From the NCBI GenBank assembly GCA_001438205.1, contig LICG01000001.1, positions 1 through 64,000 of the forward strand: a stretch of 64,000 nt of DNA. The letters are read 5' to 3'. The stretch comes from Cryomorphaceae bacterium BACL7 MAG-120322-bin74 (GTDB taxonomy: Bacteria; Bacteroidota; Bacteroidia; Flavobacteriales; Schleiferiaceae). The notes beneath the pieces are model-generated. The model was not told the origin of the DNA. It searched no databases and was given only the letters and a program-made list of their open reading frames with translations. Numbering within the stretch: the stretch's first letter is position 1; the number at the start of each line of letters is the position of its first letter. The position numbers were made by a program, and so were the translations under genes. Of this stretch, positions 1-64,000 are shown piece by piece.

Positions 1-239
1 TTTGGGCCTTTTCCTTGCATCACGATTTGACTCAAAGTGCCCCGAATTTGAATTTCTGCAGGCCCTGGAACCGTGGTTTCAGGGCTAAAAACGATACTTC
101 GGTCGATATATCGAAAGGGAAAATGCTGAAGGAGATCCCCGTAGGTTCGAATCCCTAATTCCGAGGCTAAGGCCTGCGCACGCTGAGGACCCACCCCTTT
201 GAGGTAGGTAATTGAGGTGTCTTGCGTCCACGTGGCCAT
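1..239 (-). CDS. recG: RecG, ATP-dependent DNA helicase (N-terminal part only)
   Basis: The first 79 codons of a leftward gene run off the left edge. The translation starts MATWTQD and carries the conserved RecG N-terminal signature: YLKGVGPQRAQ, then LGIRTYGDLLQHFPFRYIDR, then the start of the OB-type wedge domain. RecG remodels stalled replication forks and branched DNA; its helicase motors would lie outside the window. The ATG at 237-239 follows a perfect TAAATTTG box by three bases, which supports this start and suggests a leaderless message. It is divergent from the sugar transferase at 271. A different-frame ORF over 85-279 is a shadow of this gene. Certainty is high for the family, although helicase motifs cannot be seen. 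Confidence 0.9.
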   Translation of the reverse strand, partial: MATWTQDTSITYLKGVGPQRAQALASELGIRTYGDLLQHFPFRYIDRSIVFSPETTVPGPAEIQIRGTLSQIVMQGKGP

Positions 240-242
240 GCC

Positions 243-250
243 CAAATTTA
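243..250 (-). promoter_or_regulatory. -7 promoter box TAAATTTG of recG
   Basis: Exact match to the Bacteroidota sigma-A -7 consensus TAnnTTTG, ending three bases before the recG ATG. No clear -33 TTG is seen at 17-23 nt upstream. The expected transcription start falls on the start codon. Confidence 0.6.
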
Positions 251-270
251 GGGTTAACTTCAAACCCTGC

Positions 271-1581
271 ATGGAACATTCTCGCACCACGCCCTCAGAA
301 GCAGGCCTCCTCTTGGGAGATTCCGCGTTGCTGGCCCTGTCCTTCTTAGGATGGGCGGCCTATTTATTTGGGGATTTGCGGCAGGAAAACCCATTGTATT
401 TTGATCAATACGTTAGCCTCTTTACCCTGGTCATGGTGCTTTGGTTGGCGCTTTCATTGGGGATGGGAACCCACCGTCTACCTGCGGGTATAGAAATCCG
501 TACGGTGTTGTCTCGCTTCTATCGCCTCGTACTGTTGCACGCGGCATTGTTAGCCATCTGGACGGTTTCACTGAAGACCTCCACCTTTTATTCAAGGGCT
601 TTTTTGGGCCTCTTTATTGGGACCTACGCATTGCTGGGCACCTTCTTTCGCATGGCTTGGGTGTATTTGCTACGCCGCCGATACCGATCAGGTAGAGGAT
701 TGCGCCGAATTGCGACCGTGGGAAATACAGGCCCATGGGACCGCGTGCACGCCACGTTAGCCCGGCATCCCGAGTACGGGTATGCTTTGGCGGGCCATGT
801 GGAGGATATTGCGGACTTAGCCTTGACGGATATTGAGGAAGTATGGGCTTCGCCAGATGTCGCGGTAGAATCCTTGCACTGGGCAGAAAAGTATGGTTTG
901 CGCTTGCGCCTTGTGCCTGATTTGGGTGTTTTAGGGGCACAGCGGACGCGTATACTCCCCCTAGGCGACTTGCCCATTGTAGAATTGCGTCCAGAACCCC
1001 TGAGTCAAGGGCTCCATGCATGGGTAAAACGTGCCATGGATATAGGGGGTGCGTTGGTAGGCATCCTGCTTATTTTAAGCTGGTTAACCCCGTTATTATC
1101 GCTTTTCTTGCTGCCGCGTGGGGGCGTATTCTACCGTCAGGGGCGCTACGGATGGGGAGGAAGACCTTTTCAGATTTGGAAATTCCGCACCATGCACGCA
1201 CACGCTGAAGGGGACCGACAAGCAGTGGCCCATGACGCGCGGATCACCCCCTTGGGCCAATGGCTGCGATGGACGCATGTAGATGAATTGCCTCAACTTT
1301 GGAACGTACTCCGCGGGGACATGAGCCTGGTGGGACCGCGTCCACATATGACATCTGACCATGAAGCCTATAGCAAGGCCATACGCGCCTATGGGATTCG
1401 GCATTGGGTAAAGCCCGGCATGACGGGGCTAGCACAAGCACGCGGTTTGGTCGGTGAAAAAGACGAAAGGTTGATGCAAGAGCGCATTCAGGCAGACCTC
1501 TATTATGTCGAAAACTGGTCCTTTTTATTTGACCTTAAAATCATGGCATCCACGCTGCTTGGGTTGAAGCGATGGGTCTAG
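271..1581 (+). CDS. Polyprenyl-phosphate sugar-1-phosphate transferase (WcaJ/WbaP-like)
   Basis: This inner-membrane enzyme is expected to transfer a sugar-1-phosphate to undecaprenyl phosphate, the first step of a surface polysaccharide. The 436 residues begin with about four hydrophobic segments (roughly 15-125), then a short poorly conserved cytoplasmic region. A final membrane hairpin follows near 255-285, and then the bacterial sugar transferase domain with KFRTMH, DELPQLWNVLRGDMSLVGPRP and KPGMTGLAQ. I chose ATG 271 over ATG 217 or 238 because those would overlap the divergent recG start. The central CoA-binding-like domain is short compared with full-length WcaJ. Its stop shares a CTAG palindrome with the convergent glycosyltransferase gene. 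The sugar substrate is unknown. Confidence 0.88.
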   Translation: MEHSRTTPSEAGLLLGDSALLALSFLGWAAYLFGDLRQENPLYFDQYVSLFTLVMVLWLALSLGMGTHRLPAGIEIRTVLSRFYRLVLLHAALLAIWTVSLKTSTFYSRAFLGLFIGTYALLGTFFRMAWVYLLRRRYRSGRGLRRIATVGNTGPWDRVHATLARHPEYGYALAGHVEDIADLALTDIEEVWASPDVAVESLHWAEKYGLRLRLVPDLGVLGAQRTRILPLGDLPIVELRPEPLSQGLHAWVKRAMDIGGALVGILLILSWLTPLLSLFLLPRGGVFYRQGRYGWGGRPFQIWKFRTMHAHAEGDRQAVAHDARITPLGQWLRWTHVDELPQLWNVLRGDMSLVGPRPHMTSDHEAYSKAIRAYGIRHWVKPGMTGLAQARGLVGEKDERLMQERIQADLYYVENWSFLFDLKIMASTLLGLKRWV

Positions 1582-3758
1582 GAATCCTTAGTAAATCCCT
1601 CATTTAAGCGCATTTTCCCCGCAAGTTCTGCGTAGGAAAGTGTCACATCATTCCAGTTGTAGTTTGCCGAAGCTGTACGATGGTCAGGCAATGACGCAAC
1701 TTTTTGGTAATGACGAAGAAGTTCCTGCGAAGAACCAAAGTAAGCCGCTTCTAGACCTAAGACTGCCCGATTAAAGGGGTTGTCATGCGCTGCGATGCGA
1801 CAGCCGGCGGCCATAGCTTGTAATAATCCCGGATTGGTTCCCCCAGCTGAATGCCCATGCACATAAAGTTGACACCCTTGCCGTAATGCTTGGGTATAGG
1901 TGGGGTCAAAATGGGCGTTCAGCCGAATAAAATTTGGATGATGGCCGTAGTGTGCTAAAAGGTCGTTTGCATGGGGATTATTCCAATCCCCAACAACCGC
2001 GACAGTGCCCACATCTAGGAGTCCTTGCAGTGCCATCGCAACATTGTTTTCGGGTACGAGTCGGCACAGGATTAAGGTGTAGGCCCCTTGCAACAAGCCA
2101 AGGGGAGCTAGAATAGCGTGAAGGGCTTCTGCGCCTAAGGGCGTTACAGGATCTACGCCATACGCGATTTCGACGATGGGTTGAGGATAACAGCGCAAGT
2201 AGTCACTTATGCCCGGATTGTCGGAAATCAAATAGTGGGCGCTCTCCGCAGCCCATTTTTCTGCGCGTCGGAGATAGGATCGAACAGCAGGGGAATATTT
2301 TCCGCGCATCCATTCCAGTCCATCCATATGAACGGCCAACGGACTTGGTCCACGCCAAAAGGCCCAACGCAGCCAGGGGCCACTACTCGTCGTCCCTAAG
2401 GCAATATGGGCATCAGGTGTAAAGCGCTTTAGAGACCTTAAGCTGATCCAGTCATAGACAAATTGACCGGCAGAACCCATCCATGTTTCTGGATCCCAGT
2501 GCTTGGCACGATGAATCCCAGGGTAATGGTAATGGGGCTCAGGGTGTGCAGACGAGGTGCTAATCCACACACGATGGCCACGATCGGCTAGCCCTCGGCC
2601 GACATGGTCTACCATTTCTTCGTAACCGCCGTAGCGGTTAGGCATGCCCCGCGAACCGGTAAAAGCGATAAAATGTGAAGGTATTTGATAGGCCAATTCA
2701 AGGCGTTCTGCTGCTTTTGACCAAGACATATCGTCACTGGGCATAGCTTCTTTGGGGATTTGATGGGCGCCCCACACGGCGTCTGCTATCGCTCCGGCAT
2801 TGGGTGCGGACAAGTGTACCCAAGGTGCCAATTGGGCGGCTGATTCTGCCGCTGATGACAGCACTACTTGGCAGCCGGAGCGCAGTCCTTCAAGGGCTGT
2901 GAGGCCATAGGTTTCAAATAATGAAGGGATGAGGACCCCGCGCGCTTTGGCTAAAAGGTGGGGCACATGGTCGGGCGGCACCGCTGGTTCCCATGAAACG
3001 TTGACGCCTAATGTATTTGCACGGGCTATCGCGGTTTTCAATTTTCGGACATACCGCGGATGGTTGGGTGCTGGATCGCCAATGATCGTGAGGGGTTCGT
3101 TCATCCCACGGCCTTTGAGCTTGATCCAAGCCTCTACCGCGGCCACTTGATTTTTGAGGCCTTCAATGCGCCCAAGGACCACCCATCCTTCGCGTTTGTT
3201 CGCGGCAGGAACCGCCCAAATATGCTCGGCGCCGGGAGGAACCACTTGGACACTTTGGCCCAGTCCTGTGTGCGTTTTAATTCGATGGGCTTCTGCTTCA
3301 GAAGTACAAAACAAGTAGTCTGCAGCCCATGCAAATTGCTGAAAGGGGGAGGGTAACCATAGCAATGCAAGGGCGGGCCATCGGTCCCCACTCAACAGTG
3401 CACGGCCAAGCAGTTTGGTAAATTCAATCCAGCGGTACGGAAGGTGGCGCAAAAGCCCCAAACGCTTGCGGTCATAGGCACGATAGTCCACCCAAATGGT
3501 CGAAATGGCCCATTTTAGTTTGGGATACTGTTTTCGCGCCTGATAGCAGGGATATTGGTCTGCGATTCGCCCTATATTGAAAGAATGAAGCACATCCCAC
3601 GACGTGTTTTTTAAGGCGGCGCGCAAAGCTTTGGTTTCGAGCACTAGTTGGACGTCATGTCCCTTTGCGCGCAGGGCTTCCATCGTTTCGAGCACATGGA
3701 CACGGTCGCCCCCAGGTTGAAGGTGAAGTGTTCGGCGTGTAAAAAAGAGGACCTTCAC
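1578..3758 (-). CDS. Tandem glycosyltransferase: GT4-like half fused to a DUF1972-type GT half
   Basis: One 726-residue reading frame holds two complete GT-B glycosyltransferases. Residues 1-357 look like a GT4 enzyme: a GGDRVHV sugar-donor loop near 17, VVLGRIEG near 193, and the FETYGLTALEGL donor-binding motif at 281-292. Residues 363-726 begin afresh as a DUF1972/GT4 enzyme (TGSRGMPNRYGGYEE at 367-381) and end with HGHSAGGTNPGLLQAMAAG near 634. Each half has the length of a free enzyme. They probably add successive sugars to the glycan initiated by the neighbouring sugar transferase, but substrates cannot be read from sequence. The start codon is GTG (3756-3758), four bases after a near-consensus TACTTTTA box. 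The stop shares CTAG with the convergent gene. Confidence 0.87.
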   Translation of the reverse strand: MKVLFFTRRTLHLQPGGDRVHVLETMEALRAKGHDVQLVLETKALRAALKNTSWDVLHSFNIGRIADQYPCYQARKQYPKLKWAISTIWVDYRAYDRKRLGLLRHLPYRWIEFTKLLGRALLSGDRWPALALLWLPSPFQQFAWAADYLFCTSEAEAHRIKTHTGLGQSVQVVPPGAEHIWAVPAANKREGWVVLGRIEGLKNQVAAVEAWIKLKGRGMNEPLTIIGDPAPNHPRYVRKLKTAIARANTLGVNVSWEPAVPPDHVPHLLAKARGVLIPSLFETYGLTALEGLRSGCQVVLSSAAESAAQLAPWVHLSAPNAGAIADAVWGAHQIPKEAMPSDDMSWSKAAERLELAYQIPSHFIAFTGSRGMPNRYGGYEEMVDHVGRGLADRGHRVWISTSSAHPEPHYHYPGIHRAKHWDPETWMGSAGQFVYDWISLRSLKRFTPDAHIALGTTSSGPWLRWAFWRGPSPLAVHMDGLEWMRGKYSPAVRSYLRRAEKWAAESAHYLISDNPGISDYLRCYPQPIVEIAYGVDPVTPLGAEALHAILAPLGLLQGAYTLILCRLVPENNVAMALQGLLDVGTVAVVGDWNNPHANDLLAHYGHHPNFIRLNAHFDPTYTQALRQGCQLYVHGHSAGGTNPGLLQAMAAGCRIAAHDNPFNRAVLGLEAAYFGSSQELLRHYQKVASLPDHRTASANYNWNDVTLSYAELAGKMRLNEGFTKDS

Positions 3759-3762
3759 GCCT

Positions 3763-3770
3763 TAAAAGTA
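3763..3770 (-). promoter_or_regulatory. Near-consensus -7 box TACTTTTA before the GT fusion gene
   Basis: Five of six fixed bases match TAnnTTTG, four bases before the GTG start. Weak alone; supported by the same spacing at several other genes in the window. Confidence 0.35.
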
Positions 3771-3819
3771 CTGCGTGACTGCCGTACCTTCGGGGAGCAA
3801 TCATATAAAATTACCACAC

Positions 3820-4056
3820 ATGGCTATTCCTAAGTTCTTGGTAGGGGACAACACAGATCAACCAGAAAATGTCTACATCATTCACACAGAATTTCCCCGT
3901 TTTGTGATCGACCTTGACACGGACGAAGTGGAGTGGTTGGATGATATTGATGGCGAAGATGAAACCGAATTGACCGACGAAATGTCCAAGTTGCTCGATG
4001 AAGCGAACACTTTCTACATGCGAGAGGTGGAGCGCTACGAGGCGCTGGAAGAGTAA
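3820..4056 (+). CDS. Conserved small acidic protein typical of Bacteroidota
   Basis: A 78-residue protein starting MAIPKFLVGDNTD and continuing with VYIIHTEFPRFVIDL, then a strongly acidic stretch (DTDEVEWLDDIDGEDETEL) and a helical tail. I recognise this pattern as a conserved protein of unknown function in Bacteroidota. There is no signal peptide or membrane segment, so it is probably cytoplasmic. I chose ATG 3820 rather than the longer frame from 3775, because the family begins at MxIPKFLVGDN. Its stop codon overlaps the MATE gene start (TAATG at 4054-4058), so the two are probably co-translated. No function can be assigned. Confidence 0.8.
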   Translation: MAIPKFLVGDNTDQPENVYIIHTEFPRFVIDLDTDEVEWLDDIDGEDETELTDEMSKLLDEANTFYMREVERYEALEE

Positions 4057-5411
4057 TGCGGCTAGATTTTCAGTGGAGGGAAAATCTTCCCTTGGCGCTA
4101 CCGGTCATCATTGGCCAGATAGGGCACATTGCCGCAAGTGTAGCAGATTCTATGATGGTGGGTGCATTGGGCACTATTCCGCTGGCTGCGGTCTCATTGG
4201 CTAGTTCCATTGCGTCCGTTCCGTTGGTATTTGGCATAGGGATGGCCTATGGCTTGACCCCCTTGGTCGCTCATGCGACGGGACAAAAACGTCCAAATAA
4301 GGCAGTTCGCCTCTTAAAGAATGCCACATTGGTCAACGCTCTTACCTCTTTGGTGTTGATTTTATTTGCCTGGGCCTTATTTACAGGCGTTCAGTTTACA
4401 GGGCAAGATCCCGCAGTGGTCGATGCATCGCGCACCTACTTGTGGATTGTCATGCTCTCCTACATTCCATTTATGCTGTATATGTCCGCAAAGCAGTATT
4501 TGGAGGGGTTGGGGGATACCAAAACCCCCATGCGTATTTCATTGTATGGAAATTTGGGCAATATTGTGCTGAATGCCTTCCTCATCTATGGTTGGTTCTT
4601 TTTCCCCGCATGGGGGATGGTAGGCGCAGGGGTCGCCACCTTACTAGCACGCTGTTATATGATGGTCAGCTCCTGGTGGTTTGTCTTGCGCCGAGGCAAA
4701 GCAGATCCAGGGGATTGGTTGGCCGCGAAAATTTCTGCTGCGCCGGTAAGTTCTTTACTTAAAATCGGAATCCCATCTGGGTTTCAGTACATTTTTGAAG
4801 TCAGCGCTTTTGCCGCCTCCGCATGGATTATAGGCACGATGGGCGCTAAGGCTTTAGCCGCGCACCAGGTGGCGATCAGTTTGGCATCCATTTCGTACAT
4901 GGCAGCAACGGGCATGGGTGCGGCGGCAACTATTCGCATTGGGCAGGCGCTAGGCCAAAAAAATGTTCGAGGTGCACAGTTAGCCGCTAGCAGTTTGTTT
5001 GCCCTGACCGTCGTGTTTATGCTTCTGACCGGTTTAACCTTCTTTAGTTTACGCGAAATCTTGCCCTTTGCCTATACCGATGATGTGGAAGTGGTTTCGG
5101 CTGCCGCCGCATTGCTTATTGTGGCAACGGTATTCCAAGTGTCTGACGGCATGCAAGCAACGGCTTTGGGCGCTTTACGCGGCCTGCAAGATGTCCGCAT
5201 ACCCACGGCGATCTCCTTTGTGGCCTATTACGTTGTCGCCTTGCCTTTAGAATGGTATTGGGGACGGGTTCTGGGTTGGGGTGCGGTGGGTGTCTGGTCC
5301 GCATTAGCCGTCGGCTTAACTGTCAGCGCGTTGTGGCTCACCTTTCGGTTTTATCGATTGATGTATCGCCGCCAAGGAAAAACGGCCTGGGGAAAGCCTT
5401 TGACTACTTAA
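4056..5411 (+). CDS. MATE-family multidrug/Na+ efflux transporter
   Basis: A 451-residue integral membrane protein of about twelve hydrophobic segments in two similar halves, the normal MATE length. It begins with LALPVIIGQIGHIAASVADSMMVG, the typical MATE first helix. Later segments include GLGDTKTPM after helix 4 and GALRGLQDVRIPT in the second half. MATE proteins export cationic drugs or metabolites using a Na+ or H+ gradient; the substrate is unknown. It is translationally coupled to the small acidic protein upstream and ends in a TTAA palindrome that is also the stop of the convergent regulator gene. Confidence 0.93.
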   Translation: MRLDFQWRENLPLALPVIIGQIGHIAASVADSMMVGALGTIPLAAVSLASSIASVPLVFGIGMAYGLTPLVAHATGQKRPNKAVRLLKNATLVNALTSLVLILFAWALFTGVQFTGQDPAVVDASRTYLWIVMLSYIPFMLYMSAKQYLEGLGDTKTPMRISLYGNLGNIVLNAFLIYGWFFFPAWGMVGAGVATLLARCYMMVSSWWFVLRRGKADPGDWLAAKISAAPVSSLLKIGIPSGFQYIFEVSAFAASAWIIGTMGAKALAAHQVAISLASISYMAATGMGAAATIRIGQALGQKNVRGAQLAASSLFALTVVFMLLTGLTFFSLREILPFAYTDDVEVVSAAAALLIVATVFQVSDGMQATALGALRGLQDVRIPTAISFVAYYVVALPLEWYWGRVLGWGAVGVWSALAVGLTVSALWLTFRFYRLMYRRQGKTAWGKPLTT

Positions 5412-5419
5412 GCAAAGGC
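5396..5419. terminator. Short inverted repeat at the convergent gene ends (possible bidirectional terminator)
   Basis: GCCTTTG (5396-5402) pairs with CAAAGGC (5413-5419) across a 10-base loop that contains both overlapping stop codons. The stem is only seven base pairs, but T-rich bases flank it on both strands, so it may end both transcripts. Confidence 0.35.
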
Positions 5420-6556
5420 CTTTGCGTCGTTTGCGCTGATAGGATTGCCTCCCAAAATATGGAGTCGCTCTACCACATTGCGCAGTTGGCGAATATTGCC
5501 CGTCCAATCCATGCTTTGTAAATGCGCAATAGCATCAGGGTGGAATGAATTCGGCCCTTTATCGGCAAGTTGACCCATGAAATGCTCGATTAATGCAGGA
5601 ATATCCTCTGTGCGGGCATTCAAGGAGGGGACGTCAATCACGATGACGCTGAGTCGGTGATAAAGGTCTTCTCTAAACCGTCCTGCCTCAATTTCTTCTT
5701 TGAGGTTTTTGTTGGTTGCCGCCAGTACGCGCACATTGACCGAGATGGATTTGCTAGCCCCGACAGGCGTGATTTGGCTTTCCTGTAAGGCTCGTAAAAC
5801 CTTGGCTTGGGCCGAAAGGCTCATGTCCCCAATTTCATCTAGGAACAAGGTCCCCCCATCAGCTAATTCAAATTGCCCCTTGCGGTCTTTGATGGCTGAA
5901 GTAAAAGATCCTTTGATATGGCCAAAAAGCTCCGATTCGATCAATTCAGACGGAATGGCAGCACAGTTGACTTCAATAAAGGCTTGTTTTGAGCGGGCAC
6001 TTAATTGATGAATTTGATTGGCGACAATTTCCTTGCCCGACCCATTGGGTCCCATAATCAAGACACGCGCATCGGTGGGGGCTACTTTACGGATCACTCC
6101 GCGCACTACTTCAAGTACTGAGGATGCGCCGATCATAGCAAAGCGCTTGTCCACCTTCTTTCGAAGGCGGCTATTTTCTTGCAGCAGTTTCTTGCGATCA
6201 AGCGCTTGTCGGATGGTGGTGACCAATCGATTGAGGTCGGGTGGCTTGGCAATGTAGTCATAGGCCCCTTTTCGGATACATTGCACCGCTGTATCCAGGT
6301 CCCCATGCCCCGAGATCATGACAAAAGGGGTGTCAGCATAGTGTTGCATCGCATGGTCAAGTACCTCAAGCCCATCTTTGTGTGGCATTTTGATGTCACA
6401 TAAAACAAGGTCATACGTGGCGTTGCCTAACGCTTCAATGGCCATCGCGCCATCTTCCGCTTCATCTACGACATGGGCCGCATTCTCATTGAGTAGAATG
6501 TTGCGCAACACATTGCGAATAGCTTTTTCGTCTTCTACAACCAGGATGCGCGCCAT
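5408..6556 (-). CDS. NtrC-like response regulator (receiver + AAA+), without DNA-binding domain
   Basis: A two-component regulator of 382 residues. Residues 1-120 are a receiver domain with phospho-acceptor D54 (VLCDIKMP) and the K of YIAKP. Residues about 135-355 are a sigma-54-activator AAA+ ATPase with a Walker A of the form GPNGSGKE (159-166) and Walker B GGTLFLDEIGD. The sigma-54 contact loop, usually GAFTGA, reads GSFTSA (216-221). The protein stops just after the AAA+ lid, so the usual Fis-type helix-turn-helix is missing. From memory, close Bacteroidota relatives share this form, so it is probably not a local truncation. ATG 6556 gives the usual start MARILVVEDE; a second ATG lies at 6562. 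It overlaps the phosphatase gene upstream. No sensor kinase is nearby. Confidence 0.85.
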   Translation of the reverse strand: MARILVVEDEKAIRNVLRNILLNENAAHVVDEAEDGAMAIEALGNATYDLVLCDIKMPHKDGLEVLDHAMQHYADTPFVMISGHGDLDTAVQCIRKGAYDYIAKPPDLNRLVTTIRQALDRKKLLQENSRLRKKVDKRFAMIGASSVLEVVRGVIRKVAPTDARVLIMGPNGSGKEIVANQIHQLSARSKQAFIEVNCAAIPSELIESELFGHIKGSFTSAIKDRKGQFELADGGTLFLDEIGDMSLSAQAKVLRALQESQITPVGASKSISVNVRVLAATNKNLKEEIEAGRFREDLYHRLSVIVIDVPSLNARTEDIPALIEHFMGQLADKGPNSFHPDAIAHLQSMDWTGNIRQLRNVVERLHILGGNPISANDAKAFA

Positions 6557-7494
6557 GGACATTGGGGTTCTTGTAAGCTGCTCCAGACTCCCTCTTTGAG
6601 GGCGAATCCACTAAGCAACATGGATTTACATGTGAGGTGTTCAAATAAGAGTTGGATTTGCAGTGCGCTGATATGCAAAGTGTCCGCGCGCATTTCCAGC
6701 ATACCAGGCATCAAAAGCCGTTCCATTCTGTTCGATATGACTAAGCTTTCCAAAACATCGGGTAATCCTTTTAGCGCAAAGGTGGCAGAGGATGTCCCAA
6801 TGGGTAATTCGGGACGACCTTCTCTGCAGGCCGCAACGTTGAACAAGGTGTCAAAACTTCCAGATGACCCAATGAGCGTTTGGCAAGGCAAGGAGTCAAG
6901 GGCCTCCCAAAGTTGGGCCAACATGTCATCCATGTGGTCCCAAATGCGCCGGTGGTCCTCTTCGGTCATCGGATCTTGGGGGGAAAACCGCTCCATCAGT
7001 CGGGTCACCCCAAGGGGGTAGGATGCCGAAAAATGCACTGTATCCTCTTCTAAGAGTACAAATTCCGTACTGCCACCGCCAATATCCATGATGAGTCTAG
7101 ACTCCTTGCATGTGGGCCATGCCTGCGCTACGCCGCCGGCTATGAACGCCGCTTCTTGGTCCCCATCAATGATGTTGACGGGGATACCCGTTTCTTTTTC
7201 AATGCGGTCAGCTACCTGTTGGCCGTTGGATGTGCTCCGCATCGCGGAAGTGGCAAATGCGTAGCCGCGGGTCGCACCAGCTTCTTGCGCGGCAGCTTTG
7301 TGTTGGTGCATGGCGGCGATGGCACGTTCTTCTGCGTCAGGGGTAATGAGGTCATCGCGCAATCCGCCTGCGCCTAATTTGACCGGGATTTTTTCACTTC
7401 GAATGAGTTGTCCTGAAGCATCTCGGACCAGGAGGTTAAACGTATTCGTCCCTAGGTCAAAAATAGCTAGACGTTCGCTGTGTTCCGAATCCAT
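6535..7494 (-). CDS. Exopolyphosphatase / pppGpp phosphatase family (Ppx/GppA)
   Basis: A 319-residue cytoplasmic enzyme of the sugar kinase/Hsp70 fold. The first phosphate loop is IFDLGTNTFNLLV (residues 11-23) and the second is LIMDIGGGSTEFVLLE. IGSSGSFDTL lies further on. It matches the short, single-module form common in Bacteroidota, without the C-terminal HD domain of E. coli Ppx. The family hydrolyses polyphosphate or the 5' phosphate of pppGpp; which one cannot be decided here. It overlaps the MscS gene before it and the response regulator after it by about 20-30 bases, so the three are probably one transcript. Confidence 0.88.
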   Translation of the reverse strand: MDSEHSERLAIFDLGTNTFNLLVRDASGQLIRSEKIPVKLGAGGLRDDLITPDAEERAIAAMHQHKAAAQEAGATRGYAFATSAMRSTSNGQQVADRIEKETGIPVNIIDGDQEAAFIAGGVAQAWPTCKESRLIMDIGGGSTEFVLLEEDTVHFSASYPLGVTRLMERFSPQDPMTEEDHRRIWDHMDDMLAQLWEALDSLPCQTLIGSSGSFDTLFNVAACREGRPELPIGTSSATFALKGLPDVLESLVISNRMERLLMPGMLEMRADTLHISALQIQLLFEHLTCKSMLLSGFALKEGVWSSLQEPQCPWRASWL

Positions 7495-8303
7495 ACGTCC
7501 ATTTGAGGGAAGGCAATCGTGATGCCTTGTTCCCGGAAGGCGGCATCAATGGCAAAGCGGAGCTCTGATTTGGTAAATTCGATTCGGAACAGATTGCTGC
7601 TGTGAAAATTTGCACGGAAAAGCAACGAGCTGTCGCCAAAGTCTCGGAATTGCACACTTGGCTCAGGATCCTTGTCTACCTCTACGATATTGGCCATGCA
7701 GTCTAAAAGGATGCGTTCGACCAGGCGGGTGTCTGAGCCGTAGGCAACCCCAACTTCTACATGGAATCGGGTAGCGGCATGTTGGTGGCTCCAATTGATC
7801 ACCCCTTGGTTGGTGAGTTGGCTATTGGGTAATATCACCGCGATGTCATCACGGGTGATAATCTTGGTCGTTCTTAGGCCTACTTCGCGCACCTTACCGA
7901 CCAGGTCATTGATTTCAATAATGTCTCCTGCTGTCACGCTGCGTTCCGTCAAAAGGATGATGCCAGAAATAAAGTCTTTGAAGGTGTCTTGCAATCCCAA
8001 TCCTAAGCCTACAAAGAGGGCAGTAGAGTAGGCAAGGATGACCGTGACCTCAACGCCTGAAAAATCTAAGGTGAAGAGGATCGTGATGATCCAAATCACA
8101 TAATTAATGAGTTGACGAAGCGCGTAGGCGGTCCCTCGATCAAAACGACGTCGTTTGACTGCGCGACGGAATGCCTGTTGAATCAAAAAAGTACTCACCC
8201 GCGCCAGGGTCAAAATGAAAAGGACTTGGAGTAGGTTAAAAACGGTGATGCTGATATCTCCGTATTGTACCAAAATGATGTCAAGGAGTTCTTGGGTGCG
8301 CAT
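7467..8303 (-). CDS. Small-conductance mechanosensitive channel, MscS family
   Basis: A 278-residue inner-membrane protein with three N-terminal hydrophobic segments (about 18-36, 62-82, 85-108). The glycine/alanine-rich pore helix ALFVGLGLGLQDTFKDFISG follows, then the beta domain (ERSVTAGDIIEINDLVGKVREVGLRTTKI) and IVILPNS-like AVILPNSQL. This is the classic MscS core and length. It releases solutes on hypo-osmotic shock. It lies nine bases after the ABC permease gene and overlaps the phosphatase start. A near-consensus TAACTTTA box lies four bases before its ATG, overlapping the natB stop codon. Confidence 0.93.
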   Translation of the reverse strand: MRTQELLDIILVQYGDISITVFNLLQVLFILTLARVSTFLIQQAFRRAVKRRRFDRGTAYALRQLINYVIWIITILFTLDFSGVEVTVILAYSTALFVGLGLGLQDTFKDFISGIILLTERSVTAGDIIEINDLVGKVREVGLRTTKIITRDDIAVILPNSQLTNQGVINWSHQHAATRFHVEVGVAYGSDTRLVERILLDCMANIVEVDKDPEPSVQFRDFGDSSLLFRANFHSSNLFRIEFTKSELRFAIDAAFREQGITIAFPQMDVWIRNTANV

Positions 8304-8307
8304 AGCC

Positions 8308-8315
8308 TAAAGTTA
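8308..8315 (-). promoter_or_regulatory. Near-consensus -7 box TAACTTTA before the MscS gene
   Basis: Five of six consensus bases, four bases before the ATG and overlapping the stop codon of the upstream permease gene. It could be an internal leaderless promoter. Confidence 0.3.
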
Positions 8316-9617
8316 GGGTTTCATCCGGATCCATTTCCATAGCTGACTATAGGTCACCTTCTTTCCGTAAGACAGAATGCCAATGCGGTAAATTCTGCCT
8401 GCTAACCAGGTGGTAAACAGGAAGCCTGCGATAAGTAAGGTCAGACTCAACGCAAGTTCGGCCCACGGAACGCCAAAGGGCAGACGCATCATCATGGCAA
8501 TGGGAGAAGAGAATGGAATAATGGAGAGCCAGTAGGCGAGGGGTCCATTTGGGTCCTCGACAATTTGCGTCGCGACAACAAAGGTGATCACCAACGGCAT
8601 GGTCAAGGGGAGCATAAATTGTTGGGTGTCGGTTTCAGAATCTACCGCGGCGCCAACAGCGGCAAAGAGCGCACCATACAGGAGGTAGCCACCGAGAAAA
8701 TAGAACAGAAAAGCACTCAGCAGCAAGGGTACATTGAGCGCAGAAAGGGTGCCGCTAATCTCGGAAGGCAATCCGCCCGTGGCTGCTGGATTGGTGGCGA
8801 GTTCCGCTGCATCCGGGCTAAGTAAACCACTGGCGGCAATCCCGACGACAATCAAGGCCGTCAAAACGACCCAAACTAAAAATTGTAGCAATCCCACAGA
8901 GGCAATCCCTAGGATTTTGCCCAGCATTAATTGGGTGGGCTTTACGGAAGAAACAATGACCTCGACAATGCGACTTGTTTTTTCTTCAATCACCCCGCGC
9001 ATGATTTGCGTGGCATATAAAAATGTGAAGATGTAGACAAAGAAACCTGCACCAAAGCCAATCGCCATTTTGAGGCCCAGGGCACTTTCTTCGGTTCCAT
9101 TTTCGGTAAAATCCAACGTTTTTATCGCTACCTGTGTCTGGGCCTGTGCAACCAAGGCGGGATCTACACCCCGAAGCTTAAGCTTTTCTTCTGTCGCCAT
9201 CGCTTCAAGGGTTGACTCAATGCTGCGGATAGCATCCATGGAGACATCGTTTTTGGAGTAAAGACGAACGTTTCGCAGAATAAAATCAGGGTCGCCATTT
9301 TGCGAAGCGGGTAGGTAAAGTAGGCCGTCAAATGGCTCTTTGCTGTGTAACGCTTCAATCGCTTGTTCTTCTGAAAATTCTTCAGGATTCAAATAGTCTA
9401 AAAGCGTGTTGCCAATATGATCGGTCCCGACCAATAGAAAGGAATGGTCGACGACCAGGAGGCGCTGTTCGGGCTCTTCTGACATACTAGAGAGCAGTGG
9501 GGGGACAATCACCAGGGCGCCAAAAAAGAGTGGCCCCAAGACGGTCATCAGCAAAAATGTTTTTTTCCGCACACGGGAGAGGAATTCGCGCTGGGCTACA
9601 AGAAGGAATGGGCTCAT
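8313..9617 (-). CDS. ABC exporter permease (NatB / ABC-2 type)
   Basis: A 434-residue permease. It has one N-terminal membrane segment (TFLLMTVLGPLFFGALVIVPPLL, residues 20-42), a large extracytoplasmic domain of about 180 residues, then about five segments in the C-terminal half. FLYATQIMRGVIEEKTSRIVEVIVSSVKPTQLMLGKI is the diagnostic stretch of the NatB/ABC2_membrane_3 family. It pairs with the ATPase encoded immediately upstream (four-base overlap, ATGA). NatAB transporters in other bacteria export Na+; many relatives export unknown substrates, so specificity is left open. Confidence 0.9.
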   Translation of the reverse strand: MSPFLLVAQREFLSRVRKKTFLLMTVLGPLFFGALVIVPPLLSSMSEEPEQRLLVVDHSFLLVGTDHIGNTLLDYLNPEEFSEEQAIEALHSKEPFDGLLYLPASQNGDPDFILRNVRLYSKNDVSMDAIRSIESTLEAMATEEKLKLRGVDPALVAQAQTQVAIKTLDFTENGTEESALGLKMAIGFGAGFFVYIFTFLYATQIMRGVIEEKTSRIVEVIVSSVKPTQLMLGKILGIASVGLLQFLVWVVLTALIVVGIAASGLLSPDAAELATNPAATGGLPSEISGTLSALNVPLLLSAFLFYFLGGYLLYGALFAAVGAAVDSETDTQQFMLPLTMPLVITFVVATQIVEDPNGPLAYWLSIIPFSSPIAMMMRLPFGVPWAELALSLTLLIAGFLFTTWLAGRIYRIGILSYGKKVTYSQLWKWIRMKP

Positions 9618-10528
9618 GCTTGGACAGTTTGAATGAAAATATCGTTCATGCTCGGAAGGACTTCTTCAAAGGAAATGGGGTCACATTGTGGCGCAAGTTG
9701 TGCCATGAGCGCGCCGGACAGTGGGGCCGAGGCTTTGAAGGTCACGGCATGATGCCCCGTTTTAGCATCCGCTATTTTTGGGCTGGCGGTAACTCCTTCT
9801 GGTATAGAAAAGGTTTCGGGTCCCTCCCCGCGATACACCAGACGATACGTATTGGAACGATGGGACTCGCGTATGTCTTGTATTTTGCCATCCAGCACCT
9901 TTTCCCCTCGATTGAGCAATGCAATGTGCGTGCAGAGCTCTTCGACGCTTTCCATGCGATGGGTGGAGAGCAAAATAGTGGCCCCCTCGGAATGCAGGCG
10001 GAGCATCTCATCGCGGATCAACGTGGCATTCACGGGGTCAAAACCACTAAAGGGTTCATCAAAAATGAGCACTTTGGGCTCATGTATAACGGTCGTGATA
10101 AATTGAATTTTTTGCGCTTGTCCTTTGGAAAGTTCTTCCACCTTTTTATCCCACCAGGATTGAAGATCCCAGCGAATAAACCAAGCCTTGAGCTTTTCCT
10201 TGGCTTCTGCTGCTGGCATGCCTTTCAGCTGAGCGAGGTAGAGGGCTTGCTCGCCCACTTTCATCTTTTTATATAAGCCACGCTCTTCGGGTAAATACCC
10301 AATCTTGCGCGCATGTGCCGGGGTCATTTCTTCGCCTGAAAAGTAGAGATGGCCTTGGTCAGGTTCAATGATTTGATTGACCATGCGTAAAAAAGTCGTT
10401 TTTCCAGCCCCATTGGGCCCCAGTAAACCATATATAGCCCCTTCGGGAATGGCTAAGTCTAAACCCTTGAGAGCGGTGAAATTTTGGTAGCCTTTTTTCA
10501 GCCCCTGGGCCTCAAGTACATTTGACAT
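9614..10528 (-). CDS. ABC transporter ATP-binding protein (NatA type)
   Basis: A 304-residue ATPase with Walker A GPNGAGKTT (37-45), a signature loop reading LSKGQ rather than LSGGQ, Walker B VLIFDEP, and a C-terminal DUF4162-like extension after about residue 220. That layout is typical for the ATPase of ABC-2 exporters. I chose ATG 10528 (MSNVLEAQGLKKGY) over the upstream start 10561. It drives the permease encoded next. It follows mfd by 46 bases, in which I see no consensus promoter, so it may be read from the FBPase-mfd transcript. Confidence 0.92.
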   Translation of the reverse strand: MSNVLEAQGLKKGYQNFTALKGLDLAIPEGAIYGLLGPNGAGKTTFLRMVNQIIEPDQGHLYFSGEEMTPAHARKIGYLPEERGLYKKMKVGEQALYLAQLKGMPAAEAKEKLKAWFIRWDLQSWWDKKVEELSKGQAQKIQFITTVIHEPKVLIFDEPFSGFDPVNATLIRDEMLRLHSEGATILLSTHRMESVEELCTHIALLNRGEKVLDGKIQDIRESHRSNTYRLVYRGEGPETFSIPEGVTASPKIADAKTGHHAVTFKASAPLSGALMAQLAPQCDPISFEEVLPSMNDIFIQTVQA

Positions 10529-10574
10529 AACGGTTGCTTTTTTGCCGCGGTGCCGGAGCACGTTGGATTTGCTT

Positions 10575-13500
10575 TTAGGCTAATTCTTCAGCAGAGGATA
10601 GTTGTGATAAAAGTACAAAAGCCGCATCGACCGTTGGGACGGATTCCATGACTAAGCTGATGCGCGGGCCGTTTTGTTTCATCCGATAGCGTTGCGGTTG
10701 GCTTTGAAGCTTGTCTAAAAAGCGCATGAGTACTTCCTGCGGGGGCGCCTCGTGTGCTTCCTCAGGAAAGTAGGCTAAAAGTTTCCCGCCCTTTAGGACC
10801 ACTTTGTCAAAACCCAAAGATTGCCCCAGCCAGCGCAATCGTAACGAAGTCATCAGCTGGACTGCTTGAACAGGCAAGGGGCCGAAGCGATCTTCTAAGC
10901 CTGCAGAATATGCTTCAAGCTGGCTTTCGTCGGTGAGGCCATTTAGCTCTCGGTAAATGCGCAATCGTTCCTCCACAAAGTTTATATAGTGGTCGGGAAG
11001 TAAGAGTTCTAGATCGGTGTCCAATTGGCATTCGCGCTCCGTGGGATCCCATCCGCCGCGGCTATCCGCATAGAGGTCTTTGAACTCTTTTTTCTTCAAT
11101 TCGGCCACCGCCTCTGAGAGTAATTTTTGGTAGGTATCAAAGCCCAAGTCATTGATAAAACCGGACTGCTCAGCCCCTAATAAGTCACCAGCGCCACGGA
11201 TCTCAAGGTCGCGCAGGGCGATTTTGAAACCACTACCCAGATCGGAGAACTGCTCTAAGGCCTGCAGGCGTTTGCGCGATTCTTCCGGAAGGCCAGCCAA
11301 GGGGGGCGCAATGAGGTAGCAAAAGGCTTTGCGGTTGGACCGTCCAACCCGCCCCCGCATTTGGTGCAAATCACTCAAGCCAAACATATGCGCTTGGTGG
11401 ATGATCATGGTATTGGCGTTTGGGACATCCAGTCCGCTTTCTACGATGGTGGTGCTGACCAAGATGTCAAATTCATTTGCCATAAAGGCCAATAAAATCC
11501 TTTCTAATTCAGACCCATTCATCTGTCCATGGCCTATGGCAATGCGCGCATCGGGCAATAGGCGCTGAATCATTCCGGCGATCTCTTGAATATTTTCGAC
11601 CCGGTTATGGATGAAAAAGGCTTGTCCGCCGCGACTCAATTCATACTGCAAGGAATCGCGCACGCTCTCTTCATGGAATCCCATGATATGGGTTTCGATG
11701 GGTTGTCGATTAGGCGGAGGCGTCGTCATCACGCTGAGATCTCGCGCAGCCATGAGCGAAAATTGCAGGGTTCGCGGGATGGGCGTCGCGGTCAATGTCA
11801 AGGTATCGACATTCACCTTTAAGGTCTTGAGTTTCTCCTTGACATTGACTCCAAACTTCTGCTCTTCATCAATGATCAAAAGACCTAAATCTTTGAATTG
11901 TAAGGATTTGCTCACTAGTTTGTGGGTGCCAATCAAGATGTCAATGGCTCCAGAAGCTAGGTCCTCCGTGATGGATTTCAAGTCTTTGGCGCTTCGAGAA
12001 CGGTTGACATATTCTACCCGGGCAGGGAATCCTTCAAGGCGCTTGCGAAAGGTCTGGTAATGTTGAAAAGCAAGAATGGTCGTCGGAACCAATAACGCCA
12101 CTTGCTTGCTGTCTGCCACGGCTTTAAAGGCCGCACGAACCGCTAGTTCGGTTTTACCAAAACCTACATCTCCGCAAATCAGGCGGTCCATAGCAATGGG
12201 ACTTTCCATGTCCGCCTTGATATCCGCCGTGGCTTTCTCTTGGTCCGGCGTATCCTCATATTGGAAGGAGGCTTCTAGCTCATGCTGGAGATAGGTATCG
12301 GGAGAAAAACCGAAACCTTTTGCTTCCTTGCGTTTGGCGTAGAGTTGAATCAAGTCATACGCCAGTTGCTTTACCCTGGTTTTGGTTTTCTTTTTCAAGG
12401 TTTGCCATGCGGGCGAACCTAATTTATTCAGCACCGGGGTAGCTCCTTCTTTGCTGTTGAATTTGGCAATTTTATGCAGGCTATGGATGCTGACATAGAG
12501 AATGTCCGAATCCTTGTACACCAACTTAATGGCTTCTTGCATCTTCCCTTGCACATCTATTTTTTGCAGGCCTCCAAACTTTCCAATCCCATGGTCGATA
12601 TGGGTGACATAATCGCCTACTTGCAAAGAATTGAGTTCCTTCAGGGTAATGGCTTGTGCTTTATCTAGCCCATCGCGCAATCTGAAGCGCTGGTAGCGCT
12701 CAAAGATTTCATGGTCAGTGAAAACGACCCGCTGTGCTGCTGGGTCTTCCCAACCTTTGTGCAAAGCTTTTTCAAGCCAGTGGATCAGAATGGGGCTCTC
12801 CATTTGTAGATCTTGGAGAATGCTCGCAAGGCGCTTTTGCTGTTGCGGCAAGCTGCACATGATCCAAATTTCTCGCTGTGCTTTTTGATGTGCGGTTAAG
12901 TGCTCCAGCAGCAGCCTAAAATTCTTCCCAAAGGTTGGCTGCGGAAGGGACTGCCATGGAGCGCCGCCATCTTGTGATTGCTCGCTTAAATAGCGTCTGT
13001 GTTGTAATAAATGGTCCACATGGCTGCCGCTCGAATACAAGGCATGGGGCTCCATGGGCTTGACTCCGCCTTCGAAAGCAATATAGGCGGTTTCTGCCTG
13101 GGCATAGCCCTCATCAAGTTTTTCGTAGAGGAATCGTGGGTTTTCAATCCAAAGCAGGACATCCTCGCCGAGGTATTCTATGAGCGATTCACGTACTTCT
13201 TTCCGAACCTTATCTTCCACATTCGGAACCAAGGTCATTCGGTCCACACTCCCTTCACTGAGTTGGCTATCTACATCAAATGGCCGAATATCTTCTATGT
13301 CATTGCCAAAAAATTCCACCCGATGCGGGTGGCTATGGGCAAAGGAAAAGACATCGACAATGCCCCCTCTTACAGCAAATTGGCCAGGTTTTTCAACAAA
13401 ATCCACCCGTTCAAAACGCATATCAAACAGGCTTTCATTGAAAAATTCTAAATCCAGTTTGTCTCCGCGCGATACGGTTAAGGTCTTGGACCCAAAGGAC

Positions 13501-13910
13501 TTTCGGGTGACCACTTTTTCCGCTAGGGCCTCGGGATAGGTGACAATAACACAGGGGGATTGACTGCGTTGTGCCCGCTCTAATGCTTCTGCACGCAAAC
13601 CAATGTTGGCATTGTCTACTTGATCACGGTCGGCATAGGGTTTACGGTAAGAATCGGGAAAGAAAAGGGCGTGTCCTGGACCTAAGAGTTTTTCTACATC
13701 ATTTAAAAAATAGGCCGCTTCTTCCTTGTCTGATCGAACAACCAGGAGGGTCTTCTTTAATGTCTGCAGCGTGAGCGCAGCGGTGACGGAAGATAATGAG
13801 CCCCGCACACCAGAAAGCCCCACCGGTTGTCCCGGGGGGGTGCGTTGCCATGCGTCAAGCAGGGCATGGAGTCGCGCGTCAGCGCGGTAAGCATCTAGCA
13901 GTGCATTCAT
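10575..13910 (-). CDS. mfd: Mfd, transcription-repair coupling factor
   Basis: A 1111-residue DNA translocase that removes stalled RNA polymerase from lesions and recruits UvrA. The domains are in the expected order. An UvrB-like N-terminal module lies at about 1-340. The CarD-type RNA-polymerase-interacting domain is at 427-480 ([20 protein letters not shown]). The RecG-like motor has Walker [10 protein letters not shown] (580-588), the DEEQ box [10 protein letters not shown] and [17 protein letters not shown]. The C-terminal TRCF domain ends the protein. Full length. It starts at ATG 13908-13910, overlapping the FBPase stop by four bases, so the two genes are coupled despite unrelated functions. 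Confidence 0.97.
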
Positions 13911-14926
13911 GCATCGGCCTCCGACCGCAGGAAGGATTCGGCCTCAAGGACCATCGCGGTGGAGCCGACAAAGTACGGGACGCGCTGATGAAGTTCCGTA
14001 GGTTTTATATCTAGAATTCGGTTAAATCCATCTGTTGCACTTCCGCCAGCTTGTTCTGCAATGAAAGCCAGAGGGTTACACTCGTATAGGAGGCGCAATT
14101 TCCCATGGGGGCTTAGCGTTCCAGTGGGGTAGATATAAATACCTCCTTTGATCATATTTCGGTGGAAATCGCTGACCAAAGAGCCAATATATCGGCTGGT
14201 ATAGGGACGGCCTGATGCAGGATCCAACTCTTGACAAAATTTTAGGTATCGCTTTACCCCTGCAGGGAAGTGCACATAGTTTCCTTCGTTGATTGAATAA
14301 ATCTGACCGCGTTCAGGAAAGCGCATGGTAGGGTGTGATAGGCAAAAGGTGCCAATACTGGGGTCAAGCGTAAAGCCGTTAACACCATGGCCTGTGGTAA
14401 ATACCAGCATGGTACTAGAGCCATAAATAACATAGCCTGCGGCGACTTGGGCATTTCCAGGCTGTAAAAAATCTTCTAAAGTAACCGGGCCTCCTACAGG
14501 GCTTACCCGTCGATAAATGCTAAAGATGGTCCCGATTGATACATTGACGTCCACATTGCTCGATCCATCCAGTGGATCGATTAACACGACATATTTGCTC
14601 TCGTTATGGATGTCATCATCAAAAACGATGTAGTCCTCAAGCTCCTCTGAAGCGACTCCACAAACCTCTCCCATTGATCGAAGGGTGCGCAAAAAAGTAT
14701 CATTGGCGAAGACATCCAGCTTCATTTGGTTTTCGCCCTGGACGTTTTCAGACCCGGCGAGTCCCAGAATATCAGCCAATCCGGCTTTGTTGATTTCACG
14801 ATTGACTACTTTGGCCGCTAAGCGAATAGAGGAGAGGAGTTGCGAGAGTTCCCCGGTGGCGTAGGGAAACTTTTCTTGGTTTTCGACCAAGAACTCGCCC
14901 AAAGTGGTGGGTCGATGTGGACTCAT
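13907..14926 (-). CDS. fbp: Class I fructose-1,6-bisphosphatase
   Basis: A 339-residue gluconeogenic enzyme converting fructose-1,6-bisphosphate to fructose-6-phosphate. Family landmarks are YIVFDD...[29 protein letters not shown] (the metal-binding DPLDGSSN loop), [25 protein letters not shown], and the substrate-binding stretch [24 protein letters not shown] with [22 protein letters not shown] 14926 ([12 protein letters not shown]) is the correct start; a longer frame reaching 15256 lies over the divergent GNAT gene and is not protein-like. A perfect TATCTTTG box lies 23 bases upstream. It works opposite to a phosphofructokinase and after the class I aldolase encoded at 39893-40951. Confidence 0.97.
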
Positions 14927-14943
14927 AAGACAGTTTTCAAGGG

Positions 14944-14976
14944 TTGCTCCAAAGATAGGAGAAGGTGCTACTTTTG
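14944..14976 (+). promoter_or_regulatory. Full -33/-7 promoter (TTG-N22-TACTTTTG) of the GNAT-lysC operon
   Basis: TTG at 14944-14946 and TACTTTTG at 14969-14976 are separated by 22 bases, a complete Bacteroidota promoter. The box ends five bases before the GTG at 14982, so transcription should begin at the start codon. Confidence 0.65.
14950..14957 (-). promoter_or_regulatory. -7 box TATCTTTG of fbp
   Basis: Exact TAnnTTTG, 23 bases before the fbp ATG. It lies inside the divergent GNAT promoter (between its -33 and -7 boxes), so the two promoters probably compete. Confidence 0.5.
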
Positions 14977-14981
14977 ACATC

Positions 14982-15497
14982 GTGAAGGTGCAAATCAAAG
15001 ATGTTTCGGTCCGTTGGGCAGAAGAAAAGGATCTACCGGCCGTTTTGGCGATGGTACAAGAGCTGGCTGTTTTTGAAGGCGAGCCCCTGGCAGTCAGCCT
15101 AAGCCTAGCGCAAATGACCCATGATTTTGGTGCAGGGCATTTTGTGTGTATGCTCGCGGAGCATCCAGAAGAAGGCCCGCTGGGCATGGCATTTTGCCAC
15201 ACGCGGTATTCGACATGGAAAGGGCTTACCGCCCATTTAGAAGATCTGATAGTCAAAGAAATCTACCGCGGACAAGGCCTAGGTCGACTCCTTCTGGAGG
15301 CTTCGGTACAGTGGGCGCAGTCCATTCATGCCCAACGCTTGCATTGGGAGGTTTTGGACTGGAATCAGCCAGCAATTGATTTTTATGAAGGGGTTGGGGC
15401 CTTGATTCAGCGTGATTGGTATCCATGTCGCTTAGAATCTAAAGATTTAGCGCAATTCACTTTTCGTTATCCCCCTTTTATATCGGCTACAGAATGA
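14982..15497 (+). CDS. GNAT N-acetyltransferase, SSAT/thialysine acetyltransferase-like
   Basis: An acetyl-CoA-dependent acetyltransferase of 171 residues. The stretch [32 protein letters not shown] contains the acetyl-CoA pyrophosphate loop (RGQGLGRL) and the YSTWKG...LEDL pattern of spermidine/thialysine acetyltransferases. [19 protein letters not shown] is the typical GNAT C-terminal motif. The substrate is probably a polyamine or a lysine analogue, by family. The start is uncertain: I use GTG 14982 because a complete promoter ends five bases before it. A second GTG lies at 14988, and a longer frame to 14904 would overlap fbp. Its last bases overlap the start of lysC (ATGA). Confidence 0.82.
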
Positions 15498-16759
15498 AGG
15501 CGTGGTCCGTATATAAGTTTGGCGGCGCTTCGGTCAAGGACGCAGAAGCACTGCAAAATGCAGTCAAATTGGTCCGTGATTGGAGTAAGTCTCCTCTGGT
15601 GATGGTGGTTTCTGCCATGGGTAAAACGACCAACGCGTTGGAGAACTACCTCCAGTATTGCACGTTTAATCAAAAGGCAGAGGCTGCGTCGGAATTAGAT
15701 CGCATCAAGAATTTTCATGAAGAGATCGCCAAAGCCATTGGGGTTTGGCAACCTGCTTTAGTGAATGCGTTAGACCAGGCATGGAAAGCGGTTGAAGGGG
15801 TAGACCCAAACCAATCTTATGGTATTCGTTACGATGCTACCATCTCGGTGGGAGAAATAGTGTCCTCCCTCATCCTGCAAGCCGCCTTGCAAAAAGGCGG
15901 AATCGAAGCCGGCTGGTTAGATGCCCGGAAGCTGGTAAAGACGAATGCGGACCATCGTCGTGCTGTAGTGGACTGGGAGGCAACGGAAGCAGCCATACAA
16001 CAGGCCTTGTCTGCCCCTACCGGGATATATGTGACCCAGGGCTTTATTGCCTCTGGTCCAGAGGGTCAGGTTACGACCCTAGGAAGAGAAGGATCCGATT
16101 ATACGGCGGCCATTTTTGCCTATGCGTTATCTGCTGTTGAACTGACGATTTGGAAGGATGTGCAAGGCGTCCTCAGCGGTGATCCCAAAGTTTTTGACCA
16201 AGTAGAGCTTCTTCGTGAGATTCCCTACACCGAAGCGATAGAATTGGCTTTTTATGGGGCTTCGGTTATCCATCCAAAAACAATACAACCGCTTCAAGGC
16301 CGTGGAATTGTGCTGCATGTGCGCTCCTTTCTCCACCCAGCGCTTCCTGCTACCCGGATTTCTGGGGTAGAAAAACTGGAGCCTGAAGTACCCTGTTGGA
16401 TTGTAAAGCAAAATCAAGCTGTTTTTACGGTCGGAACCCATGATTTAAGTTTTTTATCCGAGGGCCATTTGGCGGAGGTGTACAAGGTCTTTTCGGATGC
16501 AGGTCTATTGGTCAACTTGGCACAGCATGCCGCTGTGTCTTCACGCTTTTGTGTGACGGCTGACCGTGTGGCGCTGCCAAAAGCGCAAGCGGAACTCTCT
16601 GCGCAATACCGTGTGAGCGTCGAAGAAGGATTGAGTCTTTATACTGTCCGACGCCCTCATGAAGCCACACGCACATGGTTGGCTGCCCGCGGGGATCTCC
16701 GTTTTGAGCAGCGAAGCGGCAGTTTGGAGCAAGTGGTGCTCAAGGAAAAACAAACCTAG
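15494..16759 (+). CDS. lysC: Aspartate kinase (monofunctional)
   Basis: This enzyme phosphorylates aspartate, the first step to lysine, threonine and methionine. The 421-residue frame starts [14 protein letters not shown], the aspartokinase nucleotide loop KFGGASV. It contains TLGREGSDYTAA and WKDVQGVLSGDPK...AFYGASVIHPKT, the substrate- and nucleotide-binding regions. The C-terminal third (from about 300) is a regulatory ACT region, and no homoserine dehydrogenase domain follows. It is coupled to the acetyltransferase gene by an ATGA overlap. About 100 bases without a gene follow before the convergent outer-membrane protein gene. Confidence 0.93.
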   Translation: MKAWSVYKFGGASVKDAEALQNAVKLVRDWSKSPLVMVVSAMGKTTNALENYLQYCTFNQKAEAASELDRIKNFHEEIAKAIGVWQPALVNALDQAWKAVEGVDPNQSYGIRYDATISVGEIVSSLILQAALQKGGIEAGWLDARKLVKTNADHRRAVVDWEATEAAIQQALSAPTGIYVTQGFIASGPEGQVTTLGREGSDYTAAIFAYALSAVELTIWKDVQGVLSGDPKVFDQVELLREIPYTEAIELAFYGASVIHPKTIQPLQGRGIVLHVRSFLHPALPATRISGVEKLEPEVPCWIVKQNQAVFTVGTHDLSFLSEGHLAEVYKVFSDAGLLVNLAQHAAVSSRFCVTADRVALPKAQAELSAQYRVSVEEGLSLYTVRRPHEATRTWLAARGDLRFEQRSGSLEQVVLKEKQT

Positions 16760-16859
16760 AACCCCACGAAACTTCATTCTTCGAATGGAGGGTAAACTAC
16801 CTTGTTAGGGCACTTTCAGATTCCTGTGAATCCTCAGGGAGGGAAGCGCATAGCTTTGC

Positions 16860-17519
16860 TCACCAAGTATAGAAGGAGTAAATCAATCCGAGGCGTATGC
16901 CCGTGATGCGATCCCAGGTTTGGTCATCTCCTGTATGCCATCCCTCCAGTCTGTCTCCGGGAACAAAAGTGTTGTAGTATTCAATCGTACTGGAAAGGTG
17001 CTCGCTGTGACGTGTTTTGAACCCAAGTCCTCCGCCTAGTGTGGCGCTGAGGTTCGTTCCTGCGTCAAACGTAATATGGGTGGGATATGCAATGTCTTCC
17101 ATGTAGGATGACTGGCTGAAGGCGCCACCCACGGTGCCAAACAAATAAGGCGTCATGGCATTGCGCTTCCAGTACTTTCCATAGGGGAGCAAGTGATAGG
17201 TGATACGTGCTGCAGAGGTAGCATAGGTCGTATGTAATTCTACGCCTGTGTAGATTCCTTTGTGGTGGGCATTGTCTGCAAATAGGGCCCCGAAATCCAT
17301 TTCTGCGCCAAAACCCCAGCGCGATCCCGTATAAAAACTAAACTCGACCCCACCAGAAGGACGCGCTTCTTGCAACATGGCGTTGATATCCCCAGTAGCA
17401 AAATCCCCAATGTGATTGGAACTTCCCAGATGGACATTTAAGTTCAATGACTGCAATGAACGCTGTCCCAACGCTGGGAAGGTGAGGGCCACAAGAAGGG
17501 CAGGTAAGAGGATTCTCAT
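16860..17519 (-). CDS. Outer-membrane beta-barrel protein, DUF6089-like
   Basis: A 219-residue exported protein with a signal peptide (MRILLPALLVALTFPALGQ, cleavage near 19). Alternating hydrophobic/polar strands follow and end in an aromatic residue (YSFYTW), as outer-membrane barrels do. The patterns LNVHLGSSNHIGDF near the start, PYLFGTVGGAF and LGGGLGFKT fit the DUF6089-type proteins common in Bacteroidota. Function unknown, probably structural or porin-like. It lies after a strong terminator. A near-consensus TATTTTAG box stands four bases before its ATG, so it is probably transcribed alone. Confidence 0.75.
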   Translation of the reverse strand: MRILLPALLVALTFPALGQRSLQSLNLNVHLGSSNHIGDFATGDINAMLQEARPSGGVEFSFYTGSRWGFGAEMDFGALFADNAHHKGIYTGVELHTTYATSAARITYHLLPYGKYWKRNAMTPYLFGTVGGAFSQSSYMEDIAYPTHITFDAGTNLSATLGGGLGFKTRHSEHLSSTIEYYNTFVPGDRLEGWHTGDDQTWDRITGIRLGLIYSFYTW

Positions 17520-17523
17520 AGTG

Positions 17524-17531
17524 CTAAAATA
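17524..17531 (-). promoter_or_regulatory. Near-consensus -7 box TATTTTAG before the DUF6089-like gene
   Basis: One mismatch to TAnnTTTG, four bases before the ATG, in the short gap left by the upstream terminator. Confidence 0.35.
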
Positions 17532-17550
17532 TCTCGCTTTAATTGGGAAA

Positions 17551-17590
17551 AAAAGAAACGGGGCACAAATAAATGTGCCCCGTTTCTTTT
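17551..17590 (-). terminator. Strong intrinsic terminator after the small exported protein gene
   Basis: A perfect 16-bp inverted repeat (17551-17566 with 17575-17590) around an 8-base loop. The core is GGGGCAC/GTGCCCC and T-runs lie on both strands. It terminates the leftward gene ending at 17609. Confidence 0.9.
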
Positions 17591-17608
17591 TTCTTCTAAG
17601 AGAAGGAC

Positions 17609-18004
17609 TTAATTCTGCGCTAAACTGTTTGCTTGTGCCCAGGCCACATCGTGCATGCGGGTTGTTTTAACTAAGGCTCCTTCTTCGTCATATACGCGAA
17701 TCAATGCCAGTTCACCATTTAAGCGATACATGACACGGCCCATGTATTTCCCGTTAAACATTGTGCCTTGAACGGATACAATGGTTGCGTCGTCAATATT
17801 TTGATTCATTAAAAAAGCGCCTTCCAACGTGCCTTCGGGAGTCACGTGAAAATAATTACCGCACGGCTGCGTAACCTTGATGAGGTTGGCATCTACCTGC
17901 TGGTAGATAGGCGTAGGTCCTTGTTCGGGGCGCAATTCTTGGGCGTTCATCGAAGTGAAGAGCCCGGTACTTAGAAGCGCCACGAGGAAAAAATTACTTT
18001 TCAT
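17609..18004 (-). CDS. Small exported protein of unknown function
   Basis: A 131-residue protein with a signal peptide (MKSNFFLVALLSTGLFTSMNAQ, cleavage near 22). It has a single internal Cys (QPCGNYFHV) and a beta-rich body with YMGRVMYRLNGELALIRVYDEEGALVKTTRM, which resembles MORN/WG-like repeated strands. I do not recognise a family. It has its own complete promoter (TTG-N19-TAACTTTG) and a strong terminator, so it is a single-gene transcript that may be well expressed. Probably periplasmic or outer-membrane associated. Confidence 0.7.
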   Translation of the reverse strand: MKSNFFLVALLSTGLFTSMNAQELRPEQGPTPIYQQVDANLIKVTQPCGNYFHVTPEGTLEGAFLMNQNIDDATIVSVQGTMFNGKYMGRVMYRLNGELALIRVYDEEGALVKTTRMHDVAWAQANSLAQN

Positions 18005-18031
18005 GGCGTCCGTCTTAAGGGTTTGTTAAAC

Positions 18032-18061
18032 CAAAGTTAACAAATAATTTACATTAGACAA
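18032..18061 (-). promoter_or_regulatory. Full promoter (TTG-N19-TAACTTTG) of the small exported protein gene
   Basis: On the minus strand TTG (18059-18061) and TAACTTTG (18032-18039) are 19 bases apart. The -33 box overlaps the end of the upstream dehydrogenase gene. The leader would be about 20 bases. Confidence 0.7.
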
Positions 18062-18989
18062 CCTTATGTAAAATTTTTCTTAACAAAACTTCACCCATTT
18101 TAGGGAAAGATTGAGTACTCCAACCGGCGATATGCGGGGTTATCAGCACGTTGGGGTCATGCAGAAAGGCCTCAAACCAGCTTGGTTTTTCCTGTAGACC
18201 TTCCAGGGAGGCCTTTTCGATGTCGAGAACATCTAATGCAGCTCCGCGGATTTCGCCTTTTTGTATCGAATTCCAAATAGCTTCGGACCGGACTACGTTG
18301 CCTCTACTGGTATTCAAAAGAATGGGCTTGCGCCGGCAAGCAGCCAGGAAGGCAGCGTTGACCATTCCATCCGTTTCAGAGGTAAGCGGCACGTGTAGGC
18401 TGATGACATCACTTTCTTTTAAAAGGGTGTCGAGCGAAACCTCTGAAACCCCTTGGGGGGCATAGTGAGTTTTGTAGGCATCATAGGTGATCACCCGAAC
18501 ATGAAATCCCTGTAGCCGCTGGGCAAAGGCACTCCCCATGTTGCCAAATCCTATGATGCCAATGGTGGATCCCTCTAGTTCCCAACCCATATTGGATGCA
18601 CGATTCCAAGCGCCTTGACGAACTTCCGCATTGGCCCAATGAATACGATGGGCGAGGGACAATAACATGCCGAGGCAATGTTCGCCAACTGCACTTCGGT
18701 TGCCTTCAGGGGCACTGTAGACCATGATACCGGATCGAACGGTGGCTTGAGTGTCAATGTTTTCCACCCCTGATCCAAGGCGACCGATCCACTTGAGATT
18801 GGGTGCTTGTAAAAGCAACTCGGCCGTCAGGGTGATTCGACTGCGTAGCAGAATCCCTTCCACTTGCGCCAAATGCGGCAGAAGATTGTCTTGAGGCGTT
18901 GTGTATTGACGGTTAAGTGTATACCCTGCTGCTTCAAGGCCTAATTCTAAACCTTCATCCGTTGAATCCAGTGCAAGGACCTGTTTCAC
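18054..18989 (-). CDS. D-2-hydroxyacid dehydrogenase, phosphoglycerate dehydrogenase-like
   Basis: An NAD-dependent dehydrogenase of 311 residues. The Rossmann loop is GIIGFGNMG (144-152). The catalytic pieces NTSRGNVV (Arg) and TPHIAGWS (His) are in their usual order. WIGRLGSGVENID and HVPLTSETDGMVN are further landmarks. By family it may oxidise 3-phosphoglycerate for serine synthesis (SerA), but there is no C-terminal ACT domain and other hydroxyacid substrates are possible. It starts with GTG at 18989, overlapping the mgtE stop (GTGA), so it is coupled to mgtE. Confidence 0.85.
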   Translation of the reverse strand: MKQVLALDSTDEGLELGLEAAGYTLNRQYTTPQDNLLPHLAQVEGILLRSRITLTAELLLQAPNLKWIGRLGSGVENIDTQATVRSGIMVYSAPEGNRSAVGEHCLGMLLSLAHRIHWANAEVRQGAWNRASNMGWELEGSTIGIIGFGNMGSAFAQRLQGFHVRVITYDAYKTHYAPQGVSEVSLDTLLKESDVISLHVPLTSETDGMVNAAFLAACRRKPILLNTSRGNVVRSEAIWNSIQKGEIRGAALDVLDIEKASLEGLQEKPSWFEAFLHDPNVLITPHIAGWSTQSFPKMGEVLLRKILHKVV

Positions 18990-20332
18990 AGCAAGGCGTT
19001 GGCAATGGCAAAATAGATACTCAAACCAAGGACATCATTGGTCGTGGTAATAAAAGGCCCTGTTGCCAAGGCAGGATCTACCCCATAATGATGAAGTACC
19101 CAGGGGATGGCTGTCCCAAATAAGCTGGCAAAAATGATCACGGCGAGCAAGGAACCCCCGACCGTAGTGGCAAACAAAAGACCATGCCCCATACCCCAGC
19201 TGTACAATAGAATAACCGAGGCGCATATCAATCCATTAAATAGACCTACACCTAATTCGCGGCTCAGTCGGGTCCAAAGTTTCTTCTGTAAGGTTGAACT
19301 GGCAATAGCCTGCACGACAATAGCCGAAGATTGAACCCCTACATTGCCCCCCATCGCGGCAATAAGCGGCATGAAAAAAGCAATTTCGGGTGTATCAAAG
19401 AGGGTCTTACCATTGCCCGCTATGACGGAAGAGGTGAGGACACCGCCTAATAGGCCGACGAGCAACCAAGGAAGACGTGCCCGGGTGGTTTCAAAAAGCC
19501 CATCGTCATTGCTTACTTCGTCTGAAAGACCTGACATTAACTGGTAGTTGCTATCTGCTTCTTCCTGAATGACATCTACAACATCATCCAAGGTAATTCT
19601 GCCCAATAACCGCCCTAAATCATCCACGACAGGAATGACAAAGAGGTCATATTTTTTCATGATGCGGGCAACTTCTTGGTCCTCTGTTGTCGAGGTGACC
19701 GCACGCACTTGGCGTTCAAACACTTCTGAAATATGGGTGCGCGTGCTTGTGGTCAGCAACTTTTTCAAAGAAAGCGAACCGAGCAACATATCGTTATCGT
19801 CGATAACATAAACAGCATGTACGACCTCTACCTCTTCGGCCTGGCGTCGCATTTCGCGCACACAACGCAAAACGGTCCAGTTTTCATTGACCTTGACCAA
19901 TTCAGTGGCCATCAAGGAACCCGCTGTTCCTTCCGCGTGGGTCAACAAATCCGCCAAGTCTTTGGCCAATTCAAGGTTCTCGAGGTTGGATAAGACTTCG
20001 CGTTTTTTCTCCTCAGGAAGCTCAGAAATCAAATCCGCTGCATCGTCTGTATCCATGTTGTCCACGACGACTTGTGCAATCTGTTTGCCCGTGTAATTCT
20101 CTAGGATTTCACCGCGTAGGTCCTCATCAAAATAGACAATGATGTCTGAAAACCGCTCTGGCCGAAGGGACTGCATCAGGGCAAGAACCTCATGGCTGTC
20201 CAACTGCTGGGCGATTTCCGCAACGTCGGCAGGGTGTAAATCAAGTAAAAGGCTCTCTACCCCGGGAAAATGCTTATCCTCCAGGTGTTGGCTCAGTGCC
20301 TTGATGTACTCCGGTGTGATTTGGAACGCCAT
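18986..20332 (-). CDS. mgtE: MgtE magnesium transporter
   Basis: A 448-residue Mg2+ channel. The cytoplasmic N domain (about 1-130, LHPADVAEIAQQL) is followed by a pair of CBS domains (about 135-255, VLRCVREMRRQAEEVE and FVIPVVDDLGRLLGRITLDDV). Five C-terminal membrane helices (about 285-448) carry MPLIAAMGGNVGVQSSAIVVQ, the conserved pore motif. The CBS/N domains sense Mg2+ in the known family structure. The start overlaps the rsmA coding region by 59 bases, unusually much, yet both ends look family-like. Confidence 0.95.
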   Translation of the reverse strand: MAFQITPEYIKALSQHLEDKHFPGVESLLLDLHPADVAEIAQQLDSHEVLALMQSLRPERFSDIIVYFDEDLRGEILENYTGKQIAQVVVDNMDTDDAADLISELPEEKKREVLSNLENLELAKDLADLLTHAEGTAGSLMATELVKVNENWTVLRCVREMRRQAEEVEVVHAVYVIDDNDMLLGSLSLKKLLTTSTRTHISEVFERQVRAVTSTTEDQEVARIMKKYDLFVIPVVDDLGRLLGRITLDDVVDVIQEEADSNYQLMSGLSDEVSNDDGLFETTRARLPWLLVGLLGGVLTSSVIAGNGKTLFDTPEIAFFMPLIAAMGGNVGVQSSAIVVQAIASSTLQKKLWTRLSRELGVGLFNGLICASVILLYSWGMGHGLLFATTVGGSLLAVIIFASLFGTAIPWVLHHYGVDPALATGPFITTTNDVLGLSIYFAIANALL

Positions 20333-21095
20333 GGGTTAAGCTATTTGCCAGGGCAATGAATTCTGCAACAGAAAGTTGTTCAGCACGTTGCTGTGCTACA
20401 GCCTCCAAAAGTCCTGTATCGGCAAAATTAAGTGTTTTCAATGCGTTCCGGAGTGTTTTTCTCCGTTGGTTAAAGGCCGTTTTAACGACTAGGGCTAAAT
20501 GTTTGGGATTCACCTCAGGCATTTGGGCTTTTCTGACGCATCGAATGATCCCACTTTTTACCTTGGGCGGCGGATCAAACGCTTCGGGTTCGAGCGTGAA
20601 TAAGTAGTCTACATCATAGTACGCTTGGGTCAATACGGATGTAATGCCATACACTTTGCTTCCAGGACCCGCTGCAATGCGCTGTGCTACCTCTTTTTGA
20701 AACATACCGACCATCTCTGGGATTTGAAGGCGACGGTCAATCATCCAAAATACAATCTGTGTCGAGATGTTATAGGGATAGTTGCCGACCAAGGCAAAAG
20801 GGACTGAATCTAATGGGCTTGGAATAGACCATTTTAAAAGATCCGCATGGTAGAGTCGCCCACTCATTTCAGGGAACTTGCTTTGCAATACAGGAATGCT
20901 TTCGCGGTCAAGTTCAATGGCGTGAAGGGTAGTACGTAATGGGTGTAAGAATTGTGTCAGCACACCGGTGCCCGGTCCAACTTCTAGGATATGTTCGTAT
21001 CCCGAAAGGCGCAATGCCGCTGCCATTTTTTGCGCGGCCGTTAAGTCACGTAAAAAATGCTGCCCGAGGGATTTTTTTGCACGAATTTCAGCCAT
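20274..21095 (-). CDS. rsmA: RsmA (KsgA), 16S rRNA dimethyladenosine transferase
   Basis: This enzyme dimethylates two adjacent adenines near the 3' end of 16S rRNA during small-subunit assembly. It has 273 residues. The start MAEIRAKKSLGQHFLRD is diagnostic. SAM motif I is EVGPGTG (38-44) and the catalytic motif is NYPYNIS (105-111), with FNQRRKTLRNALK near the C terminus. The ATG at 21095 overlaps the stop of the upstream fusion gene by eight bases; longer starts are not family-like. The C-terminal tail runs 59 bases into mgtE and is rich in Gly, Pro and Thr, so it may be a late extension. Confidence 0.96.
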   Translation of the reverse strand: MAEIRAKKSLGQHFLRDLTAAQKMAAALRLSGYEHILEVGPGTGVLTQFLHPLRTTLHAIELDRESIPVLQSKFPEMSGRLYHADLLKWSIPSPLDSVPFALVGNYPYNISTQIVFWMIDRRLQIPEMVGMFQKEVAQRIAAGPGSKVYGITSVLTQAYYDVDYLFTLEPEAFDPPPKVKSGIIRCVRKAQMPEVNPKHLALVVKTAFNQRRKTLRNALKTLNFADTGLLEAVAQQRAEQLSVAEFIALANSLTHGVPNHTGVHQGTEPTPGG

Positions 21096-24000
21096 GAAGT
21101 CCGGCGCGTTGAAGGAGGGCATCGGGCTTTGGGGCGCGGCCACGAAAGGTGGTAAACAATTCCATCGGGTCAATGCTTCCGCCTGACTGAAGCAGTTTCA
21201 TGAAATCTTGCGCAACCTGCGCTTCATGCTCAGCTTCCTCTTGGAATCGTGCGAAAGCATCTGCATCGAGTACTTCGGCCCATTTATAGGAATAATAGCC
21301 GGCGGAATAGCCGCCAGCAAAAATGTGCGAAAATGCAGGAGATATCCAGCTTTGCTCCACGGTAGGCCAAACCTCCACCCGGGCCAATGCCTCTTTTTCA
21401 AGTGCCGCAGCATCTTGAACCTCTGTGCTCCGATGGTGCCATGCTAAATCTAAAAGACCAAGGCCCAATTGACGAACGGTCGCCAAACCTTCAAGAAAGG
21501 TCTGACTTTGCTGAAGGCGTTCAACCATGGCCGTGGGCATGGCTTCCCCTGTTTTGAAATGTTTGGCCCATTGGGCTAATTCCTTGGGTTGGAAACACCA
21601 GTTTTCCATAAACTGAGAGGGCAACTCAACAAAATCCCAACGCACACTCGTTCCTGTCAAGCTACTGAACTGGCCAACGCCTAGCATGCCATGAAGCGCA
21701 TGGCCAAACTCGTGAAATAGCGTCAAGACTTCATTAAAGGTGAGCAGCGCCGGTTGTTCCTTGAATGGGGGGCTAAAATTGCCCACCATCGAAATGATCG
21801 GGTAGACCCGGCCATGGTTGTCTCTATGTGCTTGTCGGTAACTTGTCATCCATGCGCCATTGCGCTTTCCCTTTCGAGGGTACCAGTCTGCATGAAGGTG
21901 TGCCACCCATTCCCCTTGGGCATTGCGCACATCAAAGACACGCGCATCTGCATGGTAGGTGGGGGACCGGGAAGGCTGAAAAGTTAGGCCGTAAAGTCGA
22001 TTTGCTACGGCGAAGGCCCAGTCTTGTACGCGTCCTAAGGGGAAGTAGGGCTTGGTGATTTCATCGTCAATATCCAGCACTGACAGCTTGTATTTTTCGG
22101 ACACAAAGGCAATGTCCCAGCGCTGTAGGTCACCTATATCTAGATGTTCAGCTGCAAAATCTTTGAGCGCTTTCACGTCTCTTTGTGCCGCAGGCAATGC
22201 TTTTTGTACAAGATCTTCCAAAAACGCATGCACCGTTTTCGGTGAACCTGCCATGCGCTCCTCGAGGACGAATTCGGCATGCGTCGTATAGCCTAATAGC
22301 TTTGCGCGCTCCATGCGCAAACGTGCAATTTCAATAGTAAGCAGTCGGGTGTCATGGGCATCGCCGCGGGCACCCCGTTGGGCATAGGCCCGCCATAGTT
22401 TTTCACGACTAGGACGGTGTGTGGAATAGGTCATAAAGCCTAGATAGGACGGCGCATCCAAGGTGATGATCCAACCTTCTGTTCCCTTTTCACTTGCTGC
22501 AAGCGCGGCTTGTTGCAGAATACTTTGTGGTAATCCCGCCACGGTTGAAGGATCTATAAGGTGCATGGACCAAGTTTCTGTATCTGCCAAGATCTTCTCA
22601 CTGAACTCTAGGCCTGCTTGCCCCATGCGCTCGTCAAGTTGGCGGAGCACACCTTGTTGTTCAGGCGCTAATAGCGCGCCATTACGGGTATACGCTTTAT
22701 ACGTTTTTGTTAACAACATAGAGGCTTCTGCGTCCAGGGTAGGCGAGGCATCATGGACGGCCTTGACTCTTTCAAAAAGGACCGGGTTTAGTAAAATATC
22801 ATTACTCAAGGCAGCCAACTTTGGGGAGAAGTATTGGGCTATTGCTTGAATGTTCGCGTCAGTGCAAGCTGAATTATAATTGAAGAGTCGCTCCGTTAAA
22901 GGATCTAGAGGAGCCGTCAATGTTTCAATGGCCACTACCGTATTTTCAAAAGTGGGCACATCTGTGGATGCCTCAAGAACCTTTAAACGCTTTTGTGTTT
23001 CGGCAAGGGCTTGATCCAGCGCCCCCTGCCATTCTTCTTTGGTTGGATGTGGAAAATCCATTCCGTTTACGTAGCTATCCATATAGTGAAATCCTTTATT
23101 GAGCGCACCTTCTTGGGTTTCGGTTGCGCGCGCTAGAATGCCTTGAGCATCTTCATTGACTATCGCAGGGAAAATATCGGATAAAAATTGTTGTCCAAAT
23201 CCTTCGGTGGCATCCCCTGGTACGGCACCAGGTAAGTTGTCTACTGCCAAAACGCCAAGGCTTCCGTTTTGGCCGAAGGGAACCTCCTGTCCCGTAAGTG
23301 GATCCCATGCGTAATAAGGGTTGGCCATGTTACTCGGACGAATGGTGGAAGGGATAGGACCCGCAATATCACAACTGATATCGCCGATAAACTGGAGTGA
23401 AAAGGAGGCGTCTTGCGCTTGTTCTTGCGTAAAAAAATGCGGGCCGCCTTCCGCCCAAAAATGACAAGGAATGTAGATGTCTGCTACCTGGGCATAGGGT
23501 AAAAAGGCAGAGGAAAAGCGTTCTGGGTGCGTGTAGAATTCACTCTTGTTAAAGGGTTTTCCGTCTTTGTGTTGTACATAATCGATAGCCGTCAGGACCG
23601 TAAAAATGGGTGCTGAAGGCATTGTGCCAACGATAAAATCTTGCGGGCTTACCTGGGTGCAACCACCTGCTAGGAGCATCTCCGTCGCACCTTGCGCCAC
23701 ACGACCTGTCCCGGTAAGGACGATGCGCCAACCGTCTTTGGTATGTTGGTTCAAGGCCGTTTTTAACTGGTCAACCCACGCCAAGTCAGCTGCCGGGGGC
23801 AAAGGTGCAAGCCCTTTCATTTGAAGAAAGCCCCTCAGGGTTTCATAGGCGCCCACCAAGCCTGCATAATGGCCGAAGCCGATGAGTCGCTTCCCGTCGC
23901 GCTTGAGTAATTCCCAATCAATTAAACGCACCTTTTTTTGAATACAGGCTTTGAGCAGCGCTCGATTATAGGGTTGCTCCTTGTAGGTGTGTGAGAAAAA

Positions 24001-24258
24001 AAAGTGGGTAGCCCCTGGTACCAAATCCTTGATAGGCACCTCTTTCACGCCTAGTAAGACATCGCATTCTGACATGCGTGTGGTGATGTGACAGCCCGCT
24101 TCTGCATACGCTTGGTCCGGAAAACAACGGACCGCACTGGGTTCTGCAAAAATGGAATGTTCAGGAAATTGTGCAAGAAATTGTGCGCATTGTTGTGGCG
24201 TCAGCACAGCACGCCGATCTGGGGGTGTTTTTCCTTCTCGGATGAGACCTACAATCAT
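21088..24258 (-). CDS. Fusion: saccharopine/lysine-dehydrogenase-like oxidoreductase + M3 metallopeptidase
   Basis: One 1056-residue frame holds two normally separate proteins. Residues 1-399 resemble the roughly 400-residue NAD(P)-dependent oxidoreductase (alanine/saccharopine dehydrogenase-like) of Bacteroidota: IREGKTPPDRRAVLTPQQC at the start, VLTGTGRVAQGA near 180, IGDISCDIAGPIPST near 291 and LAVDNLPGAVPGDA near 337. Residues 400-1056 begin MDFPHPTKEEW and form an M3 oligopeptidase. TFENTVVAIE lies at 436, the zinc site HEFGH is at 849-853 with a likely third ligand E878, and GGYSAGYYSYKWAEV is at 982. Both halves look complete and catalytically intact. A perfect TACCTTTG box is four bases before the ATG. 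A single lost stop codon is the simplest origin. Confidence 0.88.
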   Translation of the reverse strand: MIVGLIREGKTPPDRRAVLTPQQCAQFLAQFPEHSIFAEPSAVRCFPDQAYAEAGCHITTRMSECDVLLGVKEVPIKDLVPGATHFFFSHTYKEQPYNRALLKACIQKKVRLIDWELLKRDGKRLIGFGHYAGLVGAYETLRGFLQMKGLAPLPPAADLAWVDQLKTALNQHTKDGWRIVLTGTGRVAQGATEMLLAGGCTQVSPQDFIVGTMPSAPIFTVLTAIDYVQHKDGKPFNKSEFYTHPERFSSAFLPYAQVADIYIPCHFWAEGGPHFFTQEQAQDASFSLQFIGDISCDIAGPIPSTIRPSNMANPYYAWDPLTGQEVPFGQNGSLGVLAVDNLPGAVPGDATEGFGQQFLSDIFPAIVNEDAQGILARATETQEGALNKGFHYMDSYVNGMDFPHPTKEEWQGALDQALAETQKRLKVLEASTDVPTFENTVVAIETLTAPLDPLTERLFNYNSACTDANIQAIAQYFSPKLAALSNDILLNPVLFERVKAVHDASPTLDAEASMLLTKTYKAYTRNGALLAPEQQGVLRQLDERMGQAGLEFSEKILADTETWSMHLIDPSTVAGLPQSILQQAALAASEKGTEGWIITLDAPSYLGFMTYSTHRPSREKLWRAYAQRGARGDAHDTRLLTIEIARLRMERAKLLGYTTHAEFVLEERMAGSPKTVHAFLEDLVQKALPAAQRDVKALKDFAAEHLDIGDLQRWDIAFVSEKYKLSVLDIDDEITKPYFPLGRVQDWAFAVANRLYGLTFQPSRSPTYHADARVFDVRNAQGEWVAHLHADWYPRKGKRNGAWMTSYRQAHRDNHGRVYPIISMVGNFSPPFKEQPALLTFNEVLTLFHEFGHALHGMLGVGQFSSLTGTSVRWDFVELPSQFMENWCFQPKELAQWAKHFKTGEAMPTAMVERLQQSQTFLEGLATVRQLGLGLLDLAWHHRSTEVQDAAALEKEALARVEVWPTVEQSWISPAFSHIFAGGYSAGYYSYKWAEVLDADAFARFQEEAEHEAQVAQDFMKLLQSGGSIDPMELFTTFRGRAPKPDALLQRAGLHG

Positions 24259-24262
24259 AGAA

Positions 24263-24270
24263 CAAAGGTA
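24263..24270 (-). promoter_or_regulatory. -7 box TACCTTTG of the oxidoreductase-peptidase gene
   Basis: Exact TAnnTTTG four bases before the ATG at 24258; predicted leaderless start. No -33 TTG at the expected distance. Confidence 0.55.
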
Positions 24271-24287
24271 GGGCTAAGGGTAGGGGA

Positions 24288-24620
24288 TTAGTTCTTCCAC
24301 AAGGTTCTTTGGAAGCTCGCATTTCCATAAAAAGGTATGCCTTGTATGTCCGTAAAACCAGCAAAACCGCCTAAAAAACCCAATGTGTCACATGGTGCAT
24401 CCAAGACATACGTAGGAAAGTCTCCCCCGCAATTTCCAGGGTCAAACGTGTAAACGGGTTTGCCTTGAAATTGGTATTCATCTATACGGGCCCCTTGTGC
24501 GCAACACCAGGCCTGAAATCCAGGTATTTTTTGCTGGAGGCACGGAGGCGCTTCTTTGAGTCCATTTTGACAAGAACTAAAAAACATGAGACTGAAAAAC
24601 GGTAGAAGGCAAGCGCGCAT
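24288..24620 (-). CDS. Small lipoprotein, possibly DUF6970-like
   Basis: A 110-residue protein with a short signal peptide ending in a lipobox-like FFSSC (Cys17), so probably lipid-anchored in the envelope. The mature part is Cys-rich (CLQQ, CCAQG, NCGG, PCDT) and contains YQFQGKPVYTFDPGNCGGDFPTYVLD...GFAGFTDI, resembling the small DUF6970-type lipoproteins of Bacteroidota; that match is from memory and uncertain. It follows the NlpC gene by seven bases and is probably in its transcript. Function unknown. Confidence 0.65.
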   Translation of the reverse strand: MRACLLPFFSLMFFSSCQNGLKEAPPCLQQKIPGFQAWCCAQGARIDEYQFQGKPVYTFDPGNCGGDFPTYVLDAPCDTLGFLGGFAGFTDIQGIPFYGNASFQRTLWKN

Positions 24621-24627
24621 AAAGGGG

Positions 24628-25140
24628 TTATTGTGTGAAGAGATACAGACGTTTGACGCTCATAAAGCGCTGGGTATAATAGGATTGATTTTGCCAGGGT
24701 TCAATGAGGACGCCACTGTGGGTGGCGCTGTGTAGCATGAGGATATACCCATTATCGAATCCGACGCAAAGACCGACGTGTCCCACCTCGCGGGCATTCC
24801 TTCCTGAAAACAATATAAAATCCCCTACCTGCACACTGTCCAGGTGAACGGACTTCCCTATTGATGGATACCCTTTACTACTTGCAGGAAGGGTCGCCCC
24901 TTGCTGCGCAAAAACCCACTGCAATAGGCCGGAGCAATCAAAACCGCCTGGCTTTTTACCTGCACTTTGGTACGACTGTCCTAACAGGGGTTCATACGCC
25001 GCGATGACCTCAGGCCAAGACAAGCTGTCTCCTGTGATTTTGTCCCCGTTCTGACGAAAATCAGCTTGCCCTCGTGCCGGAACGGCAAAAGTGATACAGG
25101 TTACTGCTACGAGTAGGCGGATGTACGATCTTTGTGTCAT
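24628..25140 (-). CDS. NlpC/P60 cell-wall peptidase
   Basis: A 170-residue exported cysteine peptidase that should cut peptide stems of peptidoglycan. An N-terminal signal peptide (residues 1-25, ending PARGQ) precedes the NlpC/P60 domain. The catalytic Cys69 sits in GGFDCSGLLQWVF, His121 in EVGHVGLCVG, and a third polar residue is at about His137 in MLHSATHSG. I use ATG 25140; the longer frame to 25236 lacks a signal peptide at its start. That ATG shares the palindrome CATG with the start of the divergent HMA gene. Confidence 0.88.
   Translation of the reverse strand: MTQRSYIRLLVAVTCITFAVPARGQADFRQNGDKITGDSLSWPEVIAAYEPLLGQSYQSAGKKPGGFDCSGLLQWVFAQQGATLPASSKGYPSIGKSVHLDSVQVGDFILFSGRNAREVGHVGLCVGFDNGYILMLHSATHSGVLIEPWQNQSYYTQRFMSVKRLYLFTQ
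25127..25134 (+). promoter_or_regulatory. Near-consensus -7 box GATCTTTG before the HMA gene
   Basis: One mismatch to TAnnTTTG, four bases before ATG 25139 and inside the first codons of the divergent NlpC gene. Confidence 0.3.
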
Positions 25141-25876
25141 GGAACATAGCGAATTTATCATTTCTGGCATGACTTGTGGCGGTTGCGTTGCCCGCGTTAA
25201 AAAAGCGCTAGAATCGCTGCCCGGAGTCCAAGACACACACGTGCAATTAGAAGCCCCTCAGCTTTCGCTCGAGATGGATCCATCACTTTCATTTGGAACG
25301 ATCCAAAAAGTGGTGATGGAGGCGGGTCATTACACGGTCTCAGAAATAGCCCCGTCAAATGAAGAACCGCCTGCCGCGGTAAAGGATTTTATCGATCAGC
25401 GTGGATTCTTTGCTACCTATAAACCGTTATGGCTCATTGTTGGATTGCTGATGTTGGTCACGGCTTCTCTCGAGATAGAAAATGGCGATGTCATGCGTTG
25501 GATGCGCCATTTTATGGCAGGTTTCTTCCTGGTATTTAGCTTTTTCAAGCTGCTCAATGTGCAAGGGTTTGCCGCATCTTACCGTATGTATGATTGGATT
25601 GCAGGTGTTTGGCCAGGTTGGGGATATGTATATCCTTTTGTGGAATTAGCCCTGGGAATGGCCTATTTGTTAAACATTGCCCCCGTCTTTACCCATTCTG
25701 TGACGCTTGTTCTCATGATCTTGGGAGCCGGTTCGGTGATCCAAAGCAATCTTAGTAAGAAGAAAATTCAATGTGCCTGTTTGGGTGATGTATTTGATCT
25801 TCCTATGAGTTTTGTCACCATTGTAGAAGACGTTCTGATGGCCCTGATGGCAGCGGTCATGCTTTATTGGGCCTAA
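25139..25876 (+). CDS. HMA metal-binding domain fused to MauE/DoxX-like membrane domain
   Basis: A 245-residue protein. Residues 1-68 form a heavy-metal-associated domain with the metal motif MTCGGC (Cys13, Cys16), as in copper chaperones and P-type ATPases. Residues about 95-245 hold four or five membrane helices like MauE/DoxX redox-associated proteins, with a conserved Cys pair (QCACLG, Cys212 and Cys214) before the last helix. It probably handles copper or a related metal and thiol redox at the inner membrane; this is inference. No copper ATPase is adjacent. The start ATG overlaps the divergent NlpC start in a shared CATG. Confidence 0.8.
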   Translation: MEHSEFIISGMTCGGCVARVKKALESLPGVQDTHVQLEAPQLSLEMDPSLSFGTIQKVVMEAGHYTVSEIAPSNEEPPAAVKDFIDQRGFFATYKPLWLIVGLLMLVTASLEIENGDVMRWMRHFMAGFFLVFSFFKLLNVQGFAASYRMYDWIAGVWPGWGYVYPFVELALGMAYLLNIAPVFTHSVTLVLMILGAGSVIQSNLSKKKIQCACLGDVFDLPMSFVTIVEDVLMALMAAVMLYWA

Positions 25877-25927
25877 AAACGTGCGCAATATTAAACCAAA
25901 TGGAACTATTCTTGTTCCGAGGATAGT

Positions 25928-26929
25928 ATGATCCCCAACGCACCAAATGCCCTGCCTGCACTTACCTCGGATAGATTTTTGGCACTACAGTCTGCATTGC
26001 CAGGGGCCAAAGGTTGGATTCGGGTCAATGGACAGTCCATACTGCATGCAGACCTTGCCCTTCAGCGTCCTACGGGGCGATACGTAAGCCGCTTGCTATT
26101 GCCTGTGGTTAACTTTCTGTTATCCGGCGTGGCCATCCGTACCCTGGGACATAACGCCTTGCCAGGGTTGTTTTTCCCGACGCTCCATCCAAAGAAAGGC
26201 TTGAAACAAATTCCTATTTGGCCAAAAGGGTACAAACTCGTGGTGGCCAATGTGCTGGGCAATACCGACATTCATGAGGCTATTGTGGTTCCTGCGGAAC
26301 CCTTCATGGTATTGTCTATTCGCCCAGAATGGGCCACTTTTGATGATTATTTGGCCGCTATGTCCACCAAATACCGGACTCGCGCTAAACGTGCCATTTC
26401 ATTAGCAGAAGGCTGTGAACAGGTTGATTTAAGCCAAGAAGAGCCAGAAACTTGGGTGCCCTGGGCATCGGGGCTTCTTAAGCAAACCTTGCGCAAAAAG
26501 ACGGTGACCTTGCCGGCGTCCCTCGAGGTCCTCTTGACCACGTACAAAGAACAGCTGGGTGACGCATTCCGAATTTATGGCTACCGCAACGAGGGGCAAT
26601 GGGTAGGATTTATTACAGCCATTGTAGATCATGAGGCCGTGCACGCCATGCATATGGGATTTGAGCCTATTTATGCGCAGCAAGCGCAATTCTATCAGCG
26701 TTCCATGATGGATCTTGTAGCCCTTGCTATAGAAGAAAAGCGTGCCTGTTTAAACATGGGCCGCACGGCCACAGAAATAAAAAGCACCATGGGGGCGGTT
26801 CCGGTAGAAAACAGTTTTGTCTTCTTCACTCCTCGGCCATTGGTCAAATGGATGATGCAGGTCTATGCCCAGCGATTTCATCATTTGCCATCCTATACCC
26901 TGCGGAGCCCGTTTAAACAACTTTCCTAG
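25928..26929 (+). CDS. GNAT/BioF2-like acyltransferase family protein
   Basis: A 333-residue cytoplasmic protein whose C-terminal half has the pattern of the BioF2/FemAB-like acetyltransferase fold. FDDYLAAMSTKYRTRAKRAISLAEGC begins the domain near 140. FRIYGYRNEGQWVGFITAIVDHEAVHAMHMGF and MMDLVALAIEEKRACLNMGRTATEIKSTMGA near the end are typical. Such proteins transfer acyl or aminoacyl groups, but nothing here fixes the substrate. It lies 51 bases after the HMA gene and 43 before purT. No consensus promoter is visible in either gap, so it may be read with its neighbours. Confidence 0.7.
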   Translation: MIPNAPNALPALTSDRFLALQSALPGAKGWIRVNGQSILHADLALQRPTGRYVSRLLLPVVNFLLSGVAIRTLGHNALPGLFFPTLHPKKGLKQIPIWPKGYKLVVANVLGNTDIHEAIVVPAEPFMVLSIRPEWATFDDYLAAMSTKYRTRAKRAISLAEGCEQVDLSQEEPETWVPWASGLLKQTLRKKTVTLPASLEVLLTTYKEQLGDAFRIYGYRNEGQWVGFITAIVDHEAVHAMHMGFEPIYAQQAQFYQRSMMDLVALAIEEKRACLNMGRTATEIKSTMGAVPVENSFVFFTPRPLVKWMMQVYAQRFHHLPSYTLRSPFKQLS

Positions 26930-26972
26930 GCGCCTTTTACTTGCCTTATCTTAGAACCTTGCAATCTTACGT

Positions 26973-28148
26973 ATGAAAAAAGTACTGCTTTTAGGTTCGG
27001 GTGAATTGGGTAGGGAAGTCGTGATATCCCTTAAAAGACTGGGCGCCTATGTGGTGGCTTGTGACAATTATGAAGGTGCTCCTGCTATGCAAGTGGCAGA
27101 TGATTTTGAAGTGTTCAATATGCTGGACGGCACGGCACTCGATGCCGCTGTGGTCAAGCACCGTCCTGATATCCTGGTGCCCGAAGTGGAAAGTATTCGT
27201 ACAGACCGTTTCTATGATTACGAAGCCGAGGGTTTTCATGTGGTCCCCTCTGCTAAGGCGGCTAATTTTACCATGAACCGAAAGTTGATCCGGGACCTTG
27301 CCGCAAAAGAATTGGGCTTGCGAACAGCCCCCTATCAGTATGCCTCCACCCTAGAATCATTTTACGCTGCGGTGGAACAAGTGGGCATGCCCTGTGTGGT
27401 CAAACCCCTGATGTCAAGTTCTGGAAAGGGCCAATCAGTGGTCAAAACCGAAGCGGATATTTCCAAAGCCTGGCAGTATGCCATGGAAGGGAGCCGTGGA
27501 GATTTAATGGAGGTGATCGTGGAAGGATTTATCCAATTCCACACGGAAATCACCTTGTTGACTGTCACCCAAGCGCATGGACCTACGTTGTTCTGCGCTC
27601 CGATCGGCCACCGTCAGGAACGTGGCGATTATCAAGAAAGTTGGCAACCCTGTGCCATTTCTATCCGCGATCTGCAAGAAGCACAGGCCATGTCAGACAA
27701 GGTAACAGCAGCCTTGGGGGGCGCGGGGATATGGGGCATAGAGTTTTTTCTAACTTCGGAAGGGGTTGTCTTCTCGGAGCTTTCTCCACGTCCGCATGAT
27801 ACGGGGATGGTTACCCTGGCGGGAACGCAAAATCTCAATGAATTTGAATTACATGCCCGGGCATTGCTCGGATTGCCCATTCCAGAAATCCAATTGTTCC
27901 GTGCGGGTGTTTCGGCGGTGATTCTTGCCGAAGATGCCGGGAATGCCCCCCCTCGTTTTGAAGGCCTTTCGGAAGCCTTGCAATTGGAAAATGCCGACGT
28001 CAAGATTTTTGGCAAACCCAATACACGTCCTTATCGCCGTATGGCGGTGGCACTTACCCATGGACCTTTACTTGGGGATATGGCCCAACTACGTCAGCAT
28101 GCAAAGCGGATCGCGGACCAAGTGGTGGTGCATAGTCAGCATTCATGA
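26973..28148 (+). CDS. purT: PurT, formate-dependent GAR transformylase
   Basis: An ATP-grasp enzyme of 391 residues that makes formyl-glycinamide ribonucleotide from formate and ATP in purine synthesis. It starts [42 protein letters not shown]. The ATP-grasp signatures [18 protein letters not shown] and [31 protein letters not shown] follow. The length and motifs match PurT rather than PurK. The stop overlaps the next start (ATGA), coupling it to the DUF5686 outer-membrane gene, an unexpected functional pairing. Confidence 0.96.
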
Positions 28149-30403
28149 AGGGGGTCCCTATTCATATTGGTTTCTTCGTCTTCCTCGCGGTCCATCCGGC
28201 TGCCCGCGCGCAGGAGCTGCCAATGGATACACAAGTCGTTCGGCTAGAAACGGCCTTGGTCTTTGAAAAGGCGAGCAATGTGGGATGGGAGGTGATGCAA
28301 AAAGTGATCAATACGGTCAAGGATCAGCGCCAAAAAACGGCAAATCTGCAATGCAGCACCTATGCCAAAAGCAGTTACACCCAAGGCGGTAGAAGTCATT
28401 TGTTCGAATTTTTAAGTGTTTCGCGGCGGGAGCGCCCTACGCAGTACAATGAATGGGTCGTGGCAGCTGACCAGCACCTGAGCGAAGGAGAGGGCAATTT
28501 TGGAAATAGCATGGAAATGCGCGCCAGCTTTTCAGGTCGGTCTCAATTTATGGGGGAGCAAAGGCCCCCTGAAATGGGAAGACATTTCTATGAAGGATAT
28601 CAGGATGGGGATGTGGATCTTTTTTCTGCGACGATCAACATGCCTAAAATTTTTTCTCTGCCTTTGCCGAGTCCTTTGGCATCGGATGCGGGGGTACATT
28701 TTCGCTACAAATTGGTAGATATTCTCAGAACGGAACCCACCGGAGAAAAGATCTATGTGGTCCAGTTTGATGCCCTAAGTGTCCCAGGATATATGGGGAC
28801 TGTCTGGGTCAGAGAGGGGGATTGGTTTGTCAATAAAAGCGCAATGGTATTGACCGGTGGCGCCTTGACCGCCTTTCAAAGCATGACCATGGTTCAGCGT
28901 CACGTCTTGGATGAAGGTTCGGGCGCCAATGTGGTGGTTGATCGTGATTTTCAATGGAAGGATGGGACAGATACAGGGAGGGTGACAGTACGACACAGCC
29001 ATCATGTATTCAATGATTTAAGCCAAACAACCACCATGCGGTTAGCTGTGCGTGCCTATGCACCAGATGCCTTTACGCAAAGCGCGCATCAGTGGGAACG
29101 ACTTCGCCCCATTCCATTGGCGTTAGCAGAGCAGACCCATGTTCATTATCAAGACAGCTTGGCTTTGTATTACGACAGTGATGCCTACGTGGACAGTGTG
29201 GACCGCGAATACAATACCCTCAAATGGCATAAACCCCTCCTTACGGGCATGGGCTACCGGTCTAGGAAGCGGGGCATTTCGGTGTATGTAGATCCCATCA
29301 TTGCCCAATTTCGTCCTTTTGGCATAGGGGGATACCGGCATAACATAGGGGGCAGCATCACGCGCACTTTTGACAACGACCAGAGACTCACGTTGGATGG
29401 CTATGCCAATTATGGTTTTGCCAATCGAGATCTCAAAGGAGAGATATCTATTCATTATCGCTACAATCCAAGGCGTTTTGGAGACATGGAATGGGCCTAT
29501 GGCGATGACTACATGATGGTCAATACCTATGAGTCTATTTTGGGCACCTTTGCGCGCGGCAATTATGCGCGTCGAAAGTATTTTACGGCTGCGCAGCGCA
29601 TGGAGTGGTTCAATGGCGTCTATGTTCGGACCAGCTTGGATTTTTCGGAACGTTCCTCTATCGCAGGATTGGTGATGGACAATTGGTCGGATGGGCTATT
29701 TGGAACCCTCAATCCACCGCAGGATTTTCCAACCTATACGGTGGCTATTTTTGGGGTGCAGCTATTGATTCGTCCCTATCAGCGGTACATCTTTAAAGGG
29801 AACCGAAAGTTTGTTTTAGGGAGTCCCTACCCGGACATTGAACTCGAATATCGATGGGGAATTCCCAAGCTCTTCGGTTCTGATGTCAAGTATCATCTCC
29901 TGCGTATCGAAGCGCGAGATTTTGTACGTTGGCCGCGTTTGGGCTATTCTGAATGGAGCGCAGGTGCGGGAAGCTTCTTTGGGTCAAATTTGGACAGTAT
30001 TCGCTTTATTGAACACAAATATTTCCGTGGATCAGATAAAAACCTCTTCTCTATGCCCAATGCCACCTTTCAGGCCTTGGATTCTACCTACCACACCGCG
30101 CGGCCCTACCTGGAGTTTTATGGCGTTCACCATTTTGAAGGGGCTATTCTCAACCGCATACCGTGGGTCCGACGATTAAAATTTCAGGCGGCAGTAGGAG
30201 CCAGTGGCGTCTTGATACCCTCCATCTCTTTGCAGCATGTCGAGACCTTTGTGGGCCTTGAGCATACGTTTCGACTCAATAAACAGTTGTTTAAGTACGG
30301 ATTTTACCGCGTCTTCCGTCCAGGCGATGTGGTCTCTTCTGGCTACCGGTTTAAGCTCGGCATCAATACCTACGATTCCTACCGAGGTAGGTGGCTTTAT
30401 TGA
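28145..30403 (+). CDS. DUF5686-family outer-membrane barrel protein
   Basis: A 752-residue exported protein with a signal peptide (cleavage near ARAQ at about 23). The long beta-strand-rich body has DUF5686 patterns: an N-terminal helical segment [18 protein letters not shown](N)PRRFGDMEW, and a C-terminal surface-antigen-like barrel ending in YRGRWLY with a terminal aromatic residue. Many Bacteroidota homologues carry an N-terminal carboxypeptidase-D regulatory-like domain; that domain is absent here. The function is not established; an outer-membrane assembly or transport role is possible. It is translationally coupled to purT. Confidence 0.82.
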
Positions 30404-30437
30404 GGAAAAAGCACATGGAGAACCCCTGTAGGCAATG

Positions 30438-30445
30438 TACATTTG
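30438..30445 (+). promoter_or_regulatory. -7 box TACATTTG upstream of the PpiC/SurA-like gene
   Basis: Exact TAnnTTTG, 40 bases before the ATG at 30486. A -33 TTG is not seen at the right distance. Confidence 0.45.
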
Positions 30446-30485
30446 ACCCTCAAAAGTATTCTATACTCGATTTTACGACAGCATC

Positions 30486-32459
30486 ATGAAAAAGACCCTT
30501 TATACCCTCCTCTTCATTGCCGCGGGCATGCAGCTTTCGGCACAAACCCTTTTTACCGTGGGGGAGAAGCCCATCTCTGTGCAGGAATTCCTTTATGTCT
30601 ATGGTAAGAACAAGGATATTGGAAATCAGATTGATCCCAAAACACCGGAGGAATACTTGGGGCTCTATATGGCGTTCAAGCAAAAGGTAGCGGAAGCAGA
30701 AGCCCTCGGGCGTGACACCTTGCCTGCCTTTCTTACCGAGTACAATACCTACTACCGTCAATTGCTTAAGCCCTATTTAACGGACAAAATGGTGGATGAA
30801 GGCATTGTGAAAGAAGCCTATGCCCGAATGGGGACAGATATACGCGCCGCCCACATCATGCTTGACTTGCCAGAGAATGCGCTACCAGAAGATACGGCCA
30901 AGGTGTTTAAGCAGATCATGGCGATTCGTGACCGTCTCCATCGTGGTGAGTCGTTCGAAACTATTGCCCGTCAGCAATCTTCGGACAACTATAGTGCGGT
31001 CAATGGGGGGGACCTGGGCTATTTCAATGTCTTCAACATGGTTTATCCATTTGAAAGTGCCTGTTACAAAGCCGAAATGGGGCAACTGGTAGGCCCGGTT
31101 CGCACGCAGTATGGGTATCACCTGATCAAGGTGTTAGACAAGCGCCCAGCCCGCTACCGAATGACGGCCGCACATATTCTCATCTTGGATACAGAAGAAC
31201 GTCCCAATCTAGATGCAGCAAAGAAAATTCAAGATCTCTATCAGAGTTTGGTGGATGGAGAAGACTTTAATACGCTCGTGCGCAAGCATTCTGAGGATCA
31301 GAGTTCTTTGTCTCGTGGGGGTCAACTGCCGGCATTTGGCCTGAATCAGATGTTGCCCGAGTTTGAAGACGCGGCTTTTGCCTTAGGCGCAGATGGCGAT
31401 TTGTCTGCGCCGTTCCAAACCAAACTTGGGTGGCACATCGTCCAACGTGTTTCGTTTGAAGCATTGCCCGCTTTTGAACGCATGCAGGGCGAATTAACAG
31501 GAAAGATTCGTCGTGATGAGCGCTCGAATGCCTCTAAGCAAGCATTCCTTGCGCGCCTTCAAGGAGACTACCAAGTACAGACAGATCAAGCAGCCTTGAA
31601 TCAAGTACTCAAAGCACTTGAAAAAGGAAAGTCTACAGATAAAATGACCAAACCTGTTGTGACTTTTGAAAGCAAACGCGCGGGCGCAGGGATGATCACG
31701 CAGCAAGAATTTGCGGCACGTGCGGTGGATGCAGAAACGCGTCGACGAGAATCCTTGAATGAGCGCGCGGAAAACATAAAGAAGGTGTCACCGGCTCAGG
31801 CTTATGCGGTCTTGCAGCCCATGATGGAGGCGGCACTTATGGCTGAAGCCGAATTTCGTTTGCCTACCGAGAATGCATCTTTCCGTTTTCTTGCCCAAGA
31901 GTATCGGGAAGGGATTTTGGTATTTGACTTGACCCGCGAGCGTGTGTGGGATGCCGCGTCACAGGACAGCGCCCAACTAGCCAATTATTTTGTTGCTTTT
32001 CAGGATCAATATCAATGGAACGAGCGCTTTACCGGAAGTGTGTTTACGACCAGCAATGAAAAGGTTGCTAAAAAGGCCTCGGATCAATTGCGTCGCGGTG
32101 TCCCCGCAGAGAAAGTATTGCGTGTACTCAATAGCAAGGATCCCTTGGCCATGGCCGCCCAAGACTACAACCATTTAGAAGCAGGTGCTGTAAACTTAAA
32201 TGCAAAGCAATCGCTGTTTGTGACCTCTGGACAATCCCATGAAAAGGTCATAGGCCCCGTTGCCTATGAAGGGGGGTTTGCCGTTGTGTATGTTTCTGAA
32301 GCGCAGGCAGCGGGACCAAAAACTTTACAAGAATGCCGTGGCCAGGTGATCACGGATTTACAAAAGGCGTTGGAGGATCAGTGGTTGGACTATTTGGGTC
32401 ACACCTATCCGGCGGACGTAGATCATTCCGTTTGGATGAACATTCAAAAAGAATTGTAA
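30486..32459 (+). CDS. Periplasmic peptidyl-prolyl isomerase, PpiC/SurA type
   Basis: A 657-residue exported foldase with a signal peptide (cleavage at about LSAQ, residue 20). Two parvulin domains follow: the first at about 118-218 (IRAAHIMLDLPENALPED...GGDLGYFN...YGYHLIKVLDKRPAR), the second at about 227-322 (TAAHILILDTEE...RGGQLPAFGLNQMLPEFEDAAFAL...GWHIVQRV). A long alpha-helical C-terminal region of more than 300 residues follows. Such proteins help outer-membrane proteins fold. The preceding DUF5686 barrel fits that theme. It is followed after one base by ybjQ. Confidence 0.9.
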   Translation: MKKTLYTLLFIAAGMQLSAQTLFTVGEKPISVQEFLYVYGKNKDIGNQIDPKTPEEYLGLYMAFKQKVAEAEALGRDTLPAFLTEYNTYYRQLLKPYLTDKMVDEGIVKEAYARMGTDIRAAHIMLDLPENALPEDTAKVFKQIMAIRDRLHRGESFETIARQQSSDNYSAVNGGDLGYFNVFNMVYPFESACYKAEMGQLVGPVRTQYGYHLIKVLDKRPARYRMTAAHILILDTEERPNLDAAKKIQDLYQSLVDGEDFNTLVRKHSEDQSSLSRGGQLPAFGLNQMLPEFEDAAFALGADGDLSAPFQTKLGWHIVQRVSFEALPAFERMQGELTGKIRRDERSNASKQAFLARLQGDYQVQTDQAALNQVLKALEKGKSTDKMTKPVVTFESKRAGAGMITQQEFAARAVDAETRRRESLNERAENIKKVSPAQAYAVLQPMMEAALMAEAEFRLPTENASFRFLAQEYREGILVFDLTRERVWDAASQDSAQLANYFVAFQDQYQWNERFTGSVFTTSNEKVAKKASDQLRRGVPAEKVLRVLNSKDPLAMAAQDYNHLEAGAVNLNAKQSLFVTSGQSHEKVIGPVAYEGGFAVVYVSEAQAAGPKTLQECRGQVITDLQKALEDQWLDYLGHTYPADVDHSVWMNIQKEL

Positions 32460-32460
32460 G

Positions 32461-32775
32461 ATGAAAATGGTTAGTACAGAGACCATTCCGGGTCATGAAA
32501 TCATCTCGACCCTCGGAGTGGTGCGCGGAAGCACAGTCCGAGCACGGAATATTGGCCGAGATATTTTTGCCGGCCTGAAGAACATTATTGGCGGTGAGAT
32601 TGAAGAGTATACACGCCTTGCTGCCGATTCACGCGAGGAAGCGTTGGAGCGCATGGTGCAAGATGCCGAGCGACTTGGGGCGGATGCCGTCGTGGGTGTG
32701 CGTTTTACCACCGCCATGATCATGCAAGGGGCGAGTGAAATGCTGGCCTACGGTACGGCTGTTAAGCTAAAATGA
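32461..32775 (+). CDS. YbjQ/UPF0145 family protein
   Basis: A 104-residue cytoplasmic protein matching the YbjQ/UPF0145 pattern throughout: VSTETIPGHEIISTLGVVRGSTVRARNIGRDIFAGLKNIIGGEIEEYTRL, then REEALERMVQDAERLGADAVVGVRF, and a C-terminal AYGTAVKL. The family forms small oligomeric rings in known structures and has been called heavy-metal binding, but its cellular role is unsettled. It starts one base after the foldase gene and overlaps the next small gene by ATGA. Confidence 0.93.
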   Translation: MKMVSTETIPGHEIISTLGVVRGSTVRARNIGRDIFAGLKNIIGGEIEEYTRLAADSREEALERMVQDAERLGADAVVGVRFTTAMIMQGASEMLAYGTAVKLK

Positions 32776-32918
32776 GGGATTTAGGTTGTGCGTTTGTTTC
32801 GGGCATCTTGACTTTAGATGCCGCATTTTTTTTATTCTGTTTGATCGCATGGATTGTCCTGATCGTGCGTCGGGTGCGCAAACGCAAGAGGGAGACATTT
32901 GAGAAGCGCGAGAACTAG
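32772..32918 (+). CDS. 48-residue single-pass membrane peptide
   Basis: A short frame too small for ordinary ORF cut-offs. It begins MRDLGCAFVSG, continues with one hydrophobic helix (roughly residues 8-33, AAFFLFCLIAWIVLIV) and ends with a very basic tail (RRVRKRKRE). The ATG overlaps the YbjQ stop (ATGA), the coupled arrangement seen elsewhere in this genome. The stop shares a CTAG palindrome with the convergent gene. The positive-inside rule predicts a cytoplasmic C terminus. No family is recognised; conservation in relatives would decide whether it is real. Confidence 0.6.
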   Translation: MRDLGCAFVSGILTLDAAFFLFCLIAWIVLIVRRVRKRKRETFEKREN

Positions 32919-33172
32919 TCTTTTTGGTTGGCGCTTCGAAAGCGCTGGACATCCTCGCCCCGATACCGTTGATGCTTTGTACGTCGACCCGTCACCCTTT
33001 TTCGCCACATTTTAAACGAGGACGGCTTCATTTCTCTGCGCATGATTTCTCGCACTTCATTCTCCCTGATTCCAAACTGGTAGGTAATGGCTTCGAAGGG
33101 CGTACGGTCTTCCCACGCCATTTGAATGATGCGGTCAATTTCCTTGGTAGAAAAGCGGGGCGTGTCGGGCAT
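32915..33172 (-). CDS. TIGR03643-family small protein (DUF2805-like)
   Basis: An 85-residue protein. The stretch FSTKEIDRIIQMAWEDRTPFEAITYQFGIRENEVREIMRREMKPSSFKMWRKRVTGR matches the TIGR03643 family: a helix-turn-helix-like segment (AITYQFGIRENEVREIMR) followed by a basic SFKMWRKRV motif. It is probably a nucleic-acid-binding protein, by inference from the fold and charge. Its stop codon lies in a CTAG shared with the convergent small membrane peptide. Upstream is the longest gene-free stretch of the window. Confidence 0.85.
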   Translation of the reverse strand: MPDTPRFSTKEIDRIIQMAWEDRTPFEAITYQFGIRENEVREIMRREMKPSSFKMWRKRVTGRRTKHQRYRGEDVQRFRSANQKD

Positions 33173-33523
33173 GGGTTTTGGCTAAAGAAGCAAAACAAAA
33201 ACGAGGTATTTTAGTTCAACTGCAAGGACTTGTTCTCCTCCATTAGCCTGTTGTTAGGTATGCCTAATTTGGCATAGCGTTTGCAAACCCGCTGCGTATG
33301 GAACACATTCAATCTGCCCATGTGGAATCGCGCCAACCGAGCCCAGCGGGCCATGGCGAGCCTCCAAGTACAAGATGCCCAATTTTTCTTAGGCTCCCAC
33401 AGAGGGATGGGCTAAGGCTACTGCCTGGGCTCGCGTGGAGGGAATCAAGTACCTGGATCGCTTCGCAATCCCGTATTTCATGGCTTCGGAGGCTAAAGTA
33501 AGCTTTGCCTCCAGGCCATAAAA
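33173..33523. other. Gene-free stretch between the TIGR03643 gene and the tmRNA terminator
   Basis: About 350 bases in which I can support no gene. Short frames exist on both strands (the longest reads right from 33298 to 33501), but none has a recognisable family, a coupled start or a promoter box. No tRNA cloverleaf or clear hairpin was found by eye. The promoter of the small TIGR03643 gene should lie at its left end, but no exact TAnnTTTG was found there. Confidence 0.5.
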
Positions 33524-33547
33524 AACCCGGTACATCCGTACCGGGTT
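33524..33547 (-). terminator. Intrinsic terminator of ssrA
   Basis: AACCCGGTAC (33524-33533) pairs with GTACCGGGTT (33538-33547) around a 4-base loop. In the leftward direction it is followed by a T-run. It lies 13 bases after the tmRNA 3' end. Confidence 0.88.
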
Positions 33548-33560
33548 CTTGATCACTAAG

Positions 33561-33951
33561 TGGAGCTGGTGGGAATCGAACCCACGTCCAGACAAGGAAA
33601 CGACAAGCTTTCTACATGCTTATTTTGTCATTGGTTTTCATCCAAAGGCTGAGGACAAACACCCCACCTTCAGCTTATCTACTAAATTTCAGAAGATTCG
33701 CGCAGCAAAAACCTTCCTATTCCCGCATTTCCAGCACCCCTTGATCAATCTCCGCAGGACGTGGATCTTGAGGGATGTCCCGCTTCCGCACCTAGTGCGG
33801 AATTAGCTTAGTCTCCTATTGGAAGATTAAGCGGCAAGAGCGTAGTTGTACTCGCCAATTATAGATTCCGACGTTGAATTAACGAGCATCAATCGGATAG
33901 CTCGGCATGCTTACAGACCCCTTCATCTTGCTGTCAAAACCGGTCAGCCCC
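33561..33951 (-). ncRNA. ssrA: tmRNA (transfer-messenger RNA)
   Basis: A 391-base tmRNA that rescues stalled ribosomes and tags their products for proteolysis. The 5' end reads GGGGCTGACCGGTTTTGACA, and the 3' end reads GGGTTCGATTCCCACCAGCTCCA. The 5' GGGGCTG pairs with the 3' CAGCTCC as the acceptor stem. The terminal CCA is not encoded, since CTT follows the discriminator A. The tag reading frame (33856 down to 33827) encodes GEYNYALAA then TAA, a variant of the Bacteroidota tag GENNYALAA. It has a full upstream promoter and a downstream terminator. It is one continuous gene, not the permuted two-piece form. Confidence 0.96.
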
Positions 33952-33972
33952 AATGTTGTGGAAAGTGCTTTG

Positions 33973-34000
33973 CAAAGGTAAGCGAAAGCCGTAGCCTCAA
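33973..34000 (-). promoter_or_regulatory. Full promoter (TTG-N17-TACCTTTG) of ssrA
   Basis: TTG at 33998-34000 and TACCTTTG at 33973-33980 with 17 bases between. The box ends 21 bases before the mature 5' end, so a short 5' leader would be trimmed, as for tmRNA precursors in other bacteria. Confidence 0.75.
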
Positions 34001-34035
34001 GGTGCGGTAGAATCTGTGTTGGAGAAAAAGAATGC

Positions 34036-35391
34036 TTACTGCAAAAAGAGAGGAGAATTCAAGGCCTGAATTAAGGTGACACTCGTTTTGTTTACCAAAC
34101 TATTTTTGACCGCTTCCCGCATATCATCGATGATGCGTGGGTTATAACTTGTTTTCATTCGGCCATCTAATTGGCCTTTTTTACTGGTCAGAACTTGGTC
34201 AGTGGTTTTGGCCTCCGAGATGCTGCTCCACTGTCCCGGATACAGATGGGCAGGATCTCCACTGTATTCAGCAGAGGCCACGATGCGCTCACTTTGTTCC
34301 TCTACCTCTTTGGAGGTCAGGATGCTTCCTTTAATTGGATCTACCAGGCTAAACTTTAGTGCGCCATGGATATAGACGCGGTAATCGATGTCAAAGTATA
34401 CGACTTTGTGATATACAGTTTCTTTTGTGACCTCACCCGTGTCTGGATTTTTCTTGTCCAGGATTTCTTTTCGGTAACCCTGGCGTTCATAACGGGACAT
34501 GGTACCAGGCACTTCTGTCCAATCGGTCATTTCCATTTCAAGCAAATAATCAGGCTGCTCTGAGGCTTGGTAACGGGTTTGGTCATTCCAGTTAATCCAA
34601 TCAATGAAGGGATCCTCTGTGCGCACAAGGTTGTTGATTAAATCTGCCCGCATGCTTTGGCTAAGGGTCAGCTCCTGTCGGGTAGGGGCCAAAATGTCGC
34701 GGACCCCCACCGTCACCATGCCGTGAAAAACGGCTGAATCTTGGTACTGGCGACTATTCTTGTAAGGCTCCCCAATTTCTTGCTCCAAATCGGCCCATAT
34801 ATAAAACGCTGTCCGGTATTTCTGGTTGTCATACAACCTATGGGCTTCGCGGTGCAGAGGTTCCGCCAAGGCAGCGCGCCAAAGATCTTGAAGGGCATTG
34901 TCTTCTGGGCTGTACTTGAGGGCTCTCGCAAACGTTCGTTCAGCGCCCGTAAAGTCACCTTGATCTAAGGATTGCTGCCCTTTCTGGACCAAATCCTTCA
35001 CGTAATCCCGCTTGAGTATGTTGTATTCTGACATATGGGCAGAGGTGCCCAAAAGAAGGACGCCCGCTCTATTGGCACGGTCCTCGAGGTCCCGGGCACG
35101 AACGAATGCATCCAAAGCGCTCACCGTTTCACCTGCCTCTGCGAGACGATCAAATTCATGCAATTGTGCTTTAATTTCCTTTTCACCATACGTTTTTACC
35201 TGGATCATCGCTTTTTGATGGCCAGGCTTACGTTCCAAAGCTTCTAGTGCCATGGTTGTAGCTTCGTAAGTAAGTCCTGCAGATGCCAGTTTTTTACTAC
35301 GCTTCAAGGATTGGTTGACAGGGGAACAAGAAAAAGCCACCACTGCAATAAGCAGGGTGGCTATAATAGATGGATAAGCGCGCTGAGCCAT
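34036..35391 (-). CDS. TPR-like outer-membrane lipoprotein of unknown function
   Basis: A 451-residue protein with a signal peptide and lipobox (VVAFSC, Cys22), so lipid-anchored in the envelope. Residues about 30-230 are helical with TPR-like repeats (AGLTYEATTMALEALERKPGHQKAM and QGDFTGAERTFARALKYSPEDNALQDLWRAAL). The C-terminal half is beta-rich without a motif I know (YLLEMEMTDWTEVPG, KVVYFDIDYRVYIHGALKFSLVDP, QSERIVASAEYSGDP). It follows rpoD by 15 bases and may be co-transcribed, or use a near-consensus TATCTTTA box five bases before its ATG. I do not assign a function. Confidence 0.75.
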   Translation of the reverse strand: MAQRAYPSIIATLLIAVVAFSCSPVNQSLKRSKKLASAGLTYEATTMALEALERKPGHQKAMIQVKTYGEKEIKAQLHEFDRLAEAGETVSALDAFVRARDLEDRANRAGVLLLGTSAHMSEYNILKRDYVKDLVQKGQQSLDQGDFTGAERTFARALKYSPEDNALQDLWRAALAEPLHREAHRLYDNQKYRTAFYIWADLEQEIGEPYKNSRQYQDSAVFHGMVTVGVRDILAPTRQELTLSQSMRADLINNLVRTEDPFIDWINWNDQTRYQASEQPDYLLEMEMTDWTEVPGTMSRYERQGYRKEILDKKNPDTGEVTKETVYHKVVYFDIDYRVYIHGALKFSLVDPIKGSILTSKEVEEQSERIVASAEYSGDPAHLYPGQWSSISEAKTTDQVLTSKKGQLDGRMKTSYNPRIIDDMREAVKNSLVNKTSVTLIQALNSPLFLQ

Positions 35392-35406
35392 AAGCTTAAA
35401 GATATA

Positions 35407-36270
35407 TCAGCCTAGGTAGGTTTTCAGAATTTTACTTCTAGAAGCATGCTTCAAGCGGCGGATGGCCTTTTCCTTGATTTGGCGAACACGTTCACGTGTT
35501 AGGTCAAACTTTTCACCAATTTCTTCCAAGGTTAAAGGATGCTGTCCATTGAGACCAAAGTAGAGGCGAATGACATCGCCTTCACGTGGTGTAAGAGTGG
35601 TCAAAGAGCGCTCAATCTCCGTGCGCAATGAATCGACCATGAGGTCATCATCAGGATTCGGTGAATCGTGCGAGTTCAAGACATCATAAAGGTTGCTGTC
35701 TTCACCTTCTACTAGAGGTGCATCCATCGATACGTGGCGTCCGCTGTTACGCATAGACTCCTTCACATCCATTTCACTCATTTCTAGCTTGGTGGCAATC
35801 TCTTCAGCACTTGGCGGACGCTCGTGCGCTTGCTCCAACGCGGCATAAGCCTTGTTGATTTTGTTGATTGAACCAATTTTATTCAGCGGCAGGCGAACAA
35901 TACGTGATTGTTCTGCCAATGCTTGTAAAATGCTTTGGCGAATCCACCAAACGGCATAAGAGATGAACTTAAATCCACGTGTCTCGTCAAAGCGCTGCGC
36001 TGCTTTGATCAAGCCTAGGTTGCCTTCATTGATCAAATCAGGAAGAGTTAAACCTTGGTTCTGATATTGCTTTGCCACCGAGACAACAAAGCGCAAATTG
36101 GCCTTAGTGAGCTTCTCCAGAGCACGTTGGTCACCCGCCTTGATTTTCTGGGCGAGTTCCACTTCTTCTTGCGCCGTGATCAATTCTACTTTGCCGATCT
36201 CTTGGAGGTATTTATCCAGGGAGGCCGTCTCGCGGTTGGTGACCTGCTTCGTAATCTTTAATTGACGCAT
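35407..36270 (-). CDS. rpoD: Primary RNA polymerase sigma factor (Bacteroidota type)
   Basis: A 287-residue sigma-70 family factor without region 1.1, the size typical of the Bacteroidota housekeeping factor. Region 1.2 begins [25 protein letters not shown]. Region 2 has [57 protein letters not shown] (core binding and -7 recognition). Region 4 ends in the helix-turn-helix [27 protein letters not shown], for the -33 element. It should recognise the TAnnTTTG/TTG promoters listed here. Only an imperfect TAATTTG is seen upstream of its own ATG. Confidence 0.96.
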
Positions 36271-36325
36271 CGGATGATTTCGTACTTGGGTTAAACAAAC
36301 AAATTACGCGATTTTTTCAAATCAC

Positions 36326-38563
36326 TTATTCCTCATTGCGGGGACCGCGTTCACGGCGCTCGCCGCGTTCGGGGCGTGGTCCGCGGTCGCCGTGATCATG
36401 ACGTGGTCCGCGGTCTTCGCGTGGAGCGCGCTCTACATAGCCTTCGGGCTTTTCAAGAAGCACTTTGCGTGACAAACGCAACTTGCCCTTGTCGTCGATG
36501 CTCAAAAGCTTGACTTCCACTTTGTCGCCTTCTTTGTAGAGAGCAGAGGGGTCTTCAACACGCTTCCAATCCATTTCAGACACGTGCAATAAACCTTCTG
36601 TTCCACGACCAATCTCTACAAATACGCCAAAGGTTTGTACCCCTTTCACTACGCCTTTGTACACTGTGTCGACTAATGGAACAAAACAAATTTCATTGAT
36701 GCGCTGCTGTGCCAAGGCAATACCTTCTGCATTGGTACCACTGATTTCGACGCGGCCAATGTTGCCCACTTCTTCAATCGTGATGGTGGTACCCGTTTCG
36801 GCTTGCATTCCCTGAATGATTTTTCCACCAGGTCCGATGATGCCCCCAATAAAGCTCTTCGGAACCTCCAAAACGACCATGCGCGGGGCATGGGGCTTCA
36901 ATTCGGCGCGTGATGCAGGAACTGCCGAGGTCATGACATTCAAGATGTGGGCGCGACCTGCATTGGCTTGGTTCAAGGCATTCTTCAGAATTTCAAAGCT
37001 TAAGCCTTTGATTTTGATGTCCATTTGGCATGCGGTGATGCCTTTTTCGGTGCCGGTGACCTTGAAGTCCATATCACCTAAGTGGTCTTCATCTCCGAGG
37101 ATATCACTAAGAACGGCGTATTTACCGCTTTCAGGATCTGTGATAAGCCCCATAGCGATACCACTCACTGGACGCTCAATTTGAATACCCGCATCCATCA
37201 AGGCCAAGGTTCCGGCGCATACCGTTGCCATGGAAGAGGATCCATTGGATTCAAGGATATCGGATACAATCCGAATCGTATAACCGCTTCCTTGTGGGAC
37301 CATGTTCTTCAAAGCACGCTGTGCCAAGTTACCATGACCTACTTCACGACGGCTGGTGCCACGCATCATACGTGCCTCTCCAGTCGAGAAAGGAGGGAAA
37401 TTGTAATGCAGGTAAAACTTCTCATCGCCAGTCATGGTAGCCGCATCAATACGGTTTGAATCCAAGGCAGTACCCAAGGTAACCGTGGTGAAGGATTGCG
37501 TTTCACCACGTGTAAACAAGGCACAACCGTGGGGTCCAGGAAGAACATCCGTCTCTACCCAGATAGGGCGAATCTCGTCCGTCTTACGGCCATCTAAACG
37601 GATACCGTTATCCAAAATTTGATTGCGCATGGCTTTGTATTCCACATCGTGGAAATACACCTTGGCCAAATCCAAAGAAGACGCTTTCTGTTCGTCTGAT
37701 AGGGTTTCAACGTAGGCTTCAAAGACCGCTTTAAATTGCGCAGAACGCTCAGCTTTATTGGGTAAACCTAAGCCTGCAACTTTATAGGCACCTTCGTAGG
37801 TGGCAGCTTCCACGTGCTTGCGTAAATCTTCGTCGTGTGTCTCGTGGCTGTATTCGCGCTTGGGCATAGCTGAAGGCACCATGGCAGCAAGGGCCGATTG
37901 TAATGCAACTTGCTCCTTAATGGCGTTGTGGCCAATTTGAATGGCCTCCAACATCTCATCTTCAGAAACTTCTTTCATTTCGCCTTCGACCATCACCACG
38001 CTGTCCGCTGTAGCGCCTACCATGATCTCCATGTCGGCTACTTCAAGTTGAGCGTACGAGGGATTGATCACAAATTCTCCGTTGACACGTGCTATGTTCA
38101 CTTCAGACATCGGACCGTTAAAGGGGATGTTACTGATAGAAATAGCCGCAGATGCAGCTAGACCAGCCAAAGATTCGGGTGCCGTAGCAGGATCGAATGA
38201 AAGCATGGTGATGATGACCTGGATTTCTGCGTGGAAATCATCTGGGAACAGGGGGCGCAAAACGCGGTCTACCAAACGGCAAACCAATACTTCGCGGTCG
38301 CTTGGACGACCTTCACGCTTCAAGAAGCCACCGGGAACACGGCCAGCTCCGGCAAATTTTTCTTTGTACTCTACAGAAAGGGGTAGGAAGTCAACGCCTG
38401 GGCGTGCATCCTTATTTGCTACTACAGTTGCCAAAAGGGCAGTTCCACCGCATGTGAGTAAGACAGCACCATCTGCTTGGCGGGCCATACGGCCTGTTTC
38501 AAGGGTAATGACACGGCCATCAGGCAGCGTGAGTGATTGAGAGATAGGGGTGGGTGCTTTCAT
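36326..38563 (-). CDS. pnp: Polynucleotide phosphorylase (PNPase)
   Basis: A 745-residue 3'-5' exoribonuclease using phosphate, part of RNA decay. Two RNase PH-type cores are present ([27 protein letters not shown] near the start, then [32 protein letters not shown]). A KH domain follows ([28 protein letters not shown]), then an S1 domain ([31 protein letters not shown]). The C-terminal tail is rich in Arg, Gly, Asp and Glu (about 35 residues). I chose ATG 38563 ([13 protein letters not shown]); the longer frame to 38620 crosses the rpsO-pnp hairpin. It lies downstream of rpsO, the classic order. Confidence 0.97.
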
Positions 38564-38611
38564 GTTTTTTAATTTCGATGTTGATTTCTTCAGGCCGCTT
38601 CTTCCAACGCG

Positions 38612-38640
38612 AAAAGGCAATCCGTGAAGAATTGCCTTTT
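38612..38640 (-). terminator. Hairpin between rpsO and pnp (attenuator, terminator or processing site)
   Basis: AAAAGGCAAT (38612-38621) pairs perfectly with ATTGCCTTTT (38631-38640) over a 9-base loop. The T-run after it is only four bases, so it may be a partial terminator. The same position in E. coli carries an RNase III-cut hairpin that controls pnp. No TAnnTTTG box lies before pnp, so pnp must be read through it. Confidence 0.6.
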
Positions 38641-38670
38641 CTAATTGATTCCACTATAGGGACTGCACGC

Positions 38671-38940
38671 TTATTTGCGAAGTCCTAATTTTTCAATGAT
38701 CGCGCGGTAACGCTGGATCTCGGTTTTTTGTAGGTAGTTCAAAAGACTCCGACGTTTACCGACCAAAAGGATCAATGAACGCTCTGTGTTGTGGTCTTTA
38801 CGATTCTTTTTAAGGTGCCCAGTCAAATGGCTGATGCGATAGGTGAAGAGGGCAATTTGCCCCTCGGAGGTGCCCGTGTCTTCGGGCCCTTTTCCGTGCT
38901 GCGCAAAAATTTCGCGCTTCTTGTCTGAGTTTAGATACAT
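38671..38940 (-). CDS. rpsO: Ribosomal protein uS15
   Basis: An 89-residue small-subunit protein that binds 16S rRNA early. The stretch GKGPEDTGTSEGQIALFTYRISHLTGHLKKNRKDHNTERSLILLVGKRRSLLNYL is diagnostic (the rRNA-binding H-D-x-x-T/S-R region reads KDHNTERSL). ATG 38940 (MYLNSDKKREIF) is the natural start; an upstream frame to 38991 would begin inside the leader. An exact TACTTTTG promoter box lies 48 bases upstream. The leader contains a small CCCGA/TCGGG hairpin that might be an autoregulatory element, which is speculation. pnp follows. Confidence 0.97.
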   Translation of the reverse strand: MYLNSDKKREIFAQHGKGPEDTGTSEGQIALFTYRISHLTGHLKKNRKDHNTERSLILLVGKRRSLLNYLQKTEIQRYRAIIEKLGLRK

Positions 38941-38988
38941 GCCTAGATCACTTAGATGTTTGTGCTGTATGCCCGACTTTCGGGTCTG

Positions 38989-38996
38989 CAAAAGTA
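38989..38996 (-). promoter_or_regulatory. -7 box TACTTTTG of rpsO-pnp
   Basis: Exact TAnnTTTG about 48 bases before the rpsO ATG; the only consensus box found ahead of rpsO and pnp. A -33 TTG is not visible at 17-23 bases. Confidence 0.5.
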
Positions 38997-39004
38997 CAAT
39001 AAAT

Positions 39005-39880
39005 TCATTTGGCGTGGACCTCCTGTGGGAGATTTCCTACCAAACTCAGCCATTGGGCCATTTTGTTTTTGACTTCTTTCCGCTCCACAATGAAATCAAG
39101 GAACCCATGTTCCTTCACAAATTCACTTGTTTGGAATCCATCGGGTAAATCTTTTCCTATGGTTTCTTTCACCACACGCGGACCGGCAAAACCAATTAGA
39201 GCACCGGGTTCGGCTATGTTGATGTCACCCAGCATGGCATAAGAAGCTGTAACACCGCCCGTTGTGGGATCCGTAAGTAAACTGATGTAGGGAATTTTGG
39301 CGTCATCCAATAAAGCCAATTTCGCCGAAGTTTTGGCCATTTGCATCAAGGAAAAAGCGGCTTCCATCATCCGTGCTCCACCAGATTTGCTGATCATAAT
39401 AAAGGGAACCTTATGCTGTAAGCTATAGTCAATGGTGCGGGCAATTTTTTCTCCGACAACAGAACCCATGGAGCCTCCAATAAACTTAAAGTTCATGCAG
39501 GCAATGGCCACAGGAATCCCATGAAGGTTTCCCACGCCGGAGGTTAGGGCATCTTTCAGGCCTGTCTTGGCTTGGGTTGCTTTGAGGCGGTCCGTATATT
39601 TTTTGGTGTCTTCAAATCCTAAAGGATCTTTTGATACCATCCCTGCATTCAGTTCTTCGTATAGGCCGCCGTCAAATAAGAAAGAGAAATACTCCTTGGC
39701 ATCGATTCCATTATGAAAGCCGCAATTGCCGCAAACCCAGAATTGGGCAGCATGGTCTTCTGCAGACACCATCACCTTGCACTTGGGACAAGCATGCCAA
39801 AGCCCATCGGGCGTTTCTTTCTTTTCTTGGGTAGGGGTAGTGATCCCCACCTCTTGTCTTTGAAACCAGTCTGTTGACAT
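39005..39880 (-). CDS. accD: Acetyl-CoA carboxylase carboxyltransferase subunit beta
   Basis: A 291-residue subunit that, with AccA, moves the carboxyl group from biotin to acetyl-CoA to give malonyl-CoA for fatty acids. The N-terminal zinc ribbon is complete: CPKC (31-34) and CGNC (50-53). The carboxyltransferase core contains [47 protein letters not shown] and [38 protein letters not shown]. Full length. It is 12 bases after the aldolase gene and probably co-transcribed from the promoter at 40982. Confidence 0.97.
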
Positions 39881-39892
39881 CCTTCTAGGTAA

Positions 39893-40951
39893 TTATGCGA
39901 TGGTAATGCTGGAGTCAAGATAAACGTCTTGGACGGCATGCAATAAATCGACGCCGTCTTTCCAATCGCGTTGGAAAGCCTTGCGGCCGAGAATCAATCC
40001 CTGACCACCTGCACGCTTGTTAATCACGGCTGTTGTAACCGATTCAGAAAGATCACTTGCCCCTTTGGATTCGCCACCAGAATTGATCAAGCCAATTTTA
40101 CCCATGTAGCAGTTGGCTACTTGATAACGGGTTAGGTCGATCGGGTGATCGGTCGTCATTTTCTCATAGACAAAGGGGTGCGTCTTGCCATGTTTGGTGG
40201 CTAAATAGCCGCCATTATTGGTGGGCAACTTCTGCTTGATGATATCCGATTGAATGGTGACACCCAGATGGTTCGCCTGACCGGTTAGGTCCGCAGAGGT
40301 GTGATAATCAACCCCATCTTGTTTGAATCCCGTATTGCGTGTGTAGCACCAAAGAATGGTCGCCATACCTAGTTCGTGTGCACGTTCAAAGGCTTCTGAC
40401 ACTTCTTGCAATTGACGGCGAGATTCCTCGGCGCCAAAATAGACAGTGGCACCGACGGCTACTGCGCCCATGTTCCAAGCATCCTCCACGCTGCCATACA
40501 TGGTTTGGTCGTATTGGTTCGGATAGGATAAAAACTCGTTGTGGTTTAGTTTCACCACAAAGGGGATCTTGTGTGCATACTTACGACTCACATTGGATAA
40601 TACACCAAATGTGGAGGCAACGGCATTACATCCAGCGTCAATCGCAAGTTTGACAATATTTTCGGGATCAAAGTATAAGGGATTGGGTGCAAAGCTTGCA
40701 CCCGCACTATGCTCAATACCCTGGTCAATAGGCAAAATGCTCATATAGCCAGTATTGGCTAAACGGCCTGAGCCATAGAGTTGCTGCAAAGAACGCAATG
40801 TCGGGATATTCCGGTTGCTTCCAATAAATTCATCCGCCACAAAATGGCCAGAAGGCAGGTGAAGGGATTCTTTGGGAATCGCAGTGGCTTTGTGGTTCAG
40901 GAGGTAATCGGCTTGGTCACCGAGAAGGGAAATAACGCGATCTGAGGCCAT
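39893..40951 (-). CDS. fbaB: Class I fructose-bisphosphate aldolase (FbaB/DhnA family)
   Basis: A 352-residue Schiff-base aldolase interconverting fructose-1,6-bisphosphate and two triose phosphates. Landmarks are [46 protein letters not shown] near the start, then [53 protein letters not shown], and [19 protein letters not shown] with [13 protein letters not shown] near the end (phosphate binding). ATG 40951 ([11 protein letters not shown]) is chosen; an exact TAGGTTTG box lies 30 bases upstream, inside the longer frame. Together with fbp in this window it serves gluconeogenesis. Confidence 0.96.
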
Positions 40952-40981
40952 GAAGGTTTGATTTTGGTCAATTACGAAATG

Positions 40982-40989
40982 CAAACCTA
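40982..40989 (-). promoter_or_regulatory. -7 box TAGGTTTG of fbaB-accD
   Basis: Exact TAnnTTTG, 30 bases before the fbaB ATG at 40951. It also argues against the longer upstream start. Confidence 0.5.
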
Positions 40990-41035
40990 GGCCTTTTCTT
41001 TGATTTAGCCTTGAAATGGGCCTCAAAAAGCAGAC

Positions 41036-43216
41036 TTAAAAGGGGAGGCCTAAACCAAGATTTAACGTGGATTGGGTGCGCACATTTTTAGGTGAAAACC
41101 ATGGGTTTGACCGGCGTGGGTCATGTATTTGAAGTCCCCAGTCCGCGCGAATAATGAAAAAATCTACGTCATAGCGCAGCCCAATGCCGGCATCCCAGGC
41201 CGACTGTTTCAGGATATTTTTCGGTTGGAATGTGACCGCTTCTTGAATGCTGGGATTTTGCCATGGAGACCAGGAGGAGGTCATGATATTACGTTCCTGA
41301 AGCCAAGTATTTCCAGCATCTGTAAAAATGGCTCCTTGAAGGCTCTTGCTCAACGCAAATCGGTATTCTATCTGCGCCAAGGCCTTCAAAGTGCCCGACC
41401 CCAAGTATCCCGTACTGTCAAAAACACCCATCGGCATGGCGCCAGGCCCGAGCCGAAAGTTCTGCCATCCCCTGAGGTCGTTACTGCCTCCGGCAAAAAA
41501 CGCTCGTTCAAAAGGGGGTAAGCCAGGCGTATTGGCCAACGTATACAACTGACCATAGGTACAGCGAAATGCCCACGAGTTGCGGTGTTGGCCAAAATAT
41601 AGGGCGCGCGCATCCCATTCAGCGCGTACGTAATGGGCATAGGGGACACCGGCTATGCGGTAGGGGCGATTTTGTTGGCTCGAAGCAGTTCGCATCCATA
41701 GATCTAGGCCTATTCCGGAACTTTCAAGGGATCCTTCCAGGCGCCCTTCCCAGCGTCCTTTGCGCAACAATGGACGTACCCATCGAAAACGGGGTCCAAC
41801 CAACAAGATATCTTGAAAGCCTGACTTGATGGATAAGGCAGAATAGAACAAGCTGTCTACTTGCCTAAGGTCGATGTAAGTGATGTCCAAAGGGCTGAGC
41901 TCTAGGATATTTCCTTTCCGCGTCGTCGCATTGTATTTTAACGAGGTTCGCAACGCGATCCGGTCAAATTCTCGTCGATATTGTCGCCCAACGCTCACGG
42001 CCAATCGGGTTGACCCTGCTTGAATGGGCGCATCGGCCCATCCCCAAAGACCCGGCCATTGAAGGCCTCCTTCTAGGTCAACAAAGTAGGTATTGAACAA
42101 GGTAGATGAATCTGCAAGTTGCGCCCCTACGCCAGCAGAAAGGGTGAGGTTGAGATGCTCTAGTCCGCCCCAGGGGTTGTGGTCAAATAAATCCAGACTG
42201 GACTGCATGCCATAAATCCCGGACAAGGTGGTCCCTTCTGTCTTCCATGTTAAGCCAACCCTAGGTGCTGGCGTGATTTGCAAGCGGGCATTTAGGGAGT
42301 CTCCCACCATGTCAAACTGCCATTTGCCTGATTGAATAGCAGGGATGCCGTGCAATTTTTGGGTGCTACGCGTTACCTCTGACGCTTTAAAAGGTTGTCC
42401 TGTGGTAAGCCAAGGTAAGCGTTGTATACCCCGTGGATGTATTTGCAGCGCGCTGGGCCAGTCTCCTTTTACTTGACGCAAAACCCAGATTCGGTGGGGC
42501 TCTTCCACCGGGCCATATTCTGTGTCGCGGTTCCAGTTGTCAATGCGCACTTTCACGAAGGCTTGTGTGGGGTGGTCAAGGGTGTCCAACTCAAAATGGA
42601 TGGCATCGGGACCAAGGGTGAAAAAGCCCTTGTCTTGCAGAAATGCGGCAACTCTTCTGCGTTCGGCATCCAGTAGCTCCATACGTAAGGCCTGTCCTGT
42701 ATGGGTAAGCGGACTTGTATTGTACAATTCCGGTATAAAAGGCTCAATGGCGGGCCCCATGCTCATCATGTCGTAGGTAGAGATGCGCGTGAGTGGACCC
42801 TGTTCAATGTTATAGGTCAATCGGCCCCCGTGCCGACCTTGGTTGAATTCCTCCACCACGGCGGGGTAAAAATATCCGTCCTGTTTTAGTCTGAGGGAGA
42901 GTTGGGCTTTGTCCTTAGCGATCAATAGGCTGTCTAATAGTACAGGTTTTTCGCCAAATCTGCGCAACCAATTGTCCCAGGGGTCTGTACGATTAACGCG
43001 TGCCTGATGATAGATCCAGAGGTAAGGAAAGACCCCAAAAACGGAGGTATTGGGTCGCACTTGCAGCACCTCGGTGTAATGCTCATTTTGGGTCTTGCGT
43101 CCATCTATTTGTAGGGAGACATCCCGCACCCAAGGCGCATTCAATGCTTGCCGAGGACTACAGCCCGTCGATAAAAGAAAGAGGGTAAAGAGCCCTAGGA
43201 GGTGGTTACGCCCCAT
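41036..43216 (-). CDS. BamA/TamA-family outer-membrane protein
   Basis: A 726-residue outer-membrane protein with a signal peptide that may carry a lipobox (LLSTGC, Cys19). POTRA-like periplasmic domains come first (VRDVSLQIDGRKTQNEHYTEVLQVRP, then GYFYPAVVEEFNQGRHGGRLTYNIEQGPLTRI). A 16-strand-type surface-antigen barrel follows, with ERAFFAGGSNDLRGWQNFRLGPGAMP, which carries the (I)RG(Y/W) motif of the barrel plug loop, and ends in LNLGLGLPF with a terminal Phe. It is probably the TamA-like paralogue rather than the essential BamA, whose neighbours differ. I use ATG 43216; the longer frame to 43228 starts with TTG. It overlaps rpe by 11 bases. Confidence 0.85.
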   Translation of the reverse strand: MGRNHLLGLFTLFLLSTGCSPRQALNAPWVRDVSLQIDGRKTQNEHYTEVLQVRPNTSVFGVFPYLWIYHQARVNRTDPWDNWLRRFGEKPVLLDSLLIAKDKAQLSLRLKQDGYFYPAVVEEFNQGRHGGRLTYNIEQGPLTRISTYDMMSMGPAIEPFIPELYNTSPLTHTGQALRMELLDAERRRVAAFLQDKGFFTLGPDAIHFELDTLDHPTQAFVKVRIDNWNRDTEYGPVEEPHRIWVLRQVKGDWPSALQIHPRGIQRLPWLTTGQPFKASEVTRSTQKLHGIPAIQSGKWQFDMVGDSLNARLQITPAPRVGLTWKTEGTTLSGIYGMQSSLDLFDHNPWGGLEHLNLTLSAGVGAQLADSSTLFNTYFVDLEGGLQWPGLWGWADAPIQAGSTRLAVSVGRQYRREFDRIALRTSLKYNATTRKGNILELSPLDITYIDLRQVDSLFYSALSIKSGFQDILLVGPRFRWVRPLLRKGRWEGRLEGSLESSGIGLDLWMRTASSQQNRPYRIAGVPYAHYVRAEWDARALYFGQHRNSWAFRCTYGQLYTLANTPGLPPFERAFFAGGSNDLRGWQNFRLGPGAMPMGVFDSTGYLGSGTLKALAQIEYRFALSKSLQGAIFTDAGNTWLQERNIMTSSWSPWQNPSIQEAVTFQPKNILKQSAWDAGIGLRYDVDFFIIRADWGLQIHDPRRSNPWFSPKNVRTQSTLNLGLGLPF

Positions 43217-43847
43217 GGAGTTCTGCAATCATGCCCACCGGGTCTGCTGCCTTAAAAACGGAATTTCCGGCAACTAAAACATCAGCGCCTGCCTCCTTGA
43301 GGGCTGCCGCATTGTTGGCGTTGACCCCGCCGTCAATTTCAATGAATGCCTTGCTTCCAGCCTCTTGCAGCATGGCACGAAGTTGCTTCACCTTTTGGAA
43401 GGTTTGCGGAATAAAGGACTGACCCCCAAATCCTGGGTTGACACTCATTAAGCATACCAAATCTAAGTCAAGGAGCACGTCTTGGAGCGCGCTAACAGGG
43501 GTGTGCGGATTGAGGGCTACACCCGCCAACATTCCTTCAGCACGAATGGCTTGCAAAGTGCGGTGTAGGTGGGTAGAGGCTTCATAATGTACAGTCAAAA
43601 CATGGGCGCCAGCGGCCTTGAATTCTTTGATATAGCGTTCGGGTTGCACAATCATTAAGTGCACATCTAAGGGCTTTGTCGCGTGCTGATGGATCGCGGC
43701 CACAACAGGGAGTCCAAAAGAAAGGTTCGGAACAAATACACCATCCATGACGTCTATATGGATCCATGCGGCCTCGCTGCCATTAATCATTTCCACATCG
43801 CGTTGGAGGTTGGCAAAATCGGCAGACAAAATAGAGGGCGCAATCAT
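43206..43847 (-). CDS. rpe: Ribulose-phosphate 3-epimerase
   Basis: A 213-residue TIM-barrel enzyme of the pentose phosphate pathway interconverting ribulose-5-phosphate and xylulose-5-phosphate. Motifs are APSILSADFANLQRDVEMI at the start, WIHIDVMDGVFVPNLSFG (metal and proton-transfer residues), DVHLMIVQPERYI, MSVNPGFGGQSFI and IDGGVNANNAAALKEAGADVLVAGNSVF (phosphate binding). Full length. An exact TAATTTTG box lies 16 bases before the ATG. The next gene, a BamA/TamA-like protein, overlaps its end. Confidence 0.97.
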   Translation of the reverse strand: MIAPSILSADFANLQRDVEMINGSEAAWIHIDVMDGVFVPNLSFGLPVVAAIHQHATKPLDVHLMIVQPERYIKEFKAAGAHVLTVHYEASTHLHRTLQAIRAEGMLAGVALNPHTPVSALQDVLLDLDLVCLMSVNPGFGGQSFIPQTFQKVKQLRAMLQEAGSKAFIEIDGGVNANNAAALKEAGADVLVAGNSVFKAADPVGMIAELHGA

Positions 43848-43863
43848 GGTAGAGGGTTTTTGC

Positions 43864-43871
43864 CAAAATTA
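43864..43871 (-). promoter_or_regulatory. -7 box TAATTTTG of rpe
   Basis: Exact TAnnTTTG, 16 bases before the rpe ATG, in the 49-base divergent gap to the TrmH gene. Confidence 0.5.
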
Positions 43872-43896
43872 GTCCCAATTGACCGAACTTGGCCCT

Positions 43897-44658
43897 ATGG
43901 AAATCCAACTCGAACCCCTATCAAAAAATCAGCGTAGCCAAGTACGTGCACTTTGGCGAAAAAAAGGCCGCGAAACAGCGCGTCAATTCTTGGTAGAGAC
44001 GCCAAAGGCGATCGCAGAATTTTTGGCAGCAGGATGGCCCTTAGTCCGTCTTTATGGGGTAGAAGGAGGACCCATGTCCGACCATCCCAAAGTGCACATC
44101 ATTCCTCCAAGGGACTTAGCAGAAATTTCTGGACAAGAACATCCACAAGGTATCCTCGCTATTTTTGGCCAACATGACTTGCCTATCTCAAGCCATCAAG
44201 GTTGGGCGATGGTGTTAGATCGTGTGCAAGATCCCGGGAATGTGGGGACTTTGCTCCGTTTGGCGGATTGGTTTGGTGTGGATTATGTGGCCATGCCGCC
44301 AGGAACGGTGGATGCATTCAACCCTAAAGTGGTTCAGTCTTCCATGGGATCTTTGGCACGTGTTCCTTTGGTCTTTGAAGAGCCAGAAAAATTATTGACG
44401 CGGTTTCAACAGGAGGGAAGGTCGCTCTATGTAGCAGATCTCGGGGGTCAAGACCCCCTCCATTTACCTAGAAAAGCGCCAGCAGTGTTAGTGCTTGGAA
44501 ACGAAGGACAAGGGCCATCAGAGGAATGGCTGCATGCGGCCACGCATATTTTATCTATTCCGCGGGCGGAATTAAGTCAAACGGAAAGTCTGAATGTAGG
44601 TACGGCAGGCGCCATTGCACTCTATGCTTGCATGGGCTTGCCTAGCACGATCGTGTGA
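43897..44658 (+). CDS. TrmH/SpoU-family RNA 2'-O-methyltransferase
   Basis: A 253-residue SPOUT-class methylase. The knot motifs are LDRVQDPGNVGTLLRLADWFGVD (motif 1, with Asn and Arg), LVLGNEGQGPSEE (motif 2) and IPRAELSQTESLNVGTAGAIALY (motif 3). An N-terminal substrate-binding domain (SKNQRSQVRALWRKKGRETARQFLVETPKAI) is the RlmB/TsnR-like part. The target, a tRNA or rRNA ribose, is not decided by sequence. ATG 43897 (MEIQLEPLSKNQ) is preferred to the longer frame from 43879. It converges on porT with a 15-base gap. Confidence 0.9.
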   Translation: MEIQLEPLSKNQRSQVRALWRKKGRETARQFLVETPKAIAEFLAAGWPLVRLYGVEGGPMSDHPKVHIIPPRDLAEISGQEHPQGILAIFGQHDLPISSHQGWAMVLDRVQDPGNVGTLLRLADWFGVDYVAMPPGTVDAFNPKVVQSSMGSLARVPLVFEEPEKLLTRFQQEGRSLYVADLGGQDPLHLPRKAPAVLVLGNEGQGPSEEWLHAATHILSIPRAELSQTESLNVGTAGAIALYACMGLPSTIV

Positions 44659-44673
44659 AAACGACCACTTGGG

Positions 44674-45360
44674 TCATTCAAATGTGAAAATCCAAGCGAG
44701 GCTGCGGGTCTGCACGACGGGCAATGCCTCCGCAAAAGGGGTGCCGTCGTCCACGCGCAAATTCCCTTGACCGAAGGTTGCACGTAATTGTGGGGAAAGT
44801 TTGAAATATTCAAAATAGAGGTCCATACCCACTCCCACGTCGATACCAAAATCTGCAGCTTGGAGTTTAAAAATGCGGTCATCTATCACTTTGGCTTTTG
44901 AAGCAAGGTCCAATTGCGCGTAGCCCCCAGCTAAAACATACCAGCGGTGGTTGTCAATTCGGTCTGTTTTCCATTTCCATTCTAACGGAAAGATCACTAA
45001 AGAGGACTCCATGCGCCGTTCAATGGTTTTACGTTTTCCATCACTCGGGTCAATGGCATCAAAGAATAGTTTGCGCTCACCGGCAGCGTAGGTCGGGATA
45101 AAGCGTAAATCCATATTTTCATGAAGGCGAAGGTTTGACACAATGCCTACCGTGTAGCCTAATTGGGGGCCTGTCGTTACGCCAAAGACAGTACTGGGCC
45201 ATTCAGTGCTAGGACGATAGGCAAAATCCAAATGCGTCGTGCCCAAAATGAACCCAAAGTGCAGGGGTTTTTCGTCATAACGAGGCAAATTGAGGCTTTG
45301 TCTTTGACCAAAAGCGGTTAATGAAGCACATAAGAAGGAGAGCCAAATGAGGAGACGCAT
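44674..45360 (-). CDS. porT: PorT/SprT-like outer-membrane protein of the type IX secretion system
   Basis: A 228-residue exported barrel with a signal peptide (cleavage near LTAFGQ, residue 19). The body begins NLPRYDEKPLHFGFILGTTHLDF, matching the PorT family opening Y(D)xKxxHFGFxLG, and ends LAWIFTFE. PorT/SprT is a component of the Bacteroidota type IX secretion and gliding machinery. The location directly after ubiE is, to my knowledge, the usual one for this gene and supports the call. It implies the organism has type IX secretion, although no other component is in this window. Confidence 0.8.
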   Translation of the reverse strand: MRLLIWLSFLCASLTAFGQRQSLNLPRYDEKPLHFGFILGTTHLDFAYRPSTEWPSTVFGVTTGPQLGYTVGIVSNLRLHENMDLRFIPTYAAGERKLFFDAIDPSDGKRKTIERRMESSLVIFPLEWKWKTDRIDNHRWYVLAGGYAQLDLASKAKVIDDRIFKLQAADFGIDVGVGMDLYFEYFKLSPQLRATFGQGNLRVDDGTPFAEALPVVQTRSLAWIFTFE

Positions 45361-45375
45361 ACCTAGGAGTAACGA

Positions 45376-46113
45376 TCAGATGTGATTGGGCGTATGTGCA
45401 ATGTAAAGGCTGGCAATACCAAACGTGAGGGGTTTGATCGTGATATCCGTATAGCCCGCATCACGCAGCTTGTTGGCGAAACCTTCTCCGTAGGGGAAAG
45501 CTTCTACGCTTGCCGGGAGGTAGGTATAGGCCGAGGCATCTTTGGATACCCATTTGCCAATGGTGGGTAAGATGTGTTTGAAGTAGGCGAAGTAAAATTG
45601 GCGGAAAGGAAAACGTTCAGGCTGGGAGAATTCGAGAACCGCTAGGGCCCCGCCTGGTCGAAGAACTCTCTTCATGTCCACCAACCCTTGGGCAAGGTGT
45701 TCAAAATTTCGCACGCCAAAAGCGACGGTTACCGCATCAAATTGGCCGGCTTCAAAGGGTAAAGATTCTCCGTCGCCCAGATGAAGCGGGATATGGGGAT
45801 CTAGTCCTTTACGTGTGATTTTTTTTCTTCCTACGTCCAACATGCCCGCGGAAATATCCACGCCTTGGATCTTACTGTCTCGAATGCCTTTGTGCAAGGC
45901 TATGGCTAAGTCCCCTGTTCCTGTTGCCACGTCTAAAATTTCCTTGGCGCCTAATTTGCGGATAGCGGCCACCGTTCTTTTGCGCCATAGGACATCAATG
46001 CCAAGCGAGAGGGTTCGATTTAACAGATCATATCGACCCGAAATAGCATTAAACATATCCGCAACTTGCTCCTTTTTGGATCCTTCTGCGTGGTAGGGTT
46101 TTACGGTTTCCAT
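45376..46113 (-). CDS. ubiE: Demethylmenaquinone methyltransferase UbiE/MenG
   Basis: A 245-residue SAM-dependent methylase for the last step of menaquinone synthesis. Motifs are VADMFNAISGRYDLLNRTLSLGIDVLWRKR at the start, the SAM loop LDVATGTGDLAIAL, FDAVTVAFGVRNFEHLAQGLVDMKRVLRPGGALAVLEFSQP, and VEAFPYGEGFANKLRDAGYT near the end. It lies nine bases after trkH and 15 before porT, so it is probably in one transcript. Bacteroidota use menaquinone, so MenG is the likely role. Confidence 0.96.
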   Translation of the reverse strand: METVKPYHAEGSKKEQVADMFNAISGRYDLLNRTLSLGIDVLWRKRTVAAIRKLGAKEILDVATGTGDLAIALHKGIRDSKIQGVDISAGMLDVGRKKITRKGLDPHIPLHLGDGESLPFEAGQFDAVTVAFGVRNFEHLAQGLVDMKRVLRPGGALAVLEFSQPERFPFRQFYFAYFKHILPTIGKWVSKDASAYTYLPASVEAFPYGEGFANKLRDAGYTDITIKPLTFGIASLYIAHTPNHI

Positions 46114-46122
46114 AGGATGGCT

Positions 46123-47952
46123 TTAGCCCACCTGGACATTTGACTTGGGATAAGTGTAGTCGTGGGATTCTTTCTTTCGGCTGGTCAGCGCAAAGGCCAA
46201 AGTTACGGTGCCTACGCGGCCAATGAGCATGGAGGCCATTAAGATGGATTGTCCCGTGGTACTCAGCTCACGGGTGATACCTGTAGATAGTCCTACGGTA
46301 CAAAAGGCGGAAACTTCTTCAAATGCCAAACGAGCAAGACCCAAGTGGCCGTCCGTGATGGTCAAGAAAAAGATGCCTAGCAAGATGGAGCTGCCAGAAA
46401 ATAAGAAGGCACTCATGGCCAAATTGAGCAATTCAACAGGAATCGTATAGTGGAACATTTCCACACGCTTTCTCCCGCGAATGGTGGCGAGCGCATTGAC
46501 AAAAACCAAGGCGAAGGTGGAAGTTTTAATGCCGCCAGCGGTTGATCCCGACGCACCTCCAATGAACATGAAAATAATCAAGATCAATAGCGTCGGCAAA
46601 GCTATCGCACCAAAATCGATGGTGTTAAATCCTGCTGTTCTCGTGGTGACAGATTGAAAGAAACTGGTCAACATTTTCTGCCCTCCCGTTTGACCCATGA
46701 GGGTGCCATTAAACTCCAATCCCATAAAGAACAGCATACCCAAGGGAATAAGGATAAGGGTGGCATATAAGGCAATTTTGGTGTTGGCTTGAAGGTGAAT
46801 CCATGGATTGCGGCGACGAGCCGAATAGGCCTGCGTAGAAAACAAATCATGAATGGTTGAAAAGCCTAGACCTCCCAAGACGATGGTGATGCCAATAATC
46901 AGCACAAGCGGAGTGTTTTGCGCCAATGCAGGATGCGCGAGTCCTTCGGAAAAAAGACTAAATCCAGCATTGTTGAAGGCGGAAATGGCGTGAAATAGGC
47001 TGTAAAAAATTCGGTCACCCAGATGGGCAAACGGAAAAGTGCCCCATGAAAAGAACAAGAGAATGGCAGCAATGAGCTCAAAGAAAAAAGAGAATCGAAA
47101 GATCTCGCGGATAAGATCCACAGAGCCTTCCAGCGTATCTGCAGAATAATTGGCTTGTAATAAGCTCTTGTAGCGGGTGCCTAACGATGGATTGGCCAAC
47201 ATGGCAAAAATGCTTGCAAAGGCAATAAAGTTTAATCCACCCAGTTGGATGAGAATCATGAGAACAAACTTCCCCTTAAAGCTTAACGCAGTGCTGATAT
47301 CGATAATGTTCAGGCCTGTGACGCTGACGGCCGAGACCGAGGTAAAAAGGGCTTCCTTCAAGCTCAATCCTTCTCCCGATTTGGTCATTTCTGGCATCCA
47401 GAGCAAGCCCGCTCCAATGAACATCAAGAGAATAAAGCTTGAAACCAGGAGGGCAGGGGGCGAAAGTTTGAGCATGGGAAGCAAACGACTGGCTTTTCCC
47501 ACCTCAAGGGCCACAAAAAGAAGAAAATAGGCTTGAATAAAGACCATGAAGAAGGCCTCCAGCTGCATCAATCCGAGGTAGGTGCCTAAAGTGGCCATGA
47601 TTTCTACCTGGAAAAGATTGATGGACAGGATGTTGATGCTCATATAAAGCATCAGCAAGCCTTCCCACTTGGAATTTTTGAGGTACTGTATGGGAGAAAA
47701 AGAGTAGAAGAATTCTACCAAGTATTTGAAAATATAGAAGCCAATGGTGCCCTTCAATAAAGTGCCTACGAGGGCCTCATTTTCGGGTGTGAGCAAAAAA
47801 CCGTGTCGGATCAGCAAGGAAATGACGGCCGCAATGGAAAGCGGAACACTGGCGTAGCGCATAAAGCGTATGGCCGGTATTTTGCTGTCGTAGATGCGAA
47901 TGTTAATCCATTCGCGAATTCGATTGACCGTTTGCCTCCGGGGGTTGTTCAT
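46123..47952 (-). CDS. TrkH-family potassium transporter, membrane subunit
   Basis: A 609-residue inner-membrane K+ transporter of the Trk/Ktr superfamily. It has an extended hydrophobic N-terminal region (about 120 residues), then repeated M1-P-M2 units with selectivity-filter glycines: TSVSAVSVTGLNIIDIST, HAISAFNNAGFSLFSEGL, QSVTTRTAGFNTIDFG and EEVSAFCTVGLSTGITREL. SGSTAGGIKTSTFALVF is also typical. The N-terminal addition makes it longer than E. coli TrkH. No TrkA-type regulatory gene is adjacent. It overlaps the upstream aminotransferase stop by four bases. Confidence 0.93.
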   Translation of the reverse strand: MNNPRRQTVNRIREWINIRIYDSKIPAIRFMRYASVPLSIAAVISLLIRHGFLLTPENEALVGTLLKGTIGFYIFKYLVEFFYSFSPIQYLKNSKWEGLLMLYMSINILSINLFQVEIMATLGTYLGLMQLEAFFMVFIQAYFLLFVALEVGKASRLLPMLKLSPPALLVSSFILLMFIGAGLLWMPEMTKSGEGLSLKEALFTSVSAVSVTGLNIIDISTALSFKGKFVLMILIQLGGLNFIAFASIFAMLANPSLGTRYKSLLQANYSADTLEGSVDLIREIFRFSFFFELIAAILLFFSWGTFPFAHLGDRIFYSLFHAISAFNNAGFSLFSEGLAHPALAQNTPLVLIIGITIVLGGLGFSTIHDLFSTQAYSARRRNPWIHLQANTKIALYATLILIPLGMLFFMGLEFNGTLMGQTGGQKMLTSFFQSVTTRTAGFNTIDFGAIALPTLLILIIFMFIGGASGSTAGGIKTSTFALVFVNALATIRGRKRVEMFHYTIPVELLNLAMSAFLFSGSSILLGIFFLTITDGHLGLARLAFEEVSAFCTVGLSTGITRELSTTGQSILMASMLIGRVGTVTLAFALTSRKKESHDYTYPKSNVQVG

Positions 47953-49133
47953 AAAGCCGAGTTGAGTCCGTTTAAGGTACGGACAATTCGTTCTGCTGCC
48001 TTTTTCAGGTCCTCTTCAGATGCTGCATAACTGAAACGAATGTACCCATCTAAGCCAAATGCTTCGCCAGGGACAGACGCCACGCCGCCTTCGAGTAAAA
48101 GCATGCAGAGGTCTAAGGCTGTTGGATGCTTCGGACTGAGGTAGGCAGATGCGTCCACAAAAAGGTAAAAAGCACCTTCTGGGACTTTGATGATCAGCTT
48201 GTCGGCTGCATTCAGCCCATCCGCCAAGAGTTGGCGTCTAGAGGTAAAGGCATCCACCATGTATTGAACGGCGGAAGGCCCTGCCAGCATGGCGGCAATG
48301 GCGGCGCGTTGTGCAATACTGGAGGCGCCACTCGTGACCTGACTTTGAATTTTCTCACAAGCCTTGGCTAAAGCTAAAGGCGCACCCATGTATCCCAGGC
48401 GCCACCCTGTCATGGCAAAGCCTTTGGACAGTCCGTTTACGGTAGCTGTCCTATCTCGCATACCAGCCAAGGAAGCGAGGCTGACGTGCTTGGTACCATA
48501 TTGGATATACTCATAGATCTCATCGCTGATGACCCAAATTTGGGGGTGGTGGCGAAGAATGACGGCAAGTGCTTCCAATTCTTCATGGCTATACATGGCC
48601 CCGCTAGGGTTATTGGGGCTTGAGAAGATGAGTAATTTTGTTTTGGGCGAAATCGCTGCGGCTAACTGCGCTGGGGTTATTTTGAAATTTTGTTCAATGC
48701 CTGCTTTGGGACTCACCACCGTCCCTCCCACAAACTCGGCTAGATCTGCATAAGAAACCCAATAAGGCGCAGGGACAATCACCTCATCGCCAGGATTGAC
48801 CAAGGCCATCATCAAGTTTGCGATGGATTGTTTTGCACCCGTACTTACCATGATCTCGTCAGGTTGATAAGTGAGTCCGTTGTCGCGTTCAAATTTGATA
48901 CAAATGGCTTGCCGTAAATCAGGGTAGCCAGGAACGGGCATGTAGTGTGAATAGTTTTCTTCTATGCCTAAAATACCCGCAGCTTTCGCAAAATTAGGTG
49001 TGTCAAAATCGGGTTCCCCCAGGCTTAGACTGATAATATCGTGCCCCGCTTCTTGCAATGCGCGGCTTTTCTTGGTCATTTCGATGGTCATAGGCAAGGC
49101 CAATGACGCCACCCGCTGGGATAGAAAAAGCAT
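47949..49133 (-). CDS. Aspartate/aromatic aminotransferase, class I (PLP)
   Basis: A 394-residue PLP enzyme of fold type I. Landmarks are MTKKSRALQEAGHDIISLSLGEPDFDTP near the start, TGAKQSIANLMMALVNPGDEVIVPAPYWVSY, IFSSPNNPSGAMYS, WVISDEIYEYIQY and the lysine motif NGLSKGFAMTGWRLGYMGAP. It closely follows the Bacteroidota AspC-like pattern and probably makes aspartate from oxaloacetate. ATG 49133 (MLFLSQRVASLALP) is chosen because an exact TACTTTTG box ends three bases before it. The longer frame to 49277 would run across the divergent gene. Confidence 0.92.
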   Translation of the reverse strand: MLFLSQRVASLALPMTIEMTKKSRALQEAGHDIISLSLGEPDFDTPNFAKAAGILGIEENYSHYMPVPGYPDLRQAICIKFERDNGLTYQPDEIMVSTGAKQSIANLMMALVNPGDEVIVPAPYWVSYADLAEFVGGTVVSPKAGIEQNFKITPAQLAAAISPKTKLLIFSSPNNPSGAMYSHEELEALAVILRHHPQIWVISDEIYEYIQYGTKHVSLASLAGMRDRTATVNGLSKGFAMTGWRLGYMGAPLALAKACEKIQSQVTSGASSIAQRAAIAAMLAGPSAVQYMVDAFTSRRQLLADGLNAADKLIIKVPEGAFYLFVDASAYLSPKHPTALDLCMLLLEGGVASVPGEAFGLDGYIRFSYAASEEDLKKAAERIVRTLNGLNSAL

Positions 49134-49136
49134 GTA

Positions 49137-49144
49137 CAAAAGTA
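49137..49144 (-). promoter_or_regulatory. -7 box TACTTTTG of the aspC-like gene
   Basis: Exact TAnnTTTG three bases before the ATG at 49133; predicted leaderless. No -33 TTG at the normal distance. Confidence 0.5.
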
Positions 49145-49164
49145 TGAATTGCCAGTAAATGCCC

Positions 49165-49172
49165 GATATTTG
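49165..49172 (+). promoter_or_regulatory. Near-consensus -7 box GATATTTG before the gene at 49177
   Basis: One mismatch to TAnnTTTG, four bases before the ATG; divergent partner of the aspC-like promoter. Confidence 0.35.
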
Positions 49173-49176
49173 CATC

Positions 49177-49698
49177 ATGGACGTTTTTTTAGATACCCTT
49201 CGCACCATTTTCCCATCAATTCTGATTTTAATTGTGGTGTATTTGATGATGTCGAGTTTCTTAGACAATGAAGACAAACGCCGGCAAAGTGAGCGTCGGG
49301 CGGCATCTCAGAAACAGGCTTTGCCGATACGCATGCAGGCCTATGAGCGCTTGGCTTTATTGCTAGAGCGTATCAGTCCCTCGTCTTTGTTGATTCGCGT
49401 CAAGGCGGGAAAGTTGACCAAATATGAATATCTCGTGCTTTTACAGCAAAGTATTCGTAGTGAATTTGAACACAACCTTTCTCAGCAAGTATATGTTTCT
49501 GATCATGTCTGGGATATGGTCGTGACGGCTAAAAGCGCCATGGTGTCTTTGATCAACACCGTAGCGGCAGAGATGGATGAAGATACGATGGGTGCAGAAT
49601 TGAGCCGAGCCATTTTGATGCGCGCAATGGATATGGGCCAACTGCCTACGAAAACCGCGCTATCGGTACTTCGCCATGAAATCGCGCAAGAATTCTAG
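49177..49698 (+). CDS. Conserved membrane-anchored protein, DUF7935-like
   Basis: A 173-residue protein from ATG 49177 (MDVFLDTL). It has one N-terminal membrane helix (about 8-25, IFPSILILIVVYLMM), then a basic coiled stretch (DNEDKRRQSERRAASQKQALP). A conserved cytoplasmic domain follows, PIRMQAYERLALLLERISPSSLLIRV and LQQSIRSEFEHNLSQQVYVSDHVWDMVVTAKSAMVSLIN. I recall this as a Bacteroidota-specific family of unknown function. A GATATTTG box stands four bases before the ATG. Its end overlaps the convergent meaB gene by 39 bases. Confidence 0.75.
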   Translation: MDVFLDTLRTIFPSILILIVVYLMMSSFLDNEDKRRQSERRAASQKQALPIRMQAYERLALLLERISPSSLLIRVKAGKLTKYEYLVLLQQSIRSEFEHNLSQQVYVSDHVWDMVVTAKSAMVSLINTVAAEMDEDTMGAELSRAILMRAMDMGQLPTKTALSVLRHEIAQEF

Positions 49699-50685
49699 AC
49701 GCGCCTTCCTCGGGGTGATCCTTCCTTCTTGGATTTCTTTTTGATGCGATAGGAGCTTTGGATCATCTTCTATAAGTTGCCAAAGTCCCCGCTGCACCTG
49801 CTGCTGAAATATTGCCGTTTGCTGGTCTTTACGCCTGGTTTCGGTTCGACCCGTTGCGATGCCCCATTGAAACCCTTTTTCTAGCGCTTCCAGCAATAGG
49901 GCTATGGAAGTAGCTTCGATCGCACTTCCAGATTGAATGGGAACGGTCCAACCATCTTCACGATGAAAGAGGCCTATAACCTGGGCCAATTGACTTTTGG
50001 TTTGTTGCGCGGCGGTGATTCTATCTCCATCCGATTTATTGACCCAAATCTGGTCCGCGGCTTCCATGACGCCGCGCTTGAGACCTTGCACCTCATCTCC
50101 AGCCCCAGGAAGGGCGATCAAAAGAGTAAAGTCAACCACGGTTTGCACAGACGTTTCATTTTGCCCAATGCCCACGGTTTCGATCATGATACGGTCAAAG
50201 CCTGCTGCTTCAAATTCAAAAAGGGAGAGAACCTCATGGCTGTGCGCATGAATTCCGCCTAACGTGCCACTAGAGGGGCTGGGGCGGATGTAGGCCTCGG
50301 GTAATCGGGCAAGGGACTCCATGCGTGTTTTGTCTCCAAGGATAGATCCATGGCTAGCGGTACTACTGGGGTCGATAGCTAGGACGGCTACGCGATGCCC
50401 TTGGGCCACCCATTGCTGTCCTAAAGCTTCAATTAAAGTGCTTTTCCCCGCGCCTGGATTGCCGGTAATGCCGAGCCGAAAACAACGTCCCAGTGCAGAC
50501 TTCTGCAACTGGGCGACACGTTCTAATAACGCTGCGGCAGGACTCAGGTCTGCTGAGCGCTGACTTTCTACCAGCGTTATACTGCGCGACAAGGCTCCGC
50601 GGTCACCTGCAATCAGACCCTGTGCCATGGCTTCAATATCCCATTCGGGACGTCTTGAGGCAGTATAGATAGGGTTGATGGCCAT
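49660..50685 (-). CDS. meaB: MeaB, methylmalonyl-CoA mutase-associated GTPase
   Basis: A 341-residue G3E-family GTPase that loads and protects the B12-dependent mutase. Motifs are GNPGAGKSTLIEALG (Walker A), VLAIDPSSTASHGSILGDKTRMESLA (switch region), FDRIMIETVGIGQNETSVQTVVDFTLLIALPGAGDEVQGLKRGVMEAADQIWVNKSDGDR (Walker B and NKSD). Full length. It lies two bases after the mutase large-subunit gene, the usual neighbour. Its final 39 bases overlap the convergent DUF7935-like gene. Confidence 0.95.
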   Translation of the reverse strand: MAINPIYTASRRPEWDIEAMAQGLIAGDRGALSRSITLVESQRSADLSPAAALLERVAQLQKSALGRCFRLGITGNPGAGKSTLIEALGQQWVAQGHRVAVLAIDPSSTASHGSILGDKTRMESLARLPEAYIRPSPSSGTLGGIHAHSHEVLSLFEFEAAGFDRIMIETVGIGQNETSVQTVVDFTLLIALPGAGDEVQGLKRGVMEAADQIWVNKSDGDRITAAQQTKSQLAQVIGLFHREDGWTVPIQSGSAIEATSIALLLEALEKGFQWGIATGRTETRRKDQQTAIFQQQVQRGLWQLIEDDPKLLSHQKEIQEGRITPRKARLEFLRDFMAKYR

Positions 50686-50687
50686 GG

Positions 50688-52691
50688 TTACTTTCTCGTG
50701 GCTAAATACTGCGTCAAGAGCTGCTTGGCTGAATCTGCAATGGGCGTTCCAGGCCCAAAAATACCTGCAACGCCTAGCGCAAATAACCCAGGATAATCTT
50801 CTTTTGGAATAACACCGCCCACCACCACTTGGATGTCTGGCCTTCCAAGCTGTGCAAGGGCATGGATCAGTTGCGGCACCAAGGTGCTATGGCCAGCCGC
50901 CAAAGAACTGACCCCGACCCAATGCACATCGTTTTCTAGCGCCTGTAGGGCTGTTTCTTCGGGTGTCTGAAATAAAGGTCCCAAGTCGACATCAAAGCCC
51001 AAATCAGCAAAACTGCTCGCCACCACCTTTGCCCCTCGGTCATGGCCATCTTGTCCCATTTTGGCAATGAGTATGCGTGGGCGACGTCCTTCGACGGCGG
51101 CAAATGCATCCGTCAATTGACGGGCAGCAGCAAACTGGGGGTCCGAACTATTTTCTTTTTTATACACGCCAGATACAAGTTGGGTGGAAGCTTTGTAGCG
51201 ACCAAAAACGTCTTCCAAGGTATCGCTGATTTCGCCAAGTGTGGCACGCGCACGCGCAGCTTCGACGGCGGCAGTCAAGGTATTGCCAGAGCCCGTTGCC
51301 GCATCACGCAGCGCATCCAATGCTTGTGTTACGGCCTGGGCATTTCTTTCGGCACGCAGTTTCTTGAGGCCGGCGACTTGGGATTCGCGCACCGCGCGGT
51401 TGTCCACTTGACGGACCTGCATATCGTCACTTTCTTCGTTTTGGAAGGCATTGACCCCAACAAGGACATCCGTGCCGCGGTCAAGGCGCGCCTGTTTAAT
51501 GGCGGCCGCTTCTTCGATCCGCAATTTGGGAATACCACGTTCCAAAGCCTTGGCCATACCTCCTTGGTCTTCAATTTCTTCCATGAGTGCCCAGGCTTCT
51601 TCTAACAGTTGTGCTGTGCGTTCTTCTATTGCCTCAGATCCGCCGAATGGATCAACAAAGCGTGTGACACCGCTCTGCTGTTGTATATAGCGTTGTGTTT
51701 CCCGGGCAATTCGTGCAGAAAAGTCTGTGGGGAGTGCAATGGCTTCGTCTAAGGCATTGGTGTGCAGGGATTGCGTTCCGCCGAGCACTGCGGCCATGGC
51801 TTCTAGCGCAGTCCGCGTGACATTGTTGTAAGGTTGTTGCTCAGTGAGACTCCACCCACTGGTTTGGCTGTGGGTCCTGAGGGCGCGACTTTTTGGATTC
51901 TTTGGTCGGAATTCTTGCACGACACGGTCCCACAAGACACGCCCTGCCCGCAGTTTGGCAATTTCACTGAGGAAGTCCATGCCAATGCCCCAGAAAAAAC
52001 TCAATCGAGGGGCAAAATCGTCAATGTCCAACCCGCATTCGACTCCAGTACGCAAGTATTCCCGGCCATCCGAAAGGGTATAGGCCAATTCAAGGGCAGT
52101 AGTGGCACCTGCTTCCTGCATGTGGTAGCCCGAAATGGAGATACTATTATAGCGCGGCATATGAGCGCTTGTATAACGGAAAATATCGGCGATCAGCCGC
52201 ATGCTAGGCAGGGGCGGATAGATATAGGTGTTTCGGACCATGAATTCCTTGAGAATATCATTCTGGATGGTTCCGTTGAGTTTGTCCAAGGAGACGCCTT
52301 GTTCCTCCGCCGCGACAATGTAAAAGGCCAGGATGGGGATCACCGCCCCGTTCATGGTCATAGAAACCGACATTTGGTCCAAGGGGATCCCATCAAAGAG
52401 GCGCTTCATGTCCTCCACGCTGTCAATGGCTACACCTGCTTTGCCAACATCTCCTTGCACGCGCGGATGGTCACTGTCATACCCTCTGTGCGTTGCCAAA
52501 TCAAAGGCAATACTCAATCCCATTTGTCCTGCCGCTAGATTGGCGCGATAGAAGGCATTGGATTCTTCTGCGGTGGAGAACCCGGCGTATTGACGGATCG
52601 TCCAAGGACGCTGCGTGTACATACTTGCATAAGGTCCCCGCAGATAGGGCGGAACACCGGCCAAATCCATTTCATGTGGCTGGCGCTTCAT
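50688..52691 (-). CDS. Methylmalonyl-CoA mutase large subunit
   Basis: The catalytic subunit (667 residues) converts (R)-methylmalonyl-CoA and succinyl-CoA with adenosylcobalamin. The barrel contains [59 protein letters not shown] and [19 protein letters not shown]. The C-terminal B12 domain has the cobalt-ligating histidine H550 in DGHDRG (548-553) and [15 protein letters not shown] 52691 (MKRQPHEMD) overlaps the small-subunit stop as ATGA; longer frames are less natural. Genes order small subunit-large subunit-meaB, one operon for propionate, odd-chain or branched amino-acid carbon. Confidence 0.95.
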
Positions 52692-53749
52692 TTCAGATAG
52701 CATTGTTGCATATGATGCCAAAATCCGCCTTGGTCAGACCAAGTTTTCCACACTTGTTCTGTTTCAAGTGCTAAAGCCGAGGTATAGGCGTCTAGGGTAT
52801 AGGCCCCACGCAAGGGAAAACGGGAATCGTGTAGCCCATTTTCGTAAGCCAAAACTAGGGTCTGTTGTCGTGCCCATTGATAGGCTGCGGCACTTTCATG
52901 GATAGGGGTAATCCAAATTTCGTCGCAACCGCCCAGCCAGAGGGCCTGTTGTTGGATCCCTACGCCCACTAGGGCAGCAGCGTCTTCGGTGGGTTCAGGC
53001 AATGCGGGCTTGCCACTGATCCATAATCGGGCGTCGGGCGCCCCATGCGCAAGGCAAAGGCTGGCCCAAAGGGTTCTGGCAGCCTGGCACAAGGCCACAG
53101 TGCCTAGATAATCATCACTGGCTTCTAGGTAGAGCCACGTTCGATCGGCATGTTGCCAGCCCACCGTGTCTAATTGGGCAGCCAAGCTTCCCAAACCATA
53201 GGCCAATTGGGCGACACGTGAGGGGAGGCTACTACGTTCTTCCTGGGCCCATGCACCTCCATTGGCGCAGAATACACGCATTCCCATGGGCAAGGAAATG
53301 GCATCATGCAGGCGCTGAATATCTTGTTCAAGGGTTCCACTGATGTACTGACCCCTGCGCATCCAATGTTCTGCCAACTCCATATTCACGCTCCCATGAA
53401 GCGCTTCGGGGTGGTCGCTATCTGGCAGGGATTGCAGCGCGTCTAAGACAGCGTGAGGATGCGCTGAACAAACGAGGTGCACAGGGGCGACATCAAGGCG
53501 AATACCCTGTAGCAATGTGGATAAGTCTGTAGCTTCCTGTACCCTAAAGAGCAAACTGCTCGCGCCTGAGGAAAGTGCTTTCAAGGCCTTTTGGTTGCCT
53601 TCTTTTGCCTTTGTTCCCTCGATTACCTCAAGAGCAAAACGGTGTGCAAAAGGTCTCGTCCCTGTCGTCCACGGGACATCAGGATACTCAGGCTGCCGTC
53701 CCGTGATGGGGAGGGCAAAACCATCGGGAAGATGCACCAGATCATTCAT
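52688..53749 (-). CDS. Methylmalonyl-CoA mutase small subunit, short form
   Basis: A 353-residue non-catalytic partner of the mutase. It retains a degenerate barrel ([26 protein letters not shown] at the start, [21 protein letters not shown] and [15 protein letters not shown]-like [25 protein letters not shown] at the end), but no B12 domain and none of the DGHDRG ligand motif. Typical small subunits are clearly longer, so this is a reduced form. It probably only stabilises the heterodimer. It overlaps divIC upstream by eight bases and the large subunit downstream by four. Confidence 0.85.
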
Positions 53750-54068
53750 CTTTTGATGTGCTTGGATTCACCAGCGCAACGCGCTCACCTGGACGGTGCA
53801 TCCAGTAGCGTTCTCTCGCGTATTTCTCTAATTTTTCAGGATCACTGGCAAGTTCATCCAATTGACGTTGGGTTTCTTCCAATTCTTTTTGGTAGAAGGA
53901 AATGCCGTCTTCTAACGCTTGAAAACGGGCATCAAGTTCCCACTGAATCAAGGCAGAGTTGCTATCGACAAATGCCATCCAAATCACAAAAAAAAGGGTG
54001 ACAAGGGTGTATTTATGAGTCAGGCGCCCCCACCAGGGGGATGTGCGCAATTGTTGCCAGCGGGTCAT
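53742..54068 (-). CDS. Septum-formation initiator, DivIC/FtsB family
   Basis: A 108-residue bitopic division protein. A short basic cytoplasmic segment is followed by one membrane helix (about residues 19-36, YTLVTLFFVIWMAFV). A periplasmic coiled coil follows (DARFQALEDGISFYQKELEETQRQLDELASDPEKLEKYARERYWM), whose EKYARERYWMHRPGE ending is the DivIC/FtsB signature. It links FtsL and FtsQ in the divisome. I use ATG 54068; 54074 is a TTG. An exact TATTTTTG box is three bases upstream. It is unusual beside mutase genes, with an eight-base overlap. Confidence 0.87.
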   Translation of the reverse strand: MTRWQQLRTSPWWGRLTHKYTLVTLFFVIWMAFVDSNSALIQWELDARFQALEDGISFYQKELEETQRQLDELASDPEKLEKYARERYWMHRPGERVALVNPSTSKDE

Positions 54069-54071
54069 GCT

Positions 54072-54079
54072 CAAAAATA
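54072..54079 (-). promoter_or_regulatory. -7 box TATTTTTG of divIC and the mutase operon
   Basis: Exact TAnnTTTG three bases before ATG 54068, in the 30-base gap after the ABC exporter gene. Predicted leaderless start. Confidence 0.5.
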
Positions 54080-54104
54080 CATCGGAACCTGTCGACTCTT
54101 GTGC

Positions 54105-55889
54105 TTATCTGAGCTGTTGGTCGACAAACTGACGGTATTTTCCTTGTGGAAGGGCCATTAAAGTATCGTGAGTCCCCCACTCACATACTTGTCCATGGTT
54201 CAGAAAAGCAATTTTATCGGCGTTCCGAACCGTGCTCAGGCGGTGCGCAATGACCAAACTCGTCCTTCCCACCATCAGGCGCTGTAGGGCCTCTTGCACG
54301 AGGGCCTCACTCTCGGCGTCTAATGAGGACGTGGCCTCGTCGAGCAATAAAATTTGTGGATTGCGCAAAACCGCCCGTGCAATGGCGATGCGTTGTCGCT
54401 GACCCCCGCTGAGTTGAACCCCACGTTCGCCAATTTGCGTATCCAAACCATCGGGAAAGCGCTGAATAAATTCCCACGCATTGGCTTCTTTAGCGGATTG
54501 AATGATATCTTCTTCGCTTGCATCAGGTCGTCCATAGGCGATATTTTCACGGATACTGTGCCCGAATAGAATAACATCTTGAGGTACCCAAGCGGTGCGT
54601 TCGCGCCACGCTTTTTTAGGAAGACGATCCGCTGCAAATCCACCGAACATGAGTTGACCTTCGGTGCAGTCATGAAAGCGAAGAAGCAGTTGCACTACCG
54701 TCGTTTTTCCCGCACCACTAGGTCCCACCAGCGCTACCGTTGTCCCTGGCTCTATGTCTAAAGAAAACCCTTGTAAAACAGGCACGTCTGGGCGTGTAGG
54801 ATAGGAAAAGTTGACCGATTGAAAAGAAATCGCTGGGGCGTTTTCTGCAGGAATAATGGGTGTTTGGGAAAAGTCTTTGCTGTCTTCTTCGACTCCTTCG
54901 TCCAGCATGTCGAGTAGCGCTTCAGTGGCGCCAACGGCTTTTTGAAGACGGGCATAGACATCCGCCATGCCGCCGATAGACCCGCCAATAAAGCCTGAGT
55001 AAATGACAAAACTAAAGAGCTGTCCTGCGGCCAATTCTCCCGTCGAAATCAAGGAGGTGCCCTTCCAAACCACGGCAACCAACGCGCCAAAAAGGCCCAG
55101 AATTAAAAAACTAGCAAACCCCCCTCGTAAGATACCCCCTGTAATGGCCAAGCGGGCTACATGAAGGGTGGAGGCGGTATAGCGATCTCTTTCCCGGTTT
55201 TCATTGGTATAGGCTTTGACCGTCGCAATAGCGGAAAGGCTCTCTTCTACAACGGTATTGCTTTCGGCACTGGCATCCTGAACTTGTTTGGAATACTTTC
55301 GGATTCGGCTACCAAAAATCACCGCAAGGAGCACCACCAGGGGCAAAATCGCCAGCATAAAAAGCGTGAGGGTCCAGCTAGTGTAGGTCAATAATGCGAT
55401 GCCCCCAGCAATCACCACGATTTGCCGAATAAATTCTGCTAGGGTACTGGTAAAGGTTTCTTGTAATACGCCAATATCCGACTGAAGGCGACTCGTGAGT
55501 TCTCCTACTCGCCGGTTGTGAAAGAAGGGAAGGGGTAAGTCAATCAGGTGGCTATACATGGCTTGACGCAGCGCAGCTAGGGCTCTTTGGGCAACGCGTT
55601 CAAAGAACACGATACGGCCGAAGCTAAAAACTGCCTGAGCCAGTAGCAAGCCACCCAACGTGAGGGCAATCGTATTGATCTTCTCAGGATGGTTTTGTGC
55701 TGCATCGACTAAGTCACCCAGAAAGGCAGGAAAAGCCAAGTTGCTGCTCGAGGACAGAAGTAGAAACAACATGCCCAACAAGAATTCACCTTGAAATGGA
55801 CGGATATAGGTATACATCCGGGCAATACGCTTGAGCGCGATCCATGTGATGGGTTTTTTAGGGGTTTTGGCCCCCGATCTCCGCGCCAC
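54105..55889 (-). CDS. ABC exporter, half-transporter of the MsbA type
   Basis: A 594-residue half-transporter with an N-terminal membrane domain of six helices (about 25-320) and a C-terminal ATPase (about 350-594). ATPase motifs are LVGPSGAGKTTVVQLL (Walker A), VQLSGGQRQRIAIARAVLRNPQILLLDEATSSLD (signature and Walker B) and IAHRLSTVRNADKI (H-loop). It acts as a homodimer; the substrate may be a lipid, drug or peptide, and MsbA/BmrA-like Bacteroidota homologues are common. It starts with GTG at 55889 (VARRSGAKTPKKP), one base after the oxygenase stop. Confidence 0.92.
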   Translation of the reverse strand: MARRSGAKTPKKPITWIALKRIARMYTYIRPFQGEFLLGMLFLLLSSSSNLAFPAFLGDLVDAAQNHPEKINTIALTLGGLLLAQAVFSFGRIVFFERVAQRALAALRQAMYSHLIDLPLPFFHNRRVGELTSRLQSDIGVLQETFTSTLAEFIRQIVVIAGGIALLTYTSWTLTLFMLAILPLVVLLAVIFGSRIRKYSKQVQDASAESNTVVEESLSAIATVKAYTNENRERDRYTASTLHVARLAITGGILRGGFASFLILGLFGALVAVVWKGTSLISTGELAAGQLFSFVIYSGFIGGSIGGMADVYARLQKAVGATEALLDMLDEGVEEDSKDFSQTPIIPAENAPAISFQSVNFSYPTRPDVPVLQGFSLDIEPGTTVALVGPSGAGKTTVVQLLLRFHDCTEGQLMFGGFAADRLPKKAWRERTAWVPQDVILFGHSIRENIAYGRPDASEEDIIQSAKEANAWEFIQRFPDGLDTQIGERGVQLSGGQRQRIAIARAVLRNPQILLLDEATSSLDAESEALVQEALQRLMVGRTSLVIAHRLSTVRNADKIAFLNHGQVCEWGTHDTLMALPQGKYRQFVDQQLR

Positions 55890-55890
55890 C

Positions 55891-56709
55891 TCAGGAATTC
55901 TTCTTGGACGATTTGTTCTTGTCTTGAAAGTCTAGCGATTTCATGCCTAATGCTTTGAGCACCCGCTTGGCATTAATTTTCACCCATTCCTTGCTGGCCG
56001 TTGCTGTGCGGCGCGTCCATGATGCATCAGGCCGCGAAACAAACTTGGAATCACTGTAGCGGAATCCTTCTCCTATCTCGGTAAAGAAATAAGCGTAAAA
56101 GCTTTTGCGTGATTCGCCTTCAGGGATTTGAATCTGGGCGTATCCGTGCGGGCTGTTTTCGTCGGTTAAAAAGATCACGGCGCGGTTAAACGAAGGGGCA
56201 ATTTTGTGCAGGCACGCAGACATGGCGGGATCCCAAATTTCTAAGTGGCCACCATAGTCTTCTTTCCAATGCTTATTCAGATAAATCAACAAGTTGATTC
56301 GGCGCCAAAGCCCGGTGGCAGGATCGTAATTCACGTCAATATGGACATCGACATAGCTGCCTGGACCCCCTTGGTGTAGGCCCGATCCTAACGGATTGTC
56401 GGGTGTGACCAAATCTGGGATGTTGGTCAACTCGGACATCCATTGTCCAAAGGCTACAGAGCGAATGGTGGCGCGCACTTCAGAGAAGATGGGGTCCCAA
56501 CGTTCAAAATGATAGTCTTCTACTTTGTTTTCATTCAGGCTTTTGCGCTTGACCTTGAGCGAATCGACCGCAGGAAAATGCGCGTATAACTGGTCTGCGG
56601 CATCTGCATCCAAAAAATCGTCTATGACGACAAATTTGCATGGGCTCGTTGCAGCAAACTGCGCCTTTAAGGCAGGCAGGTTCTCTAAATGGATATTATT
56701 TACGCGCAT
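55891..56709 (-). CDS. 2-oxoglutarate/Fe(II)-dependent oxygenase (prolyl-hydroxylase-like)
   Basis: A 272-residue enzyme of the double-stranded beta-helix family. The iron ligands are visible as H123 and D125 (YVDVHIDVNYD) and H188 (SPHGY), with R201 in SRKSFYAYFF probably binding 2-oxoglutarate. FVVIDDFLDADAADQLYAHFP opens the domain. The basic C-terminal tail ends KSSKKNS. Such enzymes hydroxylate protein or small-molecule side chains, and this group often lies in envelope or glycan loci. The ATG at 56709 overlaps the SDR gene end by 14 bases; a longer frame to 56778 lies within the SDR gene. Confidence 0.85.
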   Translation of the reverse strand: MRVNNIHLENLPALKAQFAATSPCKFVVIDDFLDADAADQLYAHFPAVDSLKVKRKSLNENKVEDYHFERWDPIFSEVRATIRSVAFGQWMSELTNIPDLVTPDNPLGSGLHQGGPGSYVDVHIDVNYDPATGLWRRINLLIYLNKHWKEDYGGHLEIWDPAMSACLHKIAPSFNRAVIFLTDENSPHGYAQIQIPEGESRKSFYAYFFTEIGEGFRYSDSKFVSRPDASWTRRTATASKEWVKINAKRVLKALGMKSLDFQDKNKSSKKNS

Positions 56710-57481
56710 AACGAAGGCGAAGCATTCTATAGAAAAGTCCGGGTAAAAAGTAGTGCAAAGGAAGGGCCAAACCTTCACTTCCTGTCATGACGGCGTGAAA
56801 TCTTCGCGTTTGGGTAAACTGAAAAATTCGCTTGGCCAAAATGGCAGGATCCAATCCATTTTCTTGTGCCTTGCCTGTTTTGTTGAGGCGCGACCCGTCA
56901 GGGAGCATACTGCTTTCCATGATCTGGGTGCGCGCGCTTCCGGGGCTCACCAATTGGATACGTACAGGGCTGTCATGACATTCTTCTTTGAGTGACTCCA
57001 GATAGATGGTCAGCGCTGCTTTGCTTGCGGAGTAGGCAGCTAGTTTGCGCTGGCCAAACTGTCCAGCAATGCTGCCAATGGCTACAATTCGACCAAAGCC
57101 TTGTTTTTCCATTTTGGGCAGAATCGCCTTGATTGTGCGCACCGGAGAATGGTAGTTTAAGTCAAACAGCTGATCTTCTACTTCTGTTTGCGTTTCGGTG
57201 ACCGTTCCCCATTGGCCTACACCAGCATTGAGAATAACCATATCCAGATGGCCCTGGATGTTCCAGGCTTGCAGTGAAAGGGTAGAAATGTTCTCCAAAT
57301 CGCCTAAGTCTGCTGGCAGTAGATGAATATTCTCTGCTCTCCCGGTTTTTTCTGCTACGCTTTGAAGTGCATCGATTCTTCGCGCTGTAGCAATGACATG
57401 CCAGCCTTGACGGGCATATTCGGCGACAAGCGCAGCGCCAATTCCGGAGGAAGCACCCGTAATCCAAACGATGTGTTGCAT
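56696..57481 (-). CDS. Short-chain dehydrogenase/reductase
   Basis: A 261-residue NAD(P)-dependent oxidoreductase of the classical SDR type. The nucleotide loop is TGASSGIG (8-15) and the NAG motif is ILNAGVGQWG (83-92). Catalytic Ser137 lies in IGSIAG, with Tyr150 and Lys154 in YSASK. The last part (LALPLHYFLPGLFYRMLRLRYARK) is hydrophobic and basic, suggesting membrane association as in lipid-metabolising SDRs. Substrate unknown. An exact TATCTTTG box stands four bases before the ATG, predicting a leaderless transcript that continues into the oxygenase and exporter genes. Confidence 0.9.
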   Translation of the reverse strand: MQHIVWITGASSGIGAALVAEYARQGWHVIATARRIDALQSVAEKTGRAENIHLLPADLGDLENISTLSLQAWNIQGHLDMVILNAGVGQWGTVTETQTEVEDQLFDLNYHSPVRTIKAILPKMEKQGFGRIVAIGSIAGQFGQRKLAAYSASKAALTIYLESLKEECHDSPVRIQLVSPGSARTQIMESSMLPDGSRLNKTGKAQENGLDPAILAKRIFQFTQTRRFHAVMTGSEGLALPLHYFLPGLFYRMLRLRYARK

Positions 57482-57485
57482 TTTT

Positions 57486-57493
57486 CAAAGATA
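57486..57493 (-). promoter_or_regulatory. -7 box TATCTTTG of the SDR operon
   Basis: Exact TAnnTTTG four bases before the SDR ATG at 57481; no TTG at 17-23 bases. It is divergent from the rpmH promoter. Confidence 0.55.
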
Positions 57494-57497
57494 TCTA

Positions 57498-57708
<211 letters not shown>

Positions 57709-57731
57709 TGCGTCATTCTTGTTAATAATTT

Positions 57732-57763
57732 AAAAGGTGTTGCCGTGGCAGCACCTTTTTTTT
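57732..57763 (+). terminator. Intrinsic terminator of rpmH
   Basis: A 13-bp stem, AAAAGGTGTTGCC (57732-57744) with GGCAGCACCTTTT (57747-57759), containing one G-T pair, followed by a run of T to 57763. Confidence 0.88.
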
Positions 57764-57802
57764 GTGCCTACTAGTTCTCAAATTTGCTCAAACCTTTAGA
57801 AC

Positions 57803-60652
57803 ATGCCAAGAAACACGGATATCCAGTCAATTCTCATCATCGGTAGTGGCCCCATTGTCATTGGACAAGCCTGTGAATTTGATTATGCGGGATCCCAAGC
57901 TTCACGCTCACTTAGAGAAGAAGGTATAGAGGTTTCACTGATCAATTCAAATCCAGCAACCATCATGACCGACGAGGTGGTGGCGGATCATATCTACCTT
58001 TTGCCGCTTGAGGTTGCCTCCTTAGAGAAAATCCTAAAGGAGCGAAAAATCGATGCTGTCTTACCTACGATGGGAGGCCAAACGGCCTTGAATTTGTGTA
58101 TTGAAGCAGATAAGCAGGGTATTTGGGAAGAGTATGGCGTAAAAATTATTGGGGTAGACATTGCCGCTATCAACATCACAGAAGACCGTGAGGAATTCAA
58201 GCAGTTGATGACGGAAATTGGCGTTCCCATGGCCCCCGCCCGCGTCGCTAAGAGCTATCTCAAAGGCAAAGAGATTGCCCAAGAATTTGGTTTCCCTTTG
58301 TGCGTTAGGGCTTCTTTCACTCTGGGGGGAAGTGGTGCCTCTTTTGTGTGGAACAAGGATGAATTTGAAGAAGCCTTGCAGCGCGGACTCGAAATCAGCC
58401 CGATCCACGAGGTCATAATTGACAAAGCATTGCTCGGGTGGAAGGAGTTTGAATTGGAGCTCTTGCGCGACAAAAATGACAATGTCATCATCATTTGTTC
58501 TATTGAGAACATGGATCCCATGGGAATCCATACGGGAGATTCGATCACGGTTGCACCGGCTATGACCCTGAGTGACACGACCTATCAACGCATGCGGGAT
58601 ATGGCGATCCATATGATGCGCTCCATCGGCAATTTTGCGGGAGGGTGCAACGTCCAATTTGCCGTCAGTCCTGACAATGCAGAGGATATTGTCGCCATAG
58701 AAATCAATCCGCGTGTATCTCGTTCTTCCGCTTTAGCATCCAAGGCAACGGGTTATCCCATTGCCAAAATCGCAGCAAAGTTGGCCATTGGCTACACCCT
58801 GGATGAGCTGAACAATCAGATTACCAAAACGACTACCGCCTACTTTGAGCCCACCCTGGATTATGTTATCGTCAAGATTCCTCGCTGGAATTTTGACAAA
58901 TTTGAAGGGGCTGACCGTCGCTTAGGCTTGCAAATGAAGTCGGTAGGCGAAGTGATGGGCATCGGCCGAAGCTTCCAAGAGGCATTGCATAAAGCGGCAC
59001 AATCGCTTGAAATTAGACGCAATGGCCTAGGGGCAGACGGAAAGGGCATCACGGATCAAAATACCATCTTACACAAGCTAGAATACGCCTCTTGGGACAG
59101 AGTATTTGTCCTTTACGATGCCATGCAAATGGGGATTCCTTTGCGCAGAATTCACGAAATCACACGCATTGATATGTGGTTTCTCAAGCAAATTGAGAAC
59201 CTGGTAGAAACTCAGCGAAAACTAGAAAAACATCATTTAGAGAATTTACCCTATGACCTCTTGTTAGATGCTAAAATGAAGGGATTTGCTGACCGCCAAA
59301 TTGCGCATATGACGCGTTGCTTAGAGTCAGAAATTCATAGCAAGCGTGTAGCGATGGGCATTGAGCGTGTCTGGAAATTGGTCGATACCTGCGCAGCTGA
59401 GTTTCCGGCCCTTACGCCCTATTATTATTCCACCTTTGAACTGCCCATGCAAAACGCCCAAGGCGAGATATATGCGGAATGTGAGGTGGAGGTATCAACG
59501 AGAGAAAAAGTAGTAGTCTTGGGCAGTGGCCCTAACCGCATTGGCCAAGGCATTGAATTTGACTATTCCTGCGTGCATGGTGTATTGGCCGCCAAAGAAT
59601 GTGGCTACGAGACCATCATGATCAACTGTAATCCCGAAACGGTTTCTACCGATTTTGATACAGCCGACAAACTCTATTTTGAGCCCGTCTTTTGGGAGCA
59701 TATCTATGACATTATCCGAAAGGAAAAACCCAAAGGGGTGATTGTCCAGCTCGGGGGTCAAACCGCGTTGAAACTGGCAGAAAAACTAGAGCGTTTTGGC
59801 ATTCCTATTTTGGGTACAAGCTATGAGAGTCTAGACCTTGCAGAAGACCGTGGTCGTTTCTCTACCCGATTGAAGGAGTTCAACATTCCGTACCCACGTT
59901 TTGATGTCATTACCCATGCGGATGAAGCACGTGCCGTGGCAGCTGAGCTGGGGTATCCGATTCTTGTCCGCCCTTCCTATGTTCTAGGTGGTCAGGGCAT
60001 GAAGATCGTCATCAATGATGAGGAGTTAGAAACACACGTCGTGGAGCTCTTTAAGGATTTCCCAGGAAACCGTGTGTTGTTGGATCAATACCTCGAAGGA
60101 GCGATTGAGGCAGAAGCCGACGCCATTTGTGATGGAGAAGATGTCTACATCATAGGCATCATGGAGCATATTGAGCCTTGTGGTGTCCACTCGGGTGATT
60201 CAAGTGCCACTTTGCCTCCTTTTAACATAGGGGAATTGGTGATGCAACAGATTGTCGACCATACGCGCACCATAGCCAAAGGCATAGGAACGGTTGGATT
60301 GATCAATATTCAGTTTGCGATCAAAAATGACACCGTCTACATCATTGAAGCCAATCCGCGTGCATCTCGGACTGTCCCGTTCATTTGTAAGGCGTATAAA
60401 GAATCCTATGTGAACGCAGCGGTGAAAGTGATGTTGGGGGCAAAGAAGGTGAAGGACTTTACATTCAACCCAAAGTTGGAAGGTTGGGCCATCAAAGTGC
60501 CCGTCTTCAGCTTTAACAAGTTCCCTAATGTCAACAAGACGCTAGGGCCGCAGATGAAGTCTACGGGTGAAGCGATCTATTTCATTGAGAACCTGCGCGA
60601 TCCTATATTCAGAAAACTCTACTCTGAACGCAATTTTTATCTGTCTAAATAG
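57803..60652 (+). CDS. carB: Carbamoyl-phosphate synthase large subunit, lacking the allosteric domain
   Basis: A 949-residue enzyme making carbamoyl phosphate for pyrimidines and arginine. Two homologous ATP-grasp synthetase halves are present (IIGSGPIVIGQACEFDYAGSQA near 10 and VLGSGPNRIGQGIEFDYSCVHG near 570; each with ATP-grasp motifs such as VRASFTLGGSG and VRPSYVLGGQGM). The chain stops after KSTGEAIYFIENLRDPIFRKLYSERNFYLSK. The C-terminal MGS-like domain of about 120-140 residues, which binds UMP and ornithine in E. coli, is absent. I believe this short form is normal for flavobacteria. No carA is nearby. Confidence 0.96.
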   Translation: MPRNTDIQSILIIGSGPIVIGQACEFDYAGSQASRSLREEGIEVSLINSNPATIMTDEVVADHIYLLPLEVASLEKILKERKIDAVLPTMGGQTALNLCIEADKQGIWEEYGVKIIGVDIAAINITEDREEFKQLMTEIGVPMAPARVAKSYLKGKEIAQEFGFPLCVRASFTLGGSGASFVWNKDEFEEALQRGLEISPIHEVIIDKALLGWKEFELELLRDKNDNVIIICSIENMDPMGIHTGDSITVAPAMTLSDTTYQRMRDMAIHMMRSIGNFAGGCNVQFAVSPDNAEDIVAIEINPRVSRSSALASKATGYPIAKIAAKLAIGYTLDELNNQITKTTTAYFEPTLDYVIVKIPRWNFDKFEGADRRLGLQMKSVGEVMGIGRSFQEALHKAAQSLEIRRNGLGADGKGITDQNTILHKLEYASWDRVFVLYDAMQMGIPLRRIHEITRIDMWFLKQIENLVETQRKLEKHHLENLPYDLLLDAKMKGFADRQIAHMTRCLESEIHSKRVAMGIERVWKLVDTCAAEFPALTPYYYSTFELPMQNAQGEIYAECEVEVSTREKVVVLGSGPNRIGQGIEFDYSCVHGVLAAKECGYETIMINCNPETVSTDFDTADKLYFEPVFWEHIYDIIRKEKPKGVIVQLGGQTALKLAEKLERFGIPILGTSYESLDLAEDRGRFSTRLKEFNIPYPRFDVITHADEARAVAAELGYPILVRPSYVLGGQGMKIVINDEELETHVVELFKDFPGNRVLLDQYLEGAIEAEADAICDGEDVYIIGIMEHIEPCGVHSGDSSATLPPFNIGELVMQQIVDHTRTIAKGIGTVGLINIQFAIKNDTVYIIEANPRASRTVPFICKAYKESYVNAAVKVMLGAKKVKDFTFNPKLEGWAIKVPVFSFNKFPNVNKTLGPQMKSTGEAIYFIENLRDPIFRKLYSERNFYLSK

Positions 60653-60677
60653 GCGGATATTTCAGGAAATGAAAAGC

Positions 60678-60704
60678 AAAAACGGCCCTTTTGGGGCCGT
60701 TTTT
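60678..60704. terminator. Bidirectional terminator between carB and the glycosyltransferase gene
   Basis: AAAAACGGCCC (60678-60688) pairs with GGGCCGTTTTT (60694-60704) over a 5-base loop. T-runs lie on both strands, and the right arm touches the stop codon of the leftward gene. Confidence 0.85.
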
Positions 60705-61974
60705 ATTTAGATCCATCCATCATGGCCTCTGCCAATCCTTGTCTTGTGTAGGCATGCCGTGCTGACGCCGAGGCGCCCTTCGGACATGCGGTCATCCATG
60801 TAGCAAGGACTTTTTCCGCGTGCGCTTCCTCTTCAAAAAGCTGCCCTGCCTGTACCGAGGCAAGAATGGCTTGGGCATCTCCGTCTATGGGTCCAAATCC
60901 CCATATCGGTCTGCCGCTGCCGATGTATTCAAATAGTTTTCCGGTTAAGATGCCCTTGTTGTTGGGTAAGTCAGGGATTAAAAGCAACAATGCATCTGCG
61001 GCCTGCATATAGGTCACGGATTCAGCATGGGGCCTATAGCCATAGAATTCGACTTTAAACGCGGGAAATGCCTCTTGAAGGGCCTTCATGCGGTCTTGGA
61101 ACTCCCATGCTGGCCGACCGACGAGCTGTAAGCAGAGGGAATGCCCTTTGGTGAGTAGCGACCGAAGGACGTTCTCGACTTTTTGAACAGGGTAATCTAA
61201 GGTTAGTGTACCCGTATACGCCAGCGTAAATACGTCATTTTTTGGCTCTACCTCTTGGATAAAATCATCCGGATCATACCCATTGGGCATCACGTGACTT
61301 TTCTGTGCAACTTCCGGTACTTTTTCGGTAAAAAGGCGCACTAAATCCGGGGCTACGGTTAGGATGCGGTCTGCTTCGCTCAGAACACTCCTTTCATAGG
61401 CGGCATCGATGGAACGTGCCCATGGGGTAGGGTAGAATTGTGCGTAATAATAGATATCCGTCCAAGGGTCGCGAAAATCCGCCCACCAATTCAGCCCGAG
61501 TGCCCGCTTCAAGGAGCGCCCAATCAGGTGGGTCGAATGCGGTGGTCCCGTCGTGATCACGACATCAAATGGGTGTTTTTTGTGCAGCCTTCGGGCAAGC
61601 GTCAAGGCATAGCCATTCCAGCCACGCCGTGGGTCGGGCAAGAAAAAGTTTCCTCTGATAAAACGTGATAGACGCTGCAAGGGTCCGGGTCGGCCGGCCT
61701 GATTGGCAAATCCACTAAAGGGCACTTCTTTTCTCCGGGTCAACTTCTGGTATGCACCAAACCAGTCACGTGCAGATGTTTGATGGACGGTGAGCCCTAT
61801 CGTCTCTTCAATCAGTGAAGGGTCAAGTAAAGGATAGGTCGCTTGTGTTGGGTCCACGGTAAGGACCTCGACATCGTGGCCCTGCGCCTTTAACGCTTTG
61901 GCAGTCTTCAGCCAACGTTGCACTCCAGGACCTCCTGCCGGTGGCCAGTAGTACGTGACAACGAGGAGACGCAT
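60703..61974 (-). CDS. Glycosyltransferase family 4-like protein
   Basis: A 423-residue GT-B enzyme. It opens with VVTYYWPPAGGPGVQRWLKTAKALKAQGHDVEVLTV, the donor-loop pattern of WbuB-like GT4 enzymes. WADFRDPWTDIYYY, VMPNGYDPDDF and YTGTLTLDYPVQKVENVL follow in the middle, and LTGKLFEYIGSGRPIWGFG is the donor-binding region. It probably adds a sugar to a surface glycan; the exact sugars are unknown. It follows the YfhO-like gene by eight bases and is likely co-transcribed. The ATG is at 61972-61974. Confidence 0.88.
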   Translation of the reverse strand: MRLLVVTYYWPPAGGPGVQRWLKTAKALKAQGHDVEVLTVDPTQATYPLLDPSLIEETIGLTVHQTSARDWFGAYQKLTRRKEVPFSGFANQAGRPGPLQRLSRFIRGNFFLPDPRRGWNGYALTLARRLHKKHPFDVVITTGPPHSTHLIGRSLKRALGLNWWADFRDPWTDIYYYAQFYPTPWARSIDAAYERSVLSEADRILTVAPDLVRLFTEKVPEVAQKSHVMPNGYDPDDFIQEVEPKNDVFTLAYTGTLTLDYPVQKVENVLRSLLTKGHSLCLQLVGRPAWEFQDRMKALQEAFPAFKVEFYGYRPHAESVTYMQAADALLLLIPDLPNNKGILTGKLFEYIGSGRPIWGFGPIDGDAQAILASVQAGQLFEEEAHAEKVLATWMTACPKGASASARHAYTRQGLAEAMMDGSK

Positions 61975-61982
61975 AAACGGGC

Positions 61983-64000
61983 TTACGCCTTTTTAACTTC
62001 CACGAATACCGCTCCGCCTATCGCAATGAGCAAGAGGAGTGAAAAGGCGAGATCAAGCTTTTCGCCTGTTTCATAGGTTTCTGGGGCAAATGTGAAGACA
62101 ACTTCCTTTGTTCCAGCAGGGATCACCGATGCGCGCAGTACATAATCACTGCGCAGGATCGTCAAGGATTGACCATCTGCGGTGGCGGTCCAACTTTGAC
62201 CGGGTGCCTGATAATACACTTCTGAGAAGAGGGCTAATTGATCCTGATTCAGGTCATTCACCTTGTATACCATACGGTTTGGTGCATAGGAGGTCAAGGC
62301 GATGCTCGGGGCCTGGGCAGAATCATCTGGGCGGGGGAGCTTGCTCACCCAGTCTTCGGCATTTTCTTCTGCAATCATGTCGGATTCAAAAATCGCTGTT
62401 TGCATGGGGTCAAAATCATCCATGGCCGTCATAGCTTCTTGCGCTCCTTTTACCAACTTGAGTTCGCTTGGGAACCAAGCGTGCCCGCAAGCCGTTGGGT
62501 TCATTTGTGCAGTTGTACCACCTTGCCCATTGTCCACAATAAACCATTTGGTGTTGAGCATGCTGAATACCGCCATATTCCCTTTGGACATTTGTCCATT
62601 GATAAGATCTTGATAGCGGGCAAGTTTCGCACCATGGTATCCACCTACAGATTTGTGAAAGGCAGAGGTATAGGCATCAGAGGTTAAACTCACGGTGGTA
62701 TTCAACACTCGGTAATGGGGATCAGTGTCCTTTAAGATGAAAAGATCAGTGGCCGTAGGCTCTTGCTGCTTTGCCAAGTTTTTGGATGAGATAAGATCAT
62801 CTTCCCCTAGTTGGTCTTTGTCAAAGCCCCATAAGTCCACCAGTACAAGTAGACCGAGTGCTGCTGCCAAAATGGGCATCTTGATTTTGTCTGTGACGTA
62901 CAGCCAAATGACTGCTGCTGCAAGTGAAATGTACAGTAAACTCCGTAGGGCAGAAGCACGAAGTAGGTCCGTGCGATCGCCCAAAATCATGTCAAGATTC
63001 AATCCTTGTTCTGCCCACATAGCATCATTGGCGCCATTTACCCCCAATAGACTGCTGCCGAGTGCCCATAATACCATCGCAATTCCACCAGAGATAGCGA
63101 AAGAACGAAGTAAGATTTGGGTGGCTTCTTTGCGGTTTTTTTGCAATAATAGTTCGAGTCCTTTAAAGCCGATCAGGGGAAGGAGGACAAAGGTCACGAC
63201 CAGCGCCATACTAGGAACGCGGAATTTATTGTATAAAGGAAGGTGATGGAATAAAAACTCATTGAACCATGCGGCATTTTTGCCCCATGCCATGAGCAGG
63301 GCGATGGCCAAAGCACCTAGGCTGCCCCACAGCAAGGGACCACGCACGAGCATAAGCCCGAGGATGAACAAGAAGAAGATAATGGCGCCCACGTAGTAGG
63401 CCCCATTGACCATGGATTGATCACCTGAATACAAAATTTGCCCTGCATATTGGTTTGCAGTGCGCTCGGCTTGCGCTCGGCCCATGCCTTGGTTCTGAAA
63501 ATTCTGTGTTAAGAAATCAACGGTTTGGGTTCCCTCATAAGATTGCTTTGAACCGCCGCCTGTCGCGTTGGGGACAAAAAGGTTCATCGTTTCACCCACG
63601 CCATAGGACCAGCTCATCGCATAGTCAAAGTCTAGGCCTTGGGCTGTTTCACCCGATGCATCAGCCAGGGCAGAATGACCGCCACGCATAGATTCTTGGG
63701 TATAGGCGTAACTGGACCATAGATTGCCAAAGTTGGGGCCCATGCCCAGCAAGGCTGCGGCAGCCAACAAGCCAGTTCGCTTGGCCCAGGTAGGCACATT
63801 CCCCTCGCGCAAGGCCGCTACAAAGTAGGCGACGATCATGGCCAATACTGGGATGGCCGTGTAATAGGTTACCTGGAAGTGGTTGGCGTGGATGCTCAAT
63901 CCTGTAAACAAGGCGGTCAAAGCAAGCCCAAGCCAAAGGCGTCCGCGAAGGGTCAAGAGAACGCCCATTAGCAGGGGTGCCATGTATGCCGCGGTGCGAA
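61983..64000 (-). CDS. YfhO-family multi-pass membrane protein (5' end outside the window)
   Basis: At least 672 residues; the frame remains open to the right edge, so the ATG at 63983 is almost certainly internal. About a dozen hydrophobic segments are followed near residue 400 by a long extracytoplasmic domain (from the DLWGFDKDQLGEDDL region on). A final membrane helix ends the protein (AFSLLLLIAIGGAVFVEVKK). Motifs LSIHANHFQVTYYTAIPVLAMIVAY, LFVPNATGGGS and YRVLNTTVSLTSDAYTSAFHKSVGGYHGAKLARYQDLI match the YfhO family. YfhO proteins are linked to GT-C glycosyltransfer and glycosylation of teichoic acids in Firmicutes; in Bacteroidota the role is unproven. Confidence 0.87.
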   Translation of the reverse strand, partial: RTAAYMAPLLMGVLLTLRGRLWLGLALTALFTGLSIHANHFQVTYYTAIPVLAMIVAYFVAALREGNVPTWAKRTGLLAAAALLGMGPNFGNLWSSYAYTQESMRGGHSALADASGETAQGLDFDYAMSWSYGVGETMNLFVPNATGGGSKQSYEGTQTVDFLTQNFQNQGMGRAQAERTANQYAGQILYSGDQSMVNGAYYVGAIIFFLFILGLMLVRGPLLWGSLGALAIALLMAWGKNAAWFNEFLFHHLPLYNKFRVPSMALVVTFVLLPLIGFKGLELLLQKNRKEATQILLRSFAISGGIAMVLWALGSSLLGVNGANDAMWAEQGLNLDMILGDRTDLLRASALRSLLYISLAAAVIWLYVTDKIKMPILAAALGLLVLVDLWGFDKDQLGEDDLISSKNLAKQQEPTATDLFILKDTDPHYRVLNTTVSLTSDAYTSAFHKSVGGYHGAKLARYQDLINGQMSKGNMAVFSMLNTKWFIVDNGQGGTTAQMNPTACGHAWFPSELKLVKGAQEAMTAMDDFDPMQTAIFESDMIAEENAEDWVSKLPRPDDSAQAPSIALTSYAPNRMVYKVNDLNQDQLALFSEVYYQAPGQSWTATADGQSLTILRSDYVLRASVIPAGTKEVVFTFAPETYETGEKLDLAFSLLLLIAIGGAVFVEVKKA

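Follow-up and report, generated by a model that had tools for sequence, protein, structure and literature searches.

The gene at positions 21088-24258 of the window (the whole 64,000-nucleotide stretch of DNA that was analysed) joins, in one reading frame, a predicted lysine-2-oxoglutarate reductase (LKR) and a predicted M3 oligopeptidase. With a probability of about 0.8, it is a genuine fusion of single origin that became fixed in the ancestor shared by two sister Schleiferiaceae genera and whose product is one cytosolic two-domain protein. Judged from its sequence, this product is likely to be a single enzyme carrying both activities; we infer that both domains are active and that the fused chain stays whole. 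No published account of an LKR-M3 architecture was found in the literature searched, in agreement with the earlier note, which knew of no established enzyme of this kind. The novelty lies in known domains placed in a new, conserved architecture, within multifunctional fused enzymes.

The features of the gene and its product are as follows.

21088-24258, minus strand: whole fusion gene LKR-M3, 1056 amino acids plus stop; orthologous single open reading frames in relatives
23062-24258, minus strand: LKR half, residues 1-399, lysine-2-oxoglutarate reductase/saccharopine dehydrogenase (lysine-forming) type, by phmmer and Foldseek
24043-24045, minus strand: Lys72, aligned with catalytic Lys77 of yeast Lys1, invariant in 18 fused and 19 free proteins
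23989-23991, minus strand: His90, aligned with catalytic His96 of yeast Lys1, invariant in fused and free proteins
23041-23097, minus strand: junction, with the last LKR helix (residues 388-398) and an 8-residue connector (399-406) that holds the non-conserved Met400, from alignment and model
21091-23061, minus strand: M3 half, residues 400-1056, oligopeptidase A/Dcp type lacking the canonical N-terminal ~15-25 residues, from Pfam, structure matches, alignment and Foldseek
21700-21714, minus strand: HEFGH zinc-peptidase motif, residues 849-853, read from the sequence and invariant

Reading frame and distribution

The open frame runs over 1056 codons plus a stop on the minus strand, from 24258 to 21088. 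The earlier note gave no strand, but its description of two full-length enzymes joined in a 1056-residue frame holds, as do the junction codons GTA AAC GGA ATG GAT, the ATG of residue 400 at 23061 and the HEFGH motif. A Pfam search of the fusion protein matched AlaDh_PNT_N at residues 5-133 (1.2e-18) and Peptidase_M3 (PF01432) at residues 608-1053 (8.8e-122). A search of the organism's own genome found no second copy of LKR or M3; the fusion is the sole match for either.

The joined frame was seen again in 17 full-length orthologues and is therefore not a product of chance. The 18 full-length fusions are all uninterrupted, 16 of them in the genus of the window (window included) and two in genus g5, and the other proteins are 50-66% identical to that of the window. 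Three further genomes (G045, G046 and G056), in which the contig breaks off within the gene, also cross the junction, which is fused in 21 of the 21 genomes of the two sister genera where it can be read. The gene pieces of G052 and G008 stop short of the junction, while G044 and G048, both incomplete, gave no match. In a further genome, an additional short stretch (G007:C72:6166-6297) matches residues 1-44 of the fusion and is probably a contig-end fragment or a strain variant.

An error of assembly or base calling that joined two adjacent genes has next to no probability. The window belongs to a draft genome, and a single base could matter, as the earlier note pointed out; it named as refuting evidence a two-gene state in all close relatives combined with a faulty assembly. 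Instead, the fusion is present in every genome of the genus that is informative. The fused genomes are themselves drafts, and those named here are MAGs, but the same fusion appears in independently assembled public records from different projects (TMED14, UBA3431, UBA8754, Ww394 and CPC97), in which the codon at position 399 encodes Gly or Ala and is never a stop. Assembly error was rejected with 20 other genomes spanning the junction.

The comparison with relatives that the earlier note proposed, a fusion versus two adjacent genes, gave a clear division. Two genera are fused; in the other Schleiferiaceae genera LKR and M3 are two separate genes, never adjacent where examined, and the nearest pairs lie ~22 kb apart, in genus g14. 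Outside the two genera, no full-length match was found among 396 genomes sampled from the order and 395 from the phylum, nor among the 80 best-matching loci in a collection covering 84,980 species, and none on plasmids was seen among the matches listed. These searches cover the best matches in a sample of the order, the phylum, public contigs and plasmids.

The LKR half

Residues 1-399 are homologous to the full LKR fold by both phmmer and Foldseek. Against solved structures, phmmer matched this half to the LKR (LOR) domain of human AASS at 1.7e-29 over residues 5-371, and to yeast Lys1 at 1.7e-15, while the fold match to 8e8u reached 2.8e-21 in Foldseek. The half is ~25% identical to human LKR. 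In yeast Lys1, Lys77 and His96 are given as the acid-base catalytic residues (Kumar 2012, as cited in PMC9490328). Lys72 and His90 of the fusion align with these two residues and are invariant, and the glycines of the NAD loop are likewise invariant in fused and free forms. The first half had been described earlier as a saccharopine-dehydrogenase-like enzyme, which can now be refined to the lysine-forming, or LKR, type by homology to AASS LKR and Lys1. Thus, the formation of saccharopine is its putative activity.

A separate saccharopine dehydrogenase of 461 amino acids, of the glutamate-forming type (Lys9/AASS-SDH-like), is encoded on another contig (G000:C22) and matches the SDH domain of AASS at 3.2e-62. 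Moreover, DapB is present in the same genome, which makes the DAP route the probable source of lysine. Because of these two findings, the LKR probably performs the first step of lysine breakdown rather than of synthesis.

The contig with the saccharopine dehydrogenase also holds, at L154:1462-2256 (plus strand), a ribosomal protein S16-like frame of 264 amino acids that adjoins a rimM-like frame. The tail of this protein is long, acidic and rich in Ala and Glu, with tandem repeats of the EEAPAADAT type.

The M3 half

The HExxH motif, the glutamate that is the third zinc ligand and the His/Tyr transition-state residues, which together characterize M3 peptidases, are all present. In the alignment, HEFGH, Glu878, His978, Tyr984 and Tyr991 are invariant in fused and free M3 proteins. 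The earlier view that both active sites are intact is borne out by these residues, together with Lys72, His90 and the NAD-loop glycines. A search of solved structures matched this half to K-26 DCP, oligopeptidase A and Dcp. In NCBIfam it scored 455.5 bits against the OpdA equivalog NF008159 (cut-off 927) and 422.1 bits against the Dcp equivalog NF007624 (cut-off 944). Since both cut-offs were missed, the predicted peptidase is classed as M3, OpdA/Dcp-like, and neither OpdA nor Dcp is assigned.

The beginning of this half was thought to be that of a normal M3 enzyme, which proved incorrect. Free proteins of the family begin with 'MNPLL..(F)xTPFxxxPFxxI...', a segment missing from the fusions, in which the C-terminus of LKR passes directly into the first M3 helix. 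One free M3 peptidase (L129:4845-6971, genus g19, G087) also lacks part of the NPLL segment though it is unfused, with 41 residues ahead of the PTFEN anchor versus the usual ~49.

The junction and the integrity of the product

The stretch that spans the junction reads ..YMDSYVNGMDFPHPTK.., and the length of the junction is constant in all fusions. The distance from DNLP, the LKR anchor, to PTFEN, the M3 anchor, is 95 residues in 18/18 full-length proteins, and residues 376-500 contain zero indels across the 18 sequences. This common, indel-free spacing suggests a structural constraint on the join. An AF2 model of the fusion (mean pLDDT 84.5, pTM 0.74) places the LKR helix at 388-398, followed by eight linking residues and the first M3 helix at 407-430. 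Each domain of the model retrieves its own family by fold in Foldseek, the LKR half superposing moderately (TMt 0.50-0.55).

One frame might still yield two working proteins, by internal initiation or by post-translational cutting. The earlier note raised the first of these routes, in which the ATG at 23061 would yield free peptidase in addition to the fused form. The window has this ATG at codon 400 and another at codon 393, and residues 401-425 are the most variable stretch of the whole protein. Against two products, codon 400 is ATG in just 6/18 fusions, TTG in 3/18 and a non-start codon in 9/18, no promoter-like site was found near the junction, and the fixed spacing points to a constrained join. 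Because the start at codon 400 is not conserved and such a promoter-like site was not seen, separate synthesis of the peptidase as a conserved feature appears unlikely, and a two-protein outcome by either route is improbable. A single, uncut two-domain chain is the preferred reading.

Origin of the fusion

Two gene neighbourhoods in the window bear on how the fusion formed.

18054-21173, minus strand: rsmA (20274-21173), mgtE (18986-20332) and 2-hydroxyacid dehydrogenase (18054-18989), downstream of the fusion; ancestral neighbourhood of the free M3 gene
33549-39036, no strand assigned: rpsO-pnp-rpoD block and small ORF X (33549-33806, plus strand); ancestral neighbourhood of the free LKR gene, with LKR missing here

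In five genera (g3, g7, g12, g13 and g14), the free M3 gene stands upstream of rsmA and mgtE, usually with the 2-hydroxyacid dehydrogenase as well, and the fusion keeps this neighbourhood downstream. Several genera keep the free LKR gene close to rpsO-pnp-rpoD. The window still has the rpoD block and ORF X at 33.5-39 kb, while LKR is gone from there and now stands ahead of M3; gene order therefore indicates that LKR moved to the peptidase. ORF X encodes 85 amino acids without a Pfam family, and its position upstream of the free LKR gene is shared by several sister genera (g14, g7, g6 and g19), in which it is conserved.

The earlier note proposed that a single change of TGA to GGA had converted an adjacent stop-start pair into the fusion. 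This proposal is not supported, as no examined relative has the two genes adjacent and the fused peptidase lacks its normal N-terminus. Free LKR proteins end 59-73 residues from DNLP, and free M3 proteins typically start 49-53 residues from PTFEN. Readthrough of typical free genes would thus leave at least ~100, usually ~110, residues between the anchors, versus 95 in all fusions. Simple loss of a stop fails because the peptidase has shed its first ~15-25 residues and LKR came from beside rpoD.

One clean inversion, bringing the 3' end of LKR to the start of the peptidase, was prompted by genus g14, in which the two genes are ~22 kb apart in a convenient orientation; it was rejected, as ORF X stays by the rpoD block. 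LKR seems to have moved without ORF X, and more than one step or a transposition would therefore be needed.

The fused proteins fall on one side of a branch in both the LKR tree (SH-aLRT 99) and the M3 tree (SH-aLRT 100), each midpoint-rooted and built with no distant outgroups. Because they form one clade in both, the trees indicate a single origin followed by vertical inheritance. The reverse course, in which an ancient fusion was split, is unlikely, since the separate-gene state prevails throughout the order.

In eight close pairs, dN is far below dS in each half, and purifying selection is read to act on both. There is very little likelihood that one half is inactive and serves as a scaffold only. 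Long branches in some fused lineages speak for such a loss, but all catalytic residues tested are invariant in the 18 fusions, dN falls well short of dS in each half, and the search of the genome gave no further copy of LKR or M3.

Proposed function

In the proposed mechanism, the N-terminal domain would condense lysine and 2-oxoglutarate with NAD(P)H to form saccharopine, which would then be split by the separately encoded, glutamate-forming saccharopine dehydrogenase elsewhere in the genome. The C-terminal domain would be a zinc-dependent M3 oligopeptidase, removing short peptides from the cytosol. The main advantage would be co-production of two enzymes of peptide and amino acid catabolism from one gene, over channelling.

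The human LKR domain is a tetramer whose C-terminus is required for activity and reaches into the neighbouring subunit (PMC9490328). In the fusion, the peptidase is attached at the LKR C-terminus, the same place as SDH in AASS, and oligomerisation of LKR would place several peptidase units on a single particle. The halves could be coupled, the attached LKR capturing peptide-derived lysine or the lysine state regulating the peptidase. In favour of coupling, the fusion has persisted with an unchanged geometry through a long divergence, and both enzymes handle products of peptide uptake; moreover, LKR homologues oligomerise and need the C-terminus, exactly the point of peptidase attachment. Nevertheless, coupling is doubtful. 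M3 oligopeptidases, as a family, yield peptides or dipeptides and not free lysine, the two halves have no substrate in common, and SDH, the acceptor of the LKR product, is encoded on another contig. By the same measure, it is improbable that the protein forms a new catabolic two-enzyme particle, with peptidase units on an LKR oligomer, a required length-fixed join, and either peptide breakdown coupled to lysine capture or lysine/2-oxoglutarate controlling the peptidase. Co-production from one gene is preferred.

Comparison with known enzymes and significance

The closest parallel is AASS, the bifunctional LKR-SDH of animals and plants, which also has an N-terminal LKR, with the same fold and catalytic residues, and a second enzyme at its C-terminus. 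In AASS the second enzyme is the next one in the pathway, whereas the fusion carries an M3 peptidase and SDH is encoded separately; its C-terminal half is M3 in place of the Sacchrp_dh_C domain found in the AASS chain. The peptidase family and fold of E. coli oligopeptidase A (PrlC) and Dcp, and of Streptomyces K-26 DCP (PDB 5l43, 1y79), extend across the second half of the fusion (Foldseek E 2.7e-45 to 5l43), but these are single-domain enzymes. In other Schleiferiaceae, the free orthologues, an LKR/Lys1-type NAD(P) oxidoreductase and an M3 peptidase, are ~40-52% identical to the respective halves and share their active-site residues. Unlike the fusion, they are encoded by separate genes at least 22 kb apart or on different contigs, and the free peptidase usually has ~15-25 extra N-terminal residues.

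Fusions that join enzymes of different pathways seldom extend across a whole lineage; where they do, they usually hint at a hidden functional link or at gene reorganisation in small genomes. The present fusion is real and old, and two genera of a small-genome group of bacteria, the family Schleiferiaceae (Flavobacteriales), have kept it intact. As the states before and after the event both survive in sister genera, the fusion event can be reconstructed. It also presents a hazard for annotation, in which the name of the gene follows the winning domain and conceals the remaining step, be it of lysine or of peptide catabolism. Finally, one purified protein could test a functional link between LKR and M3 oligopeptidase in these bacteria.
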